This document shows, in pieces, positions 1-64,000 of a stretch of DNA of 64,000 nucleotides. How positions within the stretch are numbered: the first letter of the stretch is position 1; each line of letters starts with the position of its first letter. Below the pieces are notes generated by a model, which was not told the DNA's origin, did not search any database, and saw only the letters and a program-made list of their open reading frames with translations. The stretch is from an uncultured bacterium. Lineage in GTDB: Bacteria > DRYD01. Made by a program: the position numbers and the translations under genes. Location: assembly GCA_937139605.1 (NCBI GenBank), contig CAKZQG010000027.1:4493-68492 (forward strand), in the 5' to 3' direction.

Positions 1-534
1 GTTTTAATAGGGGATTTAGTTTTTGCACTTAAAACTGATAAAATAATATACAATTTAACAGAATTAAAAAAAATTGCTAACTTATTATTACAAGATGTCC
101 TTAATTTACCATTTTATCTATTATATCCAATAGGTAAAAAACAAGAAGAAGAAAAAGATATTAAAATTTACAATATAATTTCAAAATATATAGATAAGGT
201 AGATATAATTAGTGGGGATTTTCATTATATAAAAAAACTAGGGGATTTAGTTAAAAACAAAATCATAATAACAAATACATTAACTAATGAAGACATAAAT
301 AAATTAAAAGAATTTAAAGTAAAAAAATTAATTACACTAAGTATTTATATAGACAACAGGTCATTCGGAGCAAATGTATTAGAATCAATTATAGGAAGCA
401 TAATAAATAAATCACAAAAAATAACAATAAATCCCCTACACGATAATTTTAATAAATTAATTAATATTTTTACTAATTATATTAATCAATCTAATTTAAT
501 AAATGAATTAGAAATCGGGAAAATAATAATTTAA
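1..534 (+). CDS. Quinate 5-dehydrogenase-like protein, C-terminal part (cut by window edge)
   Basis: The reading frame is open from the first base to a TAA at 532-534, giving 177 residues without a start, so the N-terminus lies outside the window. The visible part contains SGDFHYIKKL, then IITNTLTNEDINKLKE, then DNRSFGANVLESIIG. That order (GDFHFI, a TNT-x-T segment, then a GRSFGTNVME-like segment) matches my memory of a family annotated as quinate 5-dehydrogenase in Firmicutes and Cyanobacteria; the biochemical function of that family is not well established. The downstream gene is convergent and only 27 bp away, with no obvious hairpin terminator between them. The family call is from recall of the pattern only. 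Confidence 0.6.
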   Translation, partial: VLIGDLVFALKTDKIIYNLTELKKIANLLLQDVLNLPFYLLYPIGKKQEEEKDIKIYNIISKYIDKVDIISGDFHYIKKLGDLVKNKIIITNTLTNEDINKLKEFKVKKLITLSIYIDNRSFGANVLESIIGSIINKSQKITINPLHDNFNKLINIFTNYINQSNLINELEIGKIII

Positions 535-561
535 GCTTTTTATAGTCTTATTTTTATCTTT

Positions 562-3500
562 TTAGTTAGCTACTAATATACCTCCAGATTTTTCTAATTT
601 ATTTGAAGGTTTATAATATTCATAAATTTTAGAAGAAGGAATTCTTACTTTTAATGGATAATTAGCTCTAATTTCATAACTAAAATTAATATCACTATCA
701 ATTTTATCAAAGTAAATAATAATTTGATTATATGTTAATTCATAATTTTTTATAACTCCTTTTTGTTTTAATTGATCTAATTTATCAGTAATAACGGAAA
801 ACCCTGGAGGAATCCCTAAATCTAATACAACCATTTCCAAAGCCCCCTTAATTAACTTCTTTATACTAACATTTACAACTATAATATCATTCTCTTTTAT
901 ATTAGTTCTATCGTAATTTACAATAATATCTAACTCTTTTAAATTATTAGAAACCTTATCAAAAGGTAAATACTGATAATATACTAAATCATAATATAAA
1001 CTATCCCCATTAGTTTTAAGATAATTTTTACCATCTCTTAAATACGTTGTTAAATCAATAATTTTATAAGCTAACTCATCTTTTGTAAAACTAATATTTA
1101 TAGATTTATCATTAATATTAATGATAGCATTTTTAGGTTGATTGTAAGAAGCAGAATAAAGCTCAAAATAAAAAATAGCTTTTAAAGCCATAATAGTAGG
1201 TTGTGTAGAATACCATAAACCGTTATCTGATTTCGAATTAATTAAAAATTTTATCATTTTATAAGCGTAATTCATATATGAAGAATCTTTTAATTGATTT
1301 ATATTTATTTTTGATAATTTAATAAAAGCTAAAGCAATATTAGCAGTAGTTTCTATAGAAGAAGTATTTAGATCCCCATAGAAAAACGTTCCCTGATTTA
1401 TCCCCTCAAAAAATATAGTATCATCTTTATTTTTTGCTCTATTTATTAATTCTTCTTTAATAATTATTATTTTTTCAATAGCTTTATGGTAATTTTTAGT
1501 CTCAAAGCCCATTAAATTACTATTTATAACATAATTAATTAGCGAATTAAAAATAAAAGACAAAGTATAGTTATCAATTTGTTTAATATCTTTAATATTA
1601 TCTATTATAAACTTTACAGAATTATCTATTTTAGAATTTTTTAGTATAGAAGGATCATTTTCTAATAAGGCATCAAGAATATAAGCGGTAGTAGTAATTT
1701 TAGATTTTTGAATATTTTGCCAAACCTCTTGATGGAGAAAAGTTTTATCAGGCTCCCAGGAACCATCCCCTAACTGCTGATTTAATAAAAACTCCTTTGT
1801 CCTTCTAATTAAATCCTCATCAACAAATACAACGTCTTTCATATCTTTAAATTCTTTTAAACCGAAAGCTGTTAAAACTTTATTAGCAGGTTTATCTCCG
1901 AACCAAGAAAATCCGCCGCCTTCTACCTCAAAAGTTAATAACCTTTGATAACCTATAGTTATATAATAGTTAGCTTTCATAATTATATCAGGTTTTGAGA
2001 ACCCTTTTTGCTTTAAATACTTTAAAATTAAAACATTAGGATAATTAACAGAACTAGTTTGTTCAAAGCATCCATAGGGCATAGCTAAAAGCTTATCTAA
2101 ACCATTAAGAACTTGACTAAATAAAGCAGGATAAACAACTAAGTAAGCTCCCTTACCCTCACCATTAACTACAAAATCTATATTACTATTTCCACTAAAA
2201 CTGCTTACATTTTGAACATATTGACCATAGGGAACAACTTCTATCTCTTTTTTTATAGCATCCTTTAAATTAGTATCTTTAGAATAAGCAAGAATAGTTA
2301 AATTATTTTTCCCAACTTTAACAGCTTTTATTCTAAAATAAACTTTATCAATCCCCTTAGATTCAATTACTATATTCTTTTGATTACTATCTAACAACTC
2401 AAACCAATCCTCTTTGTTAATAACTAAATTAACATTTAATTTTTTATCAGTGTAATTATAAATAATAACAGGGATAGATATTTCATCATTTTTAGTTAAG
2501 AATAATGGTAAATTAACATCTATAAAGAACTCTTGAAAAGTTTTAATATCTAATATTTTATCCGCAATATTTCCATTATTATCAATAGCTAATAAACTAA
2601 CTTTCCAGTTAGTAATACTATCAGGTAATTTTAAAAACAAGGTTTTATTTGAATCAATTATATTAGAATAAAAAGTTTCTGGGAAATATTGCCTTAAATA
2701 AGATAAATCCTGGTTATTATTAGTATCAATTTTTTTAAGATTTTCAGTACTTTTAAATTGTGGAGCTCCGATTTCTAAAGCTCTAACAAAGCTTTCTTCA
2801 AAAATAATTCTCTTATTATATTTATAAAATTTATAATAATCATCAGGATAAACTAAATCATCAGAGGTATTAAATTTTTTATCAAAACCAGCACTTATTA
2901 TTTTTATGCTGTTATCTTTTAATTCAACTTTAAATAAATTCTTCCAACCATCATAAAGATAATCTAAATTACCAAAAGTTTTTAACAAATCATAAGGGAC
3001 AACTTTAAATCTATAATAATAATTACTTACCTTCTCATAAGTTTTTATAGCATTGTTTAATGTTAATTCATATTTTTTAGAGAGACTAAAAACTCTAAAA
3101 ACATTATTATCAAATTCTTGTTTTAAACTATTATTATAATCCTTAAGGAAAGCATATTTTAATAAATTATTTTGTTCATTTATTATGAAATCAATATAAT
3201 TATGAGCTTCATATTTAGGAGTTAATAGTTCTTGAACAAGAGATAAATAGAGTTTAAGCAACTCTGGAGTTTTATTAGCTAAATACAAAACTGCTTCATC
3301 TACTATATCAATTAAAACCTTTGAATCAACTTGTTTATTACCTAAAACCGTATTTATTGTTAATTCTAAATTATCTTTTGGTTTGTAAATATTTTTATTA
3401 GTTTTAGTTATTATTTTAAAGTTATCATTTTTTTCAACAATTATTGATTTTATATTATCAACAAAAAACCCCCTTTCATTAATATAATAAGCCCTAATAA

Positions 3501-5058
3501 ATAAATTACCAGAATAATTTAAATTAAATGAATAATTAGCTTTTTTATTAACTTTAATTGTATCAGTAAATAAAGTAATATATCCACTATCTGTTTTCAG
3601 ATTTAATTCTAAATAAACATCTCTTAAATTATTTAAAATTATTTCTAGATTAGCTTTATCTCCTACTTTATATAAAACCTTATCTAAATTTAAAAAAATA
3701 AAATCATCTACATTATCATTTATATATAACCTTTTGGTAAAGTTTGATTTTAAATTTCTATTTAAATCTATAATTTCATAATCAAAATAAATTTCATTTT
3801 TATCAGGCTTATAAGTAAAACTTAAAGTATTACCTTTAACTTCAAAAGTTTTCTTAAAAGGCTTATTAAAAATTACTTTAAAATTATTGTCAATTTTAGC
3901 GCTTTCTGGATAATAAAAAACACATAAAAAATTATTTTCAACATTTAAAATAATTTCATTTTCAGGAACTATATCAGAGATAATATCATTAGAATATACA
4001 TTAAATATAAAATCCTTAGTTTCGATTTGATTAGCTTTATCTTTAGCGGTAATAGTTAATTTTAAAAGTCCTTTATCTTTATCTATACCTGTTAAGTAAT
4101 TAGGAACTTTGAGGTTAAAGATATATTTCCCATTTTTGTCTGTTTTCCCATTAATTGAATAAAGTTTATAAAATTGCGCATCAAAAGAAAATACATCTAT
4201 ATTTATATAAGCTTCTACTTTTTTTCCAAAAAAATAACTTAAATCCAGTTCCATTTGATAATTTCTATTTATAACTAAGTAATTTTGATTAGTTTTTAAT
4301 TCAATTTTAAACTTAGGTAAAGTATATCTATCTACTTCAAAATTAACAGTAGATATTACGTCGTTATCTTTTTTTAAATTTATTTTATAAGTTCCTAAGT
4401 TAATTAAAGAAGATAAATTATATTCAAAGAATAGAGTTCCCCACTTATCTGTTTTTATTTTTTTATATTCTAATTTATTTCCTTTAGGATCTAATATTTC
4501 AAGAATAAAATTATCACTTATAGGTTTAAAAATATTATTTATTTGTTTTAAAGTAATAATTTTTATAAATACTTTCTGACCAGGTTGATAAATTGGTTTA
4601 TCAAGAGTTATTATAGCTTTATAGTTTTTAATAATATTAAAAGATAGCCTCTCTTGATTATTTCCTATTTTAGCAATTAATTCTAAATTTTTCTGATCAT
4701 TTATATTAAAATCATTTTTACTTTTTAAATTTTTAAATAAATCTTTATTAATATTTATTAAAGCTAAACCTTTAGAATTAGTTTTAGTTTTATAAATTAT
4801 ATTATCTTTATAAAACAAAGAAATATCAATATTAGCAATATCTTTAATATCTTTATCTTTAAATATAAAAGTACTTATTTTTAATAGATTTTGATTATCT
4901 ATATCAATATTTTTTGGATATTCTATAGTATATTCAAAATCAGGTAATGAATTTCCTTTTAAGACACTAAAAACAAAAAAACTAAGAAATACAAAGAAAA
5001 AAATAAATAAATATCTTTTAAAAACAATAGCTTTAAAAATAGATCTAAAAAAATTCAT
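562..5058 (-). CDS. Bacterial alpha-2-macroglobulin family protein with thioester
   Basis: A 1498-residue envelope protein. An N-terminal hydrophobic segment (about residues 14-36) follows basic residues and has no lipobox cysteine, so it probably anchors the protein as a signal-anchor. Beta-rich MG domains follow, including the typical DKPIYQPGQKVFIKI at about 150. The thioester motif YGCFEQTSS (Cys997, Glu999, Gln1000) starts the helical thioester domain, which contains GDGSWEPDKT-type repeats, and a receptor-binding-like beta domain ends the chain. In the family the thioester traps attacking proteases covalently in the periplasm. E. coli YfhM is encoded next to the peptidoglycan synthase pbpC; no such partner is visible here. 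The start is supported by AAGGGGG about 7 nt upstream. The family is certain, the target proteases are unknown. Confidence 0.92.
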   Translation of the reverse strand: MNFFRSIFKAIVFKRYLFIFFFVFLSFFVFSVLKGNSLPDFEYTIEYPKNIDIDNQNLLKISTFIFKDKDIKDIANIDISLFYKDNIIYKTKTNSKGLALININKDLFKNLKSKNDFNINDQKNLELIAKIGNNQERLSFNIIKNYKAIITLDKPIYQPGQKVFIKIITLKQINNIFKPISDNFILEILDPKGNKLEYKKIKTDKWGTLFFEYNLSSLINLGTYKINLKKDNDVISTVNFEVDRYTLPKFKIELKTNQNYLVINRNYQMELDLSYFFGKKVEAYINIDVFSFDAQFYKLYSINGKTDKNGKYIFNLKVPNYLTGIDKDKGLLKLTITAKDKANQIETKDFIFNVYSNDIISDIVPENEIILNVENNFLCVFYYPESAKIDNNFKVIFNKPFKKTFEVKGNTLSFTYKPDKNEIYFDYEIIDLNRNLKSNFTKRLYINDNVDDFIFLNLDKVLYKVGDKANLEIILNNLRDVYLELNLKTDSGYITLFTDTIKVNKKANYSFNLNYSGNLFIRAYYINERGFFVDNIKSIIVEKNDNFKIITKTNKNIYKPKDNLELTINTVLGNKQVDSKVLIDIVDEAVLYLANKTPELLKLYLSLVQELLTPKYEAHNYIDFIINEQNNLLKYAFLKDYNNSLKQEFDNNVFRVFSLSKKYELTLNNAIKTYEKVSNYYYRFKVVPYDLLKTFGNLDYLYDGWKNLFKVELKDNSIKIISAGFDKKFNTSDDLVYPDDYYKFYKYNKRIIFEESFVRALEIGAPQFKSTENLKKIDTNNNQDLSYLRQYFPETFYSNIIDSNKTLFLKLPDSITNWKVSLLAIDNNGNIADKILDIKTFQEFFIDVNLPLFLTKNDEISIPVIIYNYTDKKLNVNLVINKEDWFELLDSNQKNIVIESKGIDKVYFRIKAVKVGKNNLTILAYSKDTNLKDAIKKEIEVVPYGQYVQNVSSFSGNSNIDFVVNGEGKGAYLVVYPALFSQVLNGLDKLLAMPYGCFEQTSSVNYPNVLILKYLKQKGFSKPDIIMKANYYITIGYQRLLTFEVEGGGFSWFGDKPANKVLTAFGLKEFKDMKDVVFVDEDLIRRTKEFLLNQQLGDGSWEPDKTFLHQEVWQNIQKSKITTTAYILDALLENDPSILKNSKIDNSVKFIIDNIKDIKQIDNYTLSFIFNSLINYVINSNLMGFETKNYHKAIEKIIIIKEELINRAKNKDDTIFFEGINQGTFFYGDLNTSSIETTANIALAFIKLSKININQLKDSSYMNYAYKMIKFLINSKSDNGLWYSTQPTIMALKAIFYFELYSASYNQPKNAIININDKSINISFTKDELAYKIIDLTTYLRDGKNYLKTNGDSLYYDLVYYQYLPFDKVSNNLKELDIIVNYDRTNIKENDIIVVNVSIKKLIKGALEMVVLDLGIPPGFSVITDKLDQLKQKGVIKNYELTYNQIIIYFDKIDSDINFSYEIRANYPLKVRIPSSKIYEYYKPSNKLEKSGGILVAN

Positions 5059-5174
5059 AGCAATCCCCCTTAAATTAATTATTTATAAATTATTTACATT
5101 TAAATTAATTACTTAAATGTTTTAATAAGAACTAACTAGTTATATTATAAAATTGGAGCTTTATACCTTAATAC

Positions 5175-5300
5175 AGCTTGTTCTGTTTATTTTTTTTCAG
5201 CCTTATAACCTTAAGTTCTAAGGTGTTAAATCTCTTAGTGTTAATAAATTGCTTGATTCTTCTTCATCTGTAATACTTATAAATTTAGTAAGCTATATTT
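5175..5300. repeat. Intergenic segment resembling 39555-39636
   Basis: Non-coding space between the macroglobulin and nicotinamidase genes. A 28-nt stretch at 5271-5298 matches 39607-39634 at 24 of 28 positions, and the decamer TTAAGTTCTA (5211-5220) recurs at 39586-39595 in the same order. A GTTCT-TTTATTT stretch precedes both. The copy here carries about 39 extra bases between the two blocks. No intact ORF was found on either strand. It may be the remnant of a dispersed or mobile sequence; at this A+T content the match is suggestive, not proof. Confidence 0.35.
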
Positions 5301-5347
5301 GTAAGGATTTATTTTTATCTAAGATAAATACTTCTTACTAATTTTTG

Positions 5348-5941
5348 TTAAATTTTCATTTTATTAAGTAATTCATCAAAAACAACGACTTTAGCTTTGT
5401 TAGCTATCATTTCATTAATAGCTTTTTCACTATCAAAGTTATTTAAATCAACTCCTTTAATAGCATCTACAAGTAAATAAGTTTTATAGCCAAGTTTTAA
5501 AGCAGATAACACAGTTTGTTTAACACAATAATCAGTAGCTAAACCACATACAAAAACAGTGTCTATGTTATTCTTCTTTAGTAAATCATCTAATTCTGTT
5601 TTTTCAAATGCAGAATAAGCTTCTAAATCAGGTAAAAAAGCTTTAGAAATAATATATTTATTAGTAGGCATATACAAATCCTTATGGAATTCAGCACCAT
5701 AGGTATTTTGAACACAATGCTTAGGCCAAATCCCTCCATTTTCTTTAAATGAACAATGATTTTCCGGATGCCAATCCCTTGTAAATACTATCATTAGATT
5801 ATTTTTTTCAAACAATTTAATATATTCATTAACAATTGGTATGATAGTATCAGCATTAGGAACAGCTAGAGCACCATTTATAAAATCGTTTTGCATATCT
5901 ACTACTATCAAAGCACTATTTTTTGTTAGAATTTCTTCCAT
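5348..5941 (-). CDS. pncA: Nicotinamidase (pyrazinamidase)
   Basis: Cysteine hydrolase of the isochorismatase fold that deamidates nicotinamide to nicotinate for NAD salvage. The Asp-Lys-Cys triad is visible: VDMQNDF (Asp), ISKAFLP (Lys) and GLATDYCVKQT (Cys). The metal site is the RDWHPENH segment. Three in-frame starts exist: GTG at 5953, ATG at 5950 and ATG at 5941. The GGGGG ribosome-binding run at 5957-5953 overlaps the first and is only 2 nt from the second, but lies 11 nt before the third, so I take MEEILTKNSALIVVDMQ as the start. Length fits the family (about 200 residues). It is a single gene transcribed away from the duplicated 99-residue genes. Confidence 0.93.
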   Translation of the reverse strand: MEEILTKNSALIVVDMQNDFINGALAVPNADTIIPIVNEYIKLFEKNNLMIVFTRDWHPENHCSFKENGGIWPKHCVQNTYGAEFHKDLYMPTNKYIISKAFLPDLEAYSAFEKTELDDLLKKNNIDTVFVCGLATDYCVKQTVLSALKLGYKTYLLVDAIKGVDLNNFDSEKAINEMIANKAKVVVFDELLNKMKI

Positions 5942-6024
5942 AAATTCCATCACCCCCTTCTATTATTCTAAATAAATTATATCAAAACCTCCAAAAAATA
6001 TTTATACTACTCAAAAATCTAAAT

Positions 6025-6120
6025 TTGTAAAAAAATTGTAAAAAATAATTATTTTATTATTTAGTTTATAAAAAAATGTATATAATAATATTGAAGGAAA
6101 AAAAAGCTTTAAGGAGGTGT
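6025..6120 (+). promoter_or_regulatory. Promoter and leader, copy 1 of the TTGTAA-box family
   Basis: Two direct TTGTAA boxes (6025-6030 and 6036-6041) sit 11 bp apart, one helical turn. A TATAAT at 6081-6086 and ATTGAAGG follow; the second box is 55 bp before TTGAA (6091). No good -35 hexamer precedes the TATAAT, which suggests an activator bound at the boxes. AAGGAGGTGT (6111-6120) is a strong ribosome site. The same layout occurs at 6694-6790, 15234-15131 (minus strand) and 43208-43298. Confidence 0.65.
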
Positions 6121-6126
6121 GTTTAA

Positions 6127-6426
6127 ATGTTTGGTATTGGTGATGGTAGTGAATGGCTTCCATTTCAAAGGCAACAAATGTGGGAACCTTATATAAACTC
6201 CGCTCGCGCTTGGGCTATTGATAACCAAAACAGACGCGAACTCGAAAACCTCATGCTCTCTGAACAACTCGCTGAAAAAAAACATCAACAAGAAATGATG
6301 AAAATGGTTCTCGATACTAACAGAGCTATTAGAAAAATGCATGAAGAAACTAGATTAGATGCTTATAAAACTCAATCTCAAATAGCTAACCAATGGACTA
6401 AAGCTCTTGCCGGCGGTGGCGGTTAA
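6127..6426 (+). CDS. Small charged protein of unknown function, copy A of a tandem duplicate
   Basis: A 99-residue protein that I do not recognise. It starts MFGIGDGSEWLPFQRQQMWEP, continues as a long predicted helix rich in Glu, Lys, Gln and Arg (about residues 28-85) and ends ALAGGGG. There is no signal peptide or membrane segment, so it is probably cytoplasmic, perhaps coiled coil. The gene at 6796 encodes 95 of 99 identical residues; differences are at positions 22, 25, 26 and 42. Copy A uses CTC and CGC codons in the middle (for example CTCGAAAACCTCATGCTC) where copy B uses AT-rich synonyms, which is unusual for this genome. A strong ribosome site precedes it and a hairpin terminator follows, so it looks like an independent, well-expressed unit. 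A minus-strand ORF over it is a shadow. Confidence 0.8.
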   Translation: MFGIGDGSEWLPFQRQQMWEPYINSARAWAIDNQNRRELENLMLSEQLAEKKHQQEMMKMVLDTNRAIRKMHEETRLDAYKTQSQIANQWTKALAGGGG

Positions 6427-6458
6427 TCTCTAATTCATTAAATATGTCAATTAACTAC

Positions 6459-6495
6459 AGAGAGGAAGTAATCCTTCCTCTCTTTATTTATTTAT
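6459..6495 (+). terminator. Rho-independent terminator of copy A
   Basis: A 10-bp stem (AGAGAGGAAG 6459-6468 with CTTCCTCTCT 6474-6483) and 5-nt loop, followed by a T-rich but interrupted tail. The rest of the space to 6690 is AT-rich sequence in which I see no gene. Confidence 0.85.
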
Positions 6496-6693
6496 TATTT
6501 ATCATAATTTATATTAATTTCTGTGCTTATTTAATTTTTTTTATTCATTAAAAACTATCTGTTTTTTACTTTTTACTTTATATGATAATTTCTTATATGA
6601 TAATTTTTATAAAAGATAGAATATTTTTTATAAAATATCTTATAAAACTAATTACTCTTTACTAACAATTAAAAATACGTTTAAAAAGTAATT

Positions 6694-6790
6694 TTGTAAA
6701 AAAATTGTAAAAAATAATTATTTTATTATTTAGTTTATGAAAAAATGTATATAATAATATTGAAGGAAAAAAAAGCTTTAAGGAGGTGTG
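6694..6790 (+). promoter_or_regulatory. Promoter and leader, copy 2 of the TTGTAA-box family
   Basis: Nearly base-for-base copy of 6025-6120: TTGTAA boxes at 6694-6699 and 6705-6710, TATAAT at 6750-6755, ATTGAAGG, and AGGAGGTGTG at 6781-6790 before the ATG at 6796. The duplication therefore includes the whole control region. Confidence 0.65.
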
Positions 6791-6795
6791 TTTAA

Positions 6796-7095
6796 ATGTT
6801 TGGTATTGGTGATGGTAGTGAATGGCTTCCATTTCAAAGGCAACAAATGTGGGAACCTATTATTAACCAATCTCGGGCTTGGGCTATTGATAACCAAAAC
6901 AGACGTGAACTTGAAAACCTATATCTTTCTGAACAATTAGCTGAAAAAAAACATCAACAAGAAATGATGAAGATGGTTCTCGATACTAACAGAGCTATTA
7001 GAAAAATGCATGAAGAAACTAGATTAGATGCTTATAAAACTCAATCCCAAATAGCTAACCAATGGACTAAAGCTCTTGCCGGCGGTGGCGGTTAA
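6796..7095 (+). CDS. Small charged protein of unknown function, copy B of a tandem duplicate
   Basis: Paralog of the gene at 6127, 99 residues, 95 identical. The substitutions are Tyr22Ile, Ser25Gln, Ala26Ser and Met42Tyr, all between the conserved N-terminal WLPFQRQQMWEP block and the helical middle. The last 55 residues, including the ALAGGGG end, are unchanged. Upstream about 105 bp and downstream about 60 bp are also conserved, so a unit of about 470 bp was duplicated. Because synonymous sites differ as well as four residues, the duplication is not brand new, and the unchanged C-terminal half points to purifying selection or gene conversion. No homolog or function comes to mind. Confidence 0.8.
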   Translation: MFGIGDGSEWLPFQRQQMWEPIINQSRAWAIDNQNRRELENLYLSEQLAEKKHQQEMMKMVLDTNRAIRKMHEETRLDAYKTQSQIANQWTKALAGGGG

Positions 7096-7127
7096 TCTCT
7101 AATTCATTAAATATGTCAATTAACTAC

Positions 7128-7165
7128 AGAGAGGAAGTAATCCTTCCTCTCTTTTTTCTTTATTT
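7128..7165 (+). terminator. Rho-independent terminator of copy B
   Basis: Same 10-bp stem as the copy A terminator (7128-7137 with 7143-7152), here followed by an uninterrupted TTTTT tract, so it should be the stronger of the two. Confidence 0.9.
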
Positions 7166-7196
7166 ATTATTTATACATAATAAAAGGTGATAAACA

Positions 7197-7757
7197 ATGT
7201 TCTTCTTAAAAATAAAAAAGAAATTTATTAAGTATGTTATTCTACTTTTTTTAATTTTATTAAATCTAATAAATTATAGTTATTCAAAAGTAACAACAGA
7301 AGAATTAAATGATATCGTAAATAAATTAAATTACTTGTATGGGACATATATAACTGTTCAAATATATCCAACAAACTTAGGAGCAATGGCAACAGGCCAA
7401 AAAATAGTATTTATAGATCCTTCTTTTGTGGAAAATGAAAGCTACGAAGCAATCTTTGGAGTATTAGCGCATGAATGGGCTCACGAAGTATTAAATCATA
7501 TCCCTCAAGTATTTATGTACCAATGGATGTCAGGAATGAATACATATGCAACAAACGTATATAACCAACAAAAAGAATTAGAAGCAGATTACTATGCAGG
7601 CAGAGCCCTAAAAATGGCAAACCTACCTTTACAGCCTTTCCTAGATTTATTAATAAGATTTAATTCCAGCATGGATTTTACTCACCCATATCTAAGATCA
7701 CATCCATCTACTCCAGAAAGAATAAATGCAGCTACAATGGGATACAATAGTATATAA
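7197..7757 (+). CDS. Secreted or membrane-anchored M48-family zinc metallopeptidase
   Basis: A 186-residue peptidase. A basic N-terminus and hydrophobic stretch (about residues 10-28) form a signal peptide or anchor. The zinc site is AHEWAHEVLNH (HEWAH at 92-96), and the third ligand lies in KELEADYYAGRA (E127xxxD131), the typical M48 pattern. The end YLRSHPSTPERINA also fits M48, where an SHP-x-x-x-x-R segment closes the domain. It is short, a bare catalytic domain without the TPR region of BepA/YfgC-type proteins. In the family such enzymes degrade misfolded envelope proteins. AAAGGTG precedes the ATG. It follows the copy B terminator and precedes the SbcD-like gene by 31 bp. Confidence 0.88.
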   Translation: MFFLKIKKKFIKYVILLFLILLNLINYSYSKVTTEELNDIVNKLNYLYGTYITVQIYPTNLGAMATGQKIVFIDPSFVENESYEAIFGVLAHEWAHEVLNHIPQVFMYQWMSGMNTYATNVYNQQKELEADYYAGRALKMANLPLQPFLDLLIRFNSSMDFTHPYLRSHPSTPERINAATMGYNSI

Positions 7758-7788
7758 TTTATAATTATCGATAATTTCAAAAAATACA

Positions 7789-9030
7789 ATGAGTTTTAAT
7801 TTTATTCATTTAAGCGATTTGCATTTAGGTAAAAAAATTAAATCTCTAAAAGGAGACATAGATAGATACGATGAATTTTACAATACTTTTAAGGAAATAG
7901 AATATATAATAAAACAATCAAAATGTGAGTTTATTATAGTAAGTGGAGATATTTTTCATAATAAGTTACCTTCATTAGAAGCTGAAGAATTATTTATTAA
8001 CTTCCTAATTAATATCTATGAATTAGTTAATTATATTTTCATAATTTCTGGAAACCATGATAGTGATTTAAAACTAAAAAATTTAAATACTTATAACAAA
8101 ATCCTAAACAAATTTAGTAATAAAAAAATAATAATCTATACCTTTATAGATTTAGAAGAATATTTTAATAATAATTCAAATGCTCCATATTTTGAATTTA
8201 AAATAAATGATAATAATGTATTAATAATATTAGTACCATTTATAGAGTATAGATTAGGTTTAAAATTTCATCAGATTTTTGATATAGAAAAAGAATATTC
8301 ATATTCTAAATTACATAGCATCTTACTAAATAAAATATTACAAGAAAAAATTTTAAATAAAAATACATTAAAGATATTAGTTATGCACGTTATGCTAGAT
8401 GAGGTTAATTTAGGTAGTAGTGAATCTCCATTATGTACTAACGATATTTATAAAGTATTATCAAACGATATAGTTTTTGATTTTAATTATATAGCTTTAG
8501 GACATATACATAGATATCAAAAAATAAACAATATACACTATAGTGGTTCTATTTTACCTTTAGATTTTGGAGAAGATTACCCACATGGAATAATACTAAA
8601 TAAAGTAGATCATAACTTGATAACTTCTGAATTCATAGAACTAAAAAGTCATAAAAGATTAATAACTTTAGATTTAAAAAAAACAGAAAATATAAATAAT
8701 TTAATAAAACAAATAGAAGATAACAAAAACAGTTACATAAAAATTAAAATATATGATAATAGTGAGTCTATTGATATTCAAAAATTAATTAACTTTGAAA
8801 ATGTTATAAAAATAGAAAAATTTATAAAAGAAGATAAAAATTTATCTAATCAAACATATGAATTAGAAAATCAAATAAATACTTTAGATTTTTCAAATGT
8901 TTTACAAGTTTATGAAATGTATTATAAAGAGTTAAAAATTTCTAAAAATGAAAAAGATTTAGAAAAAATAAAACCTAAATTAAAAAAGATCCTTAATAAA
9001 TTAGAAGAATTAATAAATAAAGAAATATAA
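7789..9030 (+). CDS. sbcD: SbcD/Mre11-like DNA repair nuclease (metallophosphoesterase)
   Basis: A 413-residue calcineurin-type phosphoesterase. All metal motifs are present: LSDLHLG (Asp10, His12), VSGDIFHNK, SGNHDSD, MHVM and LGHIHRYQ. The order and spacing, with a C-terminal region of about 140 residues after the catalytic domain, match SbcD/Mre11 exonuclease subunits, which act with the SbcC/Rad50 ATPase on DNA hairpins and ends. No sbcC follows in this window, so the partner must be elsewhere, or this is a stand-alone member such as YhaO. No clear ribosome-binding site precedes the ATG. The C-terminal part is very Lys/Asn rich, in line with base composition. Confidence 0.85.
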   Translation: MSFNFIHLSDLHLGKKIKSLKGDIDRYDEFYNTFKEIEYIIKQSKCEFIIVSGDIFHNKLPSLEAEELFINFLINIYELVNYIFIISGNHDSDLKLKNLNTYNKILNKFSNKKIIIYTFIDLEEYFNNNSNAPYFEFKINDNNVLIILVPFIEYRLGLKFHQIFDIEKEYSYSKLHSILLNKILQEKILNKNTLKILVMHVMLDEVNLGSSESPLCTNDIYKVLSNDIVFDFNYIALGHIHRYQKINNIHYSGSILPLDFGEDYPHGIILNKVDHNLITSEFIELKSHKRLITLDLKKTENINNLIKQIEDNKNSYIKIKIYDNSESIDIQKLINFENVIKIEKFIKEDKNLSNQTYELENQINTLDFSNVLQVYEMYYKELKISKNEKDLEKIKPKLKKILNKLEELINKEI

Positions 9031-9083
9031 TTTTATAAAATTATAAAAATATACAAATCGTTTTAAAGGAGGTCTGTAAAAAA

Positions 9084-10439
9084 GTGGAATCTATTAAAAA
9101 TGAAACTAAATATAAAGTACTAAAATTTGGTGGAACAAGCGTAGCTAACGCTTATAGCAATATAAAAGAAATAGTATTAAATGAATTAAAAGAAAATATT
9201 AAAATAATCTTAGTTCTATCAGCTTTAAGTGGAATAACTAATTTACTTTTCGATATATCAAATTCAATAAAAAATAAAGATGAAAACAAAACTAAAAAAT
9301 TAATAGAAGAGCTTTATAATAAACATATAGATTTTATTAATAAGCTTTTAAAAACATCCCTTAAAGAGCAAGCTATTGCTGCCATAAATGAAACTATTAA
9401 TCTAATTAATAATTATAGAAATGAAGGTTTCAATTTAACTTCAAAGGAAGAAAAAGTAATATTAGCTCAAGGAGAAATTTTAGCAACTAATATATATCAT
9501 CTTTACTTTTTAGAAAATAATATTGAATGTAGTTTAATTAACGCTTTAGATTTTATAAAATTAAAAGAAAATAAAGATTTAGACTGGGAATTCATCAAAA
9601 ATAATTTAATAAATATAATAAATAAAATTGATAATAATCTTATAATAACGCAGGGATATATATGTAGAAATGCTTTTGGAGATATAGATAACTTAGGAAG
9701 GGGGGGGAGCGATTATACTGCATCTATTATAGGTAATATTTTAAATGCTAATGAGATTTACATATATAGTGATGTAAGTGGATTACATAATAATGATCCA
9801 AGATATGTTGATAGAACATACCCTATTAATTATATTAGTTTTGAAGAAGCAGCAGAGCTAGCGTACTTTGGAGCTAAAGTTCTACATCCAGCTACTATCT
9901 TACCCGCACAATTAAAAAATATCCCCGTTATATTAAAGAATACCTTTAATCCTTTTTCATTTGGAACAGTTATAACTAATGAGCTTCCTATATCGGAAGG
10001 TTTTAAAGCGGTTGCTGCTAAAGATAATATAACTATTATAAAAATAAAAAGTTATAGAATGCTCCTAACTTACGGATATTTACGAGCAGTATTTGAAATA
10101 TTTGAAAGATATAAAACCCCAGTTGATATGATTACAACTTCAGAGGTATCAATATCAGTTACTATAGATAACACTACCTACCTACAAGAAATAATTAATG
10201 AATTAAATGAAATTGCTTTTATAGAAGTTATTCCAAATAACTCTATAATATGTATAGTAGGATATATACCTATAAATAAAGCAGGTTATCTTTTTAAAGT
10301 TTTAGAATCAATAAAAGATATCCCCATTAGAATGATAGCTTACGGAAGTAGTGATTATAATATTTCACTTTGTATAGATACATCTTATAAACAAAAAGTT
10401 CTAGAAAAACTTAATAAAAGTTTATTTGAAATTTATTAA
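9084..10439 (+). CDS. lysC: Aspartate kinase
   Basis: Phosphorylates aspartate, the first step toward lysine, threonine, methionine and diaminopimelate. The kinase domain starts with KFGGTSVANA (residues 14-23) and contains GRGGSDYTAS, YSDVSGLHNNDPRYV and AAELAYFGAKVLHP. Two ACT domains (about 310-451) should give feedback control by lysine and/or threonine. The start is a GTG at 9084: AAGGAGG at 9066-9072 lies 11 nt before it, one of the few strong ribosome sites among core genes here. lysA follows after 17 bp, so the two form a lysine/DAP operon; asd is 26 kb away on the other strand. No lysine riboswitch or T-box could be recognised upstream. Confidence 0.95.
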   Translation: MESIKNETKYKVLKFGGTSVANAYSNIKEIVLNELKENIKIILVLSALSGITNLLFDISNSIKNKDENKTKKLIEELYNKHIDFINKLLKTSLKEQAIAAINETINLINNYRNEGFNLTSKEEKVILAQGEILATNIYHLYFLENNIECSLINALDFIKLKENKDLDWEFIKNNLINIINKIDNNLIITQGYICRNAFGDIDNLGRGGSDYTASIIGNILNANEIYIYSDVSGLHNNDPRYVDRTYPINYISFEEAAELAYFGAKVLHPATILPAQLKNIPVILKNTFNPFSFGTVITNELPISEGFKAVAAKDNITIIKIKSYRMLLTYGYLRAVFEIFERYKTPVDMITTSEVSISVTIDNTTYLQEIINELNEIAFIEVIPNNSIICIVGYIPINKAGYLFKVLESIKDIPIRMIAYGSSDYNISLCIDTSYKQKVLEKLNKSLFEIY

Positions 10440-10456
10440 ATAAAATAACTAATTTT

Positions 10457-11608
10457 ATGTTTGAAGGTAAAATAGAAAAAATATTAAAATTAAAAACTCC
10501 AGCGTATTATTACGATATAGATATATTAAATCTTACTTTAAAAAATTTAATAGAAAATTCAAAAATATTAAATAGTATAATATGCTATTCATTTAAAGCT
10601 AACGCTAATGATAATATACTTAAAGAGATAAAAAAATATAATCTAGGAGCAGATTGTGTTAGTTTAGGGGAATTAAAAAAAGCTAAAAACTTAGATTTCA
10701 AGCCTATAGTTTTTGCAGGGGTAGGAAAAACAGATGAAGAATTAGAATTTGCTATAAGTAATGATATTTTTTCTATAAACGTTGAAAGTATCCAAGAACT
10801 TAAAGTTATTATAGATATTGCTCGTAAATTAACTAAAAAAGCTAATATATCTTTAAGAATAAACCCTAATATAGATCCACTAACTCATAAATACATAACT
10901 ACAGGATTAGAAGAAAATAAATTCGGAATAAATTTTAATGAAATAAACGAAGTAATAGAAATAATTGAAAATGGTAAGGAACATTTAAATTTTGTTGGGC
11001 TTCATTTTCATATAGGTTCACAAATCCTAGATTTCAACGTCTTTAAAAATTATTGCTTAAAAATAAATGAAACTCTCAAATATTTTGAAGAAAGAGATTT
11101 TAAGATAAAGTATGTTAATGTTGGAGGAGGGTTAGGAATAGATTATTATAACCCCGATAAACTCCCTGATTTCAAAAACTATTTCTATACATTTTATCGA
11201 TTTTTAGATCATATAAACAGAGCTATAATTTTTGAACTAGGTAGATCAATAGTAGGTCAATGCGGAGCATATTTAGTTAAAGTTCTATATATAAAAGATT
11301 CTCTTAATCCTAATAAAAAGAAAGTTATAGTAGATGGTGGAATGAATCATTTAATAAGACCTGCATTATATGAAGCATTTCATTTAATCCAAAATCTATC
11401 TAAATACTATGAAAAACCAATTTATCTTTATGATATTTATGGACCAATCTGCGAATCTACAGATTGCTTTGGTAAAAACATGTTACTACCCTTAACAGAA
11501 AGAAACGATATATTAGCTATAAGAAGTGCCGGTGCTTATGGTGAAGCAATGATATCCAATTATAATTTAAAAGGCAACCCCTTTATCTATTACTCTAATG
11601 AACCATAA
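10457..11608 (+). CDS. lysA: Diaminopimelate decarboxylase
   Basis: PLP enzyme of the alanine-racemase fold that makes lysine from meso-diaminopimelate. The PLP lysine is in CYSFKANAN (Lys47). HFHIGSQI, a glycine loop NVGGGLGIDYY, and the PICESTDCFG motif with catalytic Cys follow in family order; the end AIRSAGAYGEAM is typical. At 383 residues it is slightly short because the N-terminus begins almost directly at TPAYYYD. Second gene of the lysC operon, without its own ribosome site (AACTAATTTT precedes the ATG), so translation may depend on coupling to lysC. Confidence 0.95.
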   Translation: MFEGKIEKILKLKTPAYYYDIDILNLTLKNLIENSKILNSIICYSFKANANDNILKEIKKYNLGADCVSLGELKKAKNLDFKPIVFAGVGKTDEELEFAISNDIFSINVESIQELKVIIDIARKLTKKANISLRINPNIDPLTHKYITTGLEENKFGINFNEINEVIEIIENGKEHLNFVGLHFHIGSQILDFNVFKNYCLKINETLKYFEERDFKIKYVNVGGGLGIDYYNPDKLPDFKNYFYTFYRFLDHINRAIIFELGRSIVGQCGAYLVKVLYIKDSLNPNKKKVIVDGGMNHLIRPALYEAFHLIQNLSKYYEKPIYLYDIYGPICESTDCFGKNMLLPLTERNDILAIRSAGAYGEAMISNYNLKGNPFIYYSNEP

Positions 11609-11714
11609 AAACAAAACATATAAAAAACCAATATAATTAGTAGCGATTACTTAATTAATTCTACCTTTATTAAAATTAAGATTTTTTAAGACAAAAGGGT
11701 ATTTTAAAAAATTT

Positions 11715-11934
11715 ATGCATTGCCCATATTGTGAAAATAAGCACATTTTGGTTCTTAAACTTTTTGAGCTTCAAGTTATTGTGTTTGGAATTTTAGAAAA
11801 GGGAAGGAAAAGTAGAAGTTGAAATAGTAAATACTGAAACTACCCTAAAATAAGCGATAAAGAAATTAAGGAGAGGGAGTTCGATATACACTGATAAATT
11901 CAAAAGCATTACTAAGGTTATTAAAGTATCATAG
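11715..11934 (+). pseudogene. Remnant of an IS1595 (ISXO2-like) family transposase
   Basis: The 371-bp gap between lysA and the next gene holds a broken transposase. From ATG 11715 one frame reads MHCPYCENKHILVLKLFEL, the N-terminal zinc-ribbon half, and runs into FGILEKGRK. After a frameshift near 11812 the next frame continues VEVEIVNTETTLK, an in-frame TAA, then AIKKLRRGSSIYTDKFKS. The GILE-x-GRKVEVEIV and GSSIYTD segments match the DDE domain of ISXO2-like transposases. The middle of the gene (second zinc pair and first catalytic Asp region) is deleted. Terminal inverted repeats were not found. It is dead and no intact copy is in the window. Confidence 0.7.
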
Positions 11935-11979
11935 AAGAAGATAGAATAAATTAAGCAATTACCTAATTAGTATAATTTT

Positions 11980-12750
11980 ATGATGAGTATAATTTTAGAA
12001 AAAATTTATGATTTCTTATTTTTTTTGTTTAGCGGTTTATGCCATCAAATAAATGAAAGATCATTTTGTGATATAAATGGGTATCAATTTTTTGTTTGCT
12101 CAAGAGATACTGGAACTTACATAGGTTTCTTAGTAAGCTTTATTATTATTTATTTAATTAATATTTTTTTTTATAAAAAAAAGCATCATAAATACATTAA
12201 TAATTTAATTACTAATTATATTAAAGTAATAATTTTCATATTTTTGTTTTATTTATTTTTATTTGGGTTAGATGGAATAACAAGTTATACAAAATTAAGA
12301 GAAACCACAAATTCAATTAGATATTTCACAGGTCTTTTTATGGCAGCTCATATGGGATTAATTTTTAAATATTTTGAATTATCCCTTAATAATACATTTT
12401 CTACCGATTATACAGAACTTCATAAAAATATATCAAAATTGGAATTTATAAAGTTTATTTTATTGTTTAATTTTTTGATATTATTATTTTACTTTTGCTC
12501 GCTTTATGTATTTTTACCTTACTTAATTTTTTTACTTCCTATAGCAATATTCTTTTATTTTTATAAAATTATAAAACTTATTTCTAATCTAATTTATTTT
12601 CAAATTGCAGATATTAATACCAAATTTATAAAATTATTACCAAATCTTATTTTTATAGCTTTTTCTTTTTTATTATTACTTTTTTTAATAACAATAGCAT
12701 ACTTTAAAGAAGCTTCAATTATACAAATTTACAATAAATATATACATTAA
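11980..12750 (+). CDS. DUF2085 family membrane protein
   Basis: A 256-residue integral membrane protein with about six hydrophobic segments. The N-terminal CHQINERSFCDINGYQ and VCSRDTGTYIGF correspond to the DUF2085 signature (CHQ-x-x-x-RSF, then PVCARCTGIY-x-G). The second conserved block LDGITSYTKLRETTNSIRYFTG also fits (DG-x-T, LR-x-TG). The function of the family is unknown; conserved cysteines suggest metal or redox chemistry. Here Cys-x-x-Cys of the usual CARCTG is changed to CSRDTG, losing one cysteine. The start is one of two adjacent ATG codons with no ribosome site. It is followed after 13 bp by the rRNA methylase gene, so both may share a transcript. Confidence 0.75.
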   Translation: MMSIILEKIYDFLFFLFSGLCHQINERSFCDINGYQFFVCSRDTGTYIGFLVSFIIIYLINIFFYKKKHHKYINNLITNYIKVIIFIFLFYLFLFGLDGITSYTKLRETTNSIRYFTGLFMAAHMGLIFKYFELSLNNTFSTDYTELHKNISKLEFIKFILLFNFLILLFYFCSLYVFLPYLIFLLPIAIFFYFYKIIKLISNLIYFQIADINTKFIKLLPNLIFIAFSFLLLLFLITIAYFKEASIIQIYNKYIH

Positions 12751-12763
12751 AAAACAATAAAAA

Positions 12764-13504
12764 ATGTATCTATATAATAAAAAACTTATAAAAGAATTTA
12801 TAGAAGATAAAAATAACATAAAAAAAATAACGAAAGTATATATAAGTAAGTCTATTGAGGATAAGATTTATGTAAAAAAAATGATACACGATTTAAAGCA
12901 ACATAATATTCCAATCCATATAATAGATAGCAATATCTTCAAAAAAAAATTTAATTTTTTAAATCATCAATTAATAGTATTAGAGTACTATGATTATATT
13001 TACAGTAGCTTAAAAGAAATAGAAGAAAATATATATAATTCAGAATTACCTATAATAATTTTAGGTTATAAAATAAAAGATCCAAGAAATTTAGGAGCAT
13101 TAATGAGAGTATGTTATGCCTTTAATATAGCTGGAATCTTAATTCCCATTCACGACTCTGCAAACATTAATGATATTGTTATCCAAACTTCCAGAAACTC
13201 AAAAATAAAAATCCATAGATTTTACAGTATATCTAAAATCCTTAATCACTTTATTTCCAAAAAATATAATATTATTTTATTAGATAAAGATAGTAAAACC
13301 AAACTGCACAAATTAGATTATAATTTTATATTACCTAAAAGCTTAGTAATTATAGGTGGCGAGAATGGAATTCCTAAAGAGGTAATTAAAAATATAAATA
13401 GTTTAAAAATTGTAGCTATAGAAATATTTAACGTGGAAAGCCTTAACCTAACAAATGCAGCCGCTATATTTTTATATCATTTTTTCAGTAAAAAACATAA
13501 ATAA
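12764..13504 (+). CDS. TrmH/SpoU family RNA 2'-O-ribose methyltransferase
   Basis: A 246-residue SPOUT-class enzyme. The three knot motifs are present in order: DPRNLGALMRVCYAF (motif 1, about 106), IIGGENGIPKEV (motif 2, about 195) and ESLNLTNAAAIFLYHF (motif 3, about 223). The roughly 90-residue N-terminal part resembles the L30e-like substrate-binding domain of RlmB and related rRNA methylases, so 23S rRNA G2251 is a possible target, but TrmH-family members with other targets look alike. No ribosome site is visible. It lies directly behind the DUF2085 gene and is followed by a convergent mlaE-like gene with no recognisable terminator in the 65 bp between. Confidence 0.85.
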   Translation: MYLYNKKLIKEFIEDKNNIKKITKVYISKSIEDKIYVKKMIHDLKQHNIPIHIIDSNIFKKKFNFLNHQLIVLEYYDYIYSSLKEIEENIYNSELPIIILGYKIKDPRNLGALMRVCYAFNIAGILIPIHDSANINDIVIQTSRNSKIKIHRFYSISKILNHFISKKYNIILLDKDSKTKLHKLDYNFILPKSLVIIGGENGIPKEVIKNINSLKIVAIEIFNVESLNLTNAAAIFLYHFFSKKHK

Positions 13505-13569
13505 ACTAATTTTTAAATAATTTCCTCTTTTAAAGAGTTGCCAATTTTAATTAATAGTATTTTATGTAA

Positions 13570-14322
13570 TTACCTAGCAAAAAGTAAATAAGATAAAGCA
13601 AAATTTAAAATAAAAATCATAATAATAGAATACATAACGGCCTTAGTAGTAGCAATACCAACACCTGCCGAATTTTTACTACTTTTAATACCTTCTATAC
13701 TACAAATTAACACAATAGCTATAGCAAAAACTACTGATTTTAATAACCCTGAGTATATATCATATGGTTCTAAGATTCTCTCAATGGATGAAGTATAAAC
13801 TTTATAAGATATTCCTGCATAGATATTAGCCATAAAATATCCGCCTGCTGTCCCTGAAATTATAGATATTAAAGTAATAATAGGTTGAGATATAATTAAA
13901 GCGATTAATCTTGGTGTAATTAAATAACTTGAGATATTAGCACCCATAGTTTTTAAAGCGTCTATTTGATCAGTAGCATTCATAGTAGAAATTTCAGCAG
14001 CAATAGCTGCACCACTTCTGCCAATTATAACGATAGCACTAAGCATAGGCCCAAATTCTCTTGCCATAGCAACAGCTACTCCACCACCTACCATATCTGC
14101 TACCCCATACCTCACTGCTTCCCTTGCTAATTCTAGAGATATTACCATCCCTGAAAAAGTTATTGTCAATACCACTATAAAAAGCGCATTATATCCTAAA
14201 TGTATAATATAATAAGGAATATATTCGATAGGAAAATCTAACTTTATACTGGATTTAATAACATCTTTTAATATAAAATATATCAAACCAATATATTCTA
14301 AAAACAAAAATAAAACACTCAT
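13570..14322 (-). CDS. mlaE: MlaE/YrbE-type ABC transporter permease
   Basis: A 250-residue permease with 5-6 membrane segments. The core GPMLSAIVIIGRSGAAIAAE, followed by DQIDALKTMGANISSYLITPR and the NSAGVGIATTKAV end, is diagnostic of MlaE (DUF140). MlaE with MlaF (ATPase) and MlaD (MCE protein) moves phospholipids between inner and outer membranes, so it supports a diderm envelope. The ATPase and MCE partners are not next to it: the downstream neighbour is the convergent methylase gene and the upstream neighbour is the glycine-zipper gene. No strong ribosome site precedes the ATG. Confidence 0.92.
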   Translation of the reverse strand: MSVLFLFLEYIGLIYFILKDVIKSSIKLDFPIEYIPYYIIHLGYNALFIVVLTITFSGMVISLELAREAVRYGVADMVGGGVAVAMAREFGPMLSAIVIIGRSGAAIAAEISTMNATDQIDALKTMGANISSYLITPRLIALIISQPIITLISIISGTAGGYFMANIYAGISYKVYTSSIERILEPYDIYSGLLKSVVFAIAIVLICSIEGIKSSKNSAGVGIATTKAVMYSIIMIFILNFALSYLLFAR

Positions 14323-14373
14323 TAATAAATTAATTAAATCTATAAATCTTTATTCCTTCTAATAATTATCTAA

Positions 14374-14405
14374 AATAAAAAAAGGGGAGGCTATGCTCCC
14401 CCTTT
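14374..14405 (-). terminator. Rho-independent terminator of the glycine-zipper gene
   Basis: On the minus strand a GGGGGAGC-AT-GCCTCCCC-type hairpin (stem arms near 14383-14389 and 14396-14403) is followed by a run of T. It lies 27 bp after the stop of the 14432 gene, separating it from mlaE. Confidence 0.88.
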
Positions 14406-14431
14406 GCAAGTATCCCATCTACTAAGTCTTT

Positions 14432-15121
14432 TTAAAAGAGCTTTTTAAATATTTTTCCTATTCCTTTAAAAAGCCCTGCTATTCCATCAGCAACTGCTCC
14501 AACAAACCCACCAGCTACTTTACCTATAAACCCACCTACTGCTTTACCAAGGAAGCTTCCACCAATACCTCCTACAATACCTCCTAAGAATCCTCCTATA
14601 ATAGTACCTATACCTGGGAATATAGCTGTTCCAATAGCTGCACCAGCTGCTGCTCCTGCTTGCCAACCTACAAATCCACCAGCAATACCTCCAGCCATTC
14701 CTCCTATACCTTGCCCTATAGCCATACCGTAATCAGTAAATGTAGGTGGTTTAATTGGAGGGAATCCCGGAAATGGCATTGGTCTTGGGAAAGGCATTGG
14801 ACCACATATTGGTCCAGGGAAACCAATTGGGCCACCTACTGGTGGAAATCCAATTGGGCCACCTACTGGTGGAAATCCAATTGGGCCACCTACTGGTGGA
14901 AATCCTATTGGAGCTCCACCCATTGGATTAAATATAGGTGGTTGGCAACCACAACCTCCTTGTTGTAATTGTAATAATTGAATTAATACCATTATTAGCT
15001 GCATTATAATATGTGGTGGGATTTGAGGTTGAGGCCTATAAATACATCCCCCTATAGCAATATTATTAATATTAATATTATAAATAGAGCTTAGATTAGG
15101 ACCTCCTATTAATGGAAACAT
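14432..15121 (-). CDS. Proline/glycine-repeat protein with C-terminal glycine zipper
   Basis: A 229-residue protein of unknown function. Residues 1-60 contain a hydrophobic helix and a GGCGCQPP motif. A middle part holds three exact PIGFPPVGG repeats (27-bp DNA repeats at 14823-14903) plus a partial fourth and PMPFPRPMPFPGFPP. From about residue 128 a long glycine zipper (AGGIAGGFVGWQAGAAAGAA, then more GxxxG) ends in FKGIGKIFKKLF, an amphipathic cationic tail. Such zippers insert in or span membranes; related designs occur in bacteriocin-like peptides and outer-membrane zipper proteins. No classical signal peptide is seen. It has the shared TTGTAA-box promoter, a strong AGGAGGTG site and its own terminator, so it is an independent, probably highly expressed unit. 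The plus-strand ORF across it is a shadow of the repeats. Confidence 0.8.
   Translation of the reverse strand: MFPLIGGPNLSSIYNININNIAIGGCIYRPQPQIPPHIIMQLIMVLIQLLQLQQGGCGCQPPIFNPMGGAPIGFPPVGGPIGFPPVGGPIGFPPVGGPIGFPGPICGPMPFPRPMPFPGFPPIKPPTFTDYGMAIGQGIGGMAGGIAGGFVGWQAGAAAGAAIGTAIFPGIGTIIGGFLGGIVGGIGGSFLGKAVGGFIGKVAGGFVGAVADGIAGLFKGIGKIFKKLF
14823..14912. repeat. 27-bp tandem repeat inside the glycine-zipper gene
   Basis: Three identical 27-bp units (14823-14849, 14850-14876, 14877-14903) plus a diverged start of a fourth. Each encodes nine residues, PIGFPPVGG, so unit number can change without a frameshift. Exact nucleotide identity implies recent expansion. Confidence 0.92.
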
Positions 15122-15130
15122 ATTTTAAAC

Positions 15131-15234
15131 ACCTCCTATTTTTTTGTTTTTTTATTTTTAGTTTTCAATATATATATAATCATTTTTAAAAAAAATAAAG
15201 GCTTTGATATCATTTTTTTACAATTTTTTTACAA
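15131..15234 (-). promoter_or_regulatory. Promoter and leader, minus-strand member of the TTGTAA-box family
   Basis: Read on the minus strand, TTGTAA boxes start at 15234 and 15223 (11 bp apart). TTGAA starts at 15168, exactly 55 bp after the second box, as in the 6-kb copies, preceded by TATATATA in place of the -10. AGGAGGT at 15137-15131 precedes the ATG (15121). The tRNA-Arg promoter lies back to back. Confidence 0.62.
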
Positions 15235-15307
15235 AATTAGTTTTTATATTTTTTTTATTGGTTTTATAGAGGTTAAACTAATAAAGTTGTATAATAATAA
15301 GAATAAG

Positions 15308-15381
15308 GGGGTTGTAGCTCAAAAGGATAGAGCGTTGCCCTCCTAAGGCAAAGGTTGCCGGTTCGATTCCGGCCAACCCCA
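15308..15381 (+). tRNA. tRNA-Arg, anticodon CCT
   Basis: A full cloverleaf: acceptor arms GGGGTTG (15308-15314) and CAACCCC (15374-15380), D-arm GCTC/GAGC, anticodon stem TTGCC/GGCAA around the loop CTCCTAA giving anticodon CCT (reads AGG), and T-arm GCCGG-TTCGATT-CCGGC. Discriminator A at 15381; CCA is not encoded. TATAAT lies about 18 bp upstream. It stands alone, with no other tRNA next to it. Confidence 0.96.
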
Positions 15382-15744
15382 TCTAATGTTCACAAAATAA
15401 AAAAATTGCTAATAATACCTTTTTTTAAAAGAGTTAGAATTAATACTATTTAGATAATTCAATTGAGATAATTCATAGTTAGAAAATAAATTCTCTTGAT
15501 AAAATTTAGTTTTTATAACATTAGTAGAAGAAATTTGATAATATTGGAAATTGATGATAGCAGGGGATAAAACAATGCTATCTAAATCTTTTAAATCCAG
15601 CACTGTTAATAAAACAAGTTTATGCTAATTTTAGAATATATCTAGATTCCAATCAGAAAGCCCCTACTTAATAATTTAGATTTAGCTAACTTGAATACCA
15701 CAATTCCCATATAAAAATATAAAAATAAATAATTTATAAATCTA
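15382..15744. other. Gene-poor stretch, no supported feature
   Basis: 363 bp between tRNA-Arg and the kinase-like gene. One minus-strand frame is open at 15409-15603 (64 codons, GTG start, no ribosome site, no recognisable motif), which I judge to be chance. No hairpin terminator, repeat or integrase remnant was seen, so there is no evidence that the tRNA serves as an attachment site. Confidence 0.5.
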
Positions 15745-17637
15745 TCACTTTAATTTCTGTAAAACAATTTTAAATATATAATTTAGAATAAAATAAACAC
15801 TTAACCCTAAAAAAATAATATTAATAATCAAAATAAATGAAAATAATTTTAAATCTTTAAAAAATATCAAACTACTAATAACTGATAATATAAAAACAAA
15901 AATAATAACGAAAATTTTTATTTTTTTTAAATAGTTTTCTAAAAATTCATTCAAAGGACTAGAAATTTTTATTGAAATAAAACTATTTAATTTCATATTA
16001 ACTTCTTTTAAAATCTCTGATTTGTTTAACTCTTCTAGTTTAATATTTAATAGTTCTTGTTTTAAATTTTCATATATAAAATAAATTAAAATACCGTAAG
16101 ATTTATCTTTATATAAGCTAATAAATATATTAACTATCTTTTTTAGATTTTCTTCATCTAAAAATTGAACAAAATTAACAATAATAACTTTAAAATAATA
16201 AAAACTTTTCTCATCTAAATTATATTTTTTTTGTATATCACTTTGATTTTTATCTATAAATGAAAATAAACTAAAGAGAATACTAACTTTATAGTAGGTA
16301 AATAAATCTAAATTTAAAGGTATAAAAACAAAAATACTATTCATAAAATCTACAAAAGTCGAATTCAATATATTGTTTTGCTTTAGTTTAAAAGCAACAT
16401 AGTCTTGTATACCAGAAACATTTTGGTAATAAATTATATTACTTTCAATTTCAATTCTTTTAACTAAATTAAAATCTGTTAAATCTTTATAAAATTTTGA
16501 TTCTTGTTTAGATTTATTATCTATTTTTTCTTGGGTAACTTCATTTTTAGATACATAAAAACTAATGTTATCTATAATTTTATCCTGAATTTTATCTTGA
16601 TCTATAAATTGTTTGTTTTCAGATTCTAAATTTTTATGCTCTTTTTGTTTATCAAGATGATACTTAACTAGATCTTTTTTTAATTCATTTTTTATAGCAC
16701 TTAAATTTTTTCTTTGATTAAACAAAAGATAGCCTAAAATAAAATTTTTAAATAAAATCTCTTTAAAGTTAGAATATCTAAAATAGTTTTTGCAAACTTC
16801 TTTTAAATTGTTATACTTAATTTGATCTAGATAAGGTAATTGAGAAGAAATATTTATATTTTGTTTTATATCAGGTGGCCAAGTCTTTACCTTATAATCT
16901 ACATGATACAAAAAATTTTGTAACATATTATGATTAATATTAGCAGCTTTTATAAAATCAAAAACATTTAAACCTGTTAAAATATAAAAAATAAAATTAG
17001 TAGCTAACCAAAGCTCAGAATAAATATTATATTCATTTTTAAAAAAAGCCTCTGGAGGTAATATAAAATCACTACTAATAAAACCAACATCTTTTAAATC
17101 ATTTACATTGATTTTTTCTATATTTCTTATTGTTATAAAAAAACCTTGCTCATTTTCAATAACTAAAAAATTATCTAATTTAAAATCACAAAGCAGAACA
17201 CTATTTTCATGAAAAAAAATTAATAAATCAATTAATTTATTATAAATTTCTATCCTTTTATAACTAAAAATTTCTTGGTTATTTAAAAAATTGTCTAAAC
17301 TAATATAATTTTGTTTTTTAAAAAGCAAAAGCATATTTTTGGTACCTTTATTAAAAATTTTCCCATCATCTAAAAAATAACCAATAGGTAAAGAATTTTC
17401 CAAACTAATCTTTATAAAATTATCCTCAGTTTTATTATTTAATAAATCATATATAAACTCTATTCTTTTTATCAAATCTTTATAGAATTTATTAACATTT
17501 AATACATCGTTAATAACCTTTAAAAAATAATCATTATATTCATAAAAATCTACTAGATTTTGGCCTTTATTAACTAAAATTAAATTAGATTCTTTTATAT
17601 TTATTTTTTTATTTGAATTGAAGAGTTTTATTTCCAT
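15745..17637 (-). CDS. Degenerate protein-kinase-like membrane protein
   Basis: A 630-residue protein with a divergent kinase fold in residues 1-310. The catalytic loop is recognisable as LLCDFKLDNFLV (Asp151, Lys153, Asn156 of D-x-K-x-x-N), and LPPEAFF (193-199) stands where APE is expected. The glycine-rich loop is not evident, and the DFG position reads IRNIEKIN, so the second metal-binding Asp appears missing; it may be a pseudokinase. A Lys/Glu/Gln-rich linker (about 330-390) joins a helical region of unknown type, and two hydrophobic segments close the chain (about 575-595 and 600-622). It lies upstream of no obvious phosphatase or substrate and is 59 bp downstream of tsaD on the same strand. 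Kinase ancestry is fairly clear, activity is doubtful. Confidence 0.6.
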   Translation of the reverse strand: MEIKLFNSNKKINIKESNLILVNKGQNLVDFYEYNDYFLKVINDVLNVNKFYKDLIKRIEFIYDLLNNKTEDNFIKISLENSLPIGYFLDDGKIFNKGTKNMLLLFKKQNYISLDNFLNNQEIFSYKRIEIYNKLIDLLIFFHENSVLLCDFKLDNFLVIENEQGFFITIRNIEKINVNDLKDVGFISSDFILPPEAFFKNEYNIYSELWLATNFIFYILTGLNVFDFIKAANINHNMLQNFLYHVDYKVKTWPPDIKQNINISSQLPYLDQIKYNNLKEVCKNYFRYSNFKEILFKNFILGYLLFNQRKNLSAIKNELKKDLVKYHLDKQKEHKNLESENKQFIDQDKIQDKIIDNISFYVSKNEVTQEKIDNKSKQESKFYKDLTDFNLVKRIEIESNIIYYQNVSGIQDYVAFKLKQNNILNSTFVDFMNSIFVFIPLNLDLFTYYKVSILFSLFSFIDKNQSDIQKKYNLDEKSFYYFKVIIVNFVQFLDEENLKKIVNIFISLYKDKSYGILIYFIYENLKQELLNIKLEELNKSEILKEVNMKLNSFISIKISSPLNEFLENYLKKIKIFVIIFVFILSVISSLIFFKDLKLFSFILIINIIFLGLSVYFILNYIFKIVLQKLK

Positions 17638-17696
17638 AAATTATTCCGTAAATTTAAGTAATATAAATTATTAGGAAATTTATTTATTTCTGATAA

Positions 17697-18788
17697 TTAA
17701 TTATTTTTAAATATTTTAATTCCTTCTTCTTCTGAAGGATAAACATCAAAATCAATAATATCATTATTTATTTTGTTAAAAAATGATTTATAAATAAAAA
17801 AGGTGGCAATGGCAATCATAGCTGCATTATCTGTACATAAATTAACAGAAGGAATATACAAATTTATTTTAAATTTATTAGCTAACTCTATTAGCCTTTT
17901 TCTTAAAAAAGAATTAGCAGCTACACCACCACCTACAAATATTGAATTTATACCCCTTAAATTACCTTTATATTCCTTTAAAATTAATTCAATTTTTTTT
18001 ATAATATGCTCTATAGCAGAATATTGAAAATAATAACATATTTTCTTTATTTCAATATCCTTTTGTTCTGGATCTAAGTTATTAAAATTTATATTTTTTA
18101 TGTGTCTAAGAACAGCAGTTTTTAAACCACTATAACTAAAATCTTTAGATTTTGGAATAGGGAATATTGGTTTTTCATTTAAAGTAGGAGTATAATTTTG
18201 TGCTAATTTATCAATTACAGGTCCACCTGGAAATCCTAAGTTTAAAAGCCTAGCAACCTTATCATAAGCTTCTCCTACCGCATCATCTAACGTATTCATT
18301 ATTAACTCGATTTTAATAGGTAAGAAATTTTCAATAAAATATAAATTAGTATGTCCTCCTGAAACAACTAACCCTAAAGCAGGAAATAAATCTTTAAAAT
18401 CTATTGAATTAAAATCAATTTTTGCGAAATTAGCAAATAAATGCCCCCATAAATGATTCACAGGGATAACAGGCTTAGATAAAATAACTCCAAGGGTTTT
18501 AGCCATTGCAACCCCAGAAGCTAAAGCCCCAACCAACCCAGGAAACGCACTAACACCTATTAACTCTATTTTATTTATATCAAAATTCTCTATAGCTTTA
18601 GCTAATATTTTTATTATATTTTCTTGATGTTTCCTAAACGCTTGTTCAGGATAAATACCCCCAAAAATTTTATGGATATCCTGTGATAAAATTATGTTAC
18701 TTATAATATCAAATTTTAAATTATCATAAGCCTTAACAATACTAACAGAAGTTTCATCACAAGTAGTCTCTATCCCTAAAATATACAT
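17697..18788 (-). CDS. tsaD: tRNA N6-threonylcarbamoyladenosine transferase subunit TsaD
   Basis: Transfers the threonylcarbamoyl group to A37 of ANN-reading tRNAs, with TsaB and TsaE. The ASKHA fold is shown by MYILGIETTCDETSVSIV, the metal motif NHLWGHLFA (His112, His116), VSGGHTNLYF, the GPVIDKLA segment, PKSKDFSYSGLKTAV and GGGVAANSFLR with CTDNAAMIA near the end. Length (363) is slightly longer than E. coli TsaD (337) because of small insertions such as the Asn/Lys-rich loop near 230. TsaB and TsaE are not in the window. The start is ATG at 18788 without a clear ribosome site. Confidence 0.96.
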   Translation of the reverse strand: MYILGIETTCDETSVSIVKAYDNLKFDIISNIILSQDIHKIFGGIYPEQAFRKHQENIIKILAKAIENFDINKIELIGVSAFPGLVGALASGVAMAKTLGVILSKPVIPVNHLWGHLFANFAKIDFNSIDFKDLFPALGLVVSGGHTNLYFIENFLPIKIELIMNTLDDAVGEAYDKVARLLNLGFPGGPVIDKLAQNYTPTLNEKPIFPIPKSKDFSYSGLKTAVLRHIKNINFNNLDPEQKDIEIKKICYYFQYSAIEHIIKKIELILKEYKGNLRGINSIFVGGGVAANSFLRKRLIELANKFKINLYIPSVNLCTDNAAMIAIATFFIYKSFFNKINNDIIDFDVYPSEEEGIKIFKNN

Positions 18789-18945
18789 ATTTTTATTAAT
18801 ATTATTCTAAAAAGAAAATCATTATACCTTTAAAAAGAAACTATATTATATTAAAAGGTTATAAAAAAAACTTAATAAAAAAGAGGTAATGAATAAAAAA
18901 TTTATAATTATAAAATAAGAAGTATAAAAAGGGGGTGCTGATTTT

Positions 18946-19203
18946 ATGGCACAAAAAAAATCTGGTAGTGCTAGTAAGAACGGTCGAGATAGCAACAGCA
19001 AAAGACTAGGAGTAAAATTATATGAAGGTCAATTAGCAAAACCTGGAAATATTATTATCCGTCAAAGAGGTACTAAATTCTATCCAGGGATAAACACTGA
19101 TCTAGGTAATGACTATACTATCTTTGCTACAGTCGAAGGAATAGTAAAATTTAGAAAAACTAGAACTAAAACTTTTGTTGATGTATTACCTCTAAGTAAT
19201 TAA
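18946..19203 (+). CDS. rpmA: 50S ribosomal protein L27
   Basis: 85 residues beginning [19 protein letters not shown], close to the usual MAHKKG-GSS-NGRDS start, whose N-terminal tail reaches the peptidyl-transferase centre; [15 protein letters not shown] is the other signature. His3 is Gln here. There is no cleavable Firmicutes-type N-terminal extension. GGGGGTG lies about 10 nt before the ATG, a strong site. In most bacteria rplU (L21) precedes rpmA; here the upstream gene is the divergent tsaD and rplU is absent, but RNase G follows, which keeps part of the clostridial rng-rplU-rpmA neighbourhood in altered order. Confidence 0.97.
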
Positions 19204-19280
19204 AATCATTATTATCATAACATCTTTAAATACTATTAAATTTGCTAATTTTTTTTAAATAGGTAGTTATTTTCTATTTT

Positions 19281-21017
19281 ATGAAAAAAGAAGAAAAAAT
19301 AATTTTAATACAAAGTTTCTTAAAGCCCATTATTTGTGTAATACTTCAAAATAACAATATAATTAATATATTCTTTGATACAGAAGAAGAAGAGGTAGGG
19401 AATATATATAAAGGGAAAATAACTAATATAACTCCAGGGATAAATGCGTGCTTTGTTAGTTTGGGTAACTCACAATCGGGATTCCTTAATTTTAATGATA
19501 TCCCAGATAATTTAAAAAATAAAATAAAAACAGGGAATCATATATTAGTAAAAATAAAAAAATCTGGGCTAAAAAATAAATTACCTCAGCTTAGTGCAAA
19601 TATTACAATAGCCGGTAAATATGTGATACTTTTACCTTATGAAAATTCTATAAAAATTTCATCTAAAATAATAGAGGACGATATAAAGGAAGTTCTAATA
19701 AACATAATCTTAAATATAAGATCAAATTTAGCTGAAAAATATAATGACGAAATTTTAAATATAGAAAATATAGGTTTTATAGCAAGAACAGCTTCTAAAG
19801 AAGTTGAAGCAACTGAAATTTATAAAGACATGGAAATCCTTATCAAAATCTGGAAAAATATAATAAATGATTTTAACGCTACAAAACATGAAAAACTAAT
19901 CTATACTGACGATTACTTACCAATTAGAATAATCAGAGAATATTTTGATAGCAAAACTCAAGTTATAGTAGATAACAAGGAAATCTATCAAAAATTAAAA
20001 AATTATCTTTCATTGTTCTCTAAGGATTATTCAAGTAAAATATTTTTTTATGATACAACAAAAACTAATAAATCTTTAATAGATTATTATGATTTAAAAA
20101 TAGAGTTATCAAAATATTTAGAAAAAAAAGTATGGTTAAAATCTGGCGGATCTATAATAATTCAAACGACAGAATTAGGTACATTAATAGATGTAAATTC
20201 AGGAAGCTATATAGGTTCTAATCCAATAGAAACTTCAAAAAATACTAACATAGAAGCAGCTATAGAAATAGCTAAACAAATAAAAATAAGAAACTTAACA
20301 GGTATCATTTTAATAGATTTTCTAAAAATCCCAGATACCTCACAATCTGAAATAATAAAAAACCAAATAATAGAAACCTTAAAAGAGCATTTAAAAGATG
20401 ATAAAATAAAAACCCATATCTGGGGATTTACTAATTTAGGTATATTAGAATTAACAAGGCAACGCACAGAAAGCGATATATATACTAGATTAGCCACCCC
20501 TTGTGAATTTTGTAATTCCGTTGGATACATCATAAACCCTAAATATCAAGTTCTACAAATAATTAATAATATAAACTCTACTATTTTAAAAACCCAACAT
20601 TTTAAGGAAAAAAATATCTACTTAGAAACTAGCTCCTATATTATCCCTTACTTAATAGAATATATCCTTAATTTTGATTATGATAAAATTCTAAAAGAAA
20701 ACAATGTTAATTTTATCTTAAAATCCTTTAAATCTGTATATTATATCTCTAAATATGATTTTTATAAATTAAGATTTTATGATAGTCTTTCAAAAATAAA
20801 TATAAATGATTTTCCAGAAAATAATGAAATAATAGAATTAGAAGTATGGAATATTCCTGAACTTAATACTAATAATTTATATTCAATATACAAAGGTTAT
20901 CCTGTCATTATTAAAAAAGATAACTACGATATATTTACTAAAAAGATAAATGAATCTAAATTAAAAATTATTAAAACTTATAAATATTACTTAATTGAAT
21001 CAGAACAATTAACATAA
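19281..21017 (+). CDS. rng: Ribonuclease G/E family endoribonuclease
   Basis: A 578-residue RNase E/G catalytic protein without the long RNase E scaffold tail. The S1 domain (about 35-110) contains GNIYKGKITNITPGINACFV. The catalytic magnesium residues are in TLIDVNSGSYIG (about 300) and GIILIDFLKI (about 343). CEFCNSVGYI (about 407) is the zinc-link CPxC motif that holds the dimer together, here CEFC. A C-terminal region of about 160 residues follows. The enzyme cuts single-stranded AU-rich RNA in rRNA maturation and mRNA decay. It is 77 bp after rpmA and no ribosome site precedes the ATG. Confidence 0.94.
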   Translation: MKKEEKIILIQSFLKPIICVILQNNNIINIFFDTEEEEVGNIYKGKITNITPGINACFVSLGNSQSGFLNFNDIPDNLKNKIKTGNHILVKIKKSGLKNKLPQLSANITIAGKYVILLPYENSIKISSKIIEDDIKEVLINIILNIRSNLAEKYNDEILNIENIGFIARTASKEVEATEIYKDMEILIKIWKNIINDFNATKHEKLIYTDDYLPIRIIREYFDSKTQVIVDNKEIYQKLKNYLSLFSKDYSSKIFFYDTTKTNKSLIDYYDLKIELSKYLEKKVWLKSGGSIIIQTTELGTLIDVNSGSYIGSNPIETSKNTNIEAAIEIAKQIKIRNLTGIILIDFLKIPDTSQSEIIKNQIIETLKEHLKDDKIKTHIWGFTNLGILELTRQRTESDIYTRLATPCEFCNSVGYIINPKYQVLQIINNINSTILKTQHFKEKNIYLETSSYIIPYLIEYILNFDYDKILKENNVNFILKSFKSVYYISKYDFYKLRFYDSLSKININDFPENNEIIELEVWNIPELNTNNLYSIYKGYPVIIKKDNYDIFTKKINESKLKIIKTYKYYLIESEQLT

Positions 21018-21042
21018 CTTTATAAAAAAGGGGGTAATATAA

Positions 21043-22584
21043 ATGAAAAAAAATAAATTTATAAAAAATAATTATTTAAAATTTTTTTTAGTTTTTATAT
21101 TTTTAAATTTATCAATTTTTTTTATTTTTTTTAAGACAATATTAGCTAATACTGGTTTAACAGACAGCCAAAAAATAATAGAAATAAATAAACCATCAGT
21201 AGTACTAATAGTAATGAATATAAAAGGCCAAATACAATATAGGCAGCCAATATTTAATCAAACTAAAGCTCAACAAATAGTAACTCAATACCTACAAGAA
21301 GCCTACTATCAAGGAAAAATAGATATAAATAGTGAAGAACAAGTTTTAACATTTATGCTAAAGCTAATGTTAGAAAAACCAACATTATTTTTTGATTTTA
21401 GTGATAGAACTAAAAATGTAGAAGTTAATGTTACATCAGTAGGTAGTGGAGTTATAATAAACCCTAATGGCTATGTTTTAACAGCTGCTCATTGTGTTAA
21501 GGTAGATGAAGAAGAAGCTAAACAGGCAGTATTAGAAAAAACTTTATTATCAACGATGACTGAAGATTTATATACTTCATTTGAACAAGAAGCAGGAGTA
21601 AAATTAAATAAAACCCAAGAAAAACTACTATCTCAATTAGCACAAAAAGTAACATTAATGGGAATAAGTAATTTAGATTACCAAGAAGAGATATATGTAG
21701 GACTGGGGGTTGCAGAAAAGGGGAGGGCTAATGTAAGTGCATTTTTAAAACCTGCTAATGTAGTAAAATTGGGAGCTATTGGTAAAGCTAAAGATATTAG
21801 TGGTATAGGTAGGGACTTAGCTATTATCAAAATAGATTCAGTTAATTTACCTACATCAATTATATCAAACATAGAGCCAACAGAAGGACAAGAAGTATAT
21901 ATAATAGGATATCCAGCTAAAGTTCACTTCTTTGCCGGTTCATTATTTGATCAATTTGATGTACTAAAACCAACAGTAACAAGGGGAACAATATCTGCTG
22001 TAAGAACCTCAGCTAAAGGTGTTAGGTCTTTACAAACTGATGCTTTAATAACGGGAGGAAATAGCGGCGGTCCTGGATATAACTTAAACGGTGAAGTAAT
22101 AGGAACAGCTACCTGGGTTATAGTAGATCCTCAAGCAGGTATCAAAACTGATAACTATGGATTCTTAGTTTCTTGTAAGGAAATCCAAGATTTCCTAAAA
22201 GAAAGTAGTATCCAAAATATACAAAGTCAAGTAGATAAACTATATAAAGAAGCATTAAATGATTTCTGGAATCAAAAGTACAAAAAGGCTATAAAAAAAT
22301 TTAAAGAAGTGGAAACATTATATCCCGATCATCCATATACTAAAGAATACATAGCTAGGGCTCAAGAACAAATTAACCAAGGAAAAGATAAAAGCTTTCC
22401 CATTGATTTAAGCGGAAACACTGTATGGATAATAGTAGCTTTAATTTCTTGTTGTTTATGTTTTGGGATTATTGGTATAGGAGCTGCTTTAGCTTTCTTC
22501 TTTATTAATAAAAATAAACAAAAAAATCAAAACCAAAACCAAAATCAAAATCAAAATCAAAATCCTCAAAATATATCCAATTAA
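21043..22584 (+). CDS. Membrane-anchored trypsin-like serine protease with TPR-like segment
   Basis: A 513-residue protein. An N-terminal hydrophobic segment (about 12-33) places the protease outside the inner membrane. The triad is clear: VLTAAHC (His150), GRDLAIIKID (Asp near 258) and ITGGNSGGPGYNLNGEVIG (Ser near 341). No PDZ domain follows, unlike DegP/HtrA; instead a short tetratricopeptide-like stretch (LYKEALNDFWNQKYKKAIKK, about 400-450), then a second membrane span (about 466-488) and a cytoplasmic tail of alternating Asn-Gln. The His-to-Asp spacing is longer than usual owing to an insert of about 60 residues. A strong AAAGGGGGT site lies before the ATG. Substrates are unknown. Confidence 0.87.
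   Translation: MKKNKFIKNNYLKFFLVFIFLNLSIFFIFFKTILANTGLTDSQKIIEINKPSVVLIVMNIKGQIQYRQPIFNQTKAQQIVTQYLQEAYYQGKIDINSEEQVLTFMLKLMLEKPTLFFDFSDRTKNVEVNVTSVGSGVIINPNGYVLTAAHCVKVDEEEAKQAVLEKTLLSTMTEDLYTSFEQEAGVKLNKTQEKLLSQLAQKVTLMGISNLDYQEEIYVGLGVAEKGRANVSAFLKPANVVKLGAIGKAKDISGIGRDLAIIKIDSVNLPTSIISNIEPTEGQEVYIIGYPAKVHFFAGSLFDQFDVLKPTVTRGTISAVRTSAKGVRSLQTDALITGGNSGGPGYNLNGEVIGTATWVIVDPQAGIKTDNYGFLVSCKEIQDFLKESSIQNIQSQVDKLYKEALNDFWNQKYKKAIKKFKEVETLYPDHPYTKEYIARAQEQINQGKDKSFPIDLSGNTVWIIVALISCCLCFGIIGIGAALAFFFINKNKQKNQNQNQNQNQNQNPQNISN
22518..22562 (+). repeat. Hexanucleotide repeat coding (Asn-Gln)n
   Basis: About seven CAAAAC/CAAAAT units at the 3' end of the serine protease gene, encoding alternating Asn-Gln. 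The 6-bp period keeps frame, so slippage would change only the tail length. Confidence 0.8.
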
Positions 22585-22600
22585 TTAATTTAATAATATT

Positions 22601-25600
22601 ATGAAAACTGAATTTATTCATTTACATTTACATACTATTTATAGCATCCTAGATGGGATGATAAAAATAGAAAATTTGATAAAAAAAGTAAAAGAAGAGG
22701 GGATGCCAGGAGTCGCTATAACTGACCACGGCAGTATCTCAGGAGCTATAAACTTCTATGAAAAAGCATTAGAAAATGAAATAAAACCTATAATAGGAGC
22801 TGAATTATATATAACTAATGACAGACATATTAAATCTAAAGCTAAATTAGAACAAGAGGATCTAAGATATACAGGATACCATTTACTACTTTTAGCTAAA
22901 GATATTGAAGGTTATAAAAATCTTTGTAAATTAATTACAATTGGATATACTGAAGGCTTTTATTATAAACCTAGAATAGATAAAGAAGTTTTATCGAAAT
23001 ATAGCAAAGGGCTTATAATGTTAAGCTCATGTTTAGCTGGGGAAATACCTCAAGCAATCCTAAAAGATGATGAAAAAAAATTAAAAGAAGCATTAGATTA
23101 TTATCTTTCCATTTTTGGTAAGGATAATTTTTACATAGAGCTACAATATCATAATTTAGAGGAACAACGAAAAGTTAATACCAAATTAATCCAGTTATCT
23201 AAAAAATTGAATTTAAAAAGAGTAATAACTAATGATGCACATTACCTTCTAAAAGAACATGCTAACCCCCATGATATACTTTTGTGTATTCAAACAAAAA
23301 AACGAATAGATGAACCTAATAGGTTAAGATTTAAAACTCAGGAATTCTATTTAAAAAGCTATAATGAGCTTTATAATATATGGGGGGATGATTTTAAAGA
23401 TGCTTTCTTAAATACCTTAGAAATATTAGAAAAAGCTAATCTAGAGCTAAAATTAAATTCAATTTACTATTTACCAAAATACACAGTTAATGGGAAAGAA
23501 ATAGATTCATTTGAATTCCTTAAAAAATTATGCTTAGAAAATTTACCTAAAAAGTACCCTAATCCTGATCAAAATATAATAGATAGAATGGAATATGAAT
23601 TAAAAGTAATAAATGATATGGGATTTAGTGATTATTTTTTAATAGTTTGGGATTTTATTAATTGGGCTAAAAGTAAAGGCATTCCAGTGGGTCCAGGAAG
23701 AGGTTCTGTTGGGGGTAGTTTAGTAGCTTATTTAATTGGAATAACTAATGTAGATCCTTTAAAATATGGATTATTATTTGAAAGGTTCTTAAATCCAGGT
23801 AGAAAATCCTTACCAGATATTGATACAGATTTTTGTCAATTAAGAAGAGATGAAGTTATAGAATATATAACTGAAAAATATGGGAAAACTAAGGTAGCTC
23901 ATATAGGGACTTTTGGTACTTTAAAAGCTAAAGCAGCTATAAGAGATGCTACAAGGGTTTTAGGATACCCTGCTTCATTTGGAGACTATTTAGCTAAAAT
24001 GATTCCTTTTAATTACTCTATAAAAGAAGCATTACAAGAAAATAAAGAACTCCAAAAAGAATATCATGAAAATAAAGATGTAAGAAAAGTAATAGATATA
24101 GCAATAGAAATAGAAGGAGTTATAAGGAATCAATCTGTACATGCAGCAGGAGTTGTAATATCGTCAGTTGATTTAGATGAATTAACTCCGTTAATAAAAC
24201 AAAATGAAGTTATTGCTACAGCTTATGATATGACAGCTATTGAAAAACTAGGATTAGTTAAAATGGATTTCTTAGGGCTTAGGACACTCAGTGTTATTGA
24301 TGATACTGTTAAATTAATTAAAAAAATTAATAACGTTGATTTAGATATATATAATCTTAATTTAGAAGATGAAAAAGTATATGAACTATTAAGTAATGGT
24401 CAAACAGTGGGGGTTTTTCAATTAGAAAGTAGCGGTATGCAAAAATTATTAAAAGAGCTAAAACCATCTAATATTTATGAAATAATAAGTGCAATAGCTT
24501 TATATAGACCAGGGCCACTTGAAAGTGGATTAGTTAAACAATTTATTCAATCTAAACATGATAAATCAAAAATAAATTATCTACATCCAGATTTAGAAGA
24601 AATACTTAGAGAAACATACGGGGTTATAGTTTATCAAGAACAGATAATGCAAATAGCAGTGAAATTCGCTAAATTCACATTATCTCAAGCAGATGACCTA
24701 AGAAAAGCAATGGGAAAAAAGAAACCAGAAATAATGGAAAAATATAAAGAAATTTTTATAAAAGGTTGTATAGAAAATGGATATAGTGAAGAATTAGCAA
24801 AAACCCTATTTGATATAATAGAAAAGTTTGCAGGATATGGATTTAATAAATCTCACTCAGCTGCTTATGGAATTATTACTTATATAACAGCTTATTTAAA
24901 AGCTCACTATCCACATGAATTCTTAGCTTCTTTACTTAAAAGTGTAGAAAGTAATCCTGATAAACTAAAAATATTTTTAAATGAAGCATTAGAATTAAAT
25001 ATAAAGGTGCTACCTCCTGATATAAATAAAAGTGAAGAAAACTTTAGTGTAGAAATCCAAAATAATCAAAAATATATAAGATATGGATTACTAGGTATAA
25101 AAGGCTTAGGCCAAGCTGCTATTAATGAAATAATTTCTAAAAGGTCTAAAAAACCGTTTAGCGATATCCAAGATTTTATCTTAAGAGTAAGTAATCAAAT
25201 AATAAATAAAAAAACTTTAGAAATTTTAATATTATCTGGTTGCTTTGATTCTTTACATCCTAATAGATTAGAATTATATAAAAACATAGATACTATATTA
25301 AATTTAGCCAAAAGTAAAAGCAGTACTCTTTTTTCTATTACTAAAAATAATAGTAATGCTGTAAATAATAATATTGCTCATTCTCAAACAGAAGAAAAAA
25401 ATAAATTACTTGAGATTTTAAAATTAGAAAAGGAAACCTTAGGAATATACCTTTCAGATCATCCCGTTAATATAATTAAAAAAAATAATAATCTTAAATT
25501 ACCTTCAATATCCCAAATAAAAAAAGATTATTTAGAGAAAGAAGAAAAATTACAAGAAGAGATTACTTTAATAGGAGTTATAACAGATATAAAAGAAAGT

Positions 25601-26197
25601 TATACTAAAAAAGGGAAAATGGCTACATTCATATTAGATGATCCTACCGATGTCATTGAAGTAATAGCTTATCCTTTAGTATATCAAAAATTTAAAAACT
25701 ACTTAAAAGAAAATGAAATAATTATAGTTAAAGGAAAAATAGAAATAGAAAAAACAAATATGGAAGAACAAGAAGAGAATGAAGAAAATTTCAAAATTAT
25801 TGCTAATGAAATCTACTTATTTAACGATTTTATTGGTAAAAATAATAATACTAATCTAATTGATACTAATCTTAATAAAATAAATCCTTTTATGAAATTA
25901 TCCATTTTTATAGAATTTAATAACAATATAATAAATAATAACATAAGTAACATAAGAGATTTTCTTTCTACTTTAAGAAATTTAACAACTCCATATGATA
26001 AAATTAATGAAATTAGCAAATTTAATACCAATAACAGTGAGTATATTTCAGTTACCATTGAAATTTATACTAATGAAAAATATCAAAAAATAGAAACCAA
26101 TAGATACATTCCTTTTGATTCCGTTGAAATTATCAAATCTTTTGTTAATTCTTTAAAATTAGAAAATATTAACGTTATTTTAGAATTAGCTACATAA
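22601..26197 (+). CDS. dnaE: DNA polymerase III alpha subunit
   Basis: The replicative polymerase, 1198 residues. An N-terminal PHP domain begins FIHLHLHTIYSILDGM; the active-site palm contains GPGRGSVGGSLVAYLIG (about 365) and the catalytic LPDIDTDF (about 405). YGVIVYQEQIMQIA, the AMGKKKPEIM fingers segment, a helix-hairpin-helix region (LLGIKGLGQAAINEI) and an OB fold (ITLIGVITDI, about 990) follow in DnaE1 order. No 3'-5' exonuclease domain is inserted, so it is not PolC type. It starts 16 bp after the protease stop with no ribosome site, probably on the same transcript. Confidence 0.97.
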   Translation: MKTEFIHLHLHTIYSILDGMIKIENLIKKVKEEGMPGVAITDHGSISGAINFYEKALENEIKPIIGAELYITNDRHIKSKAKLEQEDLRYTGYHLLLLAKDIEGYKNLCKLITIGYTEGFYYKPRIDKEVLSKYSKGLIMLSSCLAGEIPQAILKDDEKKLKEALDYYLSIFGKDNFYIELQYHNLEEQRKVNTKLIQLSKKLNLKRVITNDAHYLLKEHANPHDILLCIQTKKRIDEPNRLRFKTQEFYLKSYNELYNIWGDDFKDAFLNTLEILEKANLELKLNSIYYLPKYTVNGKEIDSFEFLKKLCLENLPKKYPNPDQNIIDRMEYELKVINDMGFSDYFLIVWDFINWAKSKGIPVGPGRGSVGGSLVAYLIGITNVDPLKYGLLFERFLNPGRKSLPDIDTDFCQLRRDEVIEYITEKYGKTKVAHIGTFGTLKAKAAIRDATRVLGYPASFGDYLAKMIPFNYSIKEALQENKELQKEYHENKDVRKVIDIAIEIEGVIRNQSVHAAGVVISSVDLDELTPLIKQNEVIATAYDMTAIEKLGLVKMDFLGLRTLSVIDDTVKLIKKINNVDLDIYNLNLEDEKVYELLSNGQTVGVFQLESSGMQKLLKELKPSNIYEIISAIALYRPGPLESGLVKQFIQSKHDKSKINYLHPDLEEILRETYGVIVYQEQIMQIAVKFAKFTLSQADDLRKAMGKKKPEIMEKYKEIFIKGCIENGYSEELAKTLFDIIEKFAGYGFNKSHSAAYGIITYITAYLKAHYPHEFLASLLKSVESNPDKLKIFLNEALELNIKVLPPDINKSEENFSVEIQNNQKYIRYGLLGIKGLGQAAINEIISKRSKKPFSDIQDFILRVSNQIINKKTLEILILSGCFDSLHPNRLELYKNIDTILNLAKSKSSTLFSITKNNSNAVNNNIAHSQTEEKNKLLEILKLEKETLGIYLSDHPVNIIKKNNNLKLPSISQIKKDYLEKEEKLQEEITLIGVITDIKESYTKKGKMATFILDDPTDVIEVIAYPLVYQKFKNYLKENEIIIVKGKIEIEKTNMEEQEENEENFKIIANEIYLFNDFIGKNNNTNLIDTNLNKINPFMKLSIFIEFNNNIINNNISNIRDFLSTLRNLTTPYDKINEISKFNTNNSEYISVTIEIYTNEKYQKIETNRYIPFDSVEIIKSFVNSLKLENINVILELAT

Positions 26198-26266
26198 TTA
26201 ATAATTAGCTAACTTTAAGGTACTTTTTAAGGTATTTTAAAATTAAAAATAGGGGAGGGAAATAAG

Positions 26267-27154
26267 ATACATACTAAATTTAGTGATATAAAAAAGGAAG
26301 ATATACTAACAGGAATTATCCTATTATTTCCTACTGTTATTTTATTAATTTTATTTGTAGTTTATCCCCTTATAAAAGTTATTTACAATTCTTTTTTTGT
26401 GGATATTATTTATTTAAATATAAGGCGATGGATTTTTTTAGCTAACTTTTATGAAATTTTTAGTGATAAAACTTTTTGGATATGCTTATACAATAGTATA
26501 AGGTTCGCTACTATTAGTGTTCCATTTGAGGTAATACTTGGTTTTTTAATAGCGTTATTTTTATATTTTAATGATAACAAACTAGTAAGGTTTAGTATAA
26601 TATTACCGTGGGCTTTACCTACCGCTATTATGGCATTATCATGGAGATTCTTTCTAAATGAAGATTACGGGATTATTCCTAAATTCCTTAGTATATTTAG
26701 TTTAAAAGACATATATTTATCTAATAATTTATTTGCTTTTATATGGATGGTATTAATAGATATATGGAAAACTACTCCATTTATTGCTATTCTTATGTAT
26801 TCTGCTTTAAAAGGACTAAATAAAGAGTACTTAGAAGCAATAGACATAGAAGGGGGTAATTGGTATCATAAGATCTTTTGGATTATTATTCCCATAATAG
26901 TTCCTGCTGTAGCAGTTTCTATTATCTTTAGATATCTTTATGCATTAGCAGTATTCGATTTACCTTTGGTTTTAACAGGCGGTGGCCCTTCTAACTCTAC
27001 TAAAACTTTACCTATGTATATTTACGAAAATTTCTTTAAGTTTTTGGATATGGGTTATGCTTCTGCTTTAACTATTTTTTCCACTATTATTGTTTTTCTT
27101 ATTGCTTACTTGTTGTTAATATTATTTTCTAAATTATTTAAAAGAAGCATCTAA
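26267..27154 (+). CDS. Sugar ABC transporter permease (MalF/UgpA type), apparent AUA start
   Basis: A binding-protein-dependent permease with six membrane helices. The EAA loop YLEAIDIEGGNWYHKIFWII and the end PLVLTGGGPSNSTKTLPMYI are typical of MalF/UgpA. The first conventional start in frame is GTG at 26399, but the frame stays open upstream and encodes the first helix expected in the family (LTGIILLFPTVILLILFVVY). The only start that fits the strong AGGGGAGGG site (26251-26259) is an ATA codon at 26267, 7 nt downstream; this gives 295 residues, the usual length. So either AUA is used or the ATG was mutated. The second permease, binding protein and ATPase are absent: the following gene is convergent. 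Confidence 0.8.
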   Translation: MHTKFSDIKKEDILTGIILLFPTVILLILFVVYPLIKVIYNSFFVDIIYLNIRRWIFLANFYEIFSDKTFWICLYNSIRFATISVPFEVILGFLIALFLYFNDNKLVRFSIILPWALPTAIMALSWRFFLNEDYGIIPKFLSIFSLKDIYLSNNLFAFIWMVLIDIWKTTPFIAILMYSALKGLNKEYLEAIDIEGGNWYHKIFWIIIPIIVPAVAVSIIFRYLYALAVFDLPLVLTGGGPSNSTKTLPMYIYENFFKFLDMGYASALTIFSTIIVFLIAYLLLILFSKLFKRSI

Positions 27155-27203
27155 TTTACTTACTATTTTTTTCACAATCTATTAATTGCAATTACTAATT
27201 TAC

Positions 27204-29015
27204 TTATGATAAAATAAAATCTTCATCATTTTCATCATTAAAAATAAGATTAGCATAATCTTGCATATCTTTAATTTTTTGATCAGATATATTCTCTATA
27301 TAAGAATAAATTAAATTCAAATTCTTATCTAAAACTAAAATAGCTCCACCATATACTGCTACATTTTTATTGTTCACTTTAATAGACTTAGGATATTTAT
27401 AACTAATTTCCATATTTATTCCATTATTAAAGCCTGGAACTAATGAAACTGATAAATCATTTAAAGTTAAATAATCAAAATCTTTTGAATAATTCTTTAA
27501 AATTTTTAAAACAGCTTCTTTTAAAGAATTCTCTAATTCTTCTTTTTTAAGATATTTGTTATTTAAAACAATTTTCAATGGCTCAATATTTAAATTTTTT
27601 GATTCTTTTATTTCATTAAAAATAGAATCTATGTTCAAGCTATCAAAGATTTTATTTTCATTAGCTGCATTTAACAAATAAGGAGTTAATTCAGAATCAT
27701 TAAATAAAATATCTGCTACTATTAACGATTTCATAAACTCTGGGATAGTAGCTGTTGCTGGGTTTGATATTTTTGTTCCCTTTATAAATATATCATAAAA
27801 TTTTTCCGCTACCTGATTTAAATCATATTTATCCTTTTTATCATTATAAAAATTTATAAAAGCTTTATAAAAAGCATTTGACAAACTTTTAGATTGTAAA
27901 TGTACTTCTTTTTCATCATTCTTTAAATTAGAATATTTTTTATATTCAAAATCTTTTGATAAATCTCTAATCGCTTTTTCATCTTTTATATTTTTTAACT
28001 CTTCTTTAGGCATATATGGATTTTTATTCAATAATTCTTGTGTTTGCTTTATATTAGTATATATAGTTTTTCCAAAATATTCAGCTATCTGAGAAAGTAT
28101 ATTACTCTTTGATAAATCTATATTATTATCTTTTATATATTGTTTAACGTTAGGATCGCTAGCAGCAGCTAAGAATGCGTTTATATCACCAAAGGCCTCA
28201 TGTACTGCTCCAGATTCAAAATGAAAATAATTATTAAGATAATTCGGTCTTAAATCATCTAATAATTTATGACCTAATTCATGGATAACTACATCTGTAT
28301 CATTAGAAGCATTAATTATGCTTTGATCCCCTAAATTAAAAACAGTCCCTAAAACTAGCCTATTTGTTTTAGGATCATAATAAGCATTTTTTAAGAAATC
28401 TTTATTAGACACTCCATACAAATCTACTTTAAAAGGTTTTATAAATTTTTCTTGGGCATAACCATTAACTTTGTTTATATCTCGTTCTATATTATAAATA
28501 GTTGATAAAACATCATACATTATATTCTTTGGCTTAAATACCAAATTATTACTATTCATATCTCCTAATTCTTGTTTAATCTTATCATATTGATTTAATA
28601 CTGCTAAAACATTATCACTTTTAATAATAAAAGCCTTAGTAGGAATACTTTTTATTATATTTTTTAGCAATTCATCTATATCTTCTTTTTTTAATCTATT
28701 TTTTTCTACAAAATTAAAACTGACATTATCATTCTCAAAATTTATAACATTTTCTTTCTTTTTAAATGAAGATTTATAACTACCTAATTTATCAAAAAAT
28801 TCTTTTAAATCATATTCTATTTTTTGTTTAGTATTATCATCTAAAATAAATTCTGCAATAGTTAGCTTAGTAGGTAAAACATCTTTATAATAATTATCTA
28901 TATTTTGAGGGTGATAATTAATAACTGTATCTTTTAGTTCTTTTTTATTTTGACTATATTTTAACATTAAGTCACCTAAATTTAATAAACTTATTATTTT
29001 TGATAAGTCCTTCAT
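27204..29015 (-). CDS. Gluzincin metallopeptidase, thermolysin-like active site, apparently without signal peptide
   Basis: A 603-residue protein. The zinc site is DVVIHELGHKLLDD (HELGH at 245-249) followed by ESGAVHEAFGDINAF (Glu273), the thermolysin-type arrangement (HExxH, then G-x-x-x-E-A-x-x-D). No signal peptide, membrane span or thermolysin propeptide could be seen; the N-terminus is hydrophilic (MKDLSKIISLLNLGDLMLKY). About 240 residues before and 320 after the site are unfamiliar, the latter ending in a beta-rich region. AAAGGGGGT 5 nt before the ATG is a strong site. It follows the EEP-family gene on the same strand after 66 bp. Substrate and location are unknown; a toxin-like exported effector is possible but has no direct support. 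Confidence 0.75.
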   Translation of the reverse strand: MKDLSKIISLLNLGDLMLKYSQNKKELKDTVINYHPQNIDNYYKDVLPTKLTIAEFILDDNTKQKIEYDLKEFFDKLGSYKSSFKKKENVINFENDNVSFNFVEKNRLKKEDIDELLKNIIKSIPTKAFIIKSDNVLAVLNQYDKIKQELGDMNSNNLVFKPKNIMYDVLSTIYNIERDINKVNGYAQEKFIKPFKVDLYGVSNKDFLKNAYYDPKTNRLVLGTVFNLGDQSIINASNDTDVVIHELGHKLLDDLRPNYLNNYFHFESGAVHEAFGDINAFLAAASDPNVKQYIKDNNIDLSKSNILSQIAEYFGKTIYTNIKQTQELLNKNPYMPKEELKNIKDEKAIRDLSKDFEYKKYSNLKNDEKEVHLQSKSLSNAFYKAFINFYNDKKDKYDLNQVAEKFYDIFIKGTKISNPATATIPEFMKSLIVADILFNDSELTPYLLNAANENKIFDSLNIDSIFNEIKESKNLNIEPLKIVLNNKYLKKEELENSLKEAVLKILKNYSKDFDYLTLNDLSVSLVPGFNNGINMEISYKYPKSIKVNNKNVAVYGGAILVLDKNLNLIYSYIENISDQKIKDMQDYANLIFNDENDEDFILS

Positions 29016-29081
29016 AAAAACCCCCTTTCTATATACTTAATTATACTTTTTTATCAAAACTCCTTAAATTAATAAAGATAT

Positions 29082-29942
29082 TTAAGTAATTTGAAATTCT
29101 ACACTAACGGGTCTATGATCAGAAGCTATTGAAACATCATTTAATTCCTGTTTTTCTAATACATCAAAGCTACCTTGAACTACATATTTTTTTAAATTAT
29201 CAGTTACAGTTATATAGTCAATTATAGAAGTCTTACCTTTAATTTCCTTATAATCATTAGGAATATCAATTTCTTTATTATCTTTTTCAGGTAAATGATA
29301 AATAGTGTAATGGGTAGGAGTATTAGTATCTTTTGATAATAAATCAATTTTTCTAACATCAGTAAAACCATTATTTTGAATTAAACTTAATGTTTTAGAA
29401 TCAGGTAGATCATTAAAATCTCCTGCAATTATAGTAGGCAAAGAATCTTGTTTAGCTAATTCAATTGCTCTTTTAGCTTCTTTTAGTCTTTGCTCTTGAG
29501 AAGCTGGATTCATTTTAGCCTTAAAATGAACTCCCATTATTTTTACATTAAAGCCTGGTGCTAACTCTACTATAGCTTCTACAGGAGGCCTATAAAAAAT
29601 GTTTTCATTCTGATTAATAGTATATTCCTTTATTGGGTATTTTTTATCAATTAGTAAAGCAACAGCAATCCCTCTTCCATCGCTTTTACCTACTATTACA
29701 TTATACCTATCTTTTAATCCTGCCATACTTAATACTTGCAAAACAATATCTTTATTCTCTACTTCTTCTAAAACTAAAATATCAGAGTTTAAATACTTTA
29801 TAACATTAGCTAAAGCCTTTAATTCATTATCAGGTTTAGGAGGCCCATCATCCTTGTTAGGATCATCTACTTTATCAAATAAATTCTCTACATTATATGT
29901 AGTTATCTTTATCTTATTTACATTATTATTTATCATAATCAT
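29082..29942 (-). CDS. Endonuclease/exonuclease/phosphatase (EEP) family hydrolase
   Basis: A 286-residue metal-dependent phosphoesterase of the DNase I/AP-endonuclease fold. Motifs: ITTYNVENLFDKVDDP at the N-terminus, LVLEEVENKD (catalytic Glu), VKIMGVHFKAK, TIIAGDFNDLPDS (Asp, Asn) and IASDHRPVSVEF (Asp-His pair). The TYNVENLFD start is shared with bacterial extracellular nuclease and nuclease-like phosphatase groups, but no signal peptide is seen here. Nucleic acid, phosphoinositide or other phosphodiester substrates are all possible. AAAGGAAA precedes the first ATG. It is divergent from pepF across a 168-bp AT-rich region. Confidence 0.85.
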   Translation of the reverse strand: MIMINNNVNKIKITTYNVENLFDKVDDPNKDDGPPKPDNELKALANVIKYLNSDILVLEEVENKDIVLQVLSMAGLKDRYNVIVGKSDGRGIAVALLIDKKYPIKEYTINQNENIFYRPPVEAIVELAPGFNVKIMGVHFKAKMNPASQEQRLKEAKRAIELAKQDSLPTIIAGDFNDLPDSKTLSLIQNNGFTDVRKIDLLSKDTNTPTHYTIYHLPEKDNKEIDIPNDYKEIKGKTSIIDYITVTDNLKKYVVQGSFDVLEKQELNDVSIASDHRPVSVEFQIT

Positions 29943-30110
29943 TTTTTCCTTTCCTTTGTTTTTTTATATTTTAATTTTTAACTAAATTTATAATTACAAA
30001 AGACTATAAAATATAAAAAAAAATTTTGTTAAAAAAAAGTTAATTTTTTAAATTAGCCTAAAAAAAATCTAATAAAAGGATTTAAATTTTTATTCTAAAA
30101 TAATATTAAC

Positions 30111-31901
30111 ATGGAACAAGATTTAAAAAGTAATACCCCTTTAATAAAAGATCTTCCTATATGGGATTTATCTAATATCTATCCCTCATTTACAGAATTT
30201 AATAAAGAATTAAAACTATTAGAAGAAAAAATAGAATTTATAAATAATGAAATTGAAAATATAATAAATAAAACAGATATAAAGGAACTAAAAAAGGTGC
30301 TAGGTCTATATAATGAAATATTCGAGTTAAACAGAAAATTAAATGCATATATAAGTTGTGTCTTAGCGTGTGATTCTACACATGAAGAAGCTAATAAATA
30401 CAACGGCAAAATTTTAACTATTTCATCTAATTTAAAAACTATACATACTAAAATTGAACAAATTATTTATAATAATAAAGAAAATATCCAAAAAAATTTA
30501 AACGAATCTGGAGAATTAACAGAATACGAATATTTCATAAAAAAATCAATGGAGAATTTTGAACATAAAATGGATTTAAACGAAGAAGAATTATATAGCT
30601 TAATTAGTATAAGTTCGAGCACTGAATGGAAATCTTTATATGATTTAATTATAAGTAATATAAAAATAAAATTTGATAATAAGCTTTTATCATTAAGCGA
30701 ACTGAGAAATCTATATCATCATAAAGATAGAACAATTAGAGCTAATGCTTATAATACAGAAATAAATGAATTAGAGAAATATCATCACATTTTCGCTAAA
30801 ATATTAAACTCAATAAAGTGGGACTCATTAGTAATCTCTAAAAGAAGAAAATTCAATTCTCTTTTAGAATCCACTTTATTTTATAATAAAATAGATAAAG
30901 AAACGTTTGATATAATTTTAAACATAACTTTAGAAAACTTAGACACTATAAGAAAATATTTTAAAATCAAAGCAAAATTACTAAACTTAGATAAATTAGA
31001 ATGGTATGACATATTTGCTCCTATCGAAAGTGAATCAAATAATTTAGAAGATAATGATTTCAATTATCAACTAGCTAAGGAATTAATAATAAATGCCTTT
31101 TCAACGTTTAGTAGTAATTTAAGTAATATAGCCAAGGAAGCATTTGGAAATAACTGGATAGATGCTAAACCAAGGTTAGGTAAAAGTGATGGAGCTTTTT
31201 GTATATACGTTATGCCATTTAAATCCAGAATTCTTATTAATTATGACAACTCTATTAAATCAATCTTTACATTAGCTCATGAATTAGGACATGCTTATCA
31301 TAATTATTTATTATCTTATAATCTATCGATATATAGGCGTTCCCCATTAATTTTAGCCGAAAGTGCTTCCCTATTAGCTGAAAATATCTTAAGAAACTAC
31401 ATAAATACAACAATTTCTTCAAAAAACCTAAAAATCTCAATACTAGATGGATTTTTACTAACCATTAGTCAAGTAGTAGTTGATATAATGTCTAGATTCC
31501 TTTTTGAAAAAAAACTAACTGAAATAAGAAAAGAACAAAATTTAACTGCCAATGATCTAATAAACCTAATGCTAGATTCTCAACAAGAAATATATTTAGA
31601 TTCTATTAATTCTTTTCATAAATATATGTGGATAGTTAAACCTCATTATTATCACTCTAATTTTTATAATTACCCATATTTAATTGGTCTACTAATAAGC
31701 CTAGGTTTATACAAACTATATCTAGAGAATAACTTAACCTTAAATGAATACGAGGAAATTCTAAAAAATACTGGAAAAAAAGATCCATATGATCTTCTAA
31801 TTAAATACGATATAAATATAAAAGAAAGAGATTTTTGGGAAAACTCCTTTGAATTCATAAAAAATGAAATCATTACCTTTGAAAATTTATCTAATTTATA
31901 A
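30111..31901 (+). CDS. pepF: Oligoendopeptidase F (M3B metallopeptidase)
   Basis: A cytoplasmic zinc peptidase of 596 residues that cuts short peptides. The site is FTLAHELGHAYHNYL (HELGH about 389-393), with the third ligand in LILAESASLLAEN about 25 residues on; WSDLSNIYPSF-like N-terminal text (LPIWDLSNIYPSF) and the KPHYYHSNFYNYPYLIGLL end are family hallmarks. The gene is followed after 3 bp by an amino-acid permease gene, so peptide breakdown and amino-acid transport are co-transcribed. The start has no ribosome site (AATAATATTAAC-ATG). Confidence 0.95.
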   Translation: MEQDLKSNTPLIKDLPIWDLSNIYPSFTEFNKELKLLEEKIEFINNEIENIINKTDIKELKKVLGLYNEIFELNRKLNAYISCVLACDSTHEEANKYNGKILTISSNLKTIHTKIEQIIYNNKENIQKNLNESGELTEYEYFIKKSMENFEHKMDLNEEELYSLISISSSTEWKSLYDLIISNIKIKFDNKLLSLSELRNLYHHKDRTIRANAYNTEINELEKYHHIFAKILNSIKWDSLVISKRRKFNSLLESTLFYNKIDKETFDIILNITLENLDTIRKYFKIKAKLLNLDKLEWYDIFAPIESESNNLEDNDFNYQLAKELIINAFSTFSSNLSNIAKEAFGNNWIDAKPRLGKSDGAFCIYVMPFKSRILINYDNSIKSIFTLAHELGHAYHNYLLSYNLSIYRRSPLILAESASLLAENILRNYINTTISSKNLKISILDGFLLTISQVVVDIMSRFLFEKKLTEIRKEQNLTANDLINLMLDSQQEIYLDSINSFHKYMWIVKPHYYHSNFYNYPYLIGLLISLGLYKLYLENNLTLNEYEEILKNTGKKDPYDLLIKYDINIKERDFWENSFEFIKNEIITFENLSNL

Positions 31902-31904
31902 AAT

Positions 31905-33266
31905 ATGAAAAATAAAATTAATCTTTTTGATGCAACAAATATAGTAGTGGGTTCAATGATAGGCTCTGGTATTTTCTTAGTTCCATCAATTATAGCGAAT
32001 TATTTACCCAATGGCTGGTATATGATAGCTTTGTGGATAACAGGTGGATTAATAACAATAACAGGGGCTTTAACATATGCAGAAATAGCTAATAAAATTC
32101 CAGAACAAGGAGGACAATATACTTATTTAAAAAAACTTTATAATAGTTTTATTGGTTTTTTATTCGCTTGGACTTTATTCTTTGTTATTCAAAGTGGGAC
32201 GATAGCGGCAGTCGCTATAGCCTTCGCTAAATACTTAGGTACTTTCTTTAATTTTATATCAGAAAATAATTATGTAATAAATACTAATTTTTTTAAACTA
32301 AGCACCGCTCAAATCATCGCTATTATCTCCATATGGATTTTAACTTACATAAATATAAAAGGAATAAAACTAGGTGCACTGTTTCAAAACATATTTACCA
32401 TTTCAAAAGTATTAGCTATAATTATTTTAGTAATCTTGGCTTTTAGCTATAAAGAAGGAACTTTTAATAATCTAAACTCAATAAATCCAAAATATGCTAA
32501 TGAAAGTTTAGCAATATTATTACCGTTAATAGCATTAAGTTTATCAAAGATATTTTTTGCATATGATGCGTGGTATAGTGTAACTTATATTTCCCATGAA
32601 GTTCAAAACCCCAAAGTTAATATTCCATTAAGTATGGTTTTAGGAACATTAATAGTAACATTTATATATGTTATAACAAACTTAGCTTATTTGTATGTAA
32701 TACCTATAAGTGAGATGGGGAATATAGTAGATAATAGAGTAGCACAGGAAGTAGCAGCAAGAGTTTTGCCAAACATTGGACCTATTTTAATCGCTTTAGG
32801 TATAATAATATCTACATTAGGATGTAATAATGGTTTAATTTTATCAGGTCCAAGAGTTATTGCTACATTAGCTCATGATAAATTATTTAATCCCAAATTA
32901 GCAAAGATCCATCAAACCTATGAAACTCCATATATAGCTCTTATTTTTCAAGGCCTATGGACAACCATATTAATAATCCTAGGAACTTATAATCAATTAC
33001 TAACTTACGTAACTTTTGCCTCAATTTTATTTAATGTTTTAACAGTAATTAGTGTATTTATATTAAGAAAAAAATATACATATGAAACTTCAGATTATAG
33101 AACATTTTTATATCCAATAACTCCATTAATTTATATAATATTTGGAATTTTGTTTTTAGTATATTTAATCCAAGCAGATCTAAAATCAACGCTAGCAGGA
33201 TTAATTATAGTACTAAGTGGAACCCCTGTTTATATATATTATAAAAATAAACAAACTGAAACTTAA
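31905..33266 (+). CDS. APC superfamily amino-acid permease
   Basis: A 453-residue transporter with 12 predicted helices. The first helix carries the substrate-binding break GSMIGSGIFLVPS, helix 2 runs into a GGLITITGALTYAEIA segment (consensus AL-x-YAEL), and PEQGGQYTYLKK follows, all typical of the APC/LAT-type family. YDAWYSVTYISHEVQNPK corresponds to the conserved EEV-NP region, supporting an L-type or serine/threonine-like exchanger fold. Substrate cannot be told from sequence. It overlaps functionally with pepF, which ends 3 bp before its ATG. The downstream neighbour is convergent, with no clear terminator in the 36-bp gap. Confidence 0.9.
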   Translation: MKNKINLFDATNIVVGSMIGSGIFLVPSIIANYLPNGWYMIALWITGGLITITGALTYAEIANKIPEQGGQYTYLKKLYNSFIGFLFAWTLFFVIQSGTIAAVAIAFAKYLGTFFNFISENNYVINTNFFKLSTAQIIAIISIWILTYINIKGIKLGALFQNIFTISKVLAIIILVILAFSYKEGTFNNLNSINPKYANESLAILLPLIALSLSKIFFAYDAWYSVTYISHEVQNPKVNIPLSMVLGTLIVTFIYVITNLAYLYVIPISEMGNIVDNRVAQEVAARVLPNIGPILIALGIIISTLGCNNGLILSGPRVIATLAHDKLFNPKLAKIHQTYETPYIALIFQGLWTTILIILGTYNQLLTYVTFASILFNVLTVISVFILRKKYTYETSDYRTFLYPITPLIYIIFGILFLVYLIQADLKSTLAGLIIVLSGTPVYIYYKNKQTET

Positions 33267-33302
33267 GTAAAATGAAAATTAAATAGATAAATAGAATAAA
33301 AA

Positions 33303-34553
33303 TTAATCTTCTTGTTCAATAGTTAATAATACTTTTGATATTTTATATTTTTTTATCTCTAGGATTTTTATTTTAAGATTTTTATAAGCTATAATTTCAT
33401 CTTGTTTTGGGATTCTTCCCAGCCTACTATAAATAAAACCACTTAAAGTAGTGTAGTCATAGTTTTCTGATTCTAAATTAATTCCAAGAATCTCTTGAAG
33501 AGTATATATATCTATCTTAGGATTTATTATAAATTGATTATCATTGATTTTTTTTATTTCAATATCTTCTTCTTCTTTATCGTGTTCATCTTTAATAGGT
33601 CCAAATATTTCTTTAAAAATGTCTTCGATAGTAACTAATCCGCTAGTTCCGCCGTATTCATCAACAACAACCGCCACAGAAGCTCTATTTATTTGCATTA
33701 TCTTTAACAATTCATTTATTGGTTTATTTTCTGGTACTAACATTGGAAGCTTAACTATATCTCTTAATCTTAAATGCTCCTGATTATAAGCTAAATATCT
33801 TAAGATATCTTTAATAAATACAATCCCTATCACATTATCGATAGTATCTTCATAAACAGGATACTTAGAATACCCTTTTTTTATTACAATAGAAATAACT
33901 TCAGAGATAGTTTTATTAGCTTCCAAAGCAACCAACTCTACTCTAGGAACCATTATCTCTTTAACTAATGTTTCATTTAAACCTATTATTTTTTCTATTA
34001 TCTCTTTCTGATCATCACTTAAATCCGGATTATATATAGAAACTATTAAATCACTATAAGATTTATTAGAAATATTAACTGTATCATCCGAAAATAACTT
34101 TATAACAGGCTCTATCAAATTATTAATAAAATTACCAATATATAATGAAATATAATTTAATCTAAAAGCTAATTCAATAAATCTTGAAAATTTTAAATAA
34201 TTAATAAATATATAATTTCTTAAAATGAATTCCATTAAAAAGATTACAAAGAATAAAATTACACTAAAAGAAATAAAAATAAAAAGGTTATCGAAATTTT
34301 TTAAATATATGAAACTAAAAATAAAATAAAATAAAATAAGTAAAAAAGTCAAGAATTTATTACCTAAAGCATACTTTTCTCTATTATTAAGATAATTTTG
34401 ATTTATTTTAAACAGATGTTGATATTCTTTAACAATATAATTAAGGGAAAATAGCATTAGAAAATAAGAGATTCTTAGAATAAAAAGCAAAATAATAAAT
34501 ACAGAGAAAATAAGAATATTAGCGAAGGTAGTCGCGTTCTCTATTTCTGGCAT
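33303..34553 (-). CDS. CorC/HlyC-type CNNM-CBS membrane protein, paralog 1
   Basis: A 416-residue protein. About 150 hydrophobic N-terminal residues occupy the DUF21/CNNM position but are divergent. Two CBS domains follow (VKEIMVPRVELVALE through FIKDILRYL, then PMLVPENKPINELLKIMQ), with VDEYGGTSGLVTIEDIFKEI being the strongest signature, and a C-terminal CorC_HlyC domain (about 330-416). Family members are linked to magnesium and cobalt efflux, not to true haemolysis. It lies 27 bp behind a second, better conserved paralog on the same strand, so the two are probably co-transcribed and may form a heterodimer. Confidence 0.88.
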   Translation of the reverse strand: MPEIENATTFANILIFSVFIILLFILRISYFLMLFSLNYIVKEYQHLFKINQNYLNNREKYALGNKFLTFLLILFYFIFSFIYLKNFDNLFIFISFSVILFFVIFLMEFILRNYIFINYLKFSRFIELAFRLNYISLYIGNFINNLIEPVIKLFSDDTVNISNKSYSDLIVSIYNPDLSDDQKEIIEKIIGLNETLVKEIMVPRVELVALEANKTISEVISIVIKKGYSKYPVYEDTIDNVIGIVFIKDILRYLAYNQEHLRLRDIVKLPMLVPENKPINELLKIMQINRASVAVVVDEYGGTSGLVTIEDIFKEIFGPIKDEHDKEEEDIEIKKINDNQFIINPKIDIYTLQEILGINLESENYDYTTLSGFIYSRLGRIPKQDEIIAYKNLKIKILEIKKYKISKVLLTIEQED

Positions 34554-34580
34554 ATAATTACTACTTATACTAAAGCTTAA

Positions 34581-35891
34581 CTATTTATATATTTTGATAT
34601 ATTTAACAGAATTCCCTTTTACATCCAAAATCCTTATTTTTAAATCTCCAACTTTTAAAATTTCATTACTTTTTGGTTTCCTACCACCTAATAACTCATA
34701 CACCATCGTAGATACTAAAATATTATCACTATCCAAATAAATATTATTCTGTTTAAAAATATCTATAACTTCTTGAGGCAATTCATTTAAATGTAAATTA
34801 GTACTGATAATATATCCATCCGAAGTTTTAAAGAAATCCAATTTTTGTAAATCAAATTCATCTAAAATAGTACCAATAACTATACTTAAAATATCATCAA
34901 AAGTAATAATACCTTTAGTTCCTCCAAATTCATCTATAACAATAGCCATTAAATTCTGGGTTTTCTGCATCTCCTGTAAAACATTAAATAAGTTCCCATT
35001 TTCTGGAACATACAAAACTTTCCTATTAACTAATGCTAATAAATCTTTTAAATAAAAAACTTTCTTTTTTAAAGCAACAAAAAAATCCTTAATATGAAAT
35101 ATCCCTACAATATTATCTAAATTATCTTTATAAACAGGGTACCTACTATGTAAATTATTTACAATTATATCTATAACATTTTCTATCCTCATTTCTTCAC
35201 TTAAAGCAATTATATTAGTTCTATGAATCATTATATCTTTCACTTTTTTTTCATTTAATTTTAAAACTCCATTAATAATATCACTTAATTTTTCATTAAT
35301 TACTCCTTTGTTTGATAATTCAAACAGCATTTCTTTTATTTCATCTACAGAATATCTTAAACTATGTCCTTCTGAAACATCTAACCCAAAATAATTCGCA
35401 ATCTTATTTTGAGTAATCTTAACTAATAAAGTCAAAGGTAAAAATATATAATTAAAAATCTCCAGAACGGGAGAAAATATAATAATCATCCGTTCTGGCC
35501 TATAAACTGCAAACAGTTTAGGCACCTGCTCCCCTAATACTAAATGTAAAAAAGTAACAAAAACAAATGATAAAACTATACTAATAGAATGAATATTATA
35601 CAAATGTATATTTAAGTACTTAAATATTTTTTCGATAATATAGGAAAAAGTGGGCTCAGCTAACCACCCTAAAATTAAACTAGCTAAGGTTATTCCAACC
35701 TGACATGTTGCTAAGTAATGATCTAAATTCTTATACTGCTTATACGGTAGATTAAACTTTATTCTTTTTAGTTTCAATTCATTAGAAGCAACTAAAGAAA
35801 ACTCCACTAATACAAAAAAAGCATTCAAAAATATCAATAAAAATACTAAAAATAATTTCTGATATAAAGTCAAAGACTCTAAAACTCCCAT
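34581..35891 (-). CDS. CorC/HlyC-type CNNM-CBS membrane protein, paralog 2
   Basis: A 436-residue protein with a recognisable CNNM domain (LIFLNAFFVLVEFSLVAS, then CQVGITLASLILGWLAEPTF and VLGEQVPKLFAVYRPER), two CBS domains (VKDIMIHRTNIIALS, VLYVPENGNLFNVLQEMQ, VIDEFGGTKGIITFDDILS) and the C-terminal CorC_HlyC domain. E-x-P of the CNNM GE-x-xPK motif is present as GEQVPK. Family role: divalent-cation (Mg/Co) export or sensing at the inner membrane. The DgkA-PAP2 gene ends 25 bp after its start on the same strand, so three membrane genes (35917, 34581, 33303) form one operon. Confidence 0.92.
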   Translation of the reverse strand: MGVLESLTLYQKLFLVFLLIFLNAFFVLVEFSLVASNELKLKRIKFNLPYKQYKNLDHYLATCQVGITLASLILGWLAEPTFSYIIEKIFKYLNIHLYNIHSISIVLSFVFVTFLHLVLGEQVPKLFAVYRPERMIIIFSPVLEIFNYIFLPLTLLVKITQNKIANYFGLDVSEGHSLRYSVDEIKEMLFELSNKGVINEKLSDIINGVLKLNEKKVKDIMIHRTNIIALSEEMRIENVIDIIVNNLHSRYPVYKDNLDNIVGIFHIKDFFVALKKKVFYLKDLLALVNRKVLYVPENGNLFNVLQEMQKTQNLMAIVIDEFGGTKGIITFDDILSIVIGTILDEFDLQKLDFFKTSDGYIISTNLHLNELPQEVIDIFKQNNIYLDSDNILVSTMVYELLGGRKPKSNEILKVGDLKIRILDVKGNSVKYIKIYK

Positions 35892-35916
35892 AAAACTTAG
35901 TATTACTAACTATTTA

Positions 35917-36663
35917 TTAAATCTTAAATAAATTCATTCCTTGAAGTATAATTAATGTTATAATAACCCCAAATAAAGAGCCATTAATTAATTCAGATAA
36001 AGTATGTATTTTAGCTTCATATCTACTTTGAATAACTAGCAATGCTAAAACTATTGCCATTAGTATTATATAAGGTTGCTTCCAACTATGAATTATAATG
36101 AAAGTAGCAGTAGAAGCAGCTAAAGCCGCATGAACACTTATTAACCCTCCTTGTACATTAACCTTTCTACCAACAAATCTCATATACCATACTTTTATCA
36201 ACATACTCAACAACAAAACTAATACAAAAACAAAAATAAACATATACTCTGGAACATTTGATAACTTCTCAATTAAAATCGGAGTACTATCCTTAAATTT
36301 TTTAGTTATTATAATATAAGCAATAATAACAGATAGAATTGAAGCTATCAAAACTGAAGCAGCAGATACATCCTTTATAACTTTTATCTGCTCATCATAT
36401 TCTTTACTTATCTTATCACTTATTAACTCTATAGCTGTATTAACAGCTTCTAACGCAAAAACTAAACCTATACAAAATAAAATCACTATTAACTCCAAAT
36501 GACTCAAATTTACAAAAAATACTAAAACTAATATAGCAACAGCAATAATTAAATGGATTCTCATATTCCTTTCTTGATAAAAAATCTCCATTAATCCATT
36601 AACAGCATTAGAAAAACTCTCTACTATACTCTTGCTCCTTTTTTTCCTTCTAAAATTATTCAT
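35917..36663 (-). CDS. Diacylglycerol/undecaprenol kinase fused to PAP2-like phosphatase domain
   Basis: A 248-residue fusion. The N-terminal half is DgkA-type: FSNAVNGLMEIFYQERNMRIHL, then VFALEAVNTAIELISDKISKEYDEQIKVIKDVSAASVLIA with the E-x-x-NTAIE signature. The second half looks like PAP2: VHAALAASTATFIII in place of the SGH motif and SRYEAKIHTLSELINGSLFG in place of SR-x-x-x-x-x-H-x-x-x-D. Thus one protein may phosphorylate undecaprenol (or diacylglycerol) and dephosphorylate a lipid phosphate, recycling the carrier for MurG-made wall precursors. The Asp of the third PAP2 motif is Glu here. First gene of the CorC operon, preceded by the GC-rich palindromic repeat. Confidence 0.82.
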   Translation of the reverse strand: MNNFRRKKRSKSIVESFSNAVNGLMEIFYQERNMRIHLIIAVAILVLVFFVNLSHLELIVILFCIGLVFALEAVNTAIELISDKISKEYDEQIKVIKDVSAASVLIASILSVIIAYIIITKKFKDSTPILIEKLSNVPEYMFIFVFVLVLLLSMLIKVWYMRFVGRKVNVQGGLISVHAALAASTATFIIIHSWKQPYIILMAIVLALLVIQSRYEAKIHTLSELINGSLFGVIITLIILQGMNLFKI

Positions 36664-36725
36664 AGTTAATTCTTTAAAGTTTTATTTTTATTATTTTTTA
36701 TTTTTTATTAATAAAAAATGATTTT

Positions 36726-36845
36726 TCACCTTATACCCCATTAGGGGGTTAAGTAACCCCCAAAAACCCCCCTAACAATGGGGTTTCACCCCATACCCCA
36801 TTAGGGGGTTAAGATAACCCCAAAAACCCCCCTAACAATGGGACT
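36726..36845. repeat. Two 60-bp GC-rich palindromic tandem units
   Basis: Two units repeat with a period of exactly 60 bp (36726-36785 and 36786-36845), differing at only a few positions. Each contains a tight hairpin GGGGGTTAAG-TAACCCCC (or GGGGTTAAGATAACCCC) and an outer imperfect pair CCCCATTAGGGGG versus CCCCCCTAACAATGGGG. This C/G density is unlike anything else in the window. It lies between asd (ending 36868) and the start of the DgkA-PAP2 gene, both on the minus strand, so it may end or attenuate transcription, or be a REP/MITE-like insertion. Confidence 0.85.
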
Positions 36846-36867
36846 AACACTCAATATCCCCTAAAAA

Positions 36868-37839
36868 CTACCTGTTTTGAATTTTACTTTTATAAAAGTG
36901 ATTTATAATTTGTTTAGCAATAAGGTAAGCGTTATAGGCAGCACCCCTAAGAAGATTATCACTAACACTCCAAAACCCTAATAAATTGCTATCTAACTTC
37001 CTAACCCTTGCTAAATGAACTTCATTAGTATTAGAAACATTATAAGGAACAGGTAAATTGGAATTATCTAACCATATTTTTAAAGCTTTTGTAATATTAC
37101 CAAACTCAATTAACTCATCTAACAATTTATTATAATTAAAATCTTGCTTAGTTTTAACATAAACTACCTGACTATGAGCTCTAATAACAGGAACCCTAAC
37201 AGTAAAAGGAAAAACTTTAAATTTGGAATTAAGAATTTTTTGGGATTCCAAAATAATTTTCTTTTCTTCAGTACATATAATATCCTCAGAGTTAGAATTA
37301 TCAAAAGAACCTATAACAGGGAATAAATTATAAGCGATAGGATAAGGTAAATGCTTATTAGAAAAATCATTAGTTTTAATTTGATATTTAAATTCTTCTA
37401 GTGCTTTTTTCCCTGCACCAGATACCGATTGATAAGTAGCAACAAAAACTTCTTCTATTCCATAAATATCTAAAATAGGCTTTAAGGGAATAACTAATTG
37501 GATAGTAGAACAATTAGGATTAGCAATAACTTTTTTAGTTTCTTTTATAGTATTTAAGTAATTATTATCTAATTCTGGGACAACGAGATTAACTTCAGGA
37601 TCTAATCTAAAAAATGAGCTATTATCAATAACAAAGGTATCAGCAAAAATCTTAGGAGCAATATATGCGCTAACATCATTATCAACACATAAAAAAACTA
37701 TATCATATTTCTTTAGTTTTTCAAAATCAATATTATCATTAGAACCTAAACCAGTAATCTCCCAATCCTCGTTATTTTCAATTATTTTAGATAACTCGCT
37801 ACCTACTAATCCATTAATCCCTATTATACTAACTCTCAT
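36868..37839 (-). CDS. asd: Aspartate-semialdehyde dehydrogenase
   Basis: Reduces aspartyl phosphate to the semialdehyde, the step after LysC toward lysine/DAP, threonine and methionine. NADP-binding start MRVSIIGINGLVGSEL, catalytic Cys110 in VIANPNCSTIQLV, YQSVSGAGKKALEEF, and the catalytic His in VPVIRAHSQVVYV. Length 323 fits the Gram-positive-like Asd group (about 330). No Shine-Dalgarno precedes the ATG; instead a predicted pseudoknot ends 13 nt upstream (37853-37917). Unlinked to lysC-lysA (25 kb away). The downstream space to the DgkA gene holds the palindromic repeat. Confidence 0.95.
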   Translation of the reverse strand: MRVSIIGINGLVGSELSKIIENNEDWEITGLGSNDNIDFEKLKKYDIVFLCVDNDVSAYIAPKIFADTFVIDNSSFFRLDPEVNLVVPELDNNYLNTIKETKKVIANPNCSTIQLVIPLKPILDIYGIEEVFVATYQSVSGAGKKALEEFKYQIKTNDFSNKHLPYPIAYNLFPVIGSFDNSNSEDIICTEEKKIILESQKILNSKFKVFPFTVRVPVIRAHSQVVYVKTKQDFNYNKLLDELIEFGNITKALKIWLDNSNLPVPYNVSNTNEVHLARVRKLDSNLLGFWSVSDNLLRGAAYNAYLIAKQIINHFYKSKIQNR

Positions 37840-37852
37840 AGTTTTTTAATAG

Positions 37853-37917
37853 TGCTGGGATATTTGTATTCCGCCTAATTATTTACTTTTATTCTTTATC
37901 CTTTCCCCAGCAGGCGG
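37853..37917 (-). promoter_or_regulatory. Candidate structured RNA (H-type pseudoknot) before asd
   Basis: On the minus strand: CCGCC (37917-37913), TGCTGGGG (37912-37905), a 29-nt A-rich spacer, GGCGG (37875-37871), AATACAAATA (37870-37861), TCCCAGCA (37860-37853). Segment 1 pairs with 3, and segment 2 with 4 (7 Watson-Crick pairs plus G-U), a crossing arrangement. Same architecture and loop as at 55649 and 59179. The asd ATG starts 13 nt later, without a ribosome-binding site. Confidence 0.6.
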
Positions 37918-37998
37918 TACTGTTTTAAATTATATTTTAAATTATATTTTAAATATTTACAAAAAACAAAAAATACTAAAAACAAGAAATCATAAGTT

Positions 37999-39216
37999 TT
38001 AAAATTCTTTCTTAATTTCTTCTTTTTTAATTACAGGGTAATATTTAGCATGAATTAATTCAGAAAATTTTTTAAAATCAAAAATAAAATTCTTATTAAC
38101 TTCGTAATTTTTTTTATTTATTTTTTTAATATTTTGTTGTAGTTTTGAAATAAAAGCAGGAAAATCGATTTCTGTATTTTTTTCTTCTTTAATTAAGTCA
38201 ATATTAGGGTTATAATTACAAGCGGTTAATGCATTATAATATTGATGATCATCAGCAGCATAAGGATAAGGAATTAATATTGCATTTTTATTAAGATAAA
38301 GGATTTCAGTAGTAGCAATTCCCCCGGCTCTACTAACTATAATATCACTATTTAAATAAAAATCTATTATCTCATCAACATATTCCATAACATTTATCTC
38401 TAAATTAACATCCCTATTATAAAACTTAATTATTAATTTATTATCATAAATATTTTTATCATAATCTAAGTTAGTTTTATTTTGAATTAAATTAAAAAGC
38501 GAATTAAGAAGTTCTTTATAATTCTTTTTACCTGAAATTATAAATACTTTTGAAATATTAAGGGAATTTTCAAAGTTAGATAATAAAAAATCTAAAAATT
38601 TAAGTGCTAAATTATTAATAGATTTAGCTCCTAAACTACCACCTATAAAAAGCAAATTAATCCCATTATCATTAATTAAATTACCTTTATTATTTTCAAT
38701 TAAATAGAATTCTTTTCTTAAGGGGTTAGGAAATATAAAAGATTTATTATGAAAAGATTTATTAATATAATTTAAAGATTCTTTAAAAGGAATAACAATA
38801 ATATCGGCTAAATTAGCTAAGAATTTATTAGCTTTACCTACTAAAACATTTTGTTCCATAATAATTAATTTTTTATTTTTTAGTTTTGCTGCAACTGCTG
38901 AAGGAATACTATTAGAACTCCCTAAGGTAATAACAATATCTATTGATAATTTATCTATTAAATTAGCAATAAATAAAACATCTGTAAAAAATACTGAGAT
39001 ATTAGCAAATATATTTTTTAAATAGAAATGGTAAAATGGTTTTATATAAAAAGCTTCTATATTATATTTTTGTTCTAATAGAGAAACTTGGTCAATATTT
39101 ACAGAATTAATAGGAAGAATAAGGAAATAGTTATTATTAGGGAGGTTTTGGATAATGGAGTAAGCAGGATAAAAGTGCCCCCCTGTACTCCCAGCACAAA
39201 ACAAAATATTACTCAT
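37999..39216 (-). CDS. murG: UDP-GlcNAc:lipid I N-acetylglucosamine transferase
   Basis: Makes lipid II on the cytoplasmic face of the membrane. GT-B fold: N-terminal CAGSTGGHFYPAYSII (donor/acceptor loop, GGTGGH-like), TLGSSNSIPSAVAAKL and MEQNVLVGKANKFLAN in the acceptor half; FIGGSLGAKSINNLAL, SRAGGIATTEILYLNKNAILIPYP and ADDHQYYNAL in the UDP-GlcNAc half. At 405 residues it is longer than E. coli MurG (355) because of Asn/Lys-rich inserts near 215-260. It is alone here; other mur genes of the usual dcw cluster are missing. Start ATG at 39216 with no ribosome site. Confidence 0.94.
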   Translation of the reverse strand: MSNILFCAGSTGGHFYPAYSIIQNLPNNNYFLILPINSVNIDQVSLLEQKYNIEAFYIKPFYHFYLKNIFANISVFFTDVLFIANLIDKLSIDIVITLGSSNSIPSAVAAKLKNKKLIIMEQNVLVGKANKFLANLADIIVIPFKESLNYINKSFHNKSFIFPNPLRKEFYLIENNKGNLINDNGINLLFIGGSLGAKSINNLALKFLDFLLSNFENSLNISKVFIISGKKNYKELLNSLFNLIQNKTNLDYDKNIYDNKLIIKFYNRDVNLEINVMEYVDEIIDFYLNSDIIVSRAGGIATTEILYLNKNAILIPYPYAADDHQYYNALTACNYNPNIDLIKEEKNTEIDFPAFISKLQQNIKKINKKNYEVNKNFIFDFKKFSELIHAKYYPVIKKEEIKKEF

Positions 39217-39721
39217 TACTTACTATCAAACTACTTAACCTAAAATAAAAACAATAAAAATACTCTATTATATAATTCCTAATTTCTTTAATAAACCCTT
39301 TTTGGATTTATTTATTTTTTAAAGATATTTTACAGTAATAACTTTTCAATTTATAACTAATTAAACAGTAAAAGTAATTGCCCTTTATTTAGGTTATAGA
39401 ACCACCAAACTTAGTTTAAGTATAAATAATTATATTACTTTAAGTGCTTCTTATTAAATTTCCTTTTATTTATTATTTTTTTAATAAAGTTTATTTAGTT
39501 ATCACCTTTGTGATAACTCCCTCATTTAAAGCTGGCTATATTTTATATAAAGTCGCAGTTCTTTTTATTTATATTATCTACATGTTTAAGTTCTAAATTT
39601 TCTGCTCTTAATGCTTATAAATTCAGCAAGCTTTATTTTTTAACAATTCTTCTACTTCTTATAAAAGATATATACTTTTTATTGTTGTTTGTTAAAAAAC
39701 ATTTTAAAAAATTTTTATAAA
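39217..39721. other. 505-bp gene-free region with hairpin and repeat remnant
   Basis: No intact ORF on either strand. It holds a perfect 8-bp hairpin GTTATCAC-CTTT-GTGATAAC at 39498-39517 and, at 39555-39636, a segment resembling 5175-5300 (24 of 28 bases at 39607-39634, plus the TTAAGTTCTA block at 39586-39595). The hairpin lies about 200 bp past the pseudopilin stop and lacks a T run on the minus strand, so a terminator role is uncertain. Confidence 0.45.
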
Positions 39722-40366
39722 TTATTTTAAACCTTGTAGTAAGACAACAAGTGCAGCATTTGTGGTATTATAATTTACTGGCGTAAAAGTTAAGTTAGCA
39801 GGGATACCATTAGAGCCTACAATCAAACCAGTATTATCAACTCCATTGTCTAATTCTTGATCTATTTTTCTTAGGGAGCTAAATGGTATTGCATTAGCTC
39901 CAGAAACAGTGGGATTTTCTACTACTAAAGCAACTGCCTTTACAAAAGTATATTCACTTCCTGTTTGATTTCCAAACTGAAACCCTGTGGAACTATATTG
40001 AGTTATTAAAACAAAACTTGTTCTCCAGGGACTAGCATTAGGCCACGTATCGTTAGTAGAGTTAGTTGTAGTTAAACCTGTTGGGATTTTTTCAATATAT
40101 GGACCTCTCCAATTGGGACTAGCACCTATATTTGCTGCTAAGGAATCCCATCTTAAAGGGAATACTCCTAAATCATTATAATATAACAAAGCAGCAGTTT
40201 TTAAAGTTCTTATTTCTCCAGTCATCCTACTTATCCTTGAATCTTCCACCCTATTTATTATATAAGGCAATAATATAGCAGCCAATATTATTATAATTGC
40301 TATTACTACTAATAATTCTATTAAAGTAAACGCTTTTTTCTTTCTAATTAGCTTTTTTATCATCAT
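39722..40366 (-). CDS. Type II secretion/type IV pilus-like (pseudo)pilin
   Basis: A 214-residue prepilin. The N-terminus KKAFTLIELLVVIAIIIILAAILLP is a class III signal: cleavage is expected between Ala12 and Phe13 (Ala rather than the usual Gly), with the conserved Glu at +5 (Glu17). After the hydrophobic stalk helix, RTLKTAALLYYNDLGVFP and WRGPYI resemble GspG-type major pseudopilins. The rest is a beta-rich globular domain ending VVLLQGLK, perhaps a minor pilin. Preceded by AAAGGGGGTGATT, a strong site. Monocistronic here; other pilus genes (45413, 47025) are on the opposite strand 5 kb away. Confidence 0.9.
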   Translation of the reverse strand: MMIKKLIRKKKAFTLIELLVVIAIIIILAAILLPYIINRVEDSRISRMTGEIRTLKTAALLYYNDLGVFPLRWDSLAANIGASPNWRGPYIEKIPTGLTTTNSTNDTWPNASPWRTSFVLITQYSSTGFQFGNQTGSEYTFVKAVALVVENPTVSGANAIPFSSLRKIDQELDNGVDNTGLIVGSNGIPANLTFTPVNYNTTNAALVVLLQGLK

Positions 40367-40464
40367 TAATCACCCCCTTTACTATTATATAATATATATT
40401 TTTTTTTAAATTCCTTCCTAAAAAACATATAAAAAATAATGAATTAAAAAAATAAAGAATTAAT

Positions 40465-41016
40465 TTAAAAGGGATTTAAAGGAATTGTTTTAAGTTTATA
40501 ATAAACGGGTCCAGTGGGTAGTAAAACACTCTGAAATAAAGCTATCTCTTGTACTTTAAACTGAATAGCTGGAATTTTAAAATTCTTTATTATTTCCATT
40601 TCCTTTAAAGTCAATTTATTTTTAATTCTTGCTATAGTTAAATGTGGGATAAACTTTTCTTTTATATCCATGTAATCCTTAAATTCCTTAAGTATCTCAT
40701 TATAAACTGATAAAAAAAACTCATAATTATCAGGCTTTAAATATAAAACTCTATAATTAAAATCATATATCCTTTCATCTATAGAAACAATATAAATATT
40801 ATCAAAATTAAACTTTAAATTTTGGAATTTATTAATTAAAAGAGATTTATCTATTTCTTTGAAGAAAGCAAAAGTAATATGTAAATTCTCAGTATTAACC
40901 CACCTAATAGCTTCATATTTAAAATATTTTTTTAATTCAAACAAGGAAATAGTTATATAATTTTTAACTTCAAATGGTAAATCTAAAGCGATAAATGCTC
41001 TTATTAGTTCTTTCAT
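40465..41016 (-). CDS. thpR: RNA 2',3'-cyclic phosphodiesterase (2H family)
   Basis: A 183-residue two-histidine phosphoesterase. Both catalytic H-x-T-x motifs are present: NLHITFAFF (His about 47) and FIPHLTIARI (His about 125). The start RAFIALDLPFEVKNYI and the end YKLKTIPL are typical of the ThpR/LigT group. The enzyme opens 2',3'-cyclic phosphate RNA ends and can ligate tRNA halves in vitro. It lies upstream of the pseudopilin on the same strand (98 bp) and is divergent from mnmE across 229 bp of A-rich sequence in which I see no further gene. Confidence 0.93.
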   Translation of the reverse strand: MKELIRAFIALDLPFEVKNYITISLFELKKYFKYEAIRWVNTENLHITFAFFKEIDKSLLINKFQNLKFNFDNIYIVSIDERIYDFNYRVLYLKPDNYEFFLSVYNEILKEFKDYMDIKEKFIPHLTIARIKNKLTLKEMEIIKNFKIPAIQFKVQEIALFQSVLLPTGPVYYKLKTIPLNPF

Positions 41017-41245
41017 TTATAATAAAAATTAAACAAAAGATATTTTTTTCCCTTCTAAAACTAGCAAAATTTAAAAAACACTATATATTAAAATCACCTA
41101 CTTTTTTAATGAGTTGTTTTAATATTTAACTCCATTTTATTTTCTTATATTTTCCTACACAAGCAAGAAAAAATAAAAACATGAAGAAAAATTAAAATAG
41201 AAATAATAATAATAATAACAAAATAGTAATAAAAACACAAAAAAA

Positions 41246-42679
41246 ATGTTAAATGAATTATTATTAAAAGAGGATACAATAGTAGCGATTTCTACGGCTT
41301 TAAAAAATGCTCCTATTGGAATAATCAGAATAAGTGGAAATAAAGCATTTAATATAATATCAAAAATATTTAAGCCTAAAAATAATAAAAAAATTGATTT
41401 TAATAAAGGATATAGGATTTATTACGGATATATTATAGATGATAATGAAAAAGTTATAGATGAAGTATTAATAAGTATATTTAAGAGTCCATATAGTTAT
41501 ACAGGAGAAGATATGGTAGAAATAAGTGCTCATGGGAATATGATAATATTAAATAAAATAGTAGAATTAATAAAATCAAAAGGTGCGAGATTAGCTAAAG
41601 GAGGTGAATTCTCATTAAGAGCAGTTTTAAATAGTAAAATGGATTTAACCAAAGCATTTGCTATAAAAGAAATAATAGAAGCTAACACTGAAAAGCAATT
41701 AGAAATAGCTTTTACTAATCTCAATGGAAAATTATCCAATAAAATCAATGAAATAAAAGATAAATTAAGCTATTGGATCCCATGGATAGAAGCATTAATA
41801 GATTTCCCCGAAGAAGATATCCCACCAATAGATTACAACTTATTAATTCAGGATCTAATTAATATCAAAAAAGATATAATAAAAATATTACAGAACTATG
41901 AAAGATTAAGAATATATAAAGATGGGATAGATACGGTAATAATTGGGAAACCAAATGTAGGGAAATCTACTTTTTTTAATTATTTATATGGTCAAGAAAG
42001 GGTTATAACAAGTGAAATCCCAGGTACTACAAGAGATATAATAAGTGAATATATAAATTTTAATGGGTTTTTGCTAAAAATATATGATACAGCTGGATTT
42101 AGGAAAACCCAAGATAAAATCGAAGAAATTGGTATTAAAAAAGCACTACAATTAATAAAAAACGCTAAATTAGTTTTCTTTTTAACTGAAATTGATTCTA
42201 TTGACCAAAATGATAAAGAATTATTAAAAAATCTAAATCAAAATCAATATCTAATATCTATAATAAATAAAATAGATAAAATTGAAAAAGAAAAGTTAGA
42301 TGAGTCAATAAACAATAATAAAGTTTTAATAAAAAATATTTTAAATGATCTTGGATTTAAAAATTATAGGATTATTTTTGTATCTTTAAAAGAACAATTA
42401 AATTTAGAGCAAATAAACCAAGCTTTAAATGATTTTTTTGAAAACGATCAAAACTTAGAGGATAACTTTTATATAACTGATAATTTTCAAAAAGAATTGT
42501 TAGAAGATATTTTAAATTATATAGATAAAGCAATTATTGAATATCAAGATAATAATCCTGTAGAATTAGTATTAGTTAATTTAAGGATAGCATTAGAAAA
42601 GATTTTAAATCTTTTAGGTGTAAATCTAACTGAATTTGTTATAGATAATATGCTTAATAGATTCTGTATAGGAAAATAA
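41246..42679 (+). CDS. mnmE: tRNA modification GTPase MnmE
   Basis: With MnmG, builds the 5-carboxymethylaminomethyl group of wobble uridine-34. N-terminal formyl-THF domain (AISTALKNAPIGIIRISG, FKSPYSYTGEDMVEISAHG), helical domain with inserted G domain: IGKPNVGKSTFFNYL (P-loop, about 233), IPGTTRDIISE, YDTAGFRKT, INKID, and the C-terminal RFCIGK with the catalytic cysteine. Length (477) is normal. The ATG at 41246 has no ribosome site, only an A-run. No mnmG, yidC or jag neighbours, unlike in many genomes. Confidence 0.97.
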   Translation: MLNELLLKEDTIVAISTALKNAPIGIIRISGNKAFNIISKIFKPKNNKKIDFNKGYRIYYGYIIDDNEKVIDEVLISIFKSPYSYTGEDMVEISAHGNMIILNKIVELIKSKGARLAKGGEFSLRAVLNSKMDLTKAFAIKEIIEANTEKQLEIAFTNLNGKLSNKINEIKDKLSYWIPWIEALIDFPEEDIPPIDYNLLIQDLINIKKDIIKILQNYERLRIYKDGIDTVIIGKPNVGKSTFFNYLYGQERVITSEIPGTTRDIISEYINFNGFLLKIYDTAGFRKTQDKIEEIGIKKALQLIKNAKLVFFLTEIDSIDQNDKELLKNLNQNQYLISIINKIDKIEKEKLDESINNNKVLIKNILNDLGFKNYRIIFVSLKEQLNLEQINQALNDFFENDQNLEDNFYITDNFQKELLEDILNYIDKAIIEYQDNNPVELVLVNLRIALEKILNLLGVNLTEFVIDNMLNRFCIGK

Positions 42680-42703
42680 AATTTAATTCTAATATAAATT
42701 TTG

Positions 42704-42738
42704 CTAAAAAAATAAGGGGTAGTAGTAATTCTACCCCT
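42704..42738 (-). terminator. Terminator of the 42809 gene (and possibly mnmE)
   Basis: Stem AGGGGTAG (42715-42722) with CTACCCCT (42731-42738). On the minus strand it is followed by TTATTTTTTT, so it best serves the 42809 gene; on the plus strand the tail after mnmE is poor in T. Confidence 0.85.
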
Positions 42739-42808
42739 GTGATTATTGTAGAATAGTTGTTTTAGTTATTTATCTTTAATTTTTGGAGGGATGCTTTTTT
42801 AAAATTTA

Positions 42809-43111
42809 CTAAGGTAAGAAGGGGATGTCACTACCTTGATCCTCATCATGTATACTACCATATATGATAGTTACCCTGTAATAATTTTTATCATATCCTC
42901 CGGCATCAGATATTAGTTCGACTTTAATATCTATTATTTTAATATCATAGTATGGATAATCCCATTCAAATTGTTTTATGGCTTTTCTTATTGCTTCATT
43001 TCTATTCCAAGCTTCTATAAAATAAACAGCTTTCCTTTCTTTTCTAACTGTCTTACTTTCATTAAATCTAGTGTTTACTATGTGGTTTAAATTTGTAGAT
43101 TTTACTAGCAT
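42809..43111 (-). CDS. Small protein of unknown function, divergent from the graspetide precursor
   Basis: A 100-residue hydrophilic protein that I do not recognise. It has a basic N-terminal half (FNESKTVRKERKAVYFIEAW), a predicted helix NRNEAIRKAIKQFEWDYP and beta-like stretches IKIIDIKVELISDAGG and YYRVTIIYGSIHD, an alpha-beta pattern reminiscent of small ferredoxin-like or DUF folds. It has no signal peptide. Its ribosome site AAGGAGGTGTCGG is as strong as those of the TTGTAA-box genes and of the precursor at 43305, from which it is divergently transcribed across 193 bp. Function in the RiPP locus (leader binding, immunity or regulation) is possible but only by position. Confidence 0.7.
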   Translation of the reverse strand: MLVKSTNLNHIVNTRFNESKTVRKERKAVYFIEAWNRNEAIRKAIKQFEWDYPYYDIKIIDIKVELISDAGGYDKNYYRVTIIYGSIHDEDQGSDIPFLP

Positions 43112-43207
43112 ATACCGACACCTCCTTAACTTTTTTATTTTTTTTAGATTTTAAGTAATTTTACATTATTATTATTAAATTTATTTTAAAAATATATAGA
43201 AATAAAA

Positions 43208-43298
43208 TTGTAAAAAAATGTTAAAAAATGAATAGTGTTTATTTATTTTTAAAAAAATTGATTATATATATATTGAAAAAACTAAAAAATGGAGGTGT
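43208..43298 (+). promoter_or_regulatory. Promoter and leader of the graspetide operon (TTGTAA-box family)
   Basis: TTGTAA at 43208-43213 and TGTTAA at 43219-43224, 11 bp apart. TATATATATATTGAAAA follows, with TTGAA at 43273, 54 bp after the second box. The TGATTATATATATATTGAAAA stretch is almost identical to that of the glycine-zipper gene. GGAGGTG at 43292-43298 sits 6 nt before the ATG at 43305. Confidence 0.65.
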
Positions 43299-43304
43299 TT
43301 ATAT

Positions 43305-43793
43305 ATGAAAGATATTAATTTTACAACAAGTGTTCAAGAAACAGGAGAAATGAAAAGATATACTACATTAGCAGTAGGAGAAGAAGGAGGTCGAGATAAA
43401 CCAATACAATGGTCAACATTTGCAGTAGGTGAAGAAGGAGATAACCGAGATAACCCCACACGATTTACAATTTTTGCAAGAGAACTAGGGGAAACAACAT
43501 TTGCAGTTGGTGAAGAAGGTGACGATAATATTAGAGATATACCGCCTATAAATAATGATTATCATATGTTATTAGTATTAATAAAACAACTGTTAGATAA
43601 AATAAGAAGAAATATAGGTATAGGGGTAGGTATAAATCCTTCACCTATAGCTCAAGATCCTATAATTAGTGGCCCACCACCAGTGAAAGGTAGACCAGTA
43701 CCAGGGCAAAATTACACCGATAGCATGCCTAGAAGTATGTCAGCTAATAATTCAACAAGAATAGAACACGCTTATCTCCCAGAAGCTGAATAA
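43305..43793 (+). CDS. Graspetide (omega-ester peptide) precursor, plesiocin-like, multi-core
   Basis: 162 residues. Three core motifs of the form [T/S]TxxxxEE are present: TTLAVGEE (20-27), STFAVGEE (37-44) and TTFAVGEE (64-71). A fourth, TIFARELGE (55-63), is degenerate. The units share the trailer G-[G/D]...RD-x-P (RDKP, RDNP, RDIP), so they arose by duplication. TTxxxxEE is the plesiocin-type core, in which an ATP-grasp ligase joins Thr hydroxyls to Glu carboxylates; an ATP-grasp gene lies two genes downstream. Unusual: only 19 residues precede the first core, and about 85 residues follow the last, including a helix (YHMLLVLIKQLLDKIRRNIG) and a Pro-rich tail. There is no double-Gly or signal sequence, and no protease or exporter adjacent. 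Strong GGAGGTG ribosome site. Confidence 0.82.
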   Translation: MKDINFTTSVQETGEMKRYTTLAVGEEGGRDKPIQWSTFAVGEEGDNRDNPTRFTIFARELGETTFAVGEEGDDNIRDIPPINNDYHMLLVLIKQLLDKIRRNIGIGVGINPSPIAQDPIISGPPPVKGRPVPGQNYTDSMPRSMSANNSTRIEHAYLPEAE

Positions 43794-43849
43794 TTTTTAT
43801 AAAATATTAAGAAATAATCTTATAAATTACAAAAAGGAGAATATTAAAA

Positions 43850-44380
43850 ATGTCTAGTGAAAATATATGCATATTATGTACTAATTTAATTGAAATTGAA
43901 GAAGATGATACTTTTTATTGTGCAGATTGTAATTTTAGATGGGAATACAAGTTAAAAGGAAATTCTCCTTTTTTAAATCAATTACTAAAATTAATAGAGC
44001 TGTATAATAATAATGAAACTTCGATAGATTTAGTACATATAGCACTGAGTAATTGGATTAATGAATTAGATTTATCTATACAAGATTCAAATACAAGAAT
44101 TAACATCCCTTTTCCAAGTATTATAAAAAAAGCAATAAAATATTCTTTATTATCACTAAAAGACTTAAAAAATAGTTTAGAAAATATTGACATAGAAAAA
44201 ATAAAGGAATTTAATTTTCAAGATATTATAAAAAACGATGAAAAAGTTTTAAAAGTATTTAATCAAGTTTTTAAATTATTAAATAAAATTCAAGATGATA
44301 AGTACTATATTTTACAGGAATATAGAAAAGAAAAGATAGAAATAGAAAATATCAAAATAGAGGAATTAGATTATGATTAA
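43850..44380 (+). CDS. Zinc-ribbon protein in the graspetide operon, function unknown
   Basis: 176 residues. The N-terminus has a CxxC...CxxC ribbon: ICILCTNLIEIEEDDTFYCADC (Cys pairs about 6-9 and 23-26), rubredoxin/zinc-ribbon-like. The rest (about 35-176) is predicted all-helical with no membrane segment and no family that I recognise. It begins 56 bp after the precursor, with AAAAAGGAG before the ATG, and its last codons overlap the ATP-grasp start by 8 bp, so the two are translationally coupled. The coupling suggests a stoichiometric partner, for example a leader-binding or scaffold protein for the ligase; this is inference from position. Confidence 0.72.
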   Translation: MSSENICILCTNLIEIEEDDTFYCADCNFRWEYKLKGNSPFLNQLLKLIELYNNNETSIDLVHIALSNWINELDLSIQDSNTRINIPFPSIIKKAIKYSLLSLKDLKNSLENIDIEKIKEFNFQDIIKNDEKVLKVFNQVFKLLNKIQDDKYYILQEYRKEKIEIENIKIEELDYD

Positions 44381-45308
44381 AAAGGAGAATAAAAAAATTA
44401 TATTTATAGCGGATGGAGAGGATTATAATGCAAATTATATTTATGAAAAGACAAAAGAAAAAGGAATAAATACTATTTTTATAGATACTAGAAAATTTCC
44501 GCTAGAATATGAATCACTTATATATTTAACAGATGGAATAAACAAAGTTAAAATGGGAAATTATATAGGAATAGATTCCAATTTTTCTTTTTTCATAAGA
44601 GCTATTTTTATTAATGCTTTTAATCCTTTTAATTACTCATCAGATGAAAAAAAATTCCATAGTTATAGAAATTACTATTCTTTTTTATATTCATTGGTTA
44701 ATATAGCTGATTTAAACGGCGCAAAAGTAGTTAACTCTCCTTCAACATTCTGGATACATTTTTATAAACCATATACATACGCTTTAGCTAGGAAATTTGG
44801 CATGAAAATACCAATTACTTTTGTTTCAAATAAAATTAGAAGTATAATAAAATTTTATAAAGAAAATAAAAACAAAGAATTAGTTATAAAACCAGTAGCG
44901 GGTGGGGATACAGTAAAACTATTAAATCAAGAACAATTGGAAAAAATTAAATCTACCCTAGATTATAAGACTTATATTATACAAGAAAGAATACCTGGTC
45001 AAGAAATTAGAATATTTCTAATAGGGTACAAAACTATTATAAGTTTACATTTAATAACTGACGACTTAGATTATAGAGAAAAACAAAATATACAAGAAAT
45101 AAAAGTAATAGATATCCCTAATTCATTAGCTAATTCAATTATAAAATTCTCAAGATATATAGGTTTGAAATTTTGTGCTTTAGATTTTAAAAGAATAGGT
45201 AATGAATATTATTTTTTAGATATAAACCCTGCTCCAATGTTTGTTGGTTTTGAATTAAAATCAGGATTTCCTATAACCGATAAAATAATAAATTATTTAT
45301 CTAAATAA
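44373..45308 (+). CDS. ATP-grasp ligase, graspetide synthetase type (MvdC/MvdD/PsnB-like)
   Basis: 311 residues. A pre-ATP-grasp domain (1-110) begins KKIIFIADGEDYNANYIYEK. The ATP-grasp fold has LVIKPVAGGDTVKLL (Lys173), YIIQERIPGQEIRIFLIG (Glu205, Arg213), CALDFKRIGNEYYFLDINPAP (Asp271, Asp283, Asn285) and ends GFELKSGFPITDKIINYL. The DINP...TG-x-PI-type close resembles macrocyclases of the microviridin/plesiocin class and differs from glutathione synthetases or RimK. Together with the TTxxxxEE precursor it should form side-chain esters (or amides) using ATP. Overlaps the zinc-ribbon gene by 8 bp; AGAGGA lies 8 nt before the ATG. A stand-alone RimK-like ligase is the alternative. Confidence 0.82.
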   Translation: MIKKENKKIIFIADGEDYNANYIYEKTKEKGINTIFIDTRKFPLEYESLIYLTDGINKVKMGNYIGIDSNFSFFIRAIFINAFNPFNYSSDEKKFHSYRNYYSFLYSLVNIADLNGAKVVNSPSTFWIHFYKPYTYALARKFGMKIPITFVSNKIRSIIKFYKENKNKELVIKPVAGGDTVKLLNQEQLEKIKSTLDYKTYIIQERIPGQEIRIFLIGYKTIISLHLITDDLDYREKQNIQEIKVIDIPNSLANSIIKFSRYIGLKFCALDFKRIGNEYYFLDINPAPMFVGFELKSGFPITDKIINYLSK

Positions 45309-45412
45309 TTATTACATTTATATAATTTATTAAATTTTTAACATCTTTGTAATTATTTATTAATTTTTTTTTAACAAAAATTTTTATACTTTAATAAACA
45401 GGGAGAGATAAA

Positions 45413-46282
45413 ATGATAAAATATAAAAAAGGATTTTATTTATATTTATGGCTTACTTTATTTACTTTATTCATATCTTTTTTTAGTATAATCTTATTTA
45501 ATTATGTTTCTTCAGATATAAGAACAACAAAAGAACTAATAAGAAAATCTAAAAGAGCTTCAGACTTAAAAAGTTTAATACTAATAGCTACAAATATATA
45601 CCGCCAAGACTACACAAAAGATACTGGTAATATCCCATATAAAGGGAAAAGCTATAAATATCAAATAAAAAATATAAACGGACAGCATATTTACGTAAAA
45701 ATATTAGATAATAATAATTCTTTATTAGCTAAAGCAATAGTTTTATACAAAATCAACATTGGCAATTATAATAAATTAGCTACAAATTATAATAATTATT
45801 ACTTTAACAATAGTTCATACTATTCTAACACAACTTTTCTAGCTGATAGGATAGATATAGAACAAACAAATATAAAAATATTTAATAACTTACTATTAAA
45901 ATATAATACTCAACCATATAGGGTAACATTTGATTCATATGGAAATCCAATATATACTCAAATAACAGATAAAGAGATAACTAAAAACTATACAGAAAAA
46001 CTATATAGAGTAGATTTAGATCCAATAACATATTATAATAATTTTTTGGCAATAGTTATGCAACAATTATATGAAACTCCAAATAATGATGTAGAATTAA
46101 ATACAAAAGGAGCATTAATAGTTAAAAAATCAAATTCCGAACCGACGATACTATTTAAACCTGATGAAGCAAATCATAATAACCAAAAAATAGAAATTAA
46201 GTATAATGACGATTTAAAAGCTAGCTTTACTTTAGTAAGATATCCTCAAAATTTTGAGTTCAATAAAAAAATGATACTTTAA
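45413..46282 (+). CDS. Pilin-like or secretion membrane protein, 5' part of a frameshifted gene
   Basis: 289 residues. KKGFYLYLWLTLFTLFISFFSI resembles a prepilin signal (Gly-Phe cleavage site, long hydrophobic stalk) but lacks the Glu at +5, as in some minor GspK-like pilins. The rest is an Asn/Tyr-rich beta-type domain. It ends FEFNKKMIL at a TAA in an A7 tract (46265-46271). The frame -1 to it is open from 46267 and continues for 234 codons in similar protein, so the real product is probably one chain of about 520 residues spanning both. GGGAGAG precedes the ATG. It follows the graspetide operon by 104 bp and has similarity in position to the GspF gene at 47025. Confidence 0.65.
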   Translation: MIKYKKGFYLYLWLTLFTLFISFFSIILFNYVSSDIRTTKELIRKSKRASDLKSLILIATNIYRQDYTKDTGNIPYKGKSYKYQIKNINGQHIYVKILDNNNSLLAKAIVLYKINIGNYNKLATNYNNYYFNNSSYYSNTTFLADRIDIEQTNIKIFNNLLLKYNTQPYRVTFDSYGNPIYTQITDKEITKNYTEKLYRVDLDPITYYNNFLAIVMQQLYETPNNDVELNTKGALIVKKSNSEPTILFKPDEANHNNQKIEIKYNDDLKASFTLVRYPQNFEFNKKMIL

Positions 46283-46971
46283 TAACTAATGATAGGCAAT
46301 TAGCAGCTGAAATTACAAACTTGATAAATGATAATAGAAACCGAGATACTTTTACAATTACCCTTAATCCTTCTTCAAATTACGTATATAAATTTCTAAA
46401 AAGAGGAAACAACTACATAATTTGCAAAACGCAAAACTCTTTAATATATATATTAGTGTTCGCAAATCCCATTATAGGAACTGATAATAATCTATCTACA
46501 AACAATGGAATAATAAAAGAAAAAATATACTTAATAACAGACAAGAGTTATTTTACCACAATAAAAGGACATATCCTTTATGAAGAAACTGCTAATAATA
46601 TAAGTGATAATAACTTAATAATCCCTACTGAAATTACTCCAGATAATATAAAAGTTAGTAATAATAACAATTTATTTACTTTAGTAACAAATAATATAAA
46701 TATAGATGGTTCTAATTTTAATGATGCTAATCCTTATATAATACTTTGTGGTAAATATGTAGCAATGTATAATAATAATTCTAAATTATCATTAATTAAT
46801 AGTGGTTCTATAGATAAAATGTATATCTATGGAGGAATACATAGTTCTATTTCTGAAACTACAGGATTAAAAGAATACTATATAAATGATAAGAGATTAG
46901 CATATATTGACCCACTTGATTTACTCAATATCCATACTGATAGAATAATAGCAATTGATTTTAACTATTAA
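46267..46971 (+). CDS. 3' part of the frameshifted pilin-like gene
   Basis: Frame -1 relative to 45413-46282. It begins at the slip site and continues NDTLITNDRQLAAEITNLIN, then a beta-rich domain (TFTITLNPSSNYVYKFLKRG) to HTDRIIAIDFNY. There is no ATG at its start, and the first TTG (46321) would remove the segment that joins it to the upstream part. Composition and style match the upstream half. It is either a broken gene, rescued by slippage on the A7 tract, or split by a sequencing error in that tract. I cannot decide from one sequence. Confidence 0.6.
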   Translation, partial: KNDTLITNDRQLAAEITNLINDNRNRDTFTITLNPSSNYVYKFLKRGNNYIICKTQNSLIYILVFANPIIGTDNNLSTNNGIIKEKIYLITDKSYFTTIKGHILYEETANNISDNNLIIPTEITPDNIKVSNNNNLFTLVTNNINIDGSNFNDANPYIILCGKYVAMYNNNSKLSLINSGSIDKMYIYGGIHSSISETTGLKEYYINDKRLAYIDPLDLLNIHTDRIIAIDFNY

Positions 46972-47024
46972 TTACTAATTAATTTTAAAAGGTTTTTTTT
47001 TATTATTTTCAAAATATAAAATAT

Positions 47025-48038
47025 ATGCTAAATGATCAAGAAAGACTAAATTTCTTGATGATATTTAGAACTTTGATAGAAAGCGGAATCCCATTAGGAT
47101 ACTCTTTAGATATATGTATTCAAACTTTTAAAAAATATGAAAAAAATTTTATTAATTTAAAAAAGCTGGTTACAACAGGAAGCACCTTATCTAATGCATT
47201 TCAAAAAGCCAAAATTCTCGATGGAATTGAATTGTCAATATTAAAAATCGGGGAGCAAACAGAAAATCTACCTTATGTTATAAAAAAAATAGAAGCAATA
47301 CTTCAAAGAAAAATAGAAACTAAAAATAATTTAACAAAATCCTTAATTTATCCTGCTTTGTTTTTATTAGTTATAAGTTTTATATTATTAATTTTTAAGA
47401 ATTTAATAATTCCTTCGTTTAAAAATTTATACATAGATTTAGGAATCTCTGAGCCTTTAACTTTTAAATTACTTAGTATCCTAACATCCATATTCGATTT
47501 AAAATTATTAGTTTTTTTTATTATTACAATTTTAATATTTTATTTTATTTTAAAAAACCTAATAGTATTCAATAAAAAAGAAATTTATAATTATGTATTT
47601 AAAGTACCCATTTTAGGTAATGCCATATACAATGCTTATTTAAGTTTAGTATTAAACTTATGGGCAGTTAGTTTAGAAAGTGGATTAAATTTTTTAAATA
47701 CTTTTTTGATTTTAAAACATGAAACTGTTGAACCATTTTCAACATTCTTTTCTAAATTATACGATAAAGCTAAAAAAGGGGAATTAATAGAAATACCGAA
47801 TTATAATGAAGCTTTTAAACCTATGTACATAAAACAGATAAACTCAGGATTAGAGAGTGGAGAATTACCTAAAATACTAAAAAAATTAGCAGAGTTAGCT
47901 GAACTTGAAGCTAATACTTCATTAGATACAATAAATAAACTACTAGAGCCCATAATGTCAGCATTAGCTGGAATTATTGCTGCAGTTATTGCTTTGTCCA
48001 TATTTTCCCCTATCATGTTCCTAATTAAAAGCCTTTAA
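47025..48038 (+). CDS. Type II secretion/type IV pilus inner-membrane protein (GspF/PilC-like)
   Basis: 337 residues with two T2SSF modules: FLMIFRTLIESGIPLGYSLDIC...ELSILKIGEQTENLPYVIKKIE in the first and NLWAVSLESGLNFLNTFLILK...YIKQINSGLESGELPKILKKLAELAE in the second. Membrane spans follow each (about 110-130, 155-180) and the last 25 residues (LAGIIAAVIALSIFSPIMFLI). The platform protein of pilus or pseudopilus assembly. It is about 60 residues shorter than typical PilC at the N-terminus. No assembly ATPase (PilB/GspE) or prepilin peptidase was found nearby; pilin-like genes are immediately upstream and at 39722. Confidence 0.9.
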   Translation: MLNDQERLNFLMIFRTLIESGIPLGYSLDICIQTFKKYEKNFINLKKLVTTGSTLSNAFQKAKILDGIELSILKIGEQTENLPYVIKKIEAILQRKIETKNNLTKSLIYPALFLLVISFILLIFKNLIIPSFKNLYIDLGISEPLTFKLLSILTSIFDLKLLVFFIITILIFYFILKNLIVFNKKEIYNYVFKVPILGNAIYNAYLSLVLNLWAVSLESGLNFLNTFLILKHETVEPFSTFFSKLYDKAKKGELIEIPNYNEAFKPMYIKQINSGLESGELPKILKKLAELAELEANTSLDTINKLLEPIMSALAGIIAAVIALSIFSPIMFLIKSL

Positions 48039-48067
48039 TAACAATAATTTACACAAAAATACTTATA

Positions 48068-50152
48068 ATGAATTTATTTTTTAAAATAATAAAACTTTCA
48101 TTTTTTTCTATTTTAATATTTTTTTTATTTTTTATTATATACTTTTATGATATTTTTTCAGAAAAAACTTTTAATTTTTTATATAATAAAAGCATCCAAA
48201 ATTATCAGAAAAACAAAGATACTTATGTAATAGGGATTTTTTTTTCATACAATACGTTTTATTATTTAAACAGAAGATATCTAAAAGAATTTTATTTTCT
48301 TGAAAAATTCCTACATTTGAATAAAATAAAATACATAATCATAACTGATAAAAGTTTAAATTTATTAGATAGTTCAGATATAGATTTATTAATAGTAAAT
48401 GACTGTAGAGTTTTACCTATAAATGTTATATTAAAATTTAAGGAATACTTAGATAATAATGGAAAAATTCTTTTTGTATATCAAAGCCTAATTTATAACA
48501 AATTTTACCAAAAAAATAATCCAAAAATTTATGAACTGTTTAATATAGCTAATATTGACTTTAATTCCATAAATCAAGTTTATTTTAAAATTAATAGTAA
48601 TTTCTTTAAAGATTATCCAAATAAAATATTATTATCAAGAAAATATTCAGTAAATTTACAATTAATTTCTAATTATGAAATCTTATCAAGTTTAGCAGAT
48701 AATAGCCCATTTTTGGTTAAAATTAACAATAACATATATTTCTTATCCGAAAATACATTCTCAATAGAAAACTACTCAAATCCTTATATATATAACTTTA
48801 ATATAGACTTAATAAACCTAATTCTTAATAAAAAAATAAGTAATAAAATAGATCCTAAAAATTTTAATATATTTTTAATAATAAAACCTCATGAATTAGC
48901 TTTTAGCAATGAATTCATATTTTCAAAACTATTAAAACAATCAAAGTATCATTTTTTTATAAATAAATACCTATTTAAACAAAAAATAGATATTCAAAAT
49001 CTGGATGATATTCAAAAAGAAAGAAAATCCAAAAAACAAATTTATATAAGCATAGGTTTAGAAGATATAAATATAACAAAACTAAAAGAATTTAATTTAA
49101 TAGGACTAACAGGAAAAAATAACTTAACAAATTTTAAATATATTTCAGATGGATTTTTTAATAATAATTTCATAATAAATGAATTACAAAATAATAATAA
49201 GATACTTAGCATATCTAGAGAAGACAATATAATTTTATTTATAAGATTAAATTATCAAAATGGGATAGAAGAAATAAGTTCTTATTATTTTAATGAAATT
49301 TTAATAAAAGATGAAACTTTAATAATAAAGCTTAGTATGGATAATTATATAAGTAATGTAGTGATAAGTGAGATGCCAGATAGTTTTAATTTAGAAGCAT
49401 TAAAAGCTCAAGCAATAGCTGCTAGAACCTATGCTTTTAAAAGTCTAAAATATAATCGGCATAGAAATTACAACTTATGTAATAAACCTCATTGCCAAGC
49501 ATTTAACGGACAATACAATGAGTCATTTAAAGGATATCTAGCCTCTATTCTTACTCATAATCTGATAATTACTTACAACAATATTCCAATAGATGCTTTA
49601 TATCATTCTACTTGCGGAGGAATAACTGCAAACAGCGAAGACGTATTTAATAATAAAATCCCATATTTAAGATCAACTAAAGATTATAAAGATAACATAG
49701 ACAATGCCTACTGTAAAGATTCTAAACTATTTAAATGGAAAATAAAATTTACTAAGAAAGAATTAGATACAATTTTATCTAATACTATTCCATTTATTCT
49801 CAATCAAAAATATCAAGGGAACATCTATAATATTATTTTAGAAAAAAATAAAAGCCAAAGAATTGATAAATTAATAATAATTTCAAAAAAAGGTAATAGT
49901 ATTTATAAATATATAGGATATAAAGATGATGCTATTTATTTATTTTCCAAAGATATGTACTATTCATTACTTCCTTCTAATTTCATAGAAAAAATAACAA
50001 AAACAAAAGATGAATTTATATTTGAAGGTAGAGGATTTGGGCATGGTGTAGGGATGTGCCAATTCGGTGCTAATTATCTTGCTAATTTTTATAACTACTT
50101 ATTTATATTAAAACATTACTATAAAGGAGTACAAATAAAAAAAGTAGAATAA
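48068..50152 (+). CDS. SpoIID/LytB-domain protein
   Basis: 694 residues. A single membrane anchor (about 8-30) precedes about 400 residues of unknown extracytoplasmic sequence. The SpoIID domain occupies about 420-690: NYISNVVISEMPDSFNLEALKAQAIAARTYAF, then ALYHSTCGGITANSEDVF, and the terminal GRGFGHGVGMCQFGANYLA. The domain is a lytic transglycosylase acting on denuded glycan strands in spore formers, but it occurs widely in non-sporulating bacteria; its presence does not show sporulation. It starts 30 bp after the GspF-like gene. The long N-terminal part is unrelated to anything I recognise. Confidence 0.85.
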   Translation: MNLFFKIIKLSFFSILIFFLFFIIYFYDIFSEKTFNFLYNKSIQNYQKNKDTYVIGIFFSYNTFYYLNRRYLKEFYFLEKFLHLNKIKYIIITDKSLNLLDSSDIDLLIVNDCRVLPINVILKFKEYLDNNGKILFVYQSLIYNKFYQKNNPKIYELFNIANIDFNSINQVYFKINSNFFKDYPNKILLSRKYSVNLQLISNYEILSSLADNSPFLVKINNNIYFLSENTFSIENYSNPYIYNFNIDLINLILNKKISNKIDPKNFNIFLIIKPHELAFSNEFIFSKLLKQSKYHFFINKYLFKQKIDIQNLDDIQKERKSKKQIYISIGLEDINITKLKEFNLIGLTGKNNLTNFKYISDGFFNNNFIINELQNNNKILSISREDNIILFIRLNYQNGIEEISSYYFNEILIKDETLIIKLSMDNYISNVVISEMPDSFNLEALKAQAIAARTYAFKSLKYNRHRNYNLCNKPHCQAFNGQYNESFKGYLASILTHNLIITYNNIPIDALYHSTCGGITANSEDVFNNKIPYLRSTKDYKDNIDNAYCKDSKLFKWKIKFTKKELDTILSNTIPFILNQKYQGNIYNIILEKNKSQRIDKLIIISKKGNSIYKYIGYKDDAIYLFSKDMYYSLLPSNFIEKITKTKDEFIFEGRGFGHGVGMCQFGANYLANFYNYLFILKHYYKGVQIKKVE

Positions 50153-50200
50153 TAAAATATAAACTATAATAAAAAATAAAAAAATAACAATAATAAAAAT

Positions 50201-51826
50201 ATGATTAAAGAGTTAGAATTTAATAGAATAGAATCAAAAATAGATAAAAATTCAAGTGAATATAAAGAAAATTATGAATATTTAAAATCAAAAGTAGAAG
50301 AATATTATGAGATATTAGAAAAAATAAAATCAGGTGGGTCAGAAGAAGCTAAACAAAAACATAAACAACGGGGAAAACTATTAGCAAGAGAAAGAATAGA
50401 GTTATTAATAGATAAGGGTACTAAATTTTTAGAGCTATCCACTTTAGCGGGATATAACGTATATGAAGAAGAAGTACCATCCGCTGGAATAATAACAGGA
50501 ATAGGAGTAGTAGAAAACAGGGAAGTAATGATAATAGCTAATGATGCAACAGTAAAAGGAGGAACATATTATCCATTGACTGTAAAAAAACATATCCGAG
50601 CTCAGGAAATAGCATTAGAAAATAACCTACCTTGTATATATTTAGTTGATTCTGGGGGAGCGTTTTTACCATTACAAGCAGAAGTATTCCCAGATAAAGA
50701 ACACTTTGGAAGGATATTTTACAACCAAGCAAGAATGTCAGCAAACAAGATCCCACAGATAGCAGTAGTTATGGGTAGTTGTACTGCAGGCGGTGCCTAT
50801 GTTCCGGCTATGAGTGATGAAGTAGTTATAGTTAAAAATCAAGGAACTATATTCTTAGGCGGTCCTCCTTTAGTCAAAGCAGCAACAGGTGAAGAAGTTA
50901 GCGCAGAAGAATTAGGAGGAGGTGAAGTACATACTAAAATCTCAGGTGTAGCAGATTACCTTGCTTATAATGATGAACACGCTATAATGATAACTAGAAG
51001 TATTATAAGAAATTTAGGGAAAATAGAAAAATATGATTATCCCCAAGAAGAACCAGAAGAACCTTACTACGATCCAGATGAAATTTACGGCATAATCCCA
51101 AAAGACTTAAGAAAACCTTTTGATATTAGAGAATTAATAGCACGAATAGTGGATGGCAGTTATTTTCATGAGTTTAAGCCATTATATGGTTCAACTTTAG
51201 TTACTGGATTTGCAAGAATATGGGGATATTTAGTAGGGATAGTAGCTAACAATGGAGTATTATTTTCCCAATCTGCTTTAAAAGGTGCTCACTTTATACA
51301 ATTATGTAATAGCAGAAAAATACCAATAATATTTTTACAGAATATAACGGGATTTATGGTAGGTAAGCAATACGAACATGGAGGGATAGCTAAAGACGGA
51401 GCTAAAATGATAAATACAGTTGCTAACTCTAATGTCCCTAAATTTACAATAATAGTAGGTAATTCATTTGGAGCAGGTAATTATGCTATGTGTGGGAGAG
51501 CTTACAATCCGAGATTCTTATTTATGTATCCTAATGCCAAAATATCTGTTATGGGAGGAGAACAAGCTGCACTAACTTTATTAACAGTAAAAATACAACA
51601 ATTAAAATCAAAAGGAATAGAAATGTCAAAGGAAGAACAAGAAGAATTTAAAGCTAAAATAATAGAAAAATATAATTACGAAGGAAGTGCATATTATAGT
51701 AGTGCAAGACTCTGGGATGATGGAATAATAGATCCAATACATACAAGAAATATCTTAGCAAAGCTAATATCCATATCACTTAATAAGCCGTTCTTAGATA
51801 CCAATTATGCTATCTTCAGAATGTAA
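50201..51826 (+). CDS. Acyl-CoA carboxylase carboxyltransferase subunit (methylcrotonyl-CoA carboxylase beta-like)
   Basis: 541 residues with the two halves of a biotin-dependent carboxyltransferase: [50 protein letters not shown] and [27 protein letters not shown] in the N-terminal half, then [34 protein letters not shown] and [21 protein letters not shown] in the C-terminal half. The [14 protein letters not shown] text is characteristic of the methylcrotonyl/geranyl-CoA group rather than propionyl-CoA or AccD (no zinc ribbon). It transfers carboxyl from carboxybiotin to a branched acyl-CoA in amino-acid catabolism. Biotin carboxylase and carrier subunits are not adjacent; they must be elsewhere. 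Confidence 0.88.
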
Positions 51827-51869
51827 TTTTAGTATAATTTAATTTTAGTATAATTTAATTTTAGAATTT
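51825..51869. repeat. 16-bp direct repeat containing TATAAT-like sequence
   Basis: AATTTTAGTATAATTT occurs twice end to end (51825-51840, 51841-51856), followed by a partial third (to 51869). The first unit overlaps the stop of the carboxyltransferase gene. Each carries TATAAT and could act as tandem -10 elements for the 51880 gene; equally it may be simple slippage. Confidence 0.7.
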
Positions 51870-51879
51870 AATTTATAAC

Positions 51880-52275
51880 ATGATTTATAAACGTAATAAT
51901 CTATTCTTTATAAATGATATGCTAAGAAATAGTTTCATATCAATAGATAAAAAGATATATTCTCTAATATCTTTACCTTTAAAAATAGTTTTAACAATAA
52001 TTGAAAAAGATGAAGATTTAAAAAATTTTGATTTTAAAATAATTATTTCAGATAAAATAAATTTTAGCTATTTAATTGCTAATGAAAATAATAACGAAAA
52101 TAATAATGAAAAAATCCTAGAAAAAATAGAAATACCAACTGAAATATCTAAAGATAATATAAAAGATTTTATGAAAATCTTAAATGATAATAAAATAAGA
52201 GTAATAAATATAAAAAAAGAAGAAAACTTATTAAAAATTTATATAGCTAAAGAAATATATGAACTTTTGAATTAA
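51880..52275 (+). CDS. Hypothetical protein behind the carboxyltransferase gene
   Basis: 131 residues, hydrophilic, no signal peptide. It reads MIYKRNNLFFINDMLRNSFI and contains an Asn/Glu-rich spacer (ANENNNENNNEK) between a beta-type N-terminal half and KDNIKDFMKILNDNKIRVIN near the end. I recognise no family. It is 53 bp after the carboxyltransferase gene on the same strand, so it could be an accessory subunit. No biotin-attachment AMKM motif is present, so it is not the biotin carrier. No ribosome site is visible. The 196 bp after it hold no further feature. Confidence 0.6.
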   Translation: MIYKRNNLFFINDMLRNSFISIDKKIYSLISLPLKIVLTIIEKDEDLKNFDFKIIISDKINFSYLIANENNNENNNEKILEKIEIPTEISKDNIKDFMKILNDNKIRVINIKKEENLLKIYIAKEIYELLN

Positions 52276-52489
52276 GAATGTTTTTATAAGAAAATAAGCA
52301 GATAATCTTATTGTATTTAATAAAATAAAGTTGTCTGATATTAATGAGTGTTAAAACTAATAGATAAGTATAAAAGCTATATTATCCAATTATTTACTAG
52401 TAGTTATCTTAAATATGACCCATTAAAAACAGGATGTATATAGTAGTTATAAAAATATAAATATTTTAATAGTGGGTGGAGGTAAAATC

Positions 52490-53491
52490 ATGTTAAAATC
52501 TAATATCTCCTTAAATTATCTTAGGAAATTATTTATAAGAGTAAAAAACGTTTTACTAGTAGCCCATCCTTCACCGGATATAGACTGCTTAGCTGCAATG
52601 AAAGTTATAAAAAAAATCCTTAAAGATTATTTTTATAAAAAAGTTATACTATACTCTAAAGATCCAATTAATACTCTTTTTAAAAATATATTTAATTTTG
52701 AAGAAAATGAAATAGTAAATGAAGTCAATTTATCAGAATTTGATTGTATTATAGCTATTGAAACAGGTAATTACAAGAGATTTTTAGAAGCTCTTAAAAT
52801 TGAAAATAATGATTCCCAAACAATATTTAAGGAAAAAATAATATTAAATTTTGATCATCATGCTTCTAATGATCTATTTGGAAATTATTACTATGTAGAT
52901 ACGAGTGCATGCTCAATTAATGAAGCATTATATGATATCATAGTAGATACAGAAATAAATATAGATGAAGAAATAGCTCATTATATAGTTATGGGAATAA
53001 TTTCAGATACAGGAAACCTAAAATATTCCTCATTAACTTCAAAATCCTTAAAAATATTATCTGAGTTGAGAAACTTAGTAAATTGGAGCAACATTTTTTA
53101 TGATATTAATAAAAAATCAATTAATGAATATAAATTATTGTCAATTTTTTACAGTAGGTTAAAAATAGAAGATAAAATAGCGTATTCTTACGTATTAAAA
53201 AGTGATCTAGAAAAACTTAACTTAAGTTTAGAAGATGTGAATAATATTATAGAAAATTTAGATTACTTGGATGAAACAGAGATATATTTTAATGTATTAG
53301 AACTAGAAAAAGGTAAATCTAAAGTTAGTATAAGATCAAGAAGGATTCCAATAAGAGAAATAGCAGAAAGTTTTGGGGGGGGAGGGCATAACTTAGCTGC
53401 AGGATTTAGAATAAAAAAAGACCCCATCCAAACAATTGATACCATATTACCTGTAATCAAAAACTTAGTAAGGAGTGATTTGAAATGCTAA
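52490..53491 (+). CDS. nrnA: DHH/DHHA1 phosphoesterase, NrnA-like (nanoRNase/pAp phosphatase)
   Basis: 333 residues. DHH-superfamily motifs: AHPSPDIDCLAAM (motif I), NFDHHASND (motif III), SDTGNLKYSS, and the DHHA1 end GGGGHNLAAGF. Such enzymes degrade 2-5-nt RNA and pAp. A GTG at 52472 is also in frame, but GGAGG (52478-52482) lies 7 nt before the ATG at 52490, so the protein starts MLKSNISLNYLRKLF. The last 7 bp overlap the next gene (ATG at 53485), which implies coupled translation. Often paired with rbfA/truB in other bacteria, not here. Confidence 0.9.
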   Translation: MLKSNISLNYLRKLFIRVKNVLLVAHPSPDIDCLAAMKVIKKILKDYFYKKVILYSKDPINTLFKNIFNFEENEIVNEVNLSEFDCIIAIETGNYKRFLEALKIENNDSQTIFKEKIILNFDHHASNDLFGNYYYVDTSACSINEALYDIIVDTEINIDEEIAHYIVMGIISDTGNLKYSSLTSKSLKILSELRNLVNWSNIFYDINKKSINEYKLLSIFYSRLKIEDKIAYSYVLKSDLEKLNLSLEDVNNIIENLDYLDETEIYFNVLELEKGKSKVSIRSRRIPIREIAESFGGGGHNLAAGFRIKKDPIQTIDTILPVIKNLVRSDLKC

Positions 53492-54573
53492 AAACTACTG
53501 AAAATAAAATTAATGAGATATATAATAAAAGAATTCAAAAAGTAAAAGAGCAATTAAATATATTAGGTGCTGATGCGTTTATAACTAATAATAGGTTAAA
53601 TTTTTATTATTTATCTAATTTTAGTGGAAGCACAGGGATCTTAGTTATTACAAATGATGAAAATTATTTAATAGTAGATGGTAGATATACTTTAAGAGCT
53701 AAAAATGAAGCAATAAATACTAATATAATAGAAGCTAATGATAAAACTAAATTATCTAGTAGTTTAATAAAACTTTTAAAAGAACTAAACATTACAAAGT
53801 TAGCTGTAGAAGCTCATAATTTAACTCTTAGTAATTATTTAATTTATAAAGAACATTTTAAGATAATCCCTACTTATTTCCTTGTTGAAAATATTAGAGC
53901 AATTAAAGAAGAAAATGAAATTCAATTAATAAAAAAAGCTATGGAAATAACGGAAATTGTACTAAAAGAAACTGAAGAATTATTAAAAAATAATATTTCA
54001 AGGGTAAAAGAATCAGAAGTTTCTTTCTATATAAAACAAAGGATAAATGATCTAGGAGGAGGCCTAGCTTTTGAACCTATTGTAGCATTTGGGAGTAATA
54101 CAGCATTTCCTCATTACACTCCAAAAGACACTATTTTAAAAGAAAATGACTTTGTAATAATAGATATGGGAGCAACTTACTTAGGATATCATAGTGATAT
54201 TACTCGTTCCTTTTGTTTTGGTAATAATCCAAAATTTAAAGAATTATATAATATAGTTTTGGAAGCTCAATTAGAATCAATAAAATCTATAAGGGTAGGA
54301 TTACCTGCTAAGGAAGCATTTAATAAAGCGGTAGAGATATTTAAAAAATACCAATTAGAAAATTATTTTACTCATGGATTAGGTCATGGAGTTGGCTTAG
54401 AAATACATGAATTACCTTCACTATCTTTTGCTTCTAATAACTACTTAAATGTAGGAAATATTATAACAATTGAACCAGGCATATATGTTGAAAATATTGG
54501 TGGTATTAGAATAGAAGATCTAATATTAATAACTGAAAATTCAATTGAATTAATTAGTTCTTATCCTAAATGA
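53485..54573 (+). CDS. M24 family Xaa-Pro aminopeptidase
   Basis: 362 residues, pitta-bread metallopeptidase. N-terminal creatinase domain (NRLNFYYLSNFSGSTGIL, IVDGRYTLRAKNEA), then the metal site: VIIDMGATYLGYHSDITRSFC (two Asp), FTHGLGHGVGLEIHELPSL (His), ITIEPGIYVENIGGIRIEDLILIT (two Glu). It removes N-terminal residues before proline. The ATG overlaps the nrnA end; AAGGAGTGATTTGAA supplies the ribosome site within nrnA. It ends with TGA (54571-54573), a useful check that TGA is a stop in this genome. Confidence 0.93.
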   Translation: MLKTTENKINEIYNKRIQKVKEQLNILGADAFITNNRLNFYYLSNFSGSTGILVITNDENYLIVDGRYTLRAKNEAINTNIIEANDKTKLSSSLIKLLKELNITKLAVEAHNLTLSNYLIYKEHFKIIPTYFLVENIRAIKEENEIQLIKKAMEITEIVLKETEELLKNNISRVKESEVSFYIKQRINDLGGGLAFEPIVAFGSNTAFPHYTPKDTILKENDFVIIDMGATYLGYHSDITRSFCFGNNPKFKELYNIVLEAQLESIKSIRVGLPAKEAFNKAVEIFKKYQLENYFTHGLGHGVGLEIHELPSLSFASNNYLNVGNIITIEPGIYVENIGGIRIEDLILITENSIELISSYPK

Positions 54574-54860
54574 TTTAAATACTTAAATAATTTAATAATT
54601 TTTTAAATTATAGTTTATTATATAGGGCTTATTGGGTAAAGAAATTATTTAGTTCAATTTTTTATTTACTATTTTTTGGGAATTGTTTTTTTCTTTTATA
54701 GTGAATATTTTTTAGAATGAAGATTTTTTACAATTATTTTCATTTTTCTCTTTGAATTTTTATTTTTGATTTTATGATTTTATTTTTTATAATTATATTA
54801 TAAATCTTTTAAGGAATTTTTTTGTTAAAATTATAATTATAATAAAAAGGGGGAAAATTA

Positions 54861-55511
54861 ATGGGATTTAAAGATTTAATAAAAGAGAACTATATGGTAT
54901 TAAATGATTTAAATAAAGCAAATGATTTTAAAGAAGTTATAAAAATTCAAGATTTTTCCAAAGATATAAATAATATTATTCATCATATAGAATATTTAGA
55001 AAAAAGTATATTTAGAGATAAGTATAAAAATATGGGTTTATTTTTATATTCAAATGTTGTTATGTTCATTTCATTGGGATGGTTTTTTTTTATTTTTAGT
55101 TTATCTTATATTATAATTTTCTTAGTTTTTTTAGCTGCATATAAGTTATTCTATTTTATATCTTCATTTTTGTTTTTTAATTTAATATTTTTGTTATTTT
55201 TGATTGTTGGTTTGACTTTTTTATTTAAAGTTTTTATCAGAGAGATTAAAATATATTTAAATTTAAAGATAACTGAATTTTGGACTTTTTTACTAAATGA
55301 ATTATATATTGTTAAAAATGAATTATTAAATAAAGAATTATTAAATAGGGCAGAATTTTTAGATAACTTAAAAGGGTATATTGGGTTTTATTTTGTATTG
55401 TTTTTAGTAAAATTTTTTTTAGTTTTGTGCGATTTTACTTTGAAATTTATAAATCATATTTTGATCTTATTTTTTTTAACTTTCATATTAGTTTTATTTA
55501 GTATTTTGTAG
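54861..55511 (+). CDS. Hypothetical membrane protein, four hydrophobic segments
   Basis: 216 residues. A hydrophilic N-terminus (about 1-45, NIIHHIEYLEKSIF) precedes about four hydrophobic segments (near 50-75, 78-100, 102-125 and 170-215). The long, Phe-rich stretches suggest an integral inner-membrane protein. I do not recognise a family. AAAAGGGGGAAA lies before the ATG, and an ATTATAATTATAAT stretch before it may be a promoter; the 287-bp gap upstream holds no other gene. It is followed by the pseudoknot element at 55649 and the Trm112-like gene. Confidence 0.65.
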   Translation: MGFKDLIKENYMVLNDLNKANDFKEVIKIQDFSKDINNIIHHIEYLEKSIFRDKYKNMGLFLYSNVVMFISLGWFFFIFSLSYIIIFLVFLAAYKLFYFISSFLFFNLIFLLFLIVGLTFLFKVFIREIKIYLNLKITEFWTFLLNELYIVKNELLNKELLNRAEFLDNLKGYIGFYFVLFLVKFFLVLCDFTLKFINHILILFFLTFILVLFSIL

Positions 55512-55648
55512 TTTTTTATATTATAAAGTGTATTTTAAAAAGGGGATAAATTTCTAAAAGCTAAGTATATCAAGTAATAAAATATTTTAAATTATTAATA
55601 TTTTAAAGAAGTAGATAAAAAAAAATATAGAATATTATAATAAAATAT

Positions 55649-55730
55649 CCGCTAAGCCAAGAGTACCTTTAAGGTACTAATAAGCTAAGAGTACTTTTAA
55701 GGTACTAAAGCGGAATATAAATACTTGGCT
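55649..55730 (+). promoter_or_regulatory. Candidate structured RNA (H-type pseudoknot) before the Trm112-like gene
   Basis: CCGCT (55649-55653), AAGCCAAG (55654-55661), a hairpin-rich insert, AGCGG (55709-55713), AATATAAATA (55714-55723), CTTGGCT (55724-55730). Stems 1-3 and 2-4 cross. The insert holds a 28-bp direct repeat (55653-55680 and 55681-55708), each copy with an AGTAC(C/T)TTTAAGGTACT palindrome. The gene starts 14 nt later at 55745 without a ribosome-binding site. Confidence 0.6.
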
Positions 55731-55744
55731 AAAGTAATAAAAAT

Positions 55745-55981
55745 ATGGATAAAAATAAGTATATAGAGTTATTAGAAATATTATGTTGTCCAGAGTGTAA
55801 AGGAGATTTAGAATTTGTAGAAAATTATTTATTTGATATTGATACTAATGATGAGTTATTGAAGCAGATAAAAGGTAAAGAAATTAATGGCTATAAATGT
55901 AATAATTGTAAGCTATTATATCCTATTATAGAAGAGATTCCGATATTTTTATCTGATAAAGCTATAAAATTACAAACATAA
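55745..55981 (+). CDS. Trm112/UPF0434-like zinc-ribbon protein
   Basis: 78 residues. The two Cys pairs CCPECKG and CNNCKLLYPIIEEIPIFL match Trm112 (UPF0434 YcaR) proteins, where LYPI-x-x-GIP-x-L closes the domain; the first pair follows LLEILCC. Members activate methyltransferases in eukaryotes and archaea; the bacterial role is not settled. Start ATG at 55745, directly after the pseudoknot. It is followed by coaE after 18 bp, and both may be one transcript. Confidence 0.8.
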   Translation: MDKNKYIELLEILCCPECKGDLEFVENYLFDIDTNDELLKQIKGKEINGYKCNNCKLLYPIIEEIPIFLSDKAIKLQT

Positions 55982-55999
55982 ATAATATTTTAAAGAAAT

Positions 56000-56590
56000 A
56001 TGATAATAGGGGTAACGGGGATAGCTGGGAGTGGAAAAAGCACACTCAAAAAAATCCTTGAAAAATATGATTATATAGTATTTGATGTAGATGATTTTGT
56101 AAAAGATATATACAAAAAAAGAGTTTATAAAAAAATAAGAGAACAGATTGCTAAATTATTTCCAGAATGTACTAAAACTACCTCTAAAAGAGTTTTTATT
56201 AATAAAAAATGTATAAAAAATATTATTTTTAATGATCAAAATAGAAGAAAAGATTTAGAGAATATTATTCATCCTATTGTAATAAAAAAAATAAAAAAGA
56301 TAGTAAAAAAGTATAGTAAGAAATCGCAAAATAAAAAAGTGTTTATAATAGTTCCCTTATTATATGAGGCTAATTTAGAGTATTTATTTGATGAGGTTTG
56401 GTTAGTTTATGTTCCGATTTATATGGCAGTTGATAGGTTAGTTAATAGAGATAAGATTCCTTATGAGTTAGCTTTAAGTATTATAAATTCCCAGCAACCG
56501 CAAACTATTAAAGCTAAAAAAGCTAATAAAATCATTATTAATGATTCTACTATCCAAGAGCTAGAAAAACAAATCATTAATTTATTATGA
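56000..56590 (+). CDS. coaE: Dephospho-CoA kinase
   Basis: 196 residues. Last step of CoA synthesis. P-loop GVTGIAGSGKSTLKKIL at the N-terminus, a VDDFVKDIYKK segment replacing the usual DAD-x-IAR, HPIVIKKIKK, VPLLYEANLEYLFDEVWLVY, RLVNRDKIPYE and the AKKANKIIIND end. Inserted Lys-rich stretch near 100-115 (KKYSKKSQNKK). The stop TGA overlaps the start ATG of the HD-GYP gene by 4 bp (ATGA), giving coupled translation. Confidence 0.93.
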   Translation: MIIGVTGIAGSGKSTLKKILEKYDYIVFDVDDFVKDIYKKRVYKKIREQIAKLFPECTKTTSKRVFINKKCIKNIIFNDQNRRKDLENIIHPIVIKKIKKIVKKYSKKSQNKKVFIIVPLLYEANLEYLFDEVWLVYVPIYMAVDRLVNRDKIPYELALSIINSQQPQTIKAKKANKIIINDSTIQELEKQIINLL

Positions 56591-58068
56591 ATAAATTATT
56601 TTGGGAATTAAAAAATATTTTCTTGATTAATTTTTATTTTATTTTTGTTTTCATTTTTTTAGCTAATAATTTATTATTAAATAATATTTACAAAGCTATT
56701 ATTGATTTAATATTTTTAGTATTTTTTTATTTCCTTCGTGTTAAAATGTATATAATATATAATAAGAAGTTGGATTTAAATTTTTTTTTAGTTTATTTTA
56801 TTTTTATTTCTCTTTTTAATAATGTTTATTATACTTTTGTTTTAGTAAATTTATCTTTATTATTAGTTTTAGCTATTAAGATTTATCTTATTTTTGAAAA
56901 AGCTACAAAAGTTAATTATTTTAAGAATAATAGTAAAAAAAGTAAAATATTTACTGATAAAGCTCATCTAATACAAAATGAAAAAAATTTAGATAAAATT
57001 ACTGCGGTTATTTTAGAAATAATTATTTATAATCTATCATTTTTTATTGTTTTTTATTTTATGGCATATTTTTATAGTATTAACAATTTTTATTTATTTT
57101 TACTTATTTTTATTGTTTTATTTTATTCTTTAAAGAATTTTATATTTTATTTATACGATATTATTGTTAAAAAAATAAGTTTAAATGATTATATTTTTAG
57201 TTTATTAATTCAGCAAAAAAAAATAATTCATAATCTAAAAATTGACTCTTTTTTATTTATTATTAGTTTGAGTTGGTTTTATTTTATGGTGGTAATTCTA
57301 TATTATACTTATCTACTAAGATTGGAATTATTTTTGATAGTAATTTTAATTACTTTAATATTTTATAAAGTTTTGAAAACCTTAGAGAATGTAAATGAAG
57401 AGGTATTAGAATTACTTAATTTATTTGTAGATGTTTTAGAGCGTAGAGATAGATATACTTTTGATCATTCTAATAGGGTAGCCTATTTTAGTTATTATTT
57501 AGCTAAGGAAATTAATTTATCTATTGATGAAATTGATTTAATTTATAAAGCGGCTTCTATCCATGATATAGGTAAGATTCTAATTAATGACAGTATATTA
57601 GAAAAAAAAGGGAAATTAGCTCCTAAGGAATTTGAAATAATAAAGCTTCATGTAAAAGAATTAAAAAATATATTACTACCTATATATCCTTTTTTTAAAG
57701 AGATAATAGATGTAGCACAATTACATCATGAAAAATTAGATGGAAGTGGATATCCATTTAATTACAAAGATAATCAAATACCATTATATAGTAGGATTAT
57801 AACAATAGCAGATATTTTTGATGCTTTGGTATTAGATAGGCCATACAGACCGGGTTTTAATTATAATAAAGCTATTAATATTCTTATTACTGAAGCTGAA
57901 AAAAATAAAATAGATAAGTTCTTAGTAAATACTTTTGCTAATATCTCCTTAAACCCTGAAATCCTTGAAAATATTAATAAAATTAAATCAATGATTAGAA
58001 CTTATCAAGTTAATTTAATTAAACTAATATCCAAAGGATTTTCTGATTTTATTGATGATATAACTTAA
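56587..58068 (+). CDS. Membrane HD-GYP domain protein (probable c-di-GMP phosphodiesterase)
   Basis: 493 residues. About seven to eight hydrophobic segments in residues 10-270, then a cytoplasmic HD-GYP domain (about 280-450): DRYTFDHSNRVAYFSYYLA, AASIHDIGKILINDSIL, IIKLHVKEL, VAQLHHEKLDGSGYPFN (the HHExxDGxGYP signature) and TIADIFDALVLDRPYRP. These residues bind two or three metal ions and cut cyclic di-GMP. A sensory membrane input domain is likely but unrecognised. Translation is coupled to coaE, an unusual pairing; no diguanylate cyclase (GGDEF) is in the window. Confidence 0.9.
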   Translation: MNKLFWELKNIFLINFYFIFVFIFLANNLLLNNIYKAIIDLIFLVFFYFLRVKMYIIYNKKLDLNFFLVYFIFISLFNNVYYTFVLVNLSLLLVLAIKIYLIFEKATKVNYFKNNSKKSKIFTDKAHLIQNEKNLDKITAVILEIIIYNLSFFIVFYFMAYFYSINNFYLFLLIFIVLFYSLKNFIFYLYDIIVKKISLNDYIFSLLIQQKKIIHNLKIDSFLFIISLSWFYFMVVILYYTYLLRLELFLIVILITLIFYKVLKTLENVNEEVLELLNLFVDVLERRDRYTFDHSNRVAYFSYYLAKEINLSIDEIDLIYKAASIHDIGKILINDSILEKKGKLAPKEFEIIKLHVKELKNILLPIYPFFKEIIDVAQLHHEKLDGSGYPFNYKDNQIPLYSRIITIADIFDALVLDRPYRPGFNYNKAINILITEAEKNKIDKFLVNTFANISLNPEILENINKIKSMIRTYQVNLIKLISKGFSDFIDDIT

Positions 58069-58183
58069 ATGTTTTATTTTTTACTTTTATAACATTTTTT
58101 TTGTAGTATTTAAAAGGGGATTTTATTAAATAGTAGAATAAAATAATTATAGGATAATAAAAAACAAGAAGGTGAGTTTTTAT

Positions 58184-58651
58184 ATGCGTAAAAAAAGAGC
58201 AGAAAAAAGAGAAATAAAACCTGATAGTGTATATGGGAGCGTTAGATTACAAAAGTTTATTAATAAATTGATGTGGGATGGTAAAAAATCCTTAGCTGAA
58301 AAAATCGTTTATACAGCACTAAATAAAATAGCTCAAAAAACTAATAAAGATCCATTGGAAGTTTTTAATAAAGCTATTGATAATTTAAAACCTATATATG
58401 AAGTAAGACCAAGGCGTGTTGGAGGAGCTACTTATCAAGTTCCTGTTGAAGTAGAAGAAGATAGAGCTGAAACTTTGGCTATGAGGTGGATCCTTCAAGT
58501 TACTCGCGATGTAAAAGGTGTACCAATGGTTGATAAATTAGTGGATGAAATAATCGAAGCTTACAATAACGGTGGAAAAGCTATGAAAATTAGAGAAAAT
58601 GTTCATAGAATGGCTGAAGCTAACAGAGCCTTCGCTCACTTTAAATGGTAA
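58184..58651 (+). CDS. rpsG: 30S ribosomal protein S7
   Basis: 155 residues starting [19 protein letters not shown]. Landmarks: [53 protein letters not shown] and the C-terminal [15 protein letters not shown]. An upstream GTG at 58172 is in frame, but AAGGTG sits right before it and is 9 nt before the ATG at 58184, which gives the normal N-terminus (M-x-R-K-x-R-A). rpsL and fusA, its usual partners, are absent; the following gene is an unknown 151-residue protein. Confidence 0.97.
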
Positions 58652-58705
58652 GTAAATTTATTAAACTAAAAAACAATAAAAAAAATAATTAATTTTAAAA
58701 GTATT

Positions 58706-59161
58706 ATGGATAAATATAATTTAATTTATGATATTTATAAAGAAGATATAAAATTGCCATTAGAAAAGTTATTTTTATATGCGGCTGGTGGAAATAGTCA
58801 TTACCCTGAATGGGCCCAAAATAAAATATTAAAAGAGTTTTCTCCGGCTGAAATTATATCCACCGCTGCTAAAATGATACAAAGTGATGAAGTACCTACG
58901 GGTGTTAAATATAATATATTCTTTTGGGTTTTATATAACTTTGGATTGGGAGCTAATGCTGATAATGTTAAAGATTTAGTTTATAGTGCCTATAATTTTA
59001 ATTGGAGAAAAACTCATTTACCTACTAATTTTATATCTCATATATTACAAGTTATTGACGATTATATTAATTACTATAATCATCAAAATGAAGAAATAAT
59101 AAGATTATATGGAAGAAGTAAGCATGTTGATTATATAATTGAAGAAGAAAATAAAGAATAA
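58706..59161 (+). CDS. Hypothetical protein after rpsG
   Basis: 151 residues, mostly helical and acidic, no signal or membrane segment. It contains AGGNSHYPEWAQNKILKEF and SDEVPTGVKYNIFFWVLYNF, which may be a helical-repeat fold. No family recognised. It lies 54 bp after rpsG and 72 bp before rpmF on the same strand, so it could be a ribosome-associated protein by neighbourhood alone. The stop is followed within 18 bp by the pseudoknot element at 59179. Confidence 0.65.
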   Translation: MDKYNLIYDIYKEDIKLPLEKLFLYAAGGNSHYPEWAQNKILKEFSPAEIISTAAKMIQSDEVPTGVKYNIFFWVLYNFGLGANADNVKDLVYSAYNFNWRKTHLPTNFISHILQVIDDYINYYNHQNEEIIRLYGRSKHVDYIIEEENKE

Positions 59162-59178
59162 AAATAAAAATTGGAAAT

Positions 59179-59214
59179 CCGCTTGCTGGGATAAGCGGAA
59201 TATAAATTCCCAGC
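59179..59214 (+). promoter_or_regulatory. Candidate structured RNA (H-type pseudoknot) before rpmF
   Basis: The shortest copy: CCGCTT (59179-59184), GCTGGGA (59185-59191), AAGCGG (59193-59198), AATATAAAT (59199-59207), TCCCAGC (59208-59214). Both crossing stems are perfect (6 and 7 bp). rpmF starts 19 nt later at 59234, without a ribosome-binding site. Compared with the other copies the stems change together while the AATATAAAT loop is kept. Confidence 0.65.
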
Positions 59215-59233
59215 GGATATTAAATTAATAACT

Positions 59234-59485
59234 ATGGCAAATCCTAAATTTAAATTATCTCGTTCAAGAGTTAGACATAGAAGAAATAACGCTGAAAAAA
59301 TAGATCTAAATAGATATCCTAATTATTCTCGCTCTATTTGTTCTAATTGCGGAAATCCTAAATTATCACATTTTGTATGCCAATTTTGTGGATATTATGA
59401 TGATAAATTAGTTATAAACCCTGAATTAACTAGGAAATATGTTAGATCCATCTTTTATAAAAAGAATTTCTCCCATACTGAGTAA
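59234..59485 (+). CDS. rpmF: 50S ribosomal protein L32
   Basis: 83 residues. MANPKFKLSRSRVRHRR is the L32 N-terminus (consensus MAVPK-x-K-x-SKS-x-x-RRR), and CSNCGNPKLSHFVCQFCGYYDD is its zinc site with four cysteines, so the zinc-binding form is used. It is 20 residues longer than usual at the C-terminus. Normally linked to yceD/plsX/fab genes; here it stands between two unknown or small genes. Confidence 0.92.
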   Translation: MANPKFKLSRSRVRHRRNNAEKIDLNRYPNYSRSICSNCGNPKLSHFVCQFCGYYDDKLVINPELTRKYVRSIFYKKNFSHTE

Positions 59486-59555
59486 TTAATTAAAGTATCA
59501 ATTAATAATTAAAAAGCTCAAATAATATAGGAATTTTAAATATAAAAAGGAAATT

Positions 59556-59888
59556 ATGAGTTGTATAACATTTATTAGTATAACTCCAATAGGGGAATCT
59601 GAAAGTGTAAGTGAATATGTAGCTAAAGCTGTCGAAATTATTGATAATGAATCTAAAATTAATAACCTTGAATATGAAATAACTGCAATGGGGACTATCT
59701 TTGAAACTAATGAACTTAAAGATTCCTTAAATATTATTGAAAAATCAGTTAATAATGTTGTTAAATATATACAATCTAAAAAAAATAAACAACCTAGATT
59801 AAGTATATTAATTAAAATGGATATAAGAGAAGGAAATAATAGAATAAAATCAAAAACTGAAAGCGTAAAAAATAAATTAATTAAATAG
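59556..59888 (+). CDS. MTH1187/YkoF-type thiamine-binding small protein
   Basis: 110 residues. MSCITFISITPIGESESVSEYVAKAVEII, then the YEITAMGTIFE segment (consensus Y-x-x-x-PMGT-x-xE, here with Ala for Pro) and RLSILIKMDIREG match the MTH1187 family (UPF0045). The ferredoxin-like dimer binds thiamine or related pyrimidines; its physiological role is unclear. AAAAGGAAATT precedes the ATG. It lies 15 bp before accA, probably co-transcribed. Confidence 0.85.
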   Translation: MSCITFISITPIGESESVSEYVAKAVEIIDNESKINNLEYEITAMGTIFETNELKDSLNIIEKSVNNVVKYIQSKKNKQPRLSILIKMDIREGNNRIKSKTESVKNKLIK

Positions 59889-59903
59889 GGAAATTAAATA
59901 ATT

Positions 59904-60872
59904 ATGGAAGAATTATGGGATTTATATGAAATAGAAAAATTCTTAGATGAATTAGATAAAAAGATATTAACTTTAAGGGAACTAAAACAAAAAGGACAAT
60001 TAGTTAATCCCCAAGAACTGGAAATCTTAGAATTAAAAGCCCAAAAAATAAAAGAAGAATTATTTAATAATTTACATCCTTATCATAGAGTACAGTTATC
60101 AAGACATCCAAAAAGACCAGTATTTGAAGATCTTATTAATAACGTTTTTGAAGATTTTTATGAGTTATTTGGAGATAGAATGGGTTATAATGATTTTTCC
60201 ATTGTTGGTGGATTAGCTAAATTAAATGAATATCCAGTTTTCATATTAGGGCATTCTAAAGGTAAAAATACTCAAGATAGAATAAAAAGAAATTACGGGA
60301 TGCCTAATCCTGAAGGGTTTTATAAAGCTATAAGAGTTATGGAAGTAGCTAATAATTTTAGAACCCCTTTAATAACTGTAGTAGATACTCCTGGTGCCTA
60401 TCCTGGGGATGTTGCTGAACAAAGAGGTCAATTTATTGCTATAGCAAAAGCTATATCTAAGTTATTTGATTTAGATATACCTGTAATTAGTTTAATTTTA
60501 TCTGAAGGAGGATCTGGAGGAGCTTTGGCTTTAAATGTCGCTAACTTTGTAGTAATGTTAGAAAATGCATGGTATTCTGTTATTTCTCCAGAAGGTGCTG
60601 CTTCCATATTATATAGGGATTCTTCTAAAGCTCCTTTAGCTGCTAAACAGCTTAAAATTACTTCTTATGATTTGCTATCCTTAAATATTATCGATGAAAT
60701 CATTAAAGAACCTTTACAAGGCGCTCATAAAGATTTAAACTATACTTTTGATAATATAAAACATACTCTAATTTACTATTTGAAGAAAGCTTTAAAGCTT
60801 GATAATCCTAAAGAACACAGATTTGAAAAATATAGAAACATTGGAATCTTTGATAATCTAATTAAAATTTAG
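59904..60872 (+). CDS. accA: Acetyl-CoA carboxylase carboxyltransferase subunit alpha
   Basis: 322 residues. LHPYHRVQLSRHPKRPVFEDLI, FEDFYELFGDRMGYNDFSIVGGLAKL, GHSKGKNTQDRIKRNYGMPNPEGFYKAIRVME, VDTPGAYPGDVAEQRGQ, LSEGGSGGALAL and AWYSVISPEGAASILYRD are the AccA signature blocks. With AccD it forms the transferase of the heteromeric carboxylase that makes malonyl-CoA for fatty acids. accD is not adjacent. The start has GGGAAATTAAATAATT, a weak site. Confidence 0.96.
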   Translation: MEELWDLYEIEKFLDELDKKILTLRELKQKGQLVNPQELEILELKAQKIKEELFNNLHPYHRVQLSRHPKRPVFEDLINNVFEDFYELFGDRMGYNDFSIVGGLAKLNEYPVFILGHSKGKNTQDRIKRNYGMPNPEGFYKAIRVMEVANNFRTPLITVVDTPGAYPGDVAEQRGQFIAIAKAISKLFDLDIPVISLILSEGGSGGALALNVANFVVMLENAWYSVISPEGAASILYRDSSKAPLAAKQLKITSYDLLSLNIIDEIIKEPLQGAHKDLNYTFDNIKHTLIYYLKKALKLDNPKEHRFEKYRNIGIFDNLIKI

Positions 60873-61085
60873 CAAATGTTAGCAAAAATACGCATATTCT
60901 AAAAAATATATATCTTTTAAAAGATAAAACTCTTCATAATAAAATTCTCTGAATTTATGAGCAGTATGTTCTAAATTTATATAAATAAAAAAAATATAAG
61001 ATAAACTAACTTCTGTTTATTATACAAGAAATATATTTTTAATGTCAATAATTTTAAGGCAAATAGGTAGGATAATTTACTATTT

Positions 61086-61334
61086 ATGTCTAGAGTAAGA
61101 TATATTGTAGTCGTTTCTGAGATAAATTCTGATAATGTTAAATTAGTTTTTGAAGATAAAAGTTTTTTTTATTTTCCAAAAGATAAACTACCTAAGGATA
61201 TATATATAGGTCAGATTTTAGAGTTATCTTTTAAAACTACTACTTTCTTAACTATTATAAAAAAAATCGAAAATAACATAGAGAAAAATTTAAATAAGAA
61301 AAAATTCTTACCAAACGATTATAAAAAAAATTAA
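61086..61334 (+). CDS. Small DUF3006-like protein
   Basis: 82 residues. RYIVVVSEINSDNVKLVFEDKSFFYFPKDKLPKDIYIGQILEL resembles DUF3006 (VVDRIEG-x-x-AVLE, then LP-x-x-x-x-x-GDVL), a small beta-barrel of unknown function. The remainder is a Lys/Asn-rich tail. No ribosome site. Its stop is 15 bp from the convergent glpK stop. The 213 bp before it, after accA, hold nothing I can name. Confidence 0.6.
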   Translation: MSRVRYIVVVSEINSDNVKLVFEDKSFFYFPKDKLPKDIYIGQILELSFKTTTFLTIIKKIENNIEKNLNKKKFLPNDYKKN

Positions 61335-61349
61335 TTAATTAATTAATTT

Positions 61350-62828
61350 TTAAGGATAATCGGAATAAAACTCATTGGTAAATTTAATTGCTTTTTTCCA
61401 GGTTTGATAGTATTGTTGAACTAGGTTTTTGTTATTTGATGGGTAAAAGATTTTATCTATTTTTTTATTAGCAAAGAAATAATTAATATCCCAAAAGTTA
61501 GTATATAGTGCTGCTGCAAGTGCTGCTCCTAATGCTGTTGTTTCTATTATACTTGGTCTTATTATTTTCATATTTAATAGATCTGCTTGGAATTGCATTA
61601 AAAAGTTATTACTACTTGCACCGCCATCTACATATAATTCTTTAAAATCTTTATTTAGAGTATTCTTAAAAATTTCTATTAAATCTTTAGTTTGATAAGC
61701 TATTGCTTCTAGTGCTGCTCTTACTATGTATCTATAATCAGATTTATAGGTTAAACCTAGGATAATTGCTTTAGCATTAGAATTCCAGTATGGAGCGCTT
61801 AAGCCGCTTAATGCAGGAATAAAATAAACCCCTTCATTAGATTCTAAAGATTTTGCAATATCTTCTGTTTCAGGAGCACTTTTTATTAATTTTAGTTGAT
61901 CTCTTACATATTTTATGATATTTCCCCCAGCAAATATACTACCTTCTAATGCGTATTGTATCTTATTATTTATTTTCCATGCAATTGTTGTTATCAGGTT
62001 TTCATGGATTATTGGGATATCAATTAATGATAAAATAAATAAGCCTGTACCGTAAGTATTTTTTATATTTTCTGAATTAAAACCTATGTTAGCTAGTAAT
62101 GATGCTTGTTGATCCCCTAATATCCCGGTTATTGGTATTTCTTTATTAAAAAATGATTTATCTAAGTATCCGAAGAAATCAGAGCTTTGCTTTATTTCCG
62201 GAAATATTTCTTCCTTTAAATTAAAGATATTTAATAAGTCTTTATCGTATTGTAGGGTATGGATATTAAAACATAAGGTTCTAGATGCGTTGCTGTATTC
62301 TGTTAAATGCGATTTCCCTTTAGTTAAGTTATATAATATCCAGCTATCAACTGTTCCAAAAAGTAGTTTATTTTGCTTATATTTAATTTTAGCTGTTTCT
62401 ATGTTATCTAATACCCATTTGATTTTTGTAGCTGAGAAGTATGGGTTTAATGGTAGTCCGGTTCTTTGTTTTATTAAGTCTTTGTATTCTTGCAGTTCTT
62501 CACAGATTCTTTGGCTTCTTTTACATTGCCAAGAGATAGCATTATATACTGGTTCTGCTGTTTCTTTATCCCATAAAATTGTTGTTTCTCTTTGATTAGT
62601 TATTCCTATACATTCTACATTTTCTATTCCTACTGTATCTATTACATCTTTTAGTGCTTTAAGAGTTTGTTTATAGATTTCTATTGGGTCTTGCTCTACC
62701 CATAGAGGATTTGGATAGAATTGTTTTAATTCATAATAAGATTTAGTGATTATTTCTATATTTTTTGAAAAAGCTATTGCTCGGGTACCTGTTGTACCTA
62801 CATCTATCGCTATTACATATTTTGGCAT
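61350..62828 (-). CDS. glpK: Glycerol kinase
   Basis: 492 residues. FGGY-type sugar kinase that makes sn-glycerol 3-phosphate. AIDVGTTGTRAIAF (phosphate 1), VECIGITNQRETTILWDKETAEPVYNAISWQCKR, FSATKIKWVLDN, GILGDQQASLLA, NTYGTGLFIL and ELYVDGGASSNNFLMQFQADLL (adenosine site) are all present. Length is standard. It follows gpsA on the same strand after 20 bp, so one transcript makes glycerol phosphate both from glycerol and from dihydroxyacetone phosphate. glpF or glpD is not in the window. Confidence 0.97.
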   Translation of the reverse strand: MPKYVIAIDVGTTGTRAIAFSKNIEIITKSYYELKQFYPNPLWVEQDPIEIYKQTLKALKDVIDTVGIENVECIGITNQRETTILWDKETAEPVYNAISWQCKRSQRICEELQEYKDLIKQRTGLPLNPYFSATKIKWVLDNIETAKIKYKQNKLLFGTVDSWILYNLTKGKSHLTEYSNASRTLCFNIHTLQYDKDLLNIFNLKEEIFPEIKQSSDFFGYLDKSFFNKEIPITGILGDQQASLLANIGFNSENIKNTYGTGLFILSLIDIPIIHENLITTIAWKINNKIQYALEGSIFAGGNIIKYVRDQLKLIKSAPETEDIAKSLESNEGVYFIPALSGLSAPYWNSNAKAIILGLTYKSDYRYIVRAALEAIAYQTKDLIEIFKNTLNKDFKELYVDGGASSNNFLMQFQADLLNMKIIRPSIIETTALGAALAAALYTNFWDINYFFANKKIDKIFYPSNNKNLVQQYYQTWKKAIKFTNEFYSDYP

Positions 62829-62848
62829 CTTTACTTAATATTGTAAAT

Positions 62849-63838
62849 TTATTTATTTTCTATGAAATCCTTTATGAATAACGATATAAATTTTTCTACA
62901 GGGTATTTTTGATTAATTATTTCCCATATGGATTTAGCTAATGGTAATGGTACATGGTATTTTTCTGAGATATTTAGGATAATTTTTAAGGTATTATATC
63001 CTTCGGGTAGGGTTTTCATTTTTTCTTTTATTTGTGTTAGTGTTAAGTTATTAGCAAGTAGTTCTCCGAGTTTTCTGTTGTGGCTGTGGGTGCTTAATGA
63101 GGTAGCTATTAGGTCTCCTAAGCCTGATAAACAATAAAATGTTTCTGGTTTGGCTTTTAGTTTAGTTCCCAATTTTATCATTTCTTCTAAAGCCATTGTT
63201 AAGTAAACTGCTCTAAAGTTTATACTAGTTATTTTTTTCCCATCTAATATTCCTAAGCCTATTGCATATATATTTTTTAGGATTCCTCCTAATTCTACTC
63301 CTATTATATCATCCGAAAATCTTAGTCTAAAGTATTCATTTTCTAAGATTTTGGAAACTGTTAGTAAAACTTCTTTATTTTTATGGGCTAATACTACTAC
63401 TGTTGGCATCTTTTTAGAAAATTCATTAGCTATTGATGGGCCTGATAACATAACTATGTTGTTATTTGGAAATAAATTAGATAATATTTCACAAGATGTA
63501 AAATATGTTGTATTATCTATCCCTTTTGCTAAATTAACTATTATACAATTAGTATTTATTCGATTTTTCATATTTTTTAGAGTTTGGTTTATAAAGATAG
63601 ATGGGATGGCTATAAATAGAATTTCTGAAATGTTTAGAACTTCCTCTAACTCTGTAGTTGCTATTATGTTTGGATTTAAGTTAATTCCTGGCAGATAAGT
63701 TGAATTAATTTTTTTAGTATTTATCTCATTAACTACTTCTGGATTTTTTTCCCAACCAATTATTTTATATCCATTTTCTGCTATTAGATTTGCTATAGCT
63801 GTACCTATATTTCCTAACCATATTATTCCTACCTGCAT
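62849..63838 (-). CDS. gpsA: NAD(P)-dependent glycerol-3-phosphate dehydrogenase
   Basis: 329 residues. Reduces dihydroxyacetone phosphate for phospholipid synthesis. MQVGIIWLGNIGTAIANLIAENG is the dinucleotide fold (the usual GxGxxG is GIIWLGNIG, with Trp6-Leu7 where Gly-Ala/Ser is usual). VNLAKGID, SGPSIANEFSKKMPTVVV, GVELGGILKNIYAIGLGILDG (catalytic Lys) and SGLGDLIATSLSTHSHNRKLG follow. First gene of the gpsA-glpK operon. No clear ribosome site; the ATG at 63838 follows a Lys/Tyr-poor AT stretch. Confidence 0.95.
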   Translation of the reverse strand: MQVGIIWLGNIGTAIANLIAENGYKIIGWEKNPEVVNEINTKKINSTYLPGINLNPNIIATTELEEVLNISEILFIAIPSIFINQTLKNMKNRINTNCIIVNLAKGIDNTTYFTSCEILSNLFPNNNIVMLSGPSIANEFSKKMPTVVVLAHKNKEVLLTVSKILENEYFRLRFSDDIIGVELGGILKNIYAIGLGILDGKKITSINFRAVYLTMALEEMIKLGTKLKAKPETFYCLSGLGDLIATSLSTHSHNRKLGELLANNLTLTQIKEKMKTLPEGYNTLKIILNISEKYHVPLPLAKSIWEIINQKYPVEKFISLFIKDFIENK

Positions 63839-63870
63839 ATTTTTATAAAGTTTTTTACTTTTTATTTTTT

Positions 63871-63960
63871 ATTATTTTATTAAAGATTTAAAAGATTAAT
63901 CCTTTTTATTTTTAGTTATCCTATATTATTTTATTAAAGATTTAAAACATTAATCCTTTA
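63871..63960. repeat. Direct repeat at the window end
   Basis: A stretch of about 36 bp (63871-63906) is repeated at 63925-63960 with one or two changes; the shared core is ATTAAAGATTTAAAA then ATTAATCCTTT. It lies just upstream of gpsA in the non-coding edge of the window, and may be an imperfect operator pair or slippage. Confidence 0.6.
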
Positions 63961-64000
63961 TTTAACAGGATTATATTTAAAATTGATTTAAATTATTAAT

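Follow-up and report, generated by a model that had tools for sequence, protein, structure and literature searches.

A multicore graspetide gene cluster in Candidatus Calescibacteriota with plesiocin-like cores, a putative C-terminal follower and a putative zinc-ribbon partner

The window, a 64-kb stretch of a 68-kb contig from a 1.88-Mb genome (88.5% complete), carries a three-gene operon at positions 43305–45308 of its forward strand. The first gene encodes a graspetide precursor of 162 aa (43305..43793, +), the second a 176-aa protein combining a zinc ribbon (CxxC...CxxC) with a helical part (43850..44380, +), and the third a 311-aa PsnB-like ATP-grasp graspetide synthetase (44373..45308, +) identified by profile, PDB, fold and tree matches. 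A gap of 56 nt separates the precursor from the zinc-ribbon gene, whose start is preceded by AAGGAG, and the zinc-ribbon and ligase reading frames overlap by 8 nt. The window genome and its relatives belong to Candidatus Calescibacteriota (alias Calescamantes), a rare phylum reported from hot springs with a temperature of about 80 °C (PMC4791363). Our sample of this phylum comprises seven genomes, all incomplete (MAG completeness 71–90%), in which the ligase is also encoded by three other MAGs (G002, G003, and G005) and the precursor and zinc-ribbon pair by two of these (G002 and G003). The operon, recognized as such in the initial annotation, is therefore not an accident of assembly. In G003, the precursor and zinc-ribbon genes lie together while the ligase is found on a different contig. 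A DNA polymerase delta-subunit-like gene is syntenic with the pair in G002 and G003, though not in the window genome. In G001, a member of the same genus as the window genome and 87% complete, neither the ligase nor the zinc-ribbon gene nor the core pattern was found, so the system is either patchy even within a genus or located in unassembled parts. Upstream of the precursor in the window is a divergently oriented gene for a 100-aa orphan protein without a family match (42809–43111, −).

The precursor contains three [ST]TxAVGEE cores within residues 1–71, followed by a long C-terminal tail. These are TTLAVGEE (residues 20–27; 43362..43385, +), STFAVGEE, in which Ser replaces Thr1 (residues 37–44; 43413..43436, +), and TTFAVGEE (residues 64–71; 43494..43517, +), exactly the set described initially, and both shuffling and a phylum-wide pattern search agree with it. 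Shuffling the precursor protein 100,000 times never produced three motifs; a fraction of 7e-5 of the shuffles contained two and 0.8% contained one, and among ORFs of at least 60 aa in the window the [ST]TxxxxEE motif is confined to the precursor. The TxAVGEE DNA pattern has five matches in the seven Calescibacteriota genomes, three in the window precursor and two in that of G003, and a reversed control pattern has zero matches in the same genomes. Relatives retain the precursor, as a 96-aa homologue in G003 (L020) and a 132-aa homologue in G002 (L011:7349–7747, −), contrary to what the initial annotation named as one possible refutation, namely homologues without a TTxxxxEE precursor. The G003 protein has TTxxxxEE repeats as in the window, and those of G002 are reduced to ITLSVGEA and FTHAVGED, having lost Thr1 and replaced Glu8 with Ala or Asp while retaining Thr2 and Glu7. 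By comparison with these, FTIFAREL in the window precursor (43464..43487, +), with Thr2 and Glu7 only, is a possible degenerate core. A search for the core pattern in 386 genomes returned mostly single chance matches beyond the Calescibacteriota and the canonical group-2 loci, as judged from the part of the loci inspected, and no precursor was found in a search of plasmids.

Searching the 386 genomes with a ligase profile recovered, from another phylum, a group-2 cluster of textbook form (L032), whose precursor has the leader KRLFIEELEKP and the cores TTAAKCEE and TTLAVGEE. Canonical clusters L088–L102 comprise 15 ligases in 15 genomes of this second phylum, and precursors could be read beside 11 of them. 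These precursors are 53–86 aa long, have the leader motif [FY]IxxLE 14–19 residues ahead of core 1 and end in tails of 1–12 aa; as the motif was defined on the same 11 proteins, its presence in all of them is by construction, and its absence elsewhere is the test. Their cores are near-identical to those of the window (TTLAVGEE, TTMAVGEE, TTLAIGEE), and the octapeptide of window core 1 recurs unchanged in L088 and L090. Because eleven precursors beside PsnB-like ligases elsewhere carry near-identical cores, the graspetide assignment is strong.

The best PDB match of the window ligase by phmmer is PsnB (7drm, E 2.4e-22), followed by PruB (9bou, 6e-11), MdnC (6e-8), and RimK (at least 5e-4). Among NCBIfam models, TIGR04187 (“ATP-grasp ribosomal peptide maturase”) fits it best, with a score below the curated cut-off, as is also the case for the canonical ligase of L032. 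In a fold search that used an AlphaFold model of low confidence (mean pLDDT 46, against 48 for the zinc-ribbon protein; such models are too weak to be relied on alone), fifteen PsnB chains take the top places. A canonical group-2 profile scores the Calescibacteriota ligases at 103–119 bits, higher than every RimK, LysX, and microviridin-type sequence in the set. In a tree including PsnB, nine canonical group-2 ligases, microviridin-type ligases and RimK/LysX, the four Calescibacteriota ligases form one clade (100/100), split from RimK/LysX with 100% bootstrap support (100/99). A RimK or glutathione-synthetase identity, raised initially as an outcome that would overturn the assignment, is ruled out by the tree and profiles. 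The clade falls outside the group formed by PsnB and the nine canonical group-2 ligases and is placed weakly beside the microviridin side (90/91); forcing it into group 2 costs 7.2 log-likelihood units and is marginally rejected (p-AU 0.0485). We read the Calescibacteriota ligase as a deeply branching graspetide synthetase lineage of its own. No relatives of it were found in IMG/VR viral contigs.

We predict that the ligase would use ATP to activate both Glu side chains in every core and would link these to the pair of Thr/Ser side chains, forming nested esters with the exact Thr–Glu pairing of a plesiocin repeat, that is, an inner Thr2–Glu7 and an outer Thr1–Glu8 bond. The outcome would be three hairpin bicycles on one chain, with six esters and a mass change of −108 Da. 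In plesiocin itself, each repeat is described as carrying two esters in a ring-within-ring hairpin (PMC13097080; PMC12291112). Judging from the precursor and ligase sequences, ester cross-links on the precursor are very likely. The joint loss of Thr1 and Glu8 in both G002 cores is expected from nested Thr1–Glu8 and Thr2–Glu7 esters, and FTIFAREL in the window would be a third case of outer-pair loss.

As a rule, graspetides are modified under the guidance of a leader. The [FY]IxxLE leader motif is nevertheless absent from all three Calescibacteriota precursors, which place 19 (window), 9 (G003), and 39 (G002) residues ahead of the first core and extend 91, 41, and 64 residues, respectively, beyond the last (tails of 41–91 aa vs. 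1–12 aa in the canonical precursors). In each of the three, the most hydrophobic 15-mer begins 10–14 residues past the last core (YHMLLVLIKQLLDKI at 43560..43604, +, in the window; LLQIYIRLLLLYLSQ and ILDLKEIIKKILEEI in the other two), whereas in L032 it begins in the leader. We propose that this hydrophobic, helix-like segment recruits the ligase as a follower, and recognition of a C-terminal follower by the ligase seems to us about evenly balanced between true and false. The three C-terminal tails are not significantly similar to one another in sequence (shuffle p 0.06–0.23), and [SA]FG[RK]V, common to the G002 and G003 tails, is suggestive without reaching significance; the proposal consequently rests on architecture and not on a conserved motif. 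For this reason, and because G002 has a possible leader remnant, we still only infer a follower. A precursor with its leader moved to the C-terminus by design is modified by ThfB, according to a 2026 report (PMC13003496).

The remnant bears on a different explanation, that this is an ordinary leader-dependent graspetide with a shortened and drifted leader, its ligase reading pre-core residues or linkers and its zinc-ribbon protein serving an unrelated role such as regulation. The pre-core stretch of G002 includes QFMESVDGP, faintly resembling the canonical xFIEELExP leader (p 0.11 for the whole N-terminal segment), the precursors of the window and G003 start alike with MKDINF and MNNINL (p 0.0135), and zinc ribbons are frequent in regulators. 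However, the G003 precursor has just 9 residues ahead of its cores, with an in-frame stop shortly upstream of its start, and the motif carried by all 11 canonical precursors on which it was defined occurs in none of the three here. We consider leader dependence unlikely and favor the C-terminal follower.

The zinc-ribbon gene is the next gene after the precursor in all three genomes that have a precursor. Its products (161–176 aa) fall in no Pfam or NCBIfam family when curated cut-offs are applied, and a profile of them finds homologues in three of the 386 genomes, the same three that have the precursor; a fourth match is weak (E 7e-4) and covers the helical part only. No zinc-ribbon homologue lies within 1.5 kb of the canonical group-2 clusters. 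Given that the G003 ligase sits on another contig, the tightest link of the precursor is to the zinc-ribbon gene and not to the ligase, and the gene, treated as incidental in the initial annotation, is in fact the precursor’s most tightly linked partner. A related zinc ribbon is present in a larger Calescibacteriota protein near the pair (G002, L011:4379–5218, −; G003, L020:7213–8144, +; E 4e-4 and 5e-3 in single comparisons), suggesting that the partner may stem from a local duplication. The poor AlphaFold model of the zinc-ribbon protein gave no fold match, and a PDB match of its profile (8etq, k-cTRP5) involves the helical part alone and was taken as chance helix similarity.

We propose that the zinc-ribbon protein may assist as a partner of the substrate or the ligase; that it is needed for modification is, on sequence linkage and analogy, a proposition with an even chance of being right. 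The graspetide synthetase MirB needs the partner protein MirC (PMC13097080). Among distant structural matches of the ligase is a complex of ArgX with LysW, a zinc-ribbon carrier (3vpb, rank 33), and a zinc-ribbon protein can therefore dock on this ligase fold. The same structure might be taken to mean that the ligase and zinc-ribbon protein constitute a LysX/LysW-like amino-group-carrier pair with no graspetide system at all. This is highly improbable: the tree sets the ligase apart from LysX/RimK with full bootstrap support and does not group it with LysX, the zinc-ribbon protein is far from LysW, a protein some 55 aa long that ends in an acidic EDWGE, in both length and lack of a LysW match, no short LysW-type carrier is present, and the TTxxxxEE cores would be left unexplained. 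We rejected this pairing and retain the zinc-ribbon protein as a putative graspetide partner.

The cluster is a real graspetide cluster with plesiocin-like cores, but it is no plain member of the plesiocin group, differing in ligase lineage, layout and partner gene. The initial label “plesiocin-type” accordingly stands for the TTxxxxEE cores and for PsnB as the best solved relative, and fails for a ligase outside the PsnB clade, a missing group-2 leader motif and an inverted layout. Plesiocin group 2 (PsnA2–PsnB of Plesiocystis pacifica) shares the tandem TTxxxxEE cores, the single PsnB-like ligase and the predicted nested Thr–Glu esters; the Calescibacteriota system has its ligase on a separate deep branch, long tails in place of the N-terminal leader motif, a zinc-ribbon partner gene and, in G003, a ligase unlinked from the precursor. 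Microviridin-type ligases (MdnB/MdnC, AMdnB) are likewise ATP-grasp enzymes on the same side of the tree, and AMdnA is a multicore precursor of that type (PMC5934393), but the core motif differs and sequence scores are E 6e-8 or weaker. Rosaritide (MirA/MirB/MirC) also has a strictly co-occurring nonligase partner, of PpiC type, unlike the unrelated zinc-ribbon protein with its putative partner role. The engineered leader-to-follower fuscimiditide (ThfA1/ThfB) has the same order of core first and recognition sequence C-terminal, by design there and naturally here if the follower is real. The Calescibacteriota graspetide group may already be listed in earlier surveys, the literature consulted being its open-access part.

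Other ATP-grasp loci were encountered in the genome set. In G133 (L036), a graspetide-type ATP-grasp ligase (1435–2376, −) adjoins a protein of ∼300 aa (2624–3544, −) with about seven PIMKxRADxPxP repeats, each with Lys and acidic residues, which recalls corallotide, a large Lys-isopeptide graspetide. In the related genomes G111 and G248 (L029:1492–3803 and L030:83–2433), a PsnB-related ATP-grasp gene follows a gene resembling a radical-SAM peptide maturase (CxxxCxxC), the gene ends overlapping; a precursor was not found at these loci.

The operon has neither an exporter nor a protease, as noted at the outset. No C39 peptidase was detected in the seven incomplete Calescibacteriota genomes, the control genomes being positive in 8 of 14 cases, and a C39 exporter encoded elsewhere in the genome was dismissed on this basis. 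Genes resembling a type II secretion/type IV pilus system, with GspF 53% identical, are located at 45413–48038 of the window and at L012:192–2540. Only a few genes separate GspF from the ligase in the window genome as well as in G003/G005, but on opposite sides of the ligase. This proximity, which G002 does not share, hints weakly at a secretion link. Alternatively, and compatibly with the proposed chemistry, the cross-linked chain could remain intact inside the cell as a heat-stable protein stapled by esters, perhaps inhibiting one of the cell’s own proteases. The lack of an exporter or protease in the operon, the lack of C39 peptidases and the embedding of the cores in a larger protein of 96–162 aa would all agree with this. 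Against it, the MAGs are incomplete, graspetide export systems vary and are possibly encoded elsewhere (PMC8939145), and GspF is near the ligase in all but G002. We regard retention of the intact chain as somewhat unlikely.

Characterized graspetides are largely protease inhibitors, and this was stated for all known by 2022 (PMC8939145). By analogy, the product here would most likely be a multivalent serine-protease inhibitor, although we hold protease inhibition itself to be a matter on which opinion could divide equally. A chymotrypsin/elastase-type target would be consistent with the Leu or Phe at the third position of the cores.

The sequences establish the gene content and its conservation, the core motif, the family to which the ligase belongs and the precursor layout. 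On balance, they probably specify a multicore graspetide in which a follower recruits the ligase, the zinc-ribbon protein helps and the product is likely a protease inhibitor, with bonds, roles and activity all predicted. More tentatively, and with less confidence than doubt, we suggest a natural graspetide subfamily of a thermophilic candidate phylum in which a C-terminal follower helix guides the ligase and a zinc-ribbon partner is required to join precursor and ligase. A natural follower-guided graspetide, if true, would show this layout to be one that evolution has employed, and would offer a ready scaffold with N-terminal cores for engineering; the zinc-ribbon partner, if true, would introduce a new type of accessory protein among graspetide synthetases. 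The G002 cores amount to a natural experiment in how the two rings are ordered and coupled. Owing to the hot-spring setting, the system offers a macrocyclase that is heat-stable, as well as a case for testing the survival of ester-linked peptides in heat.
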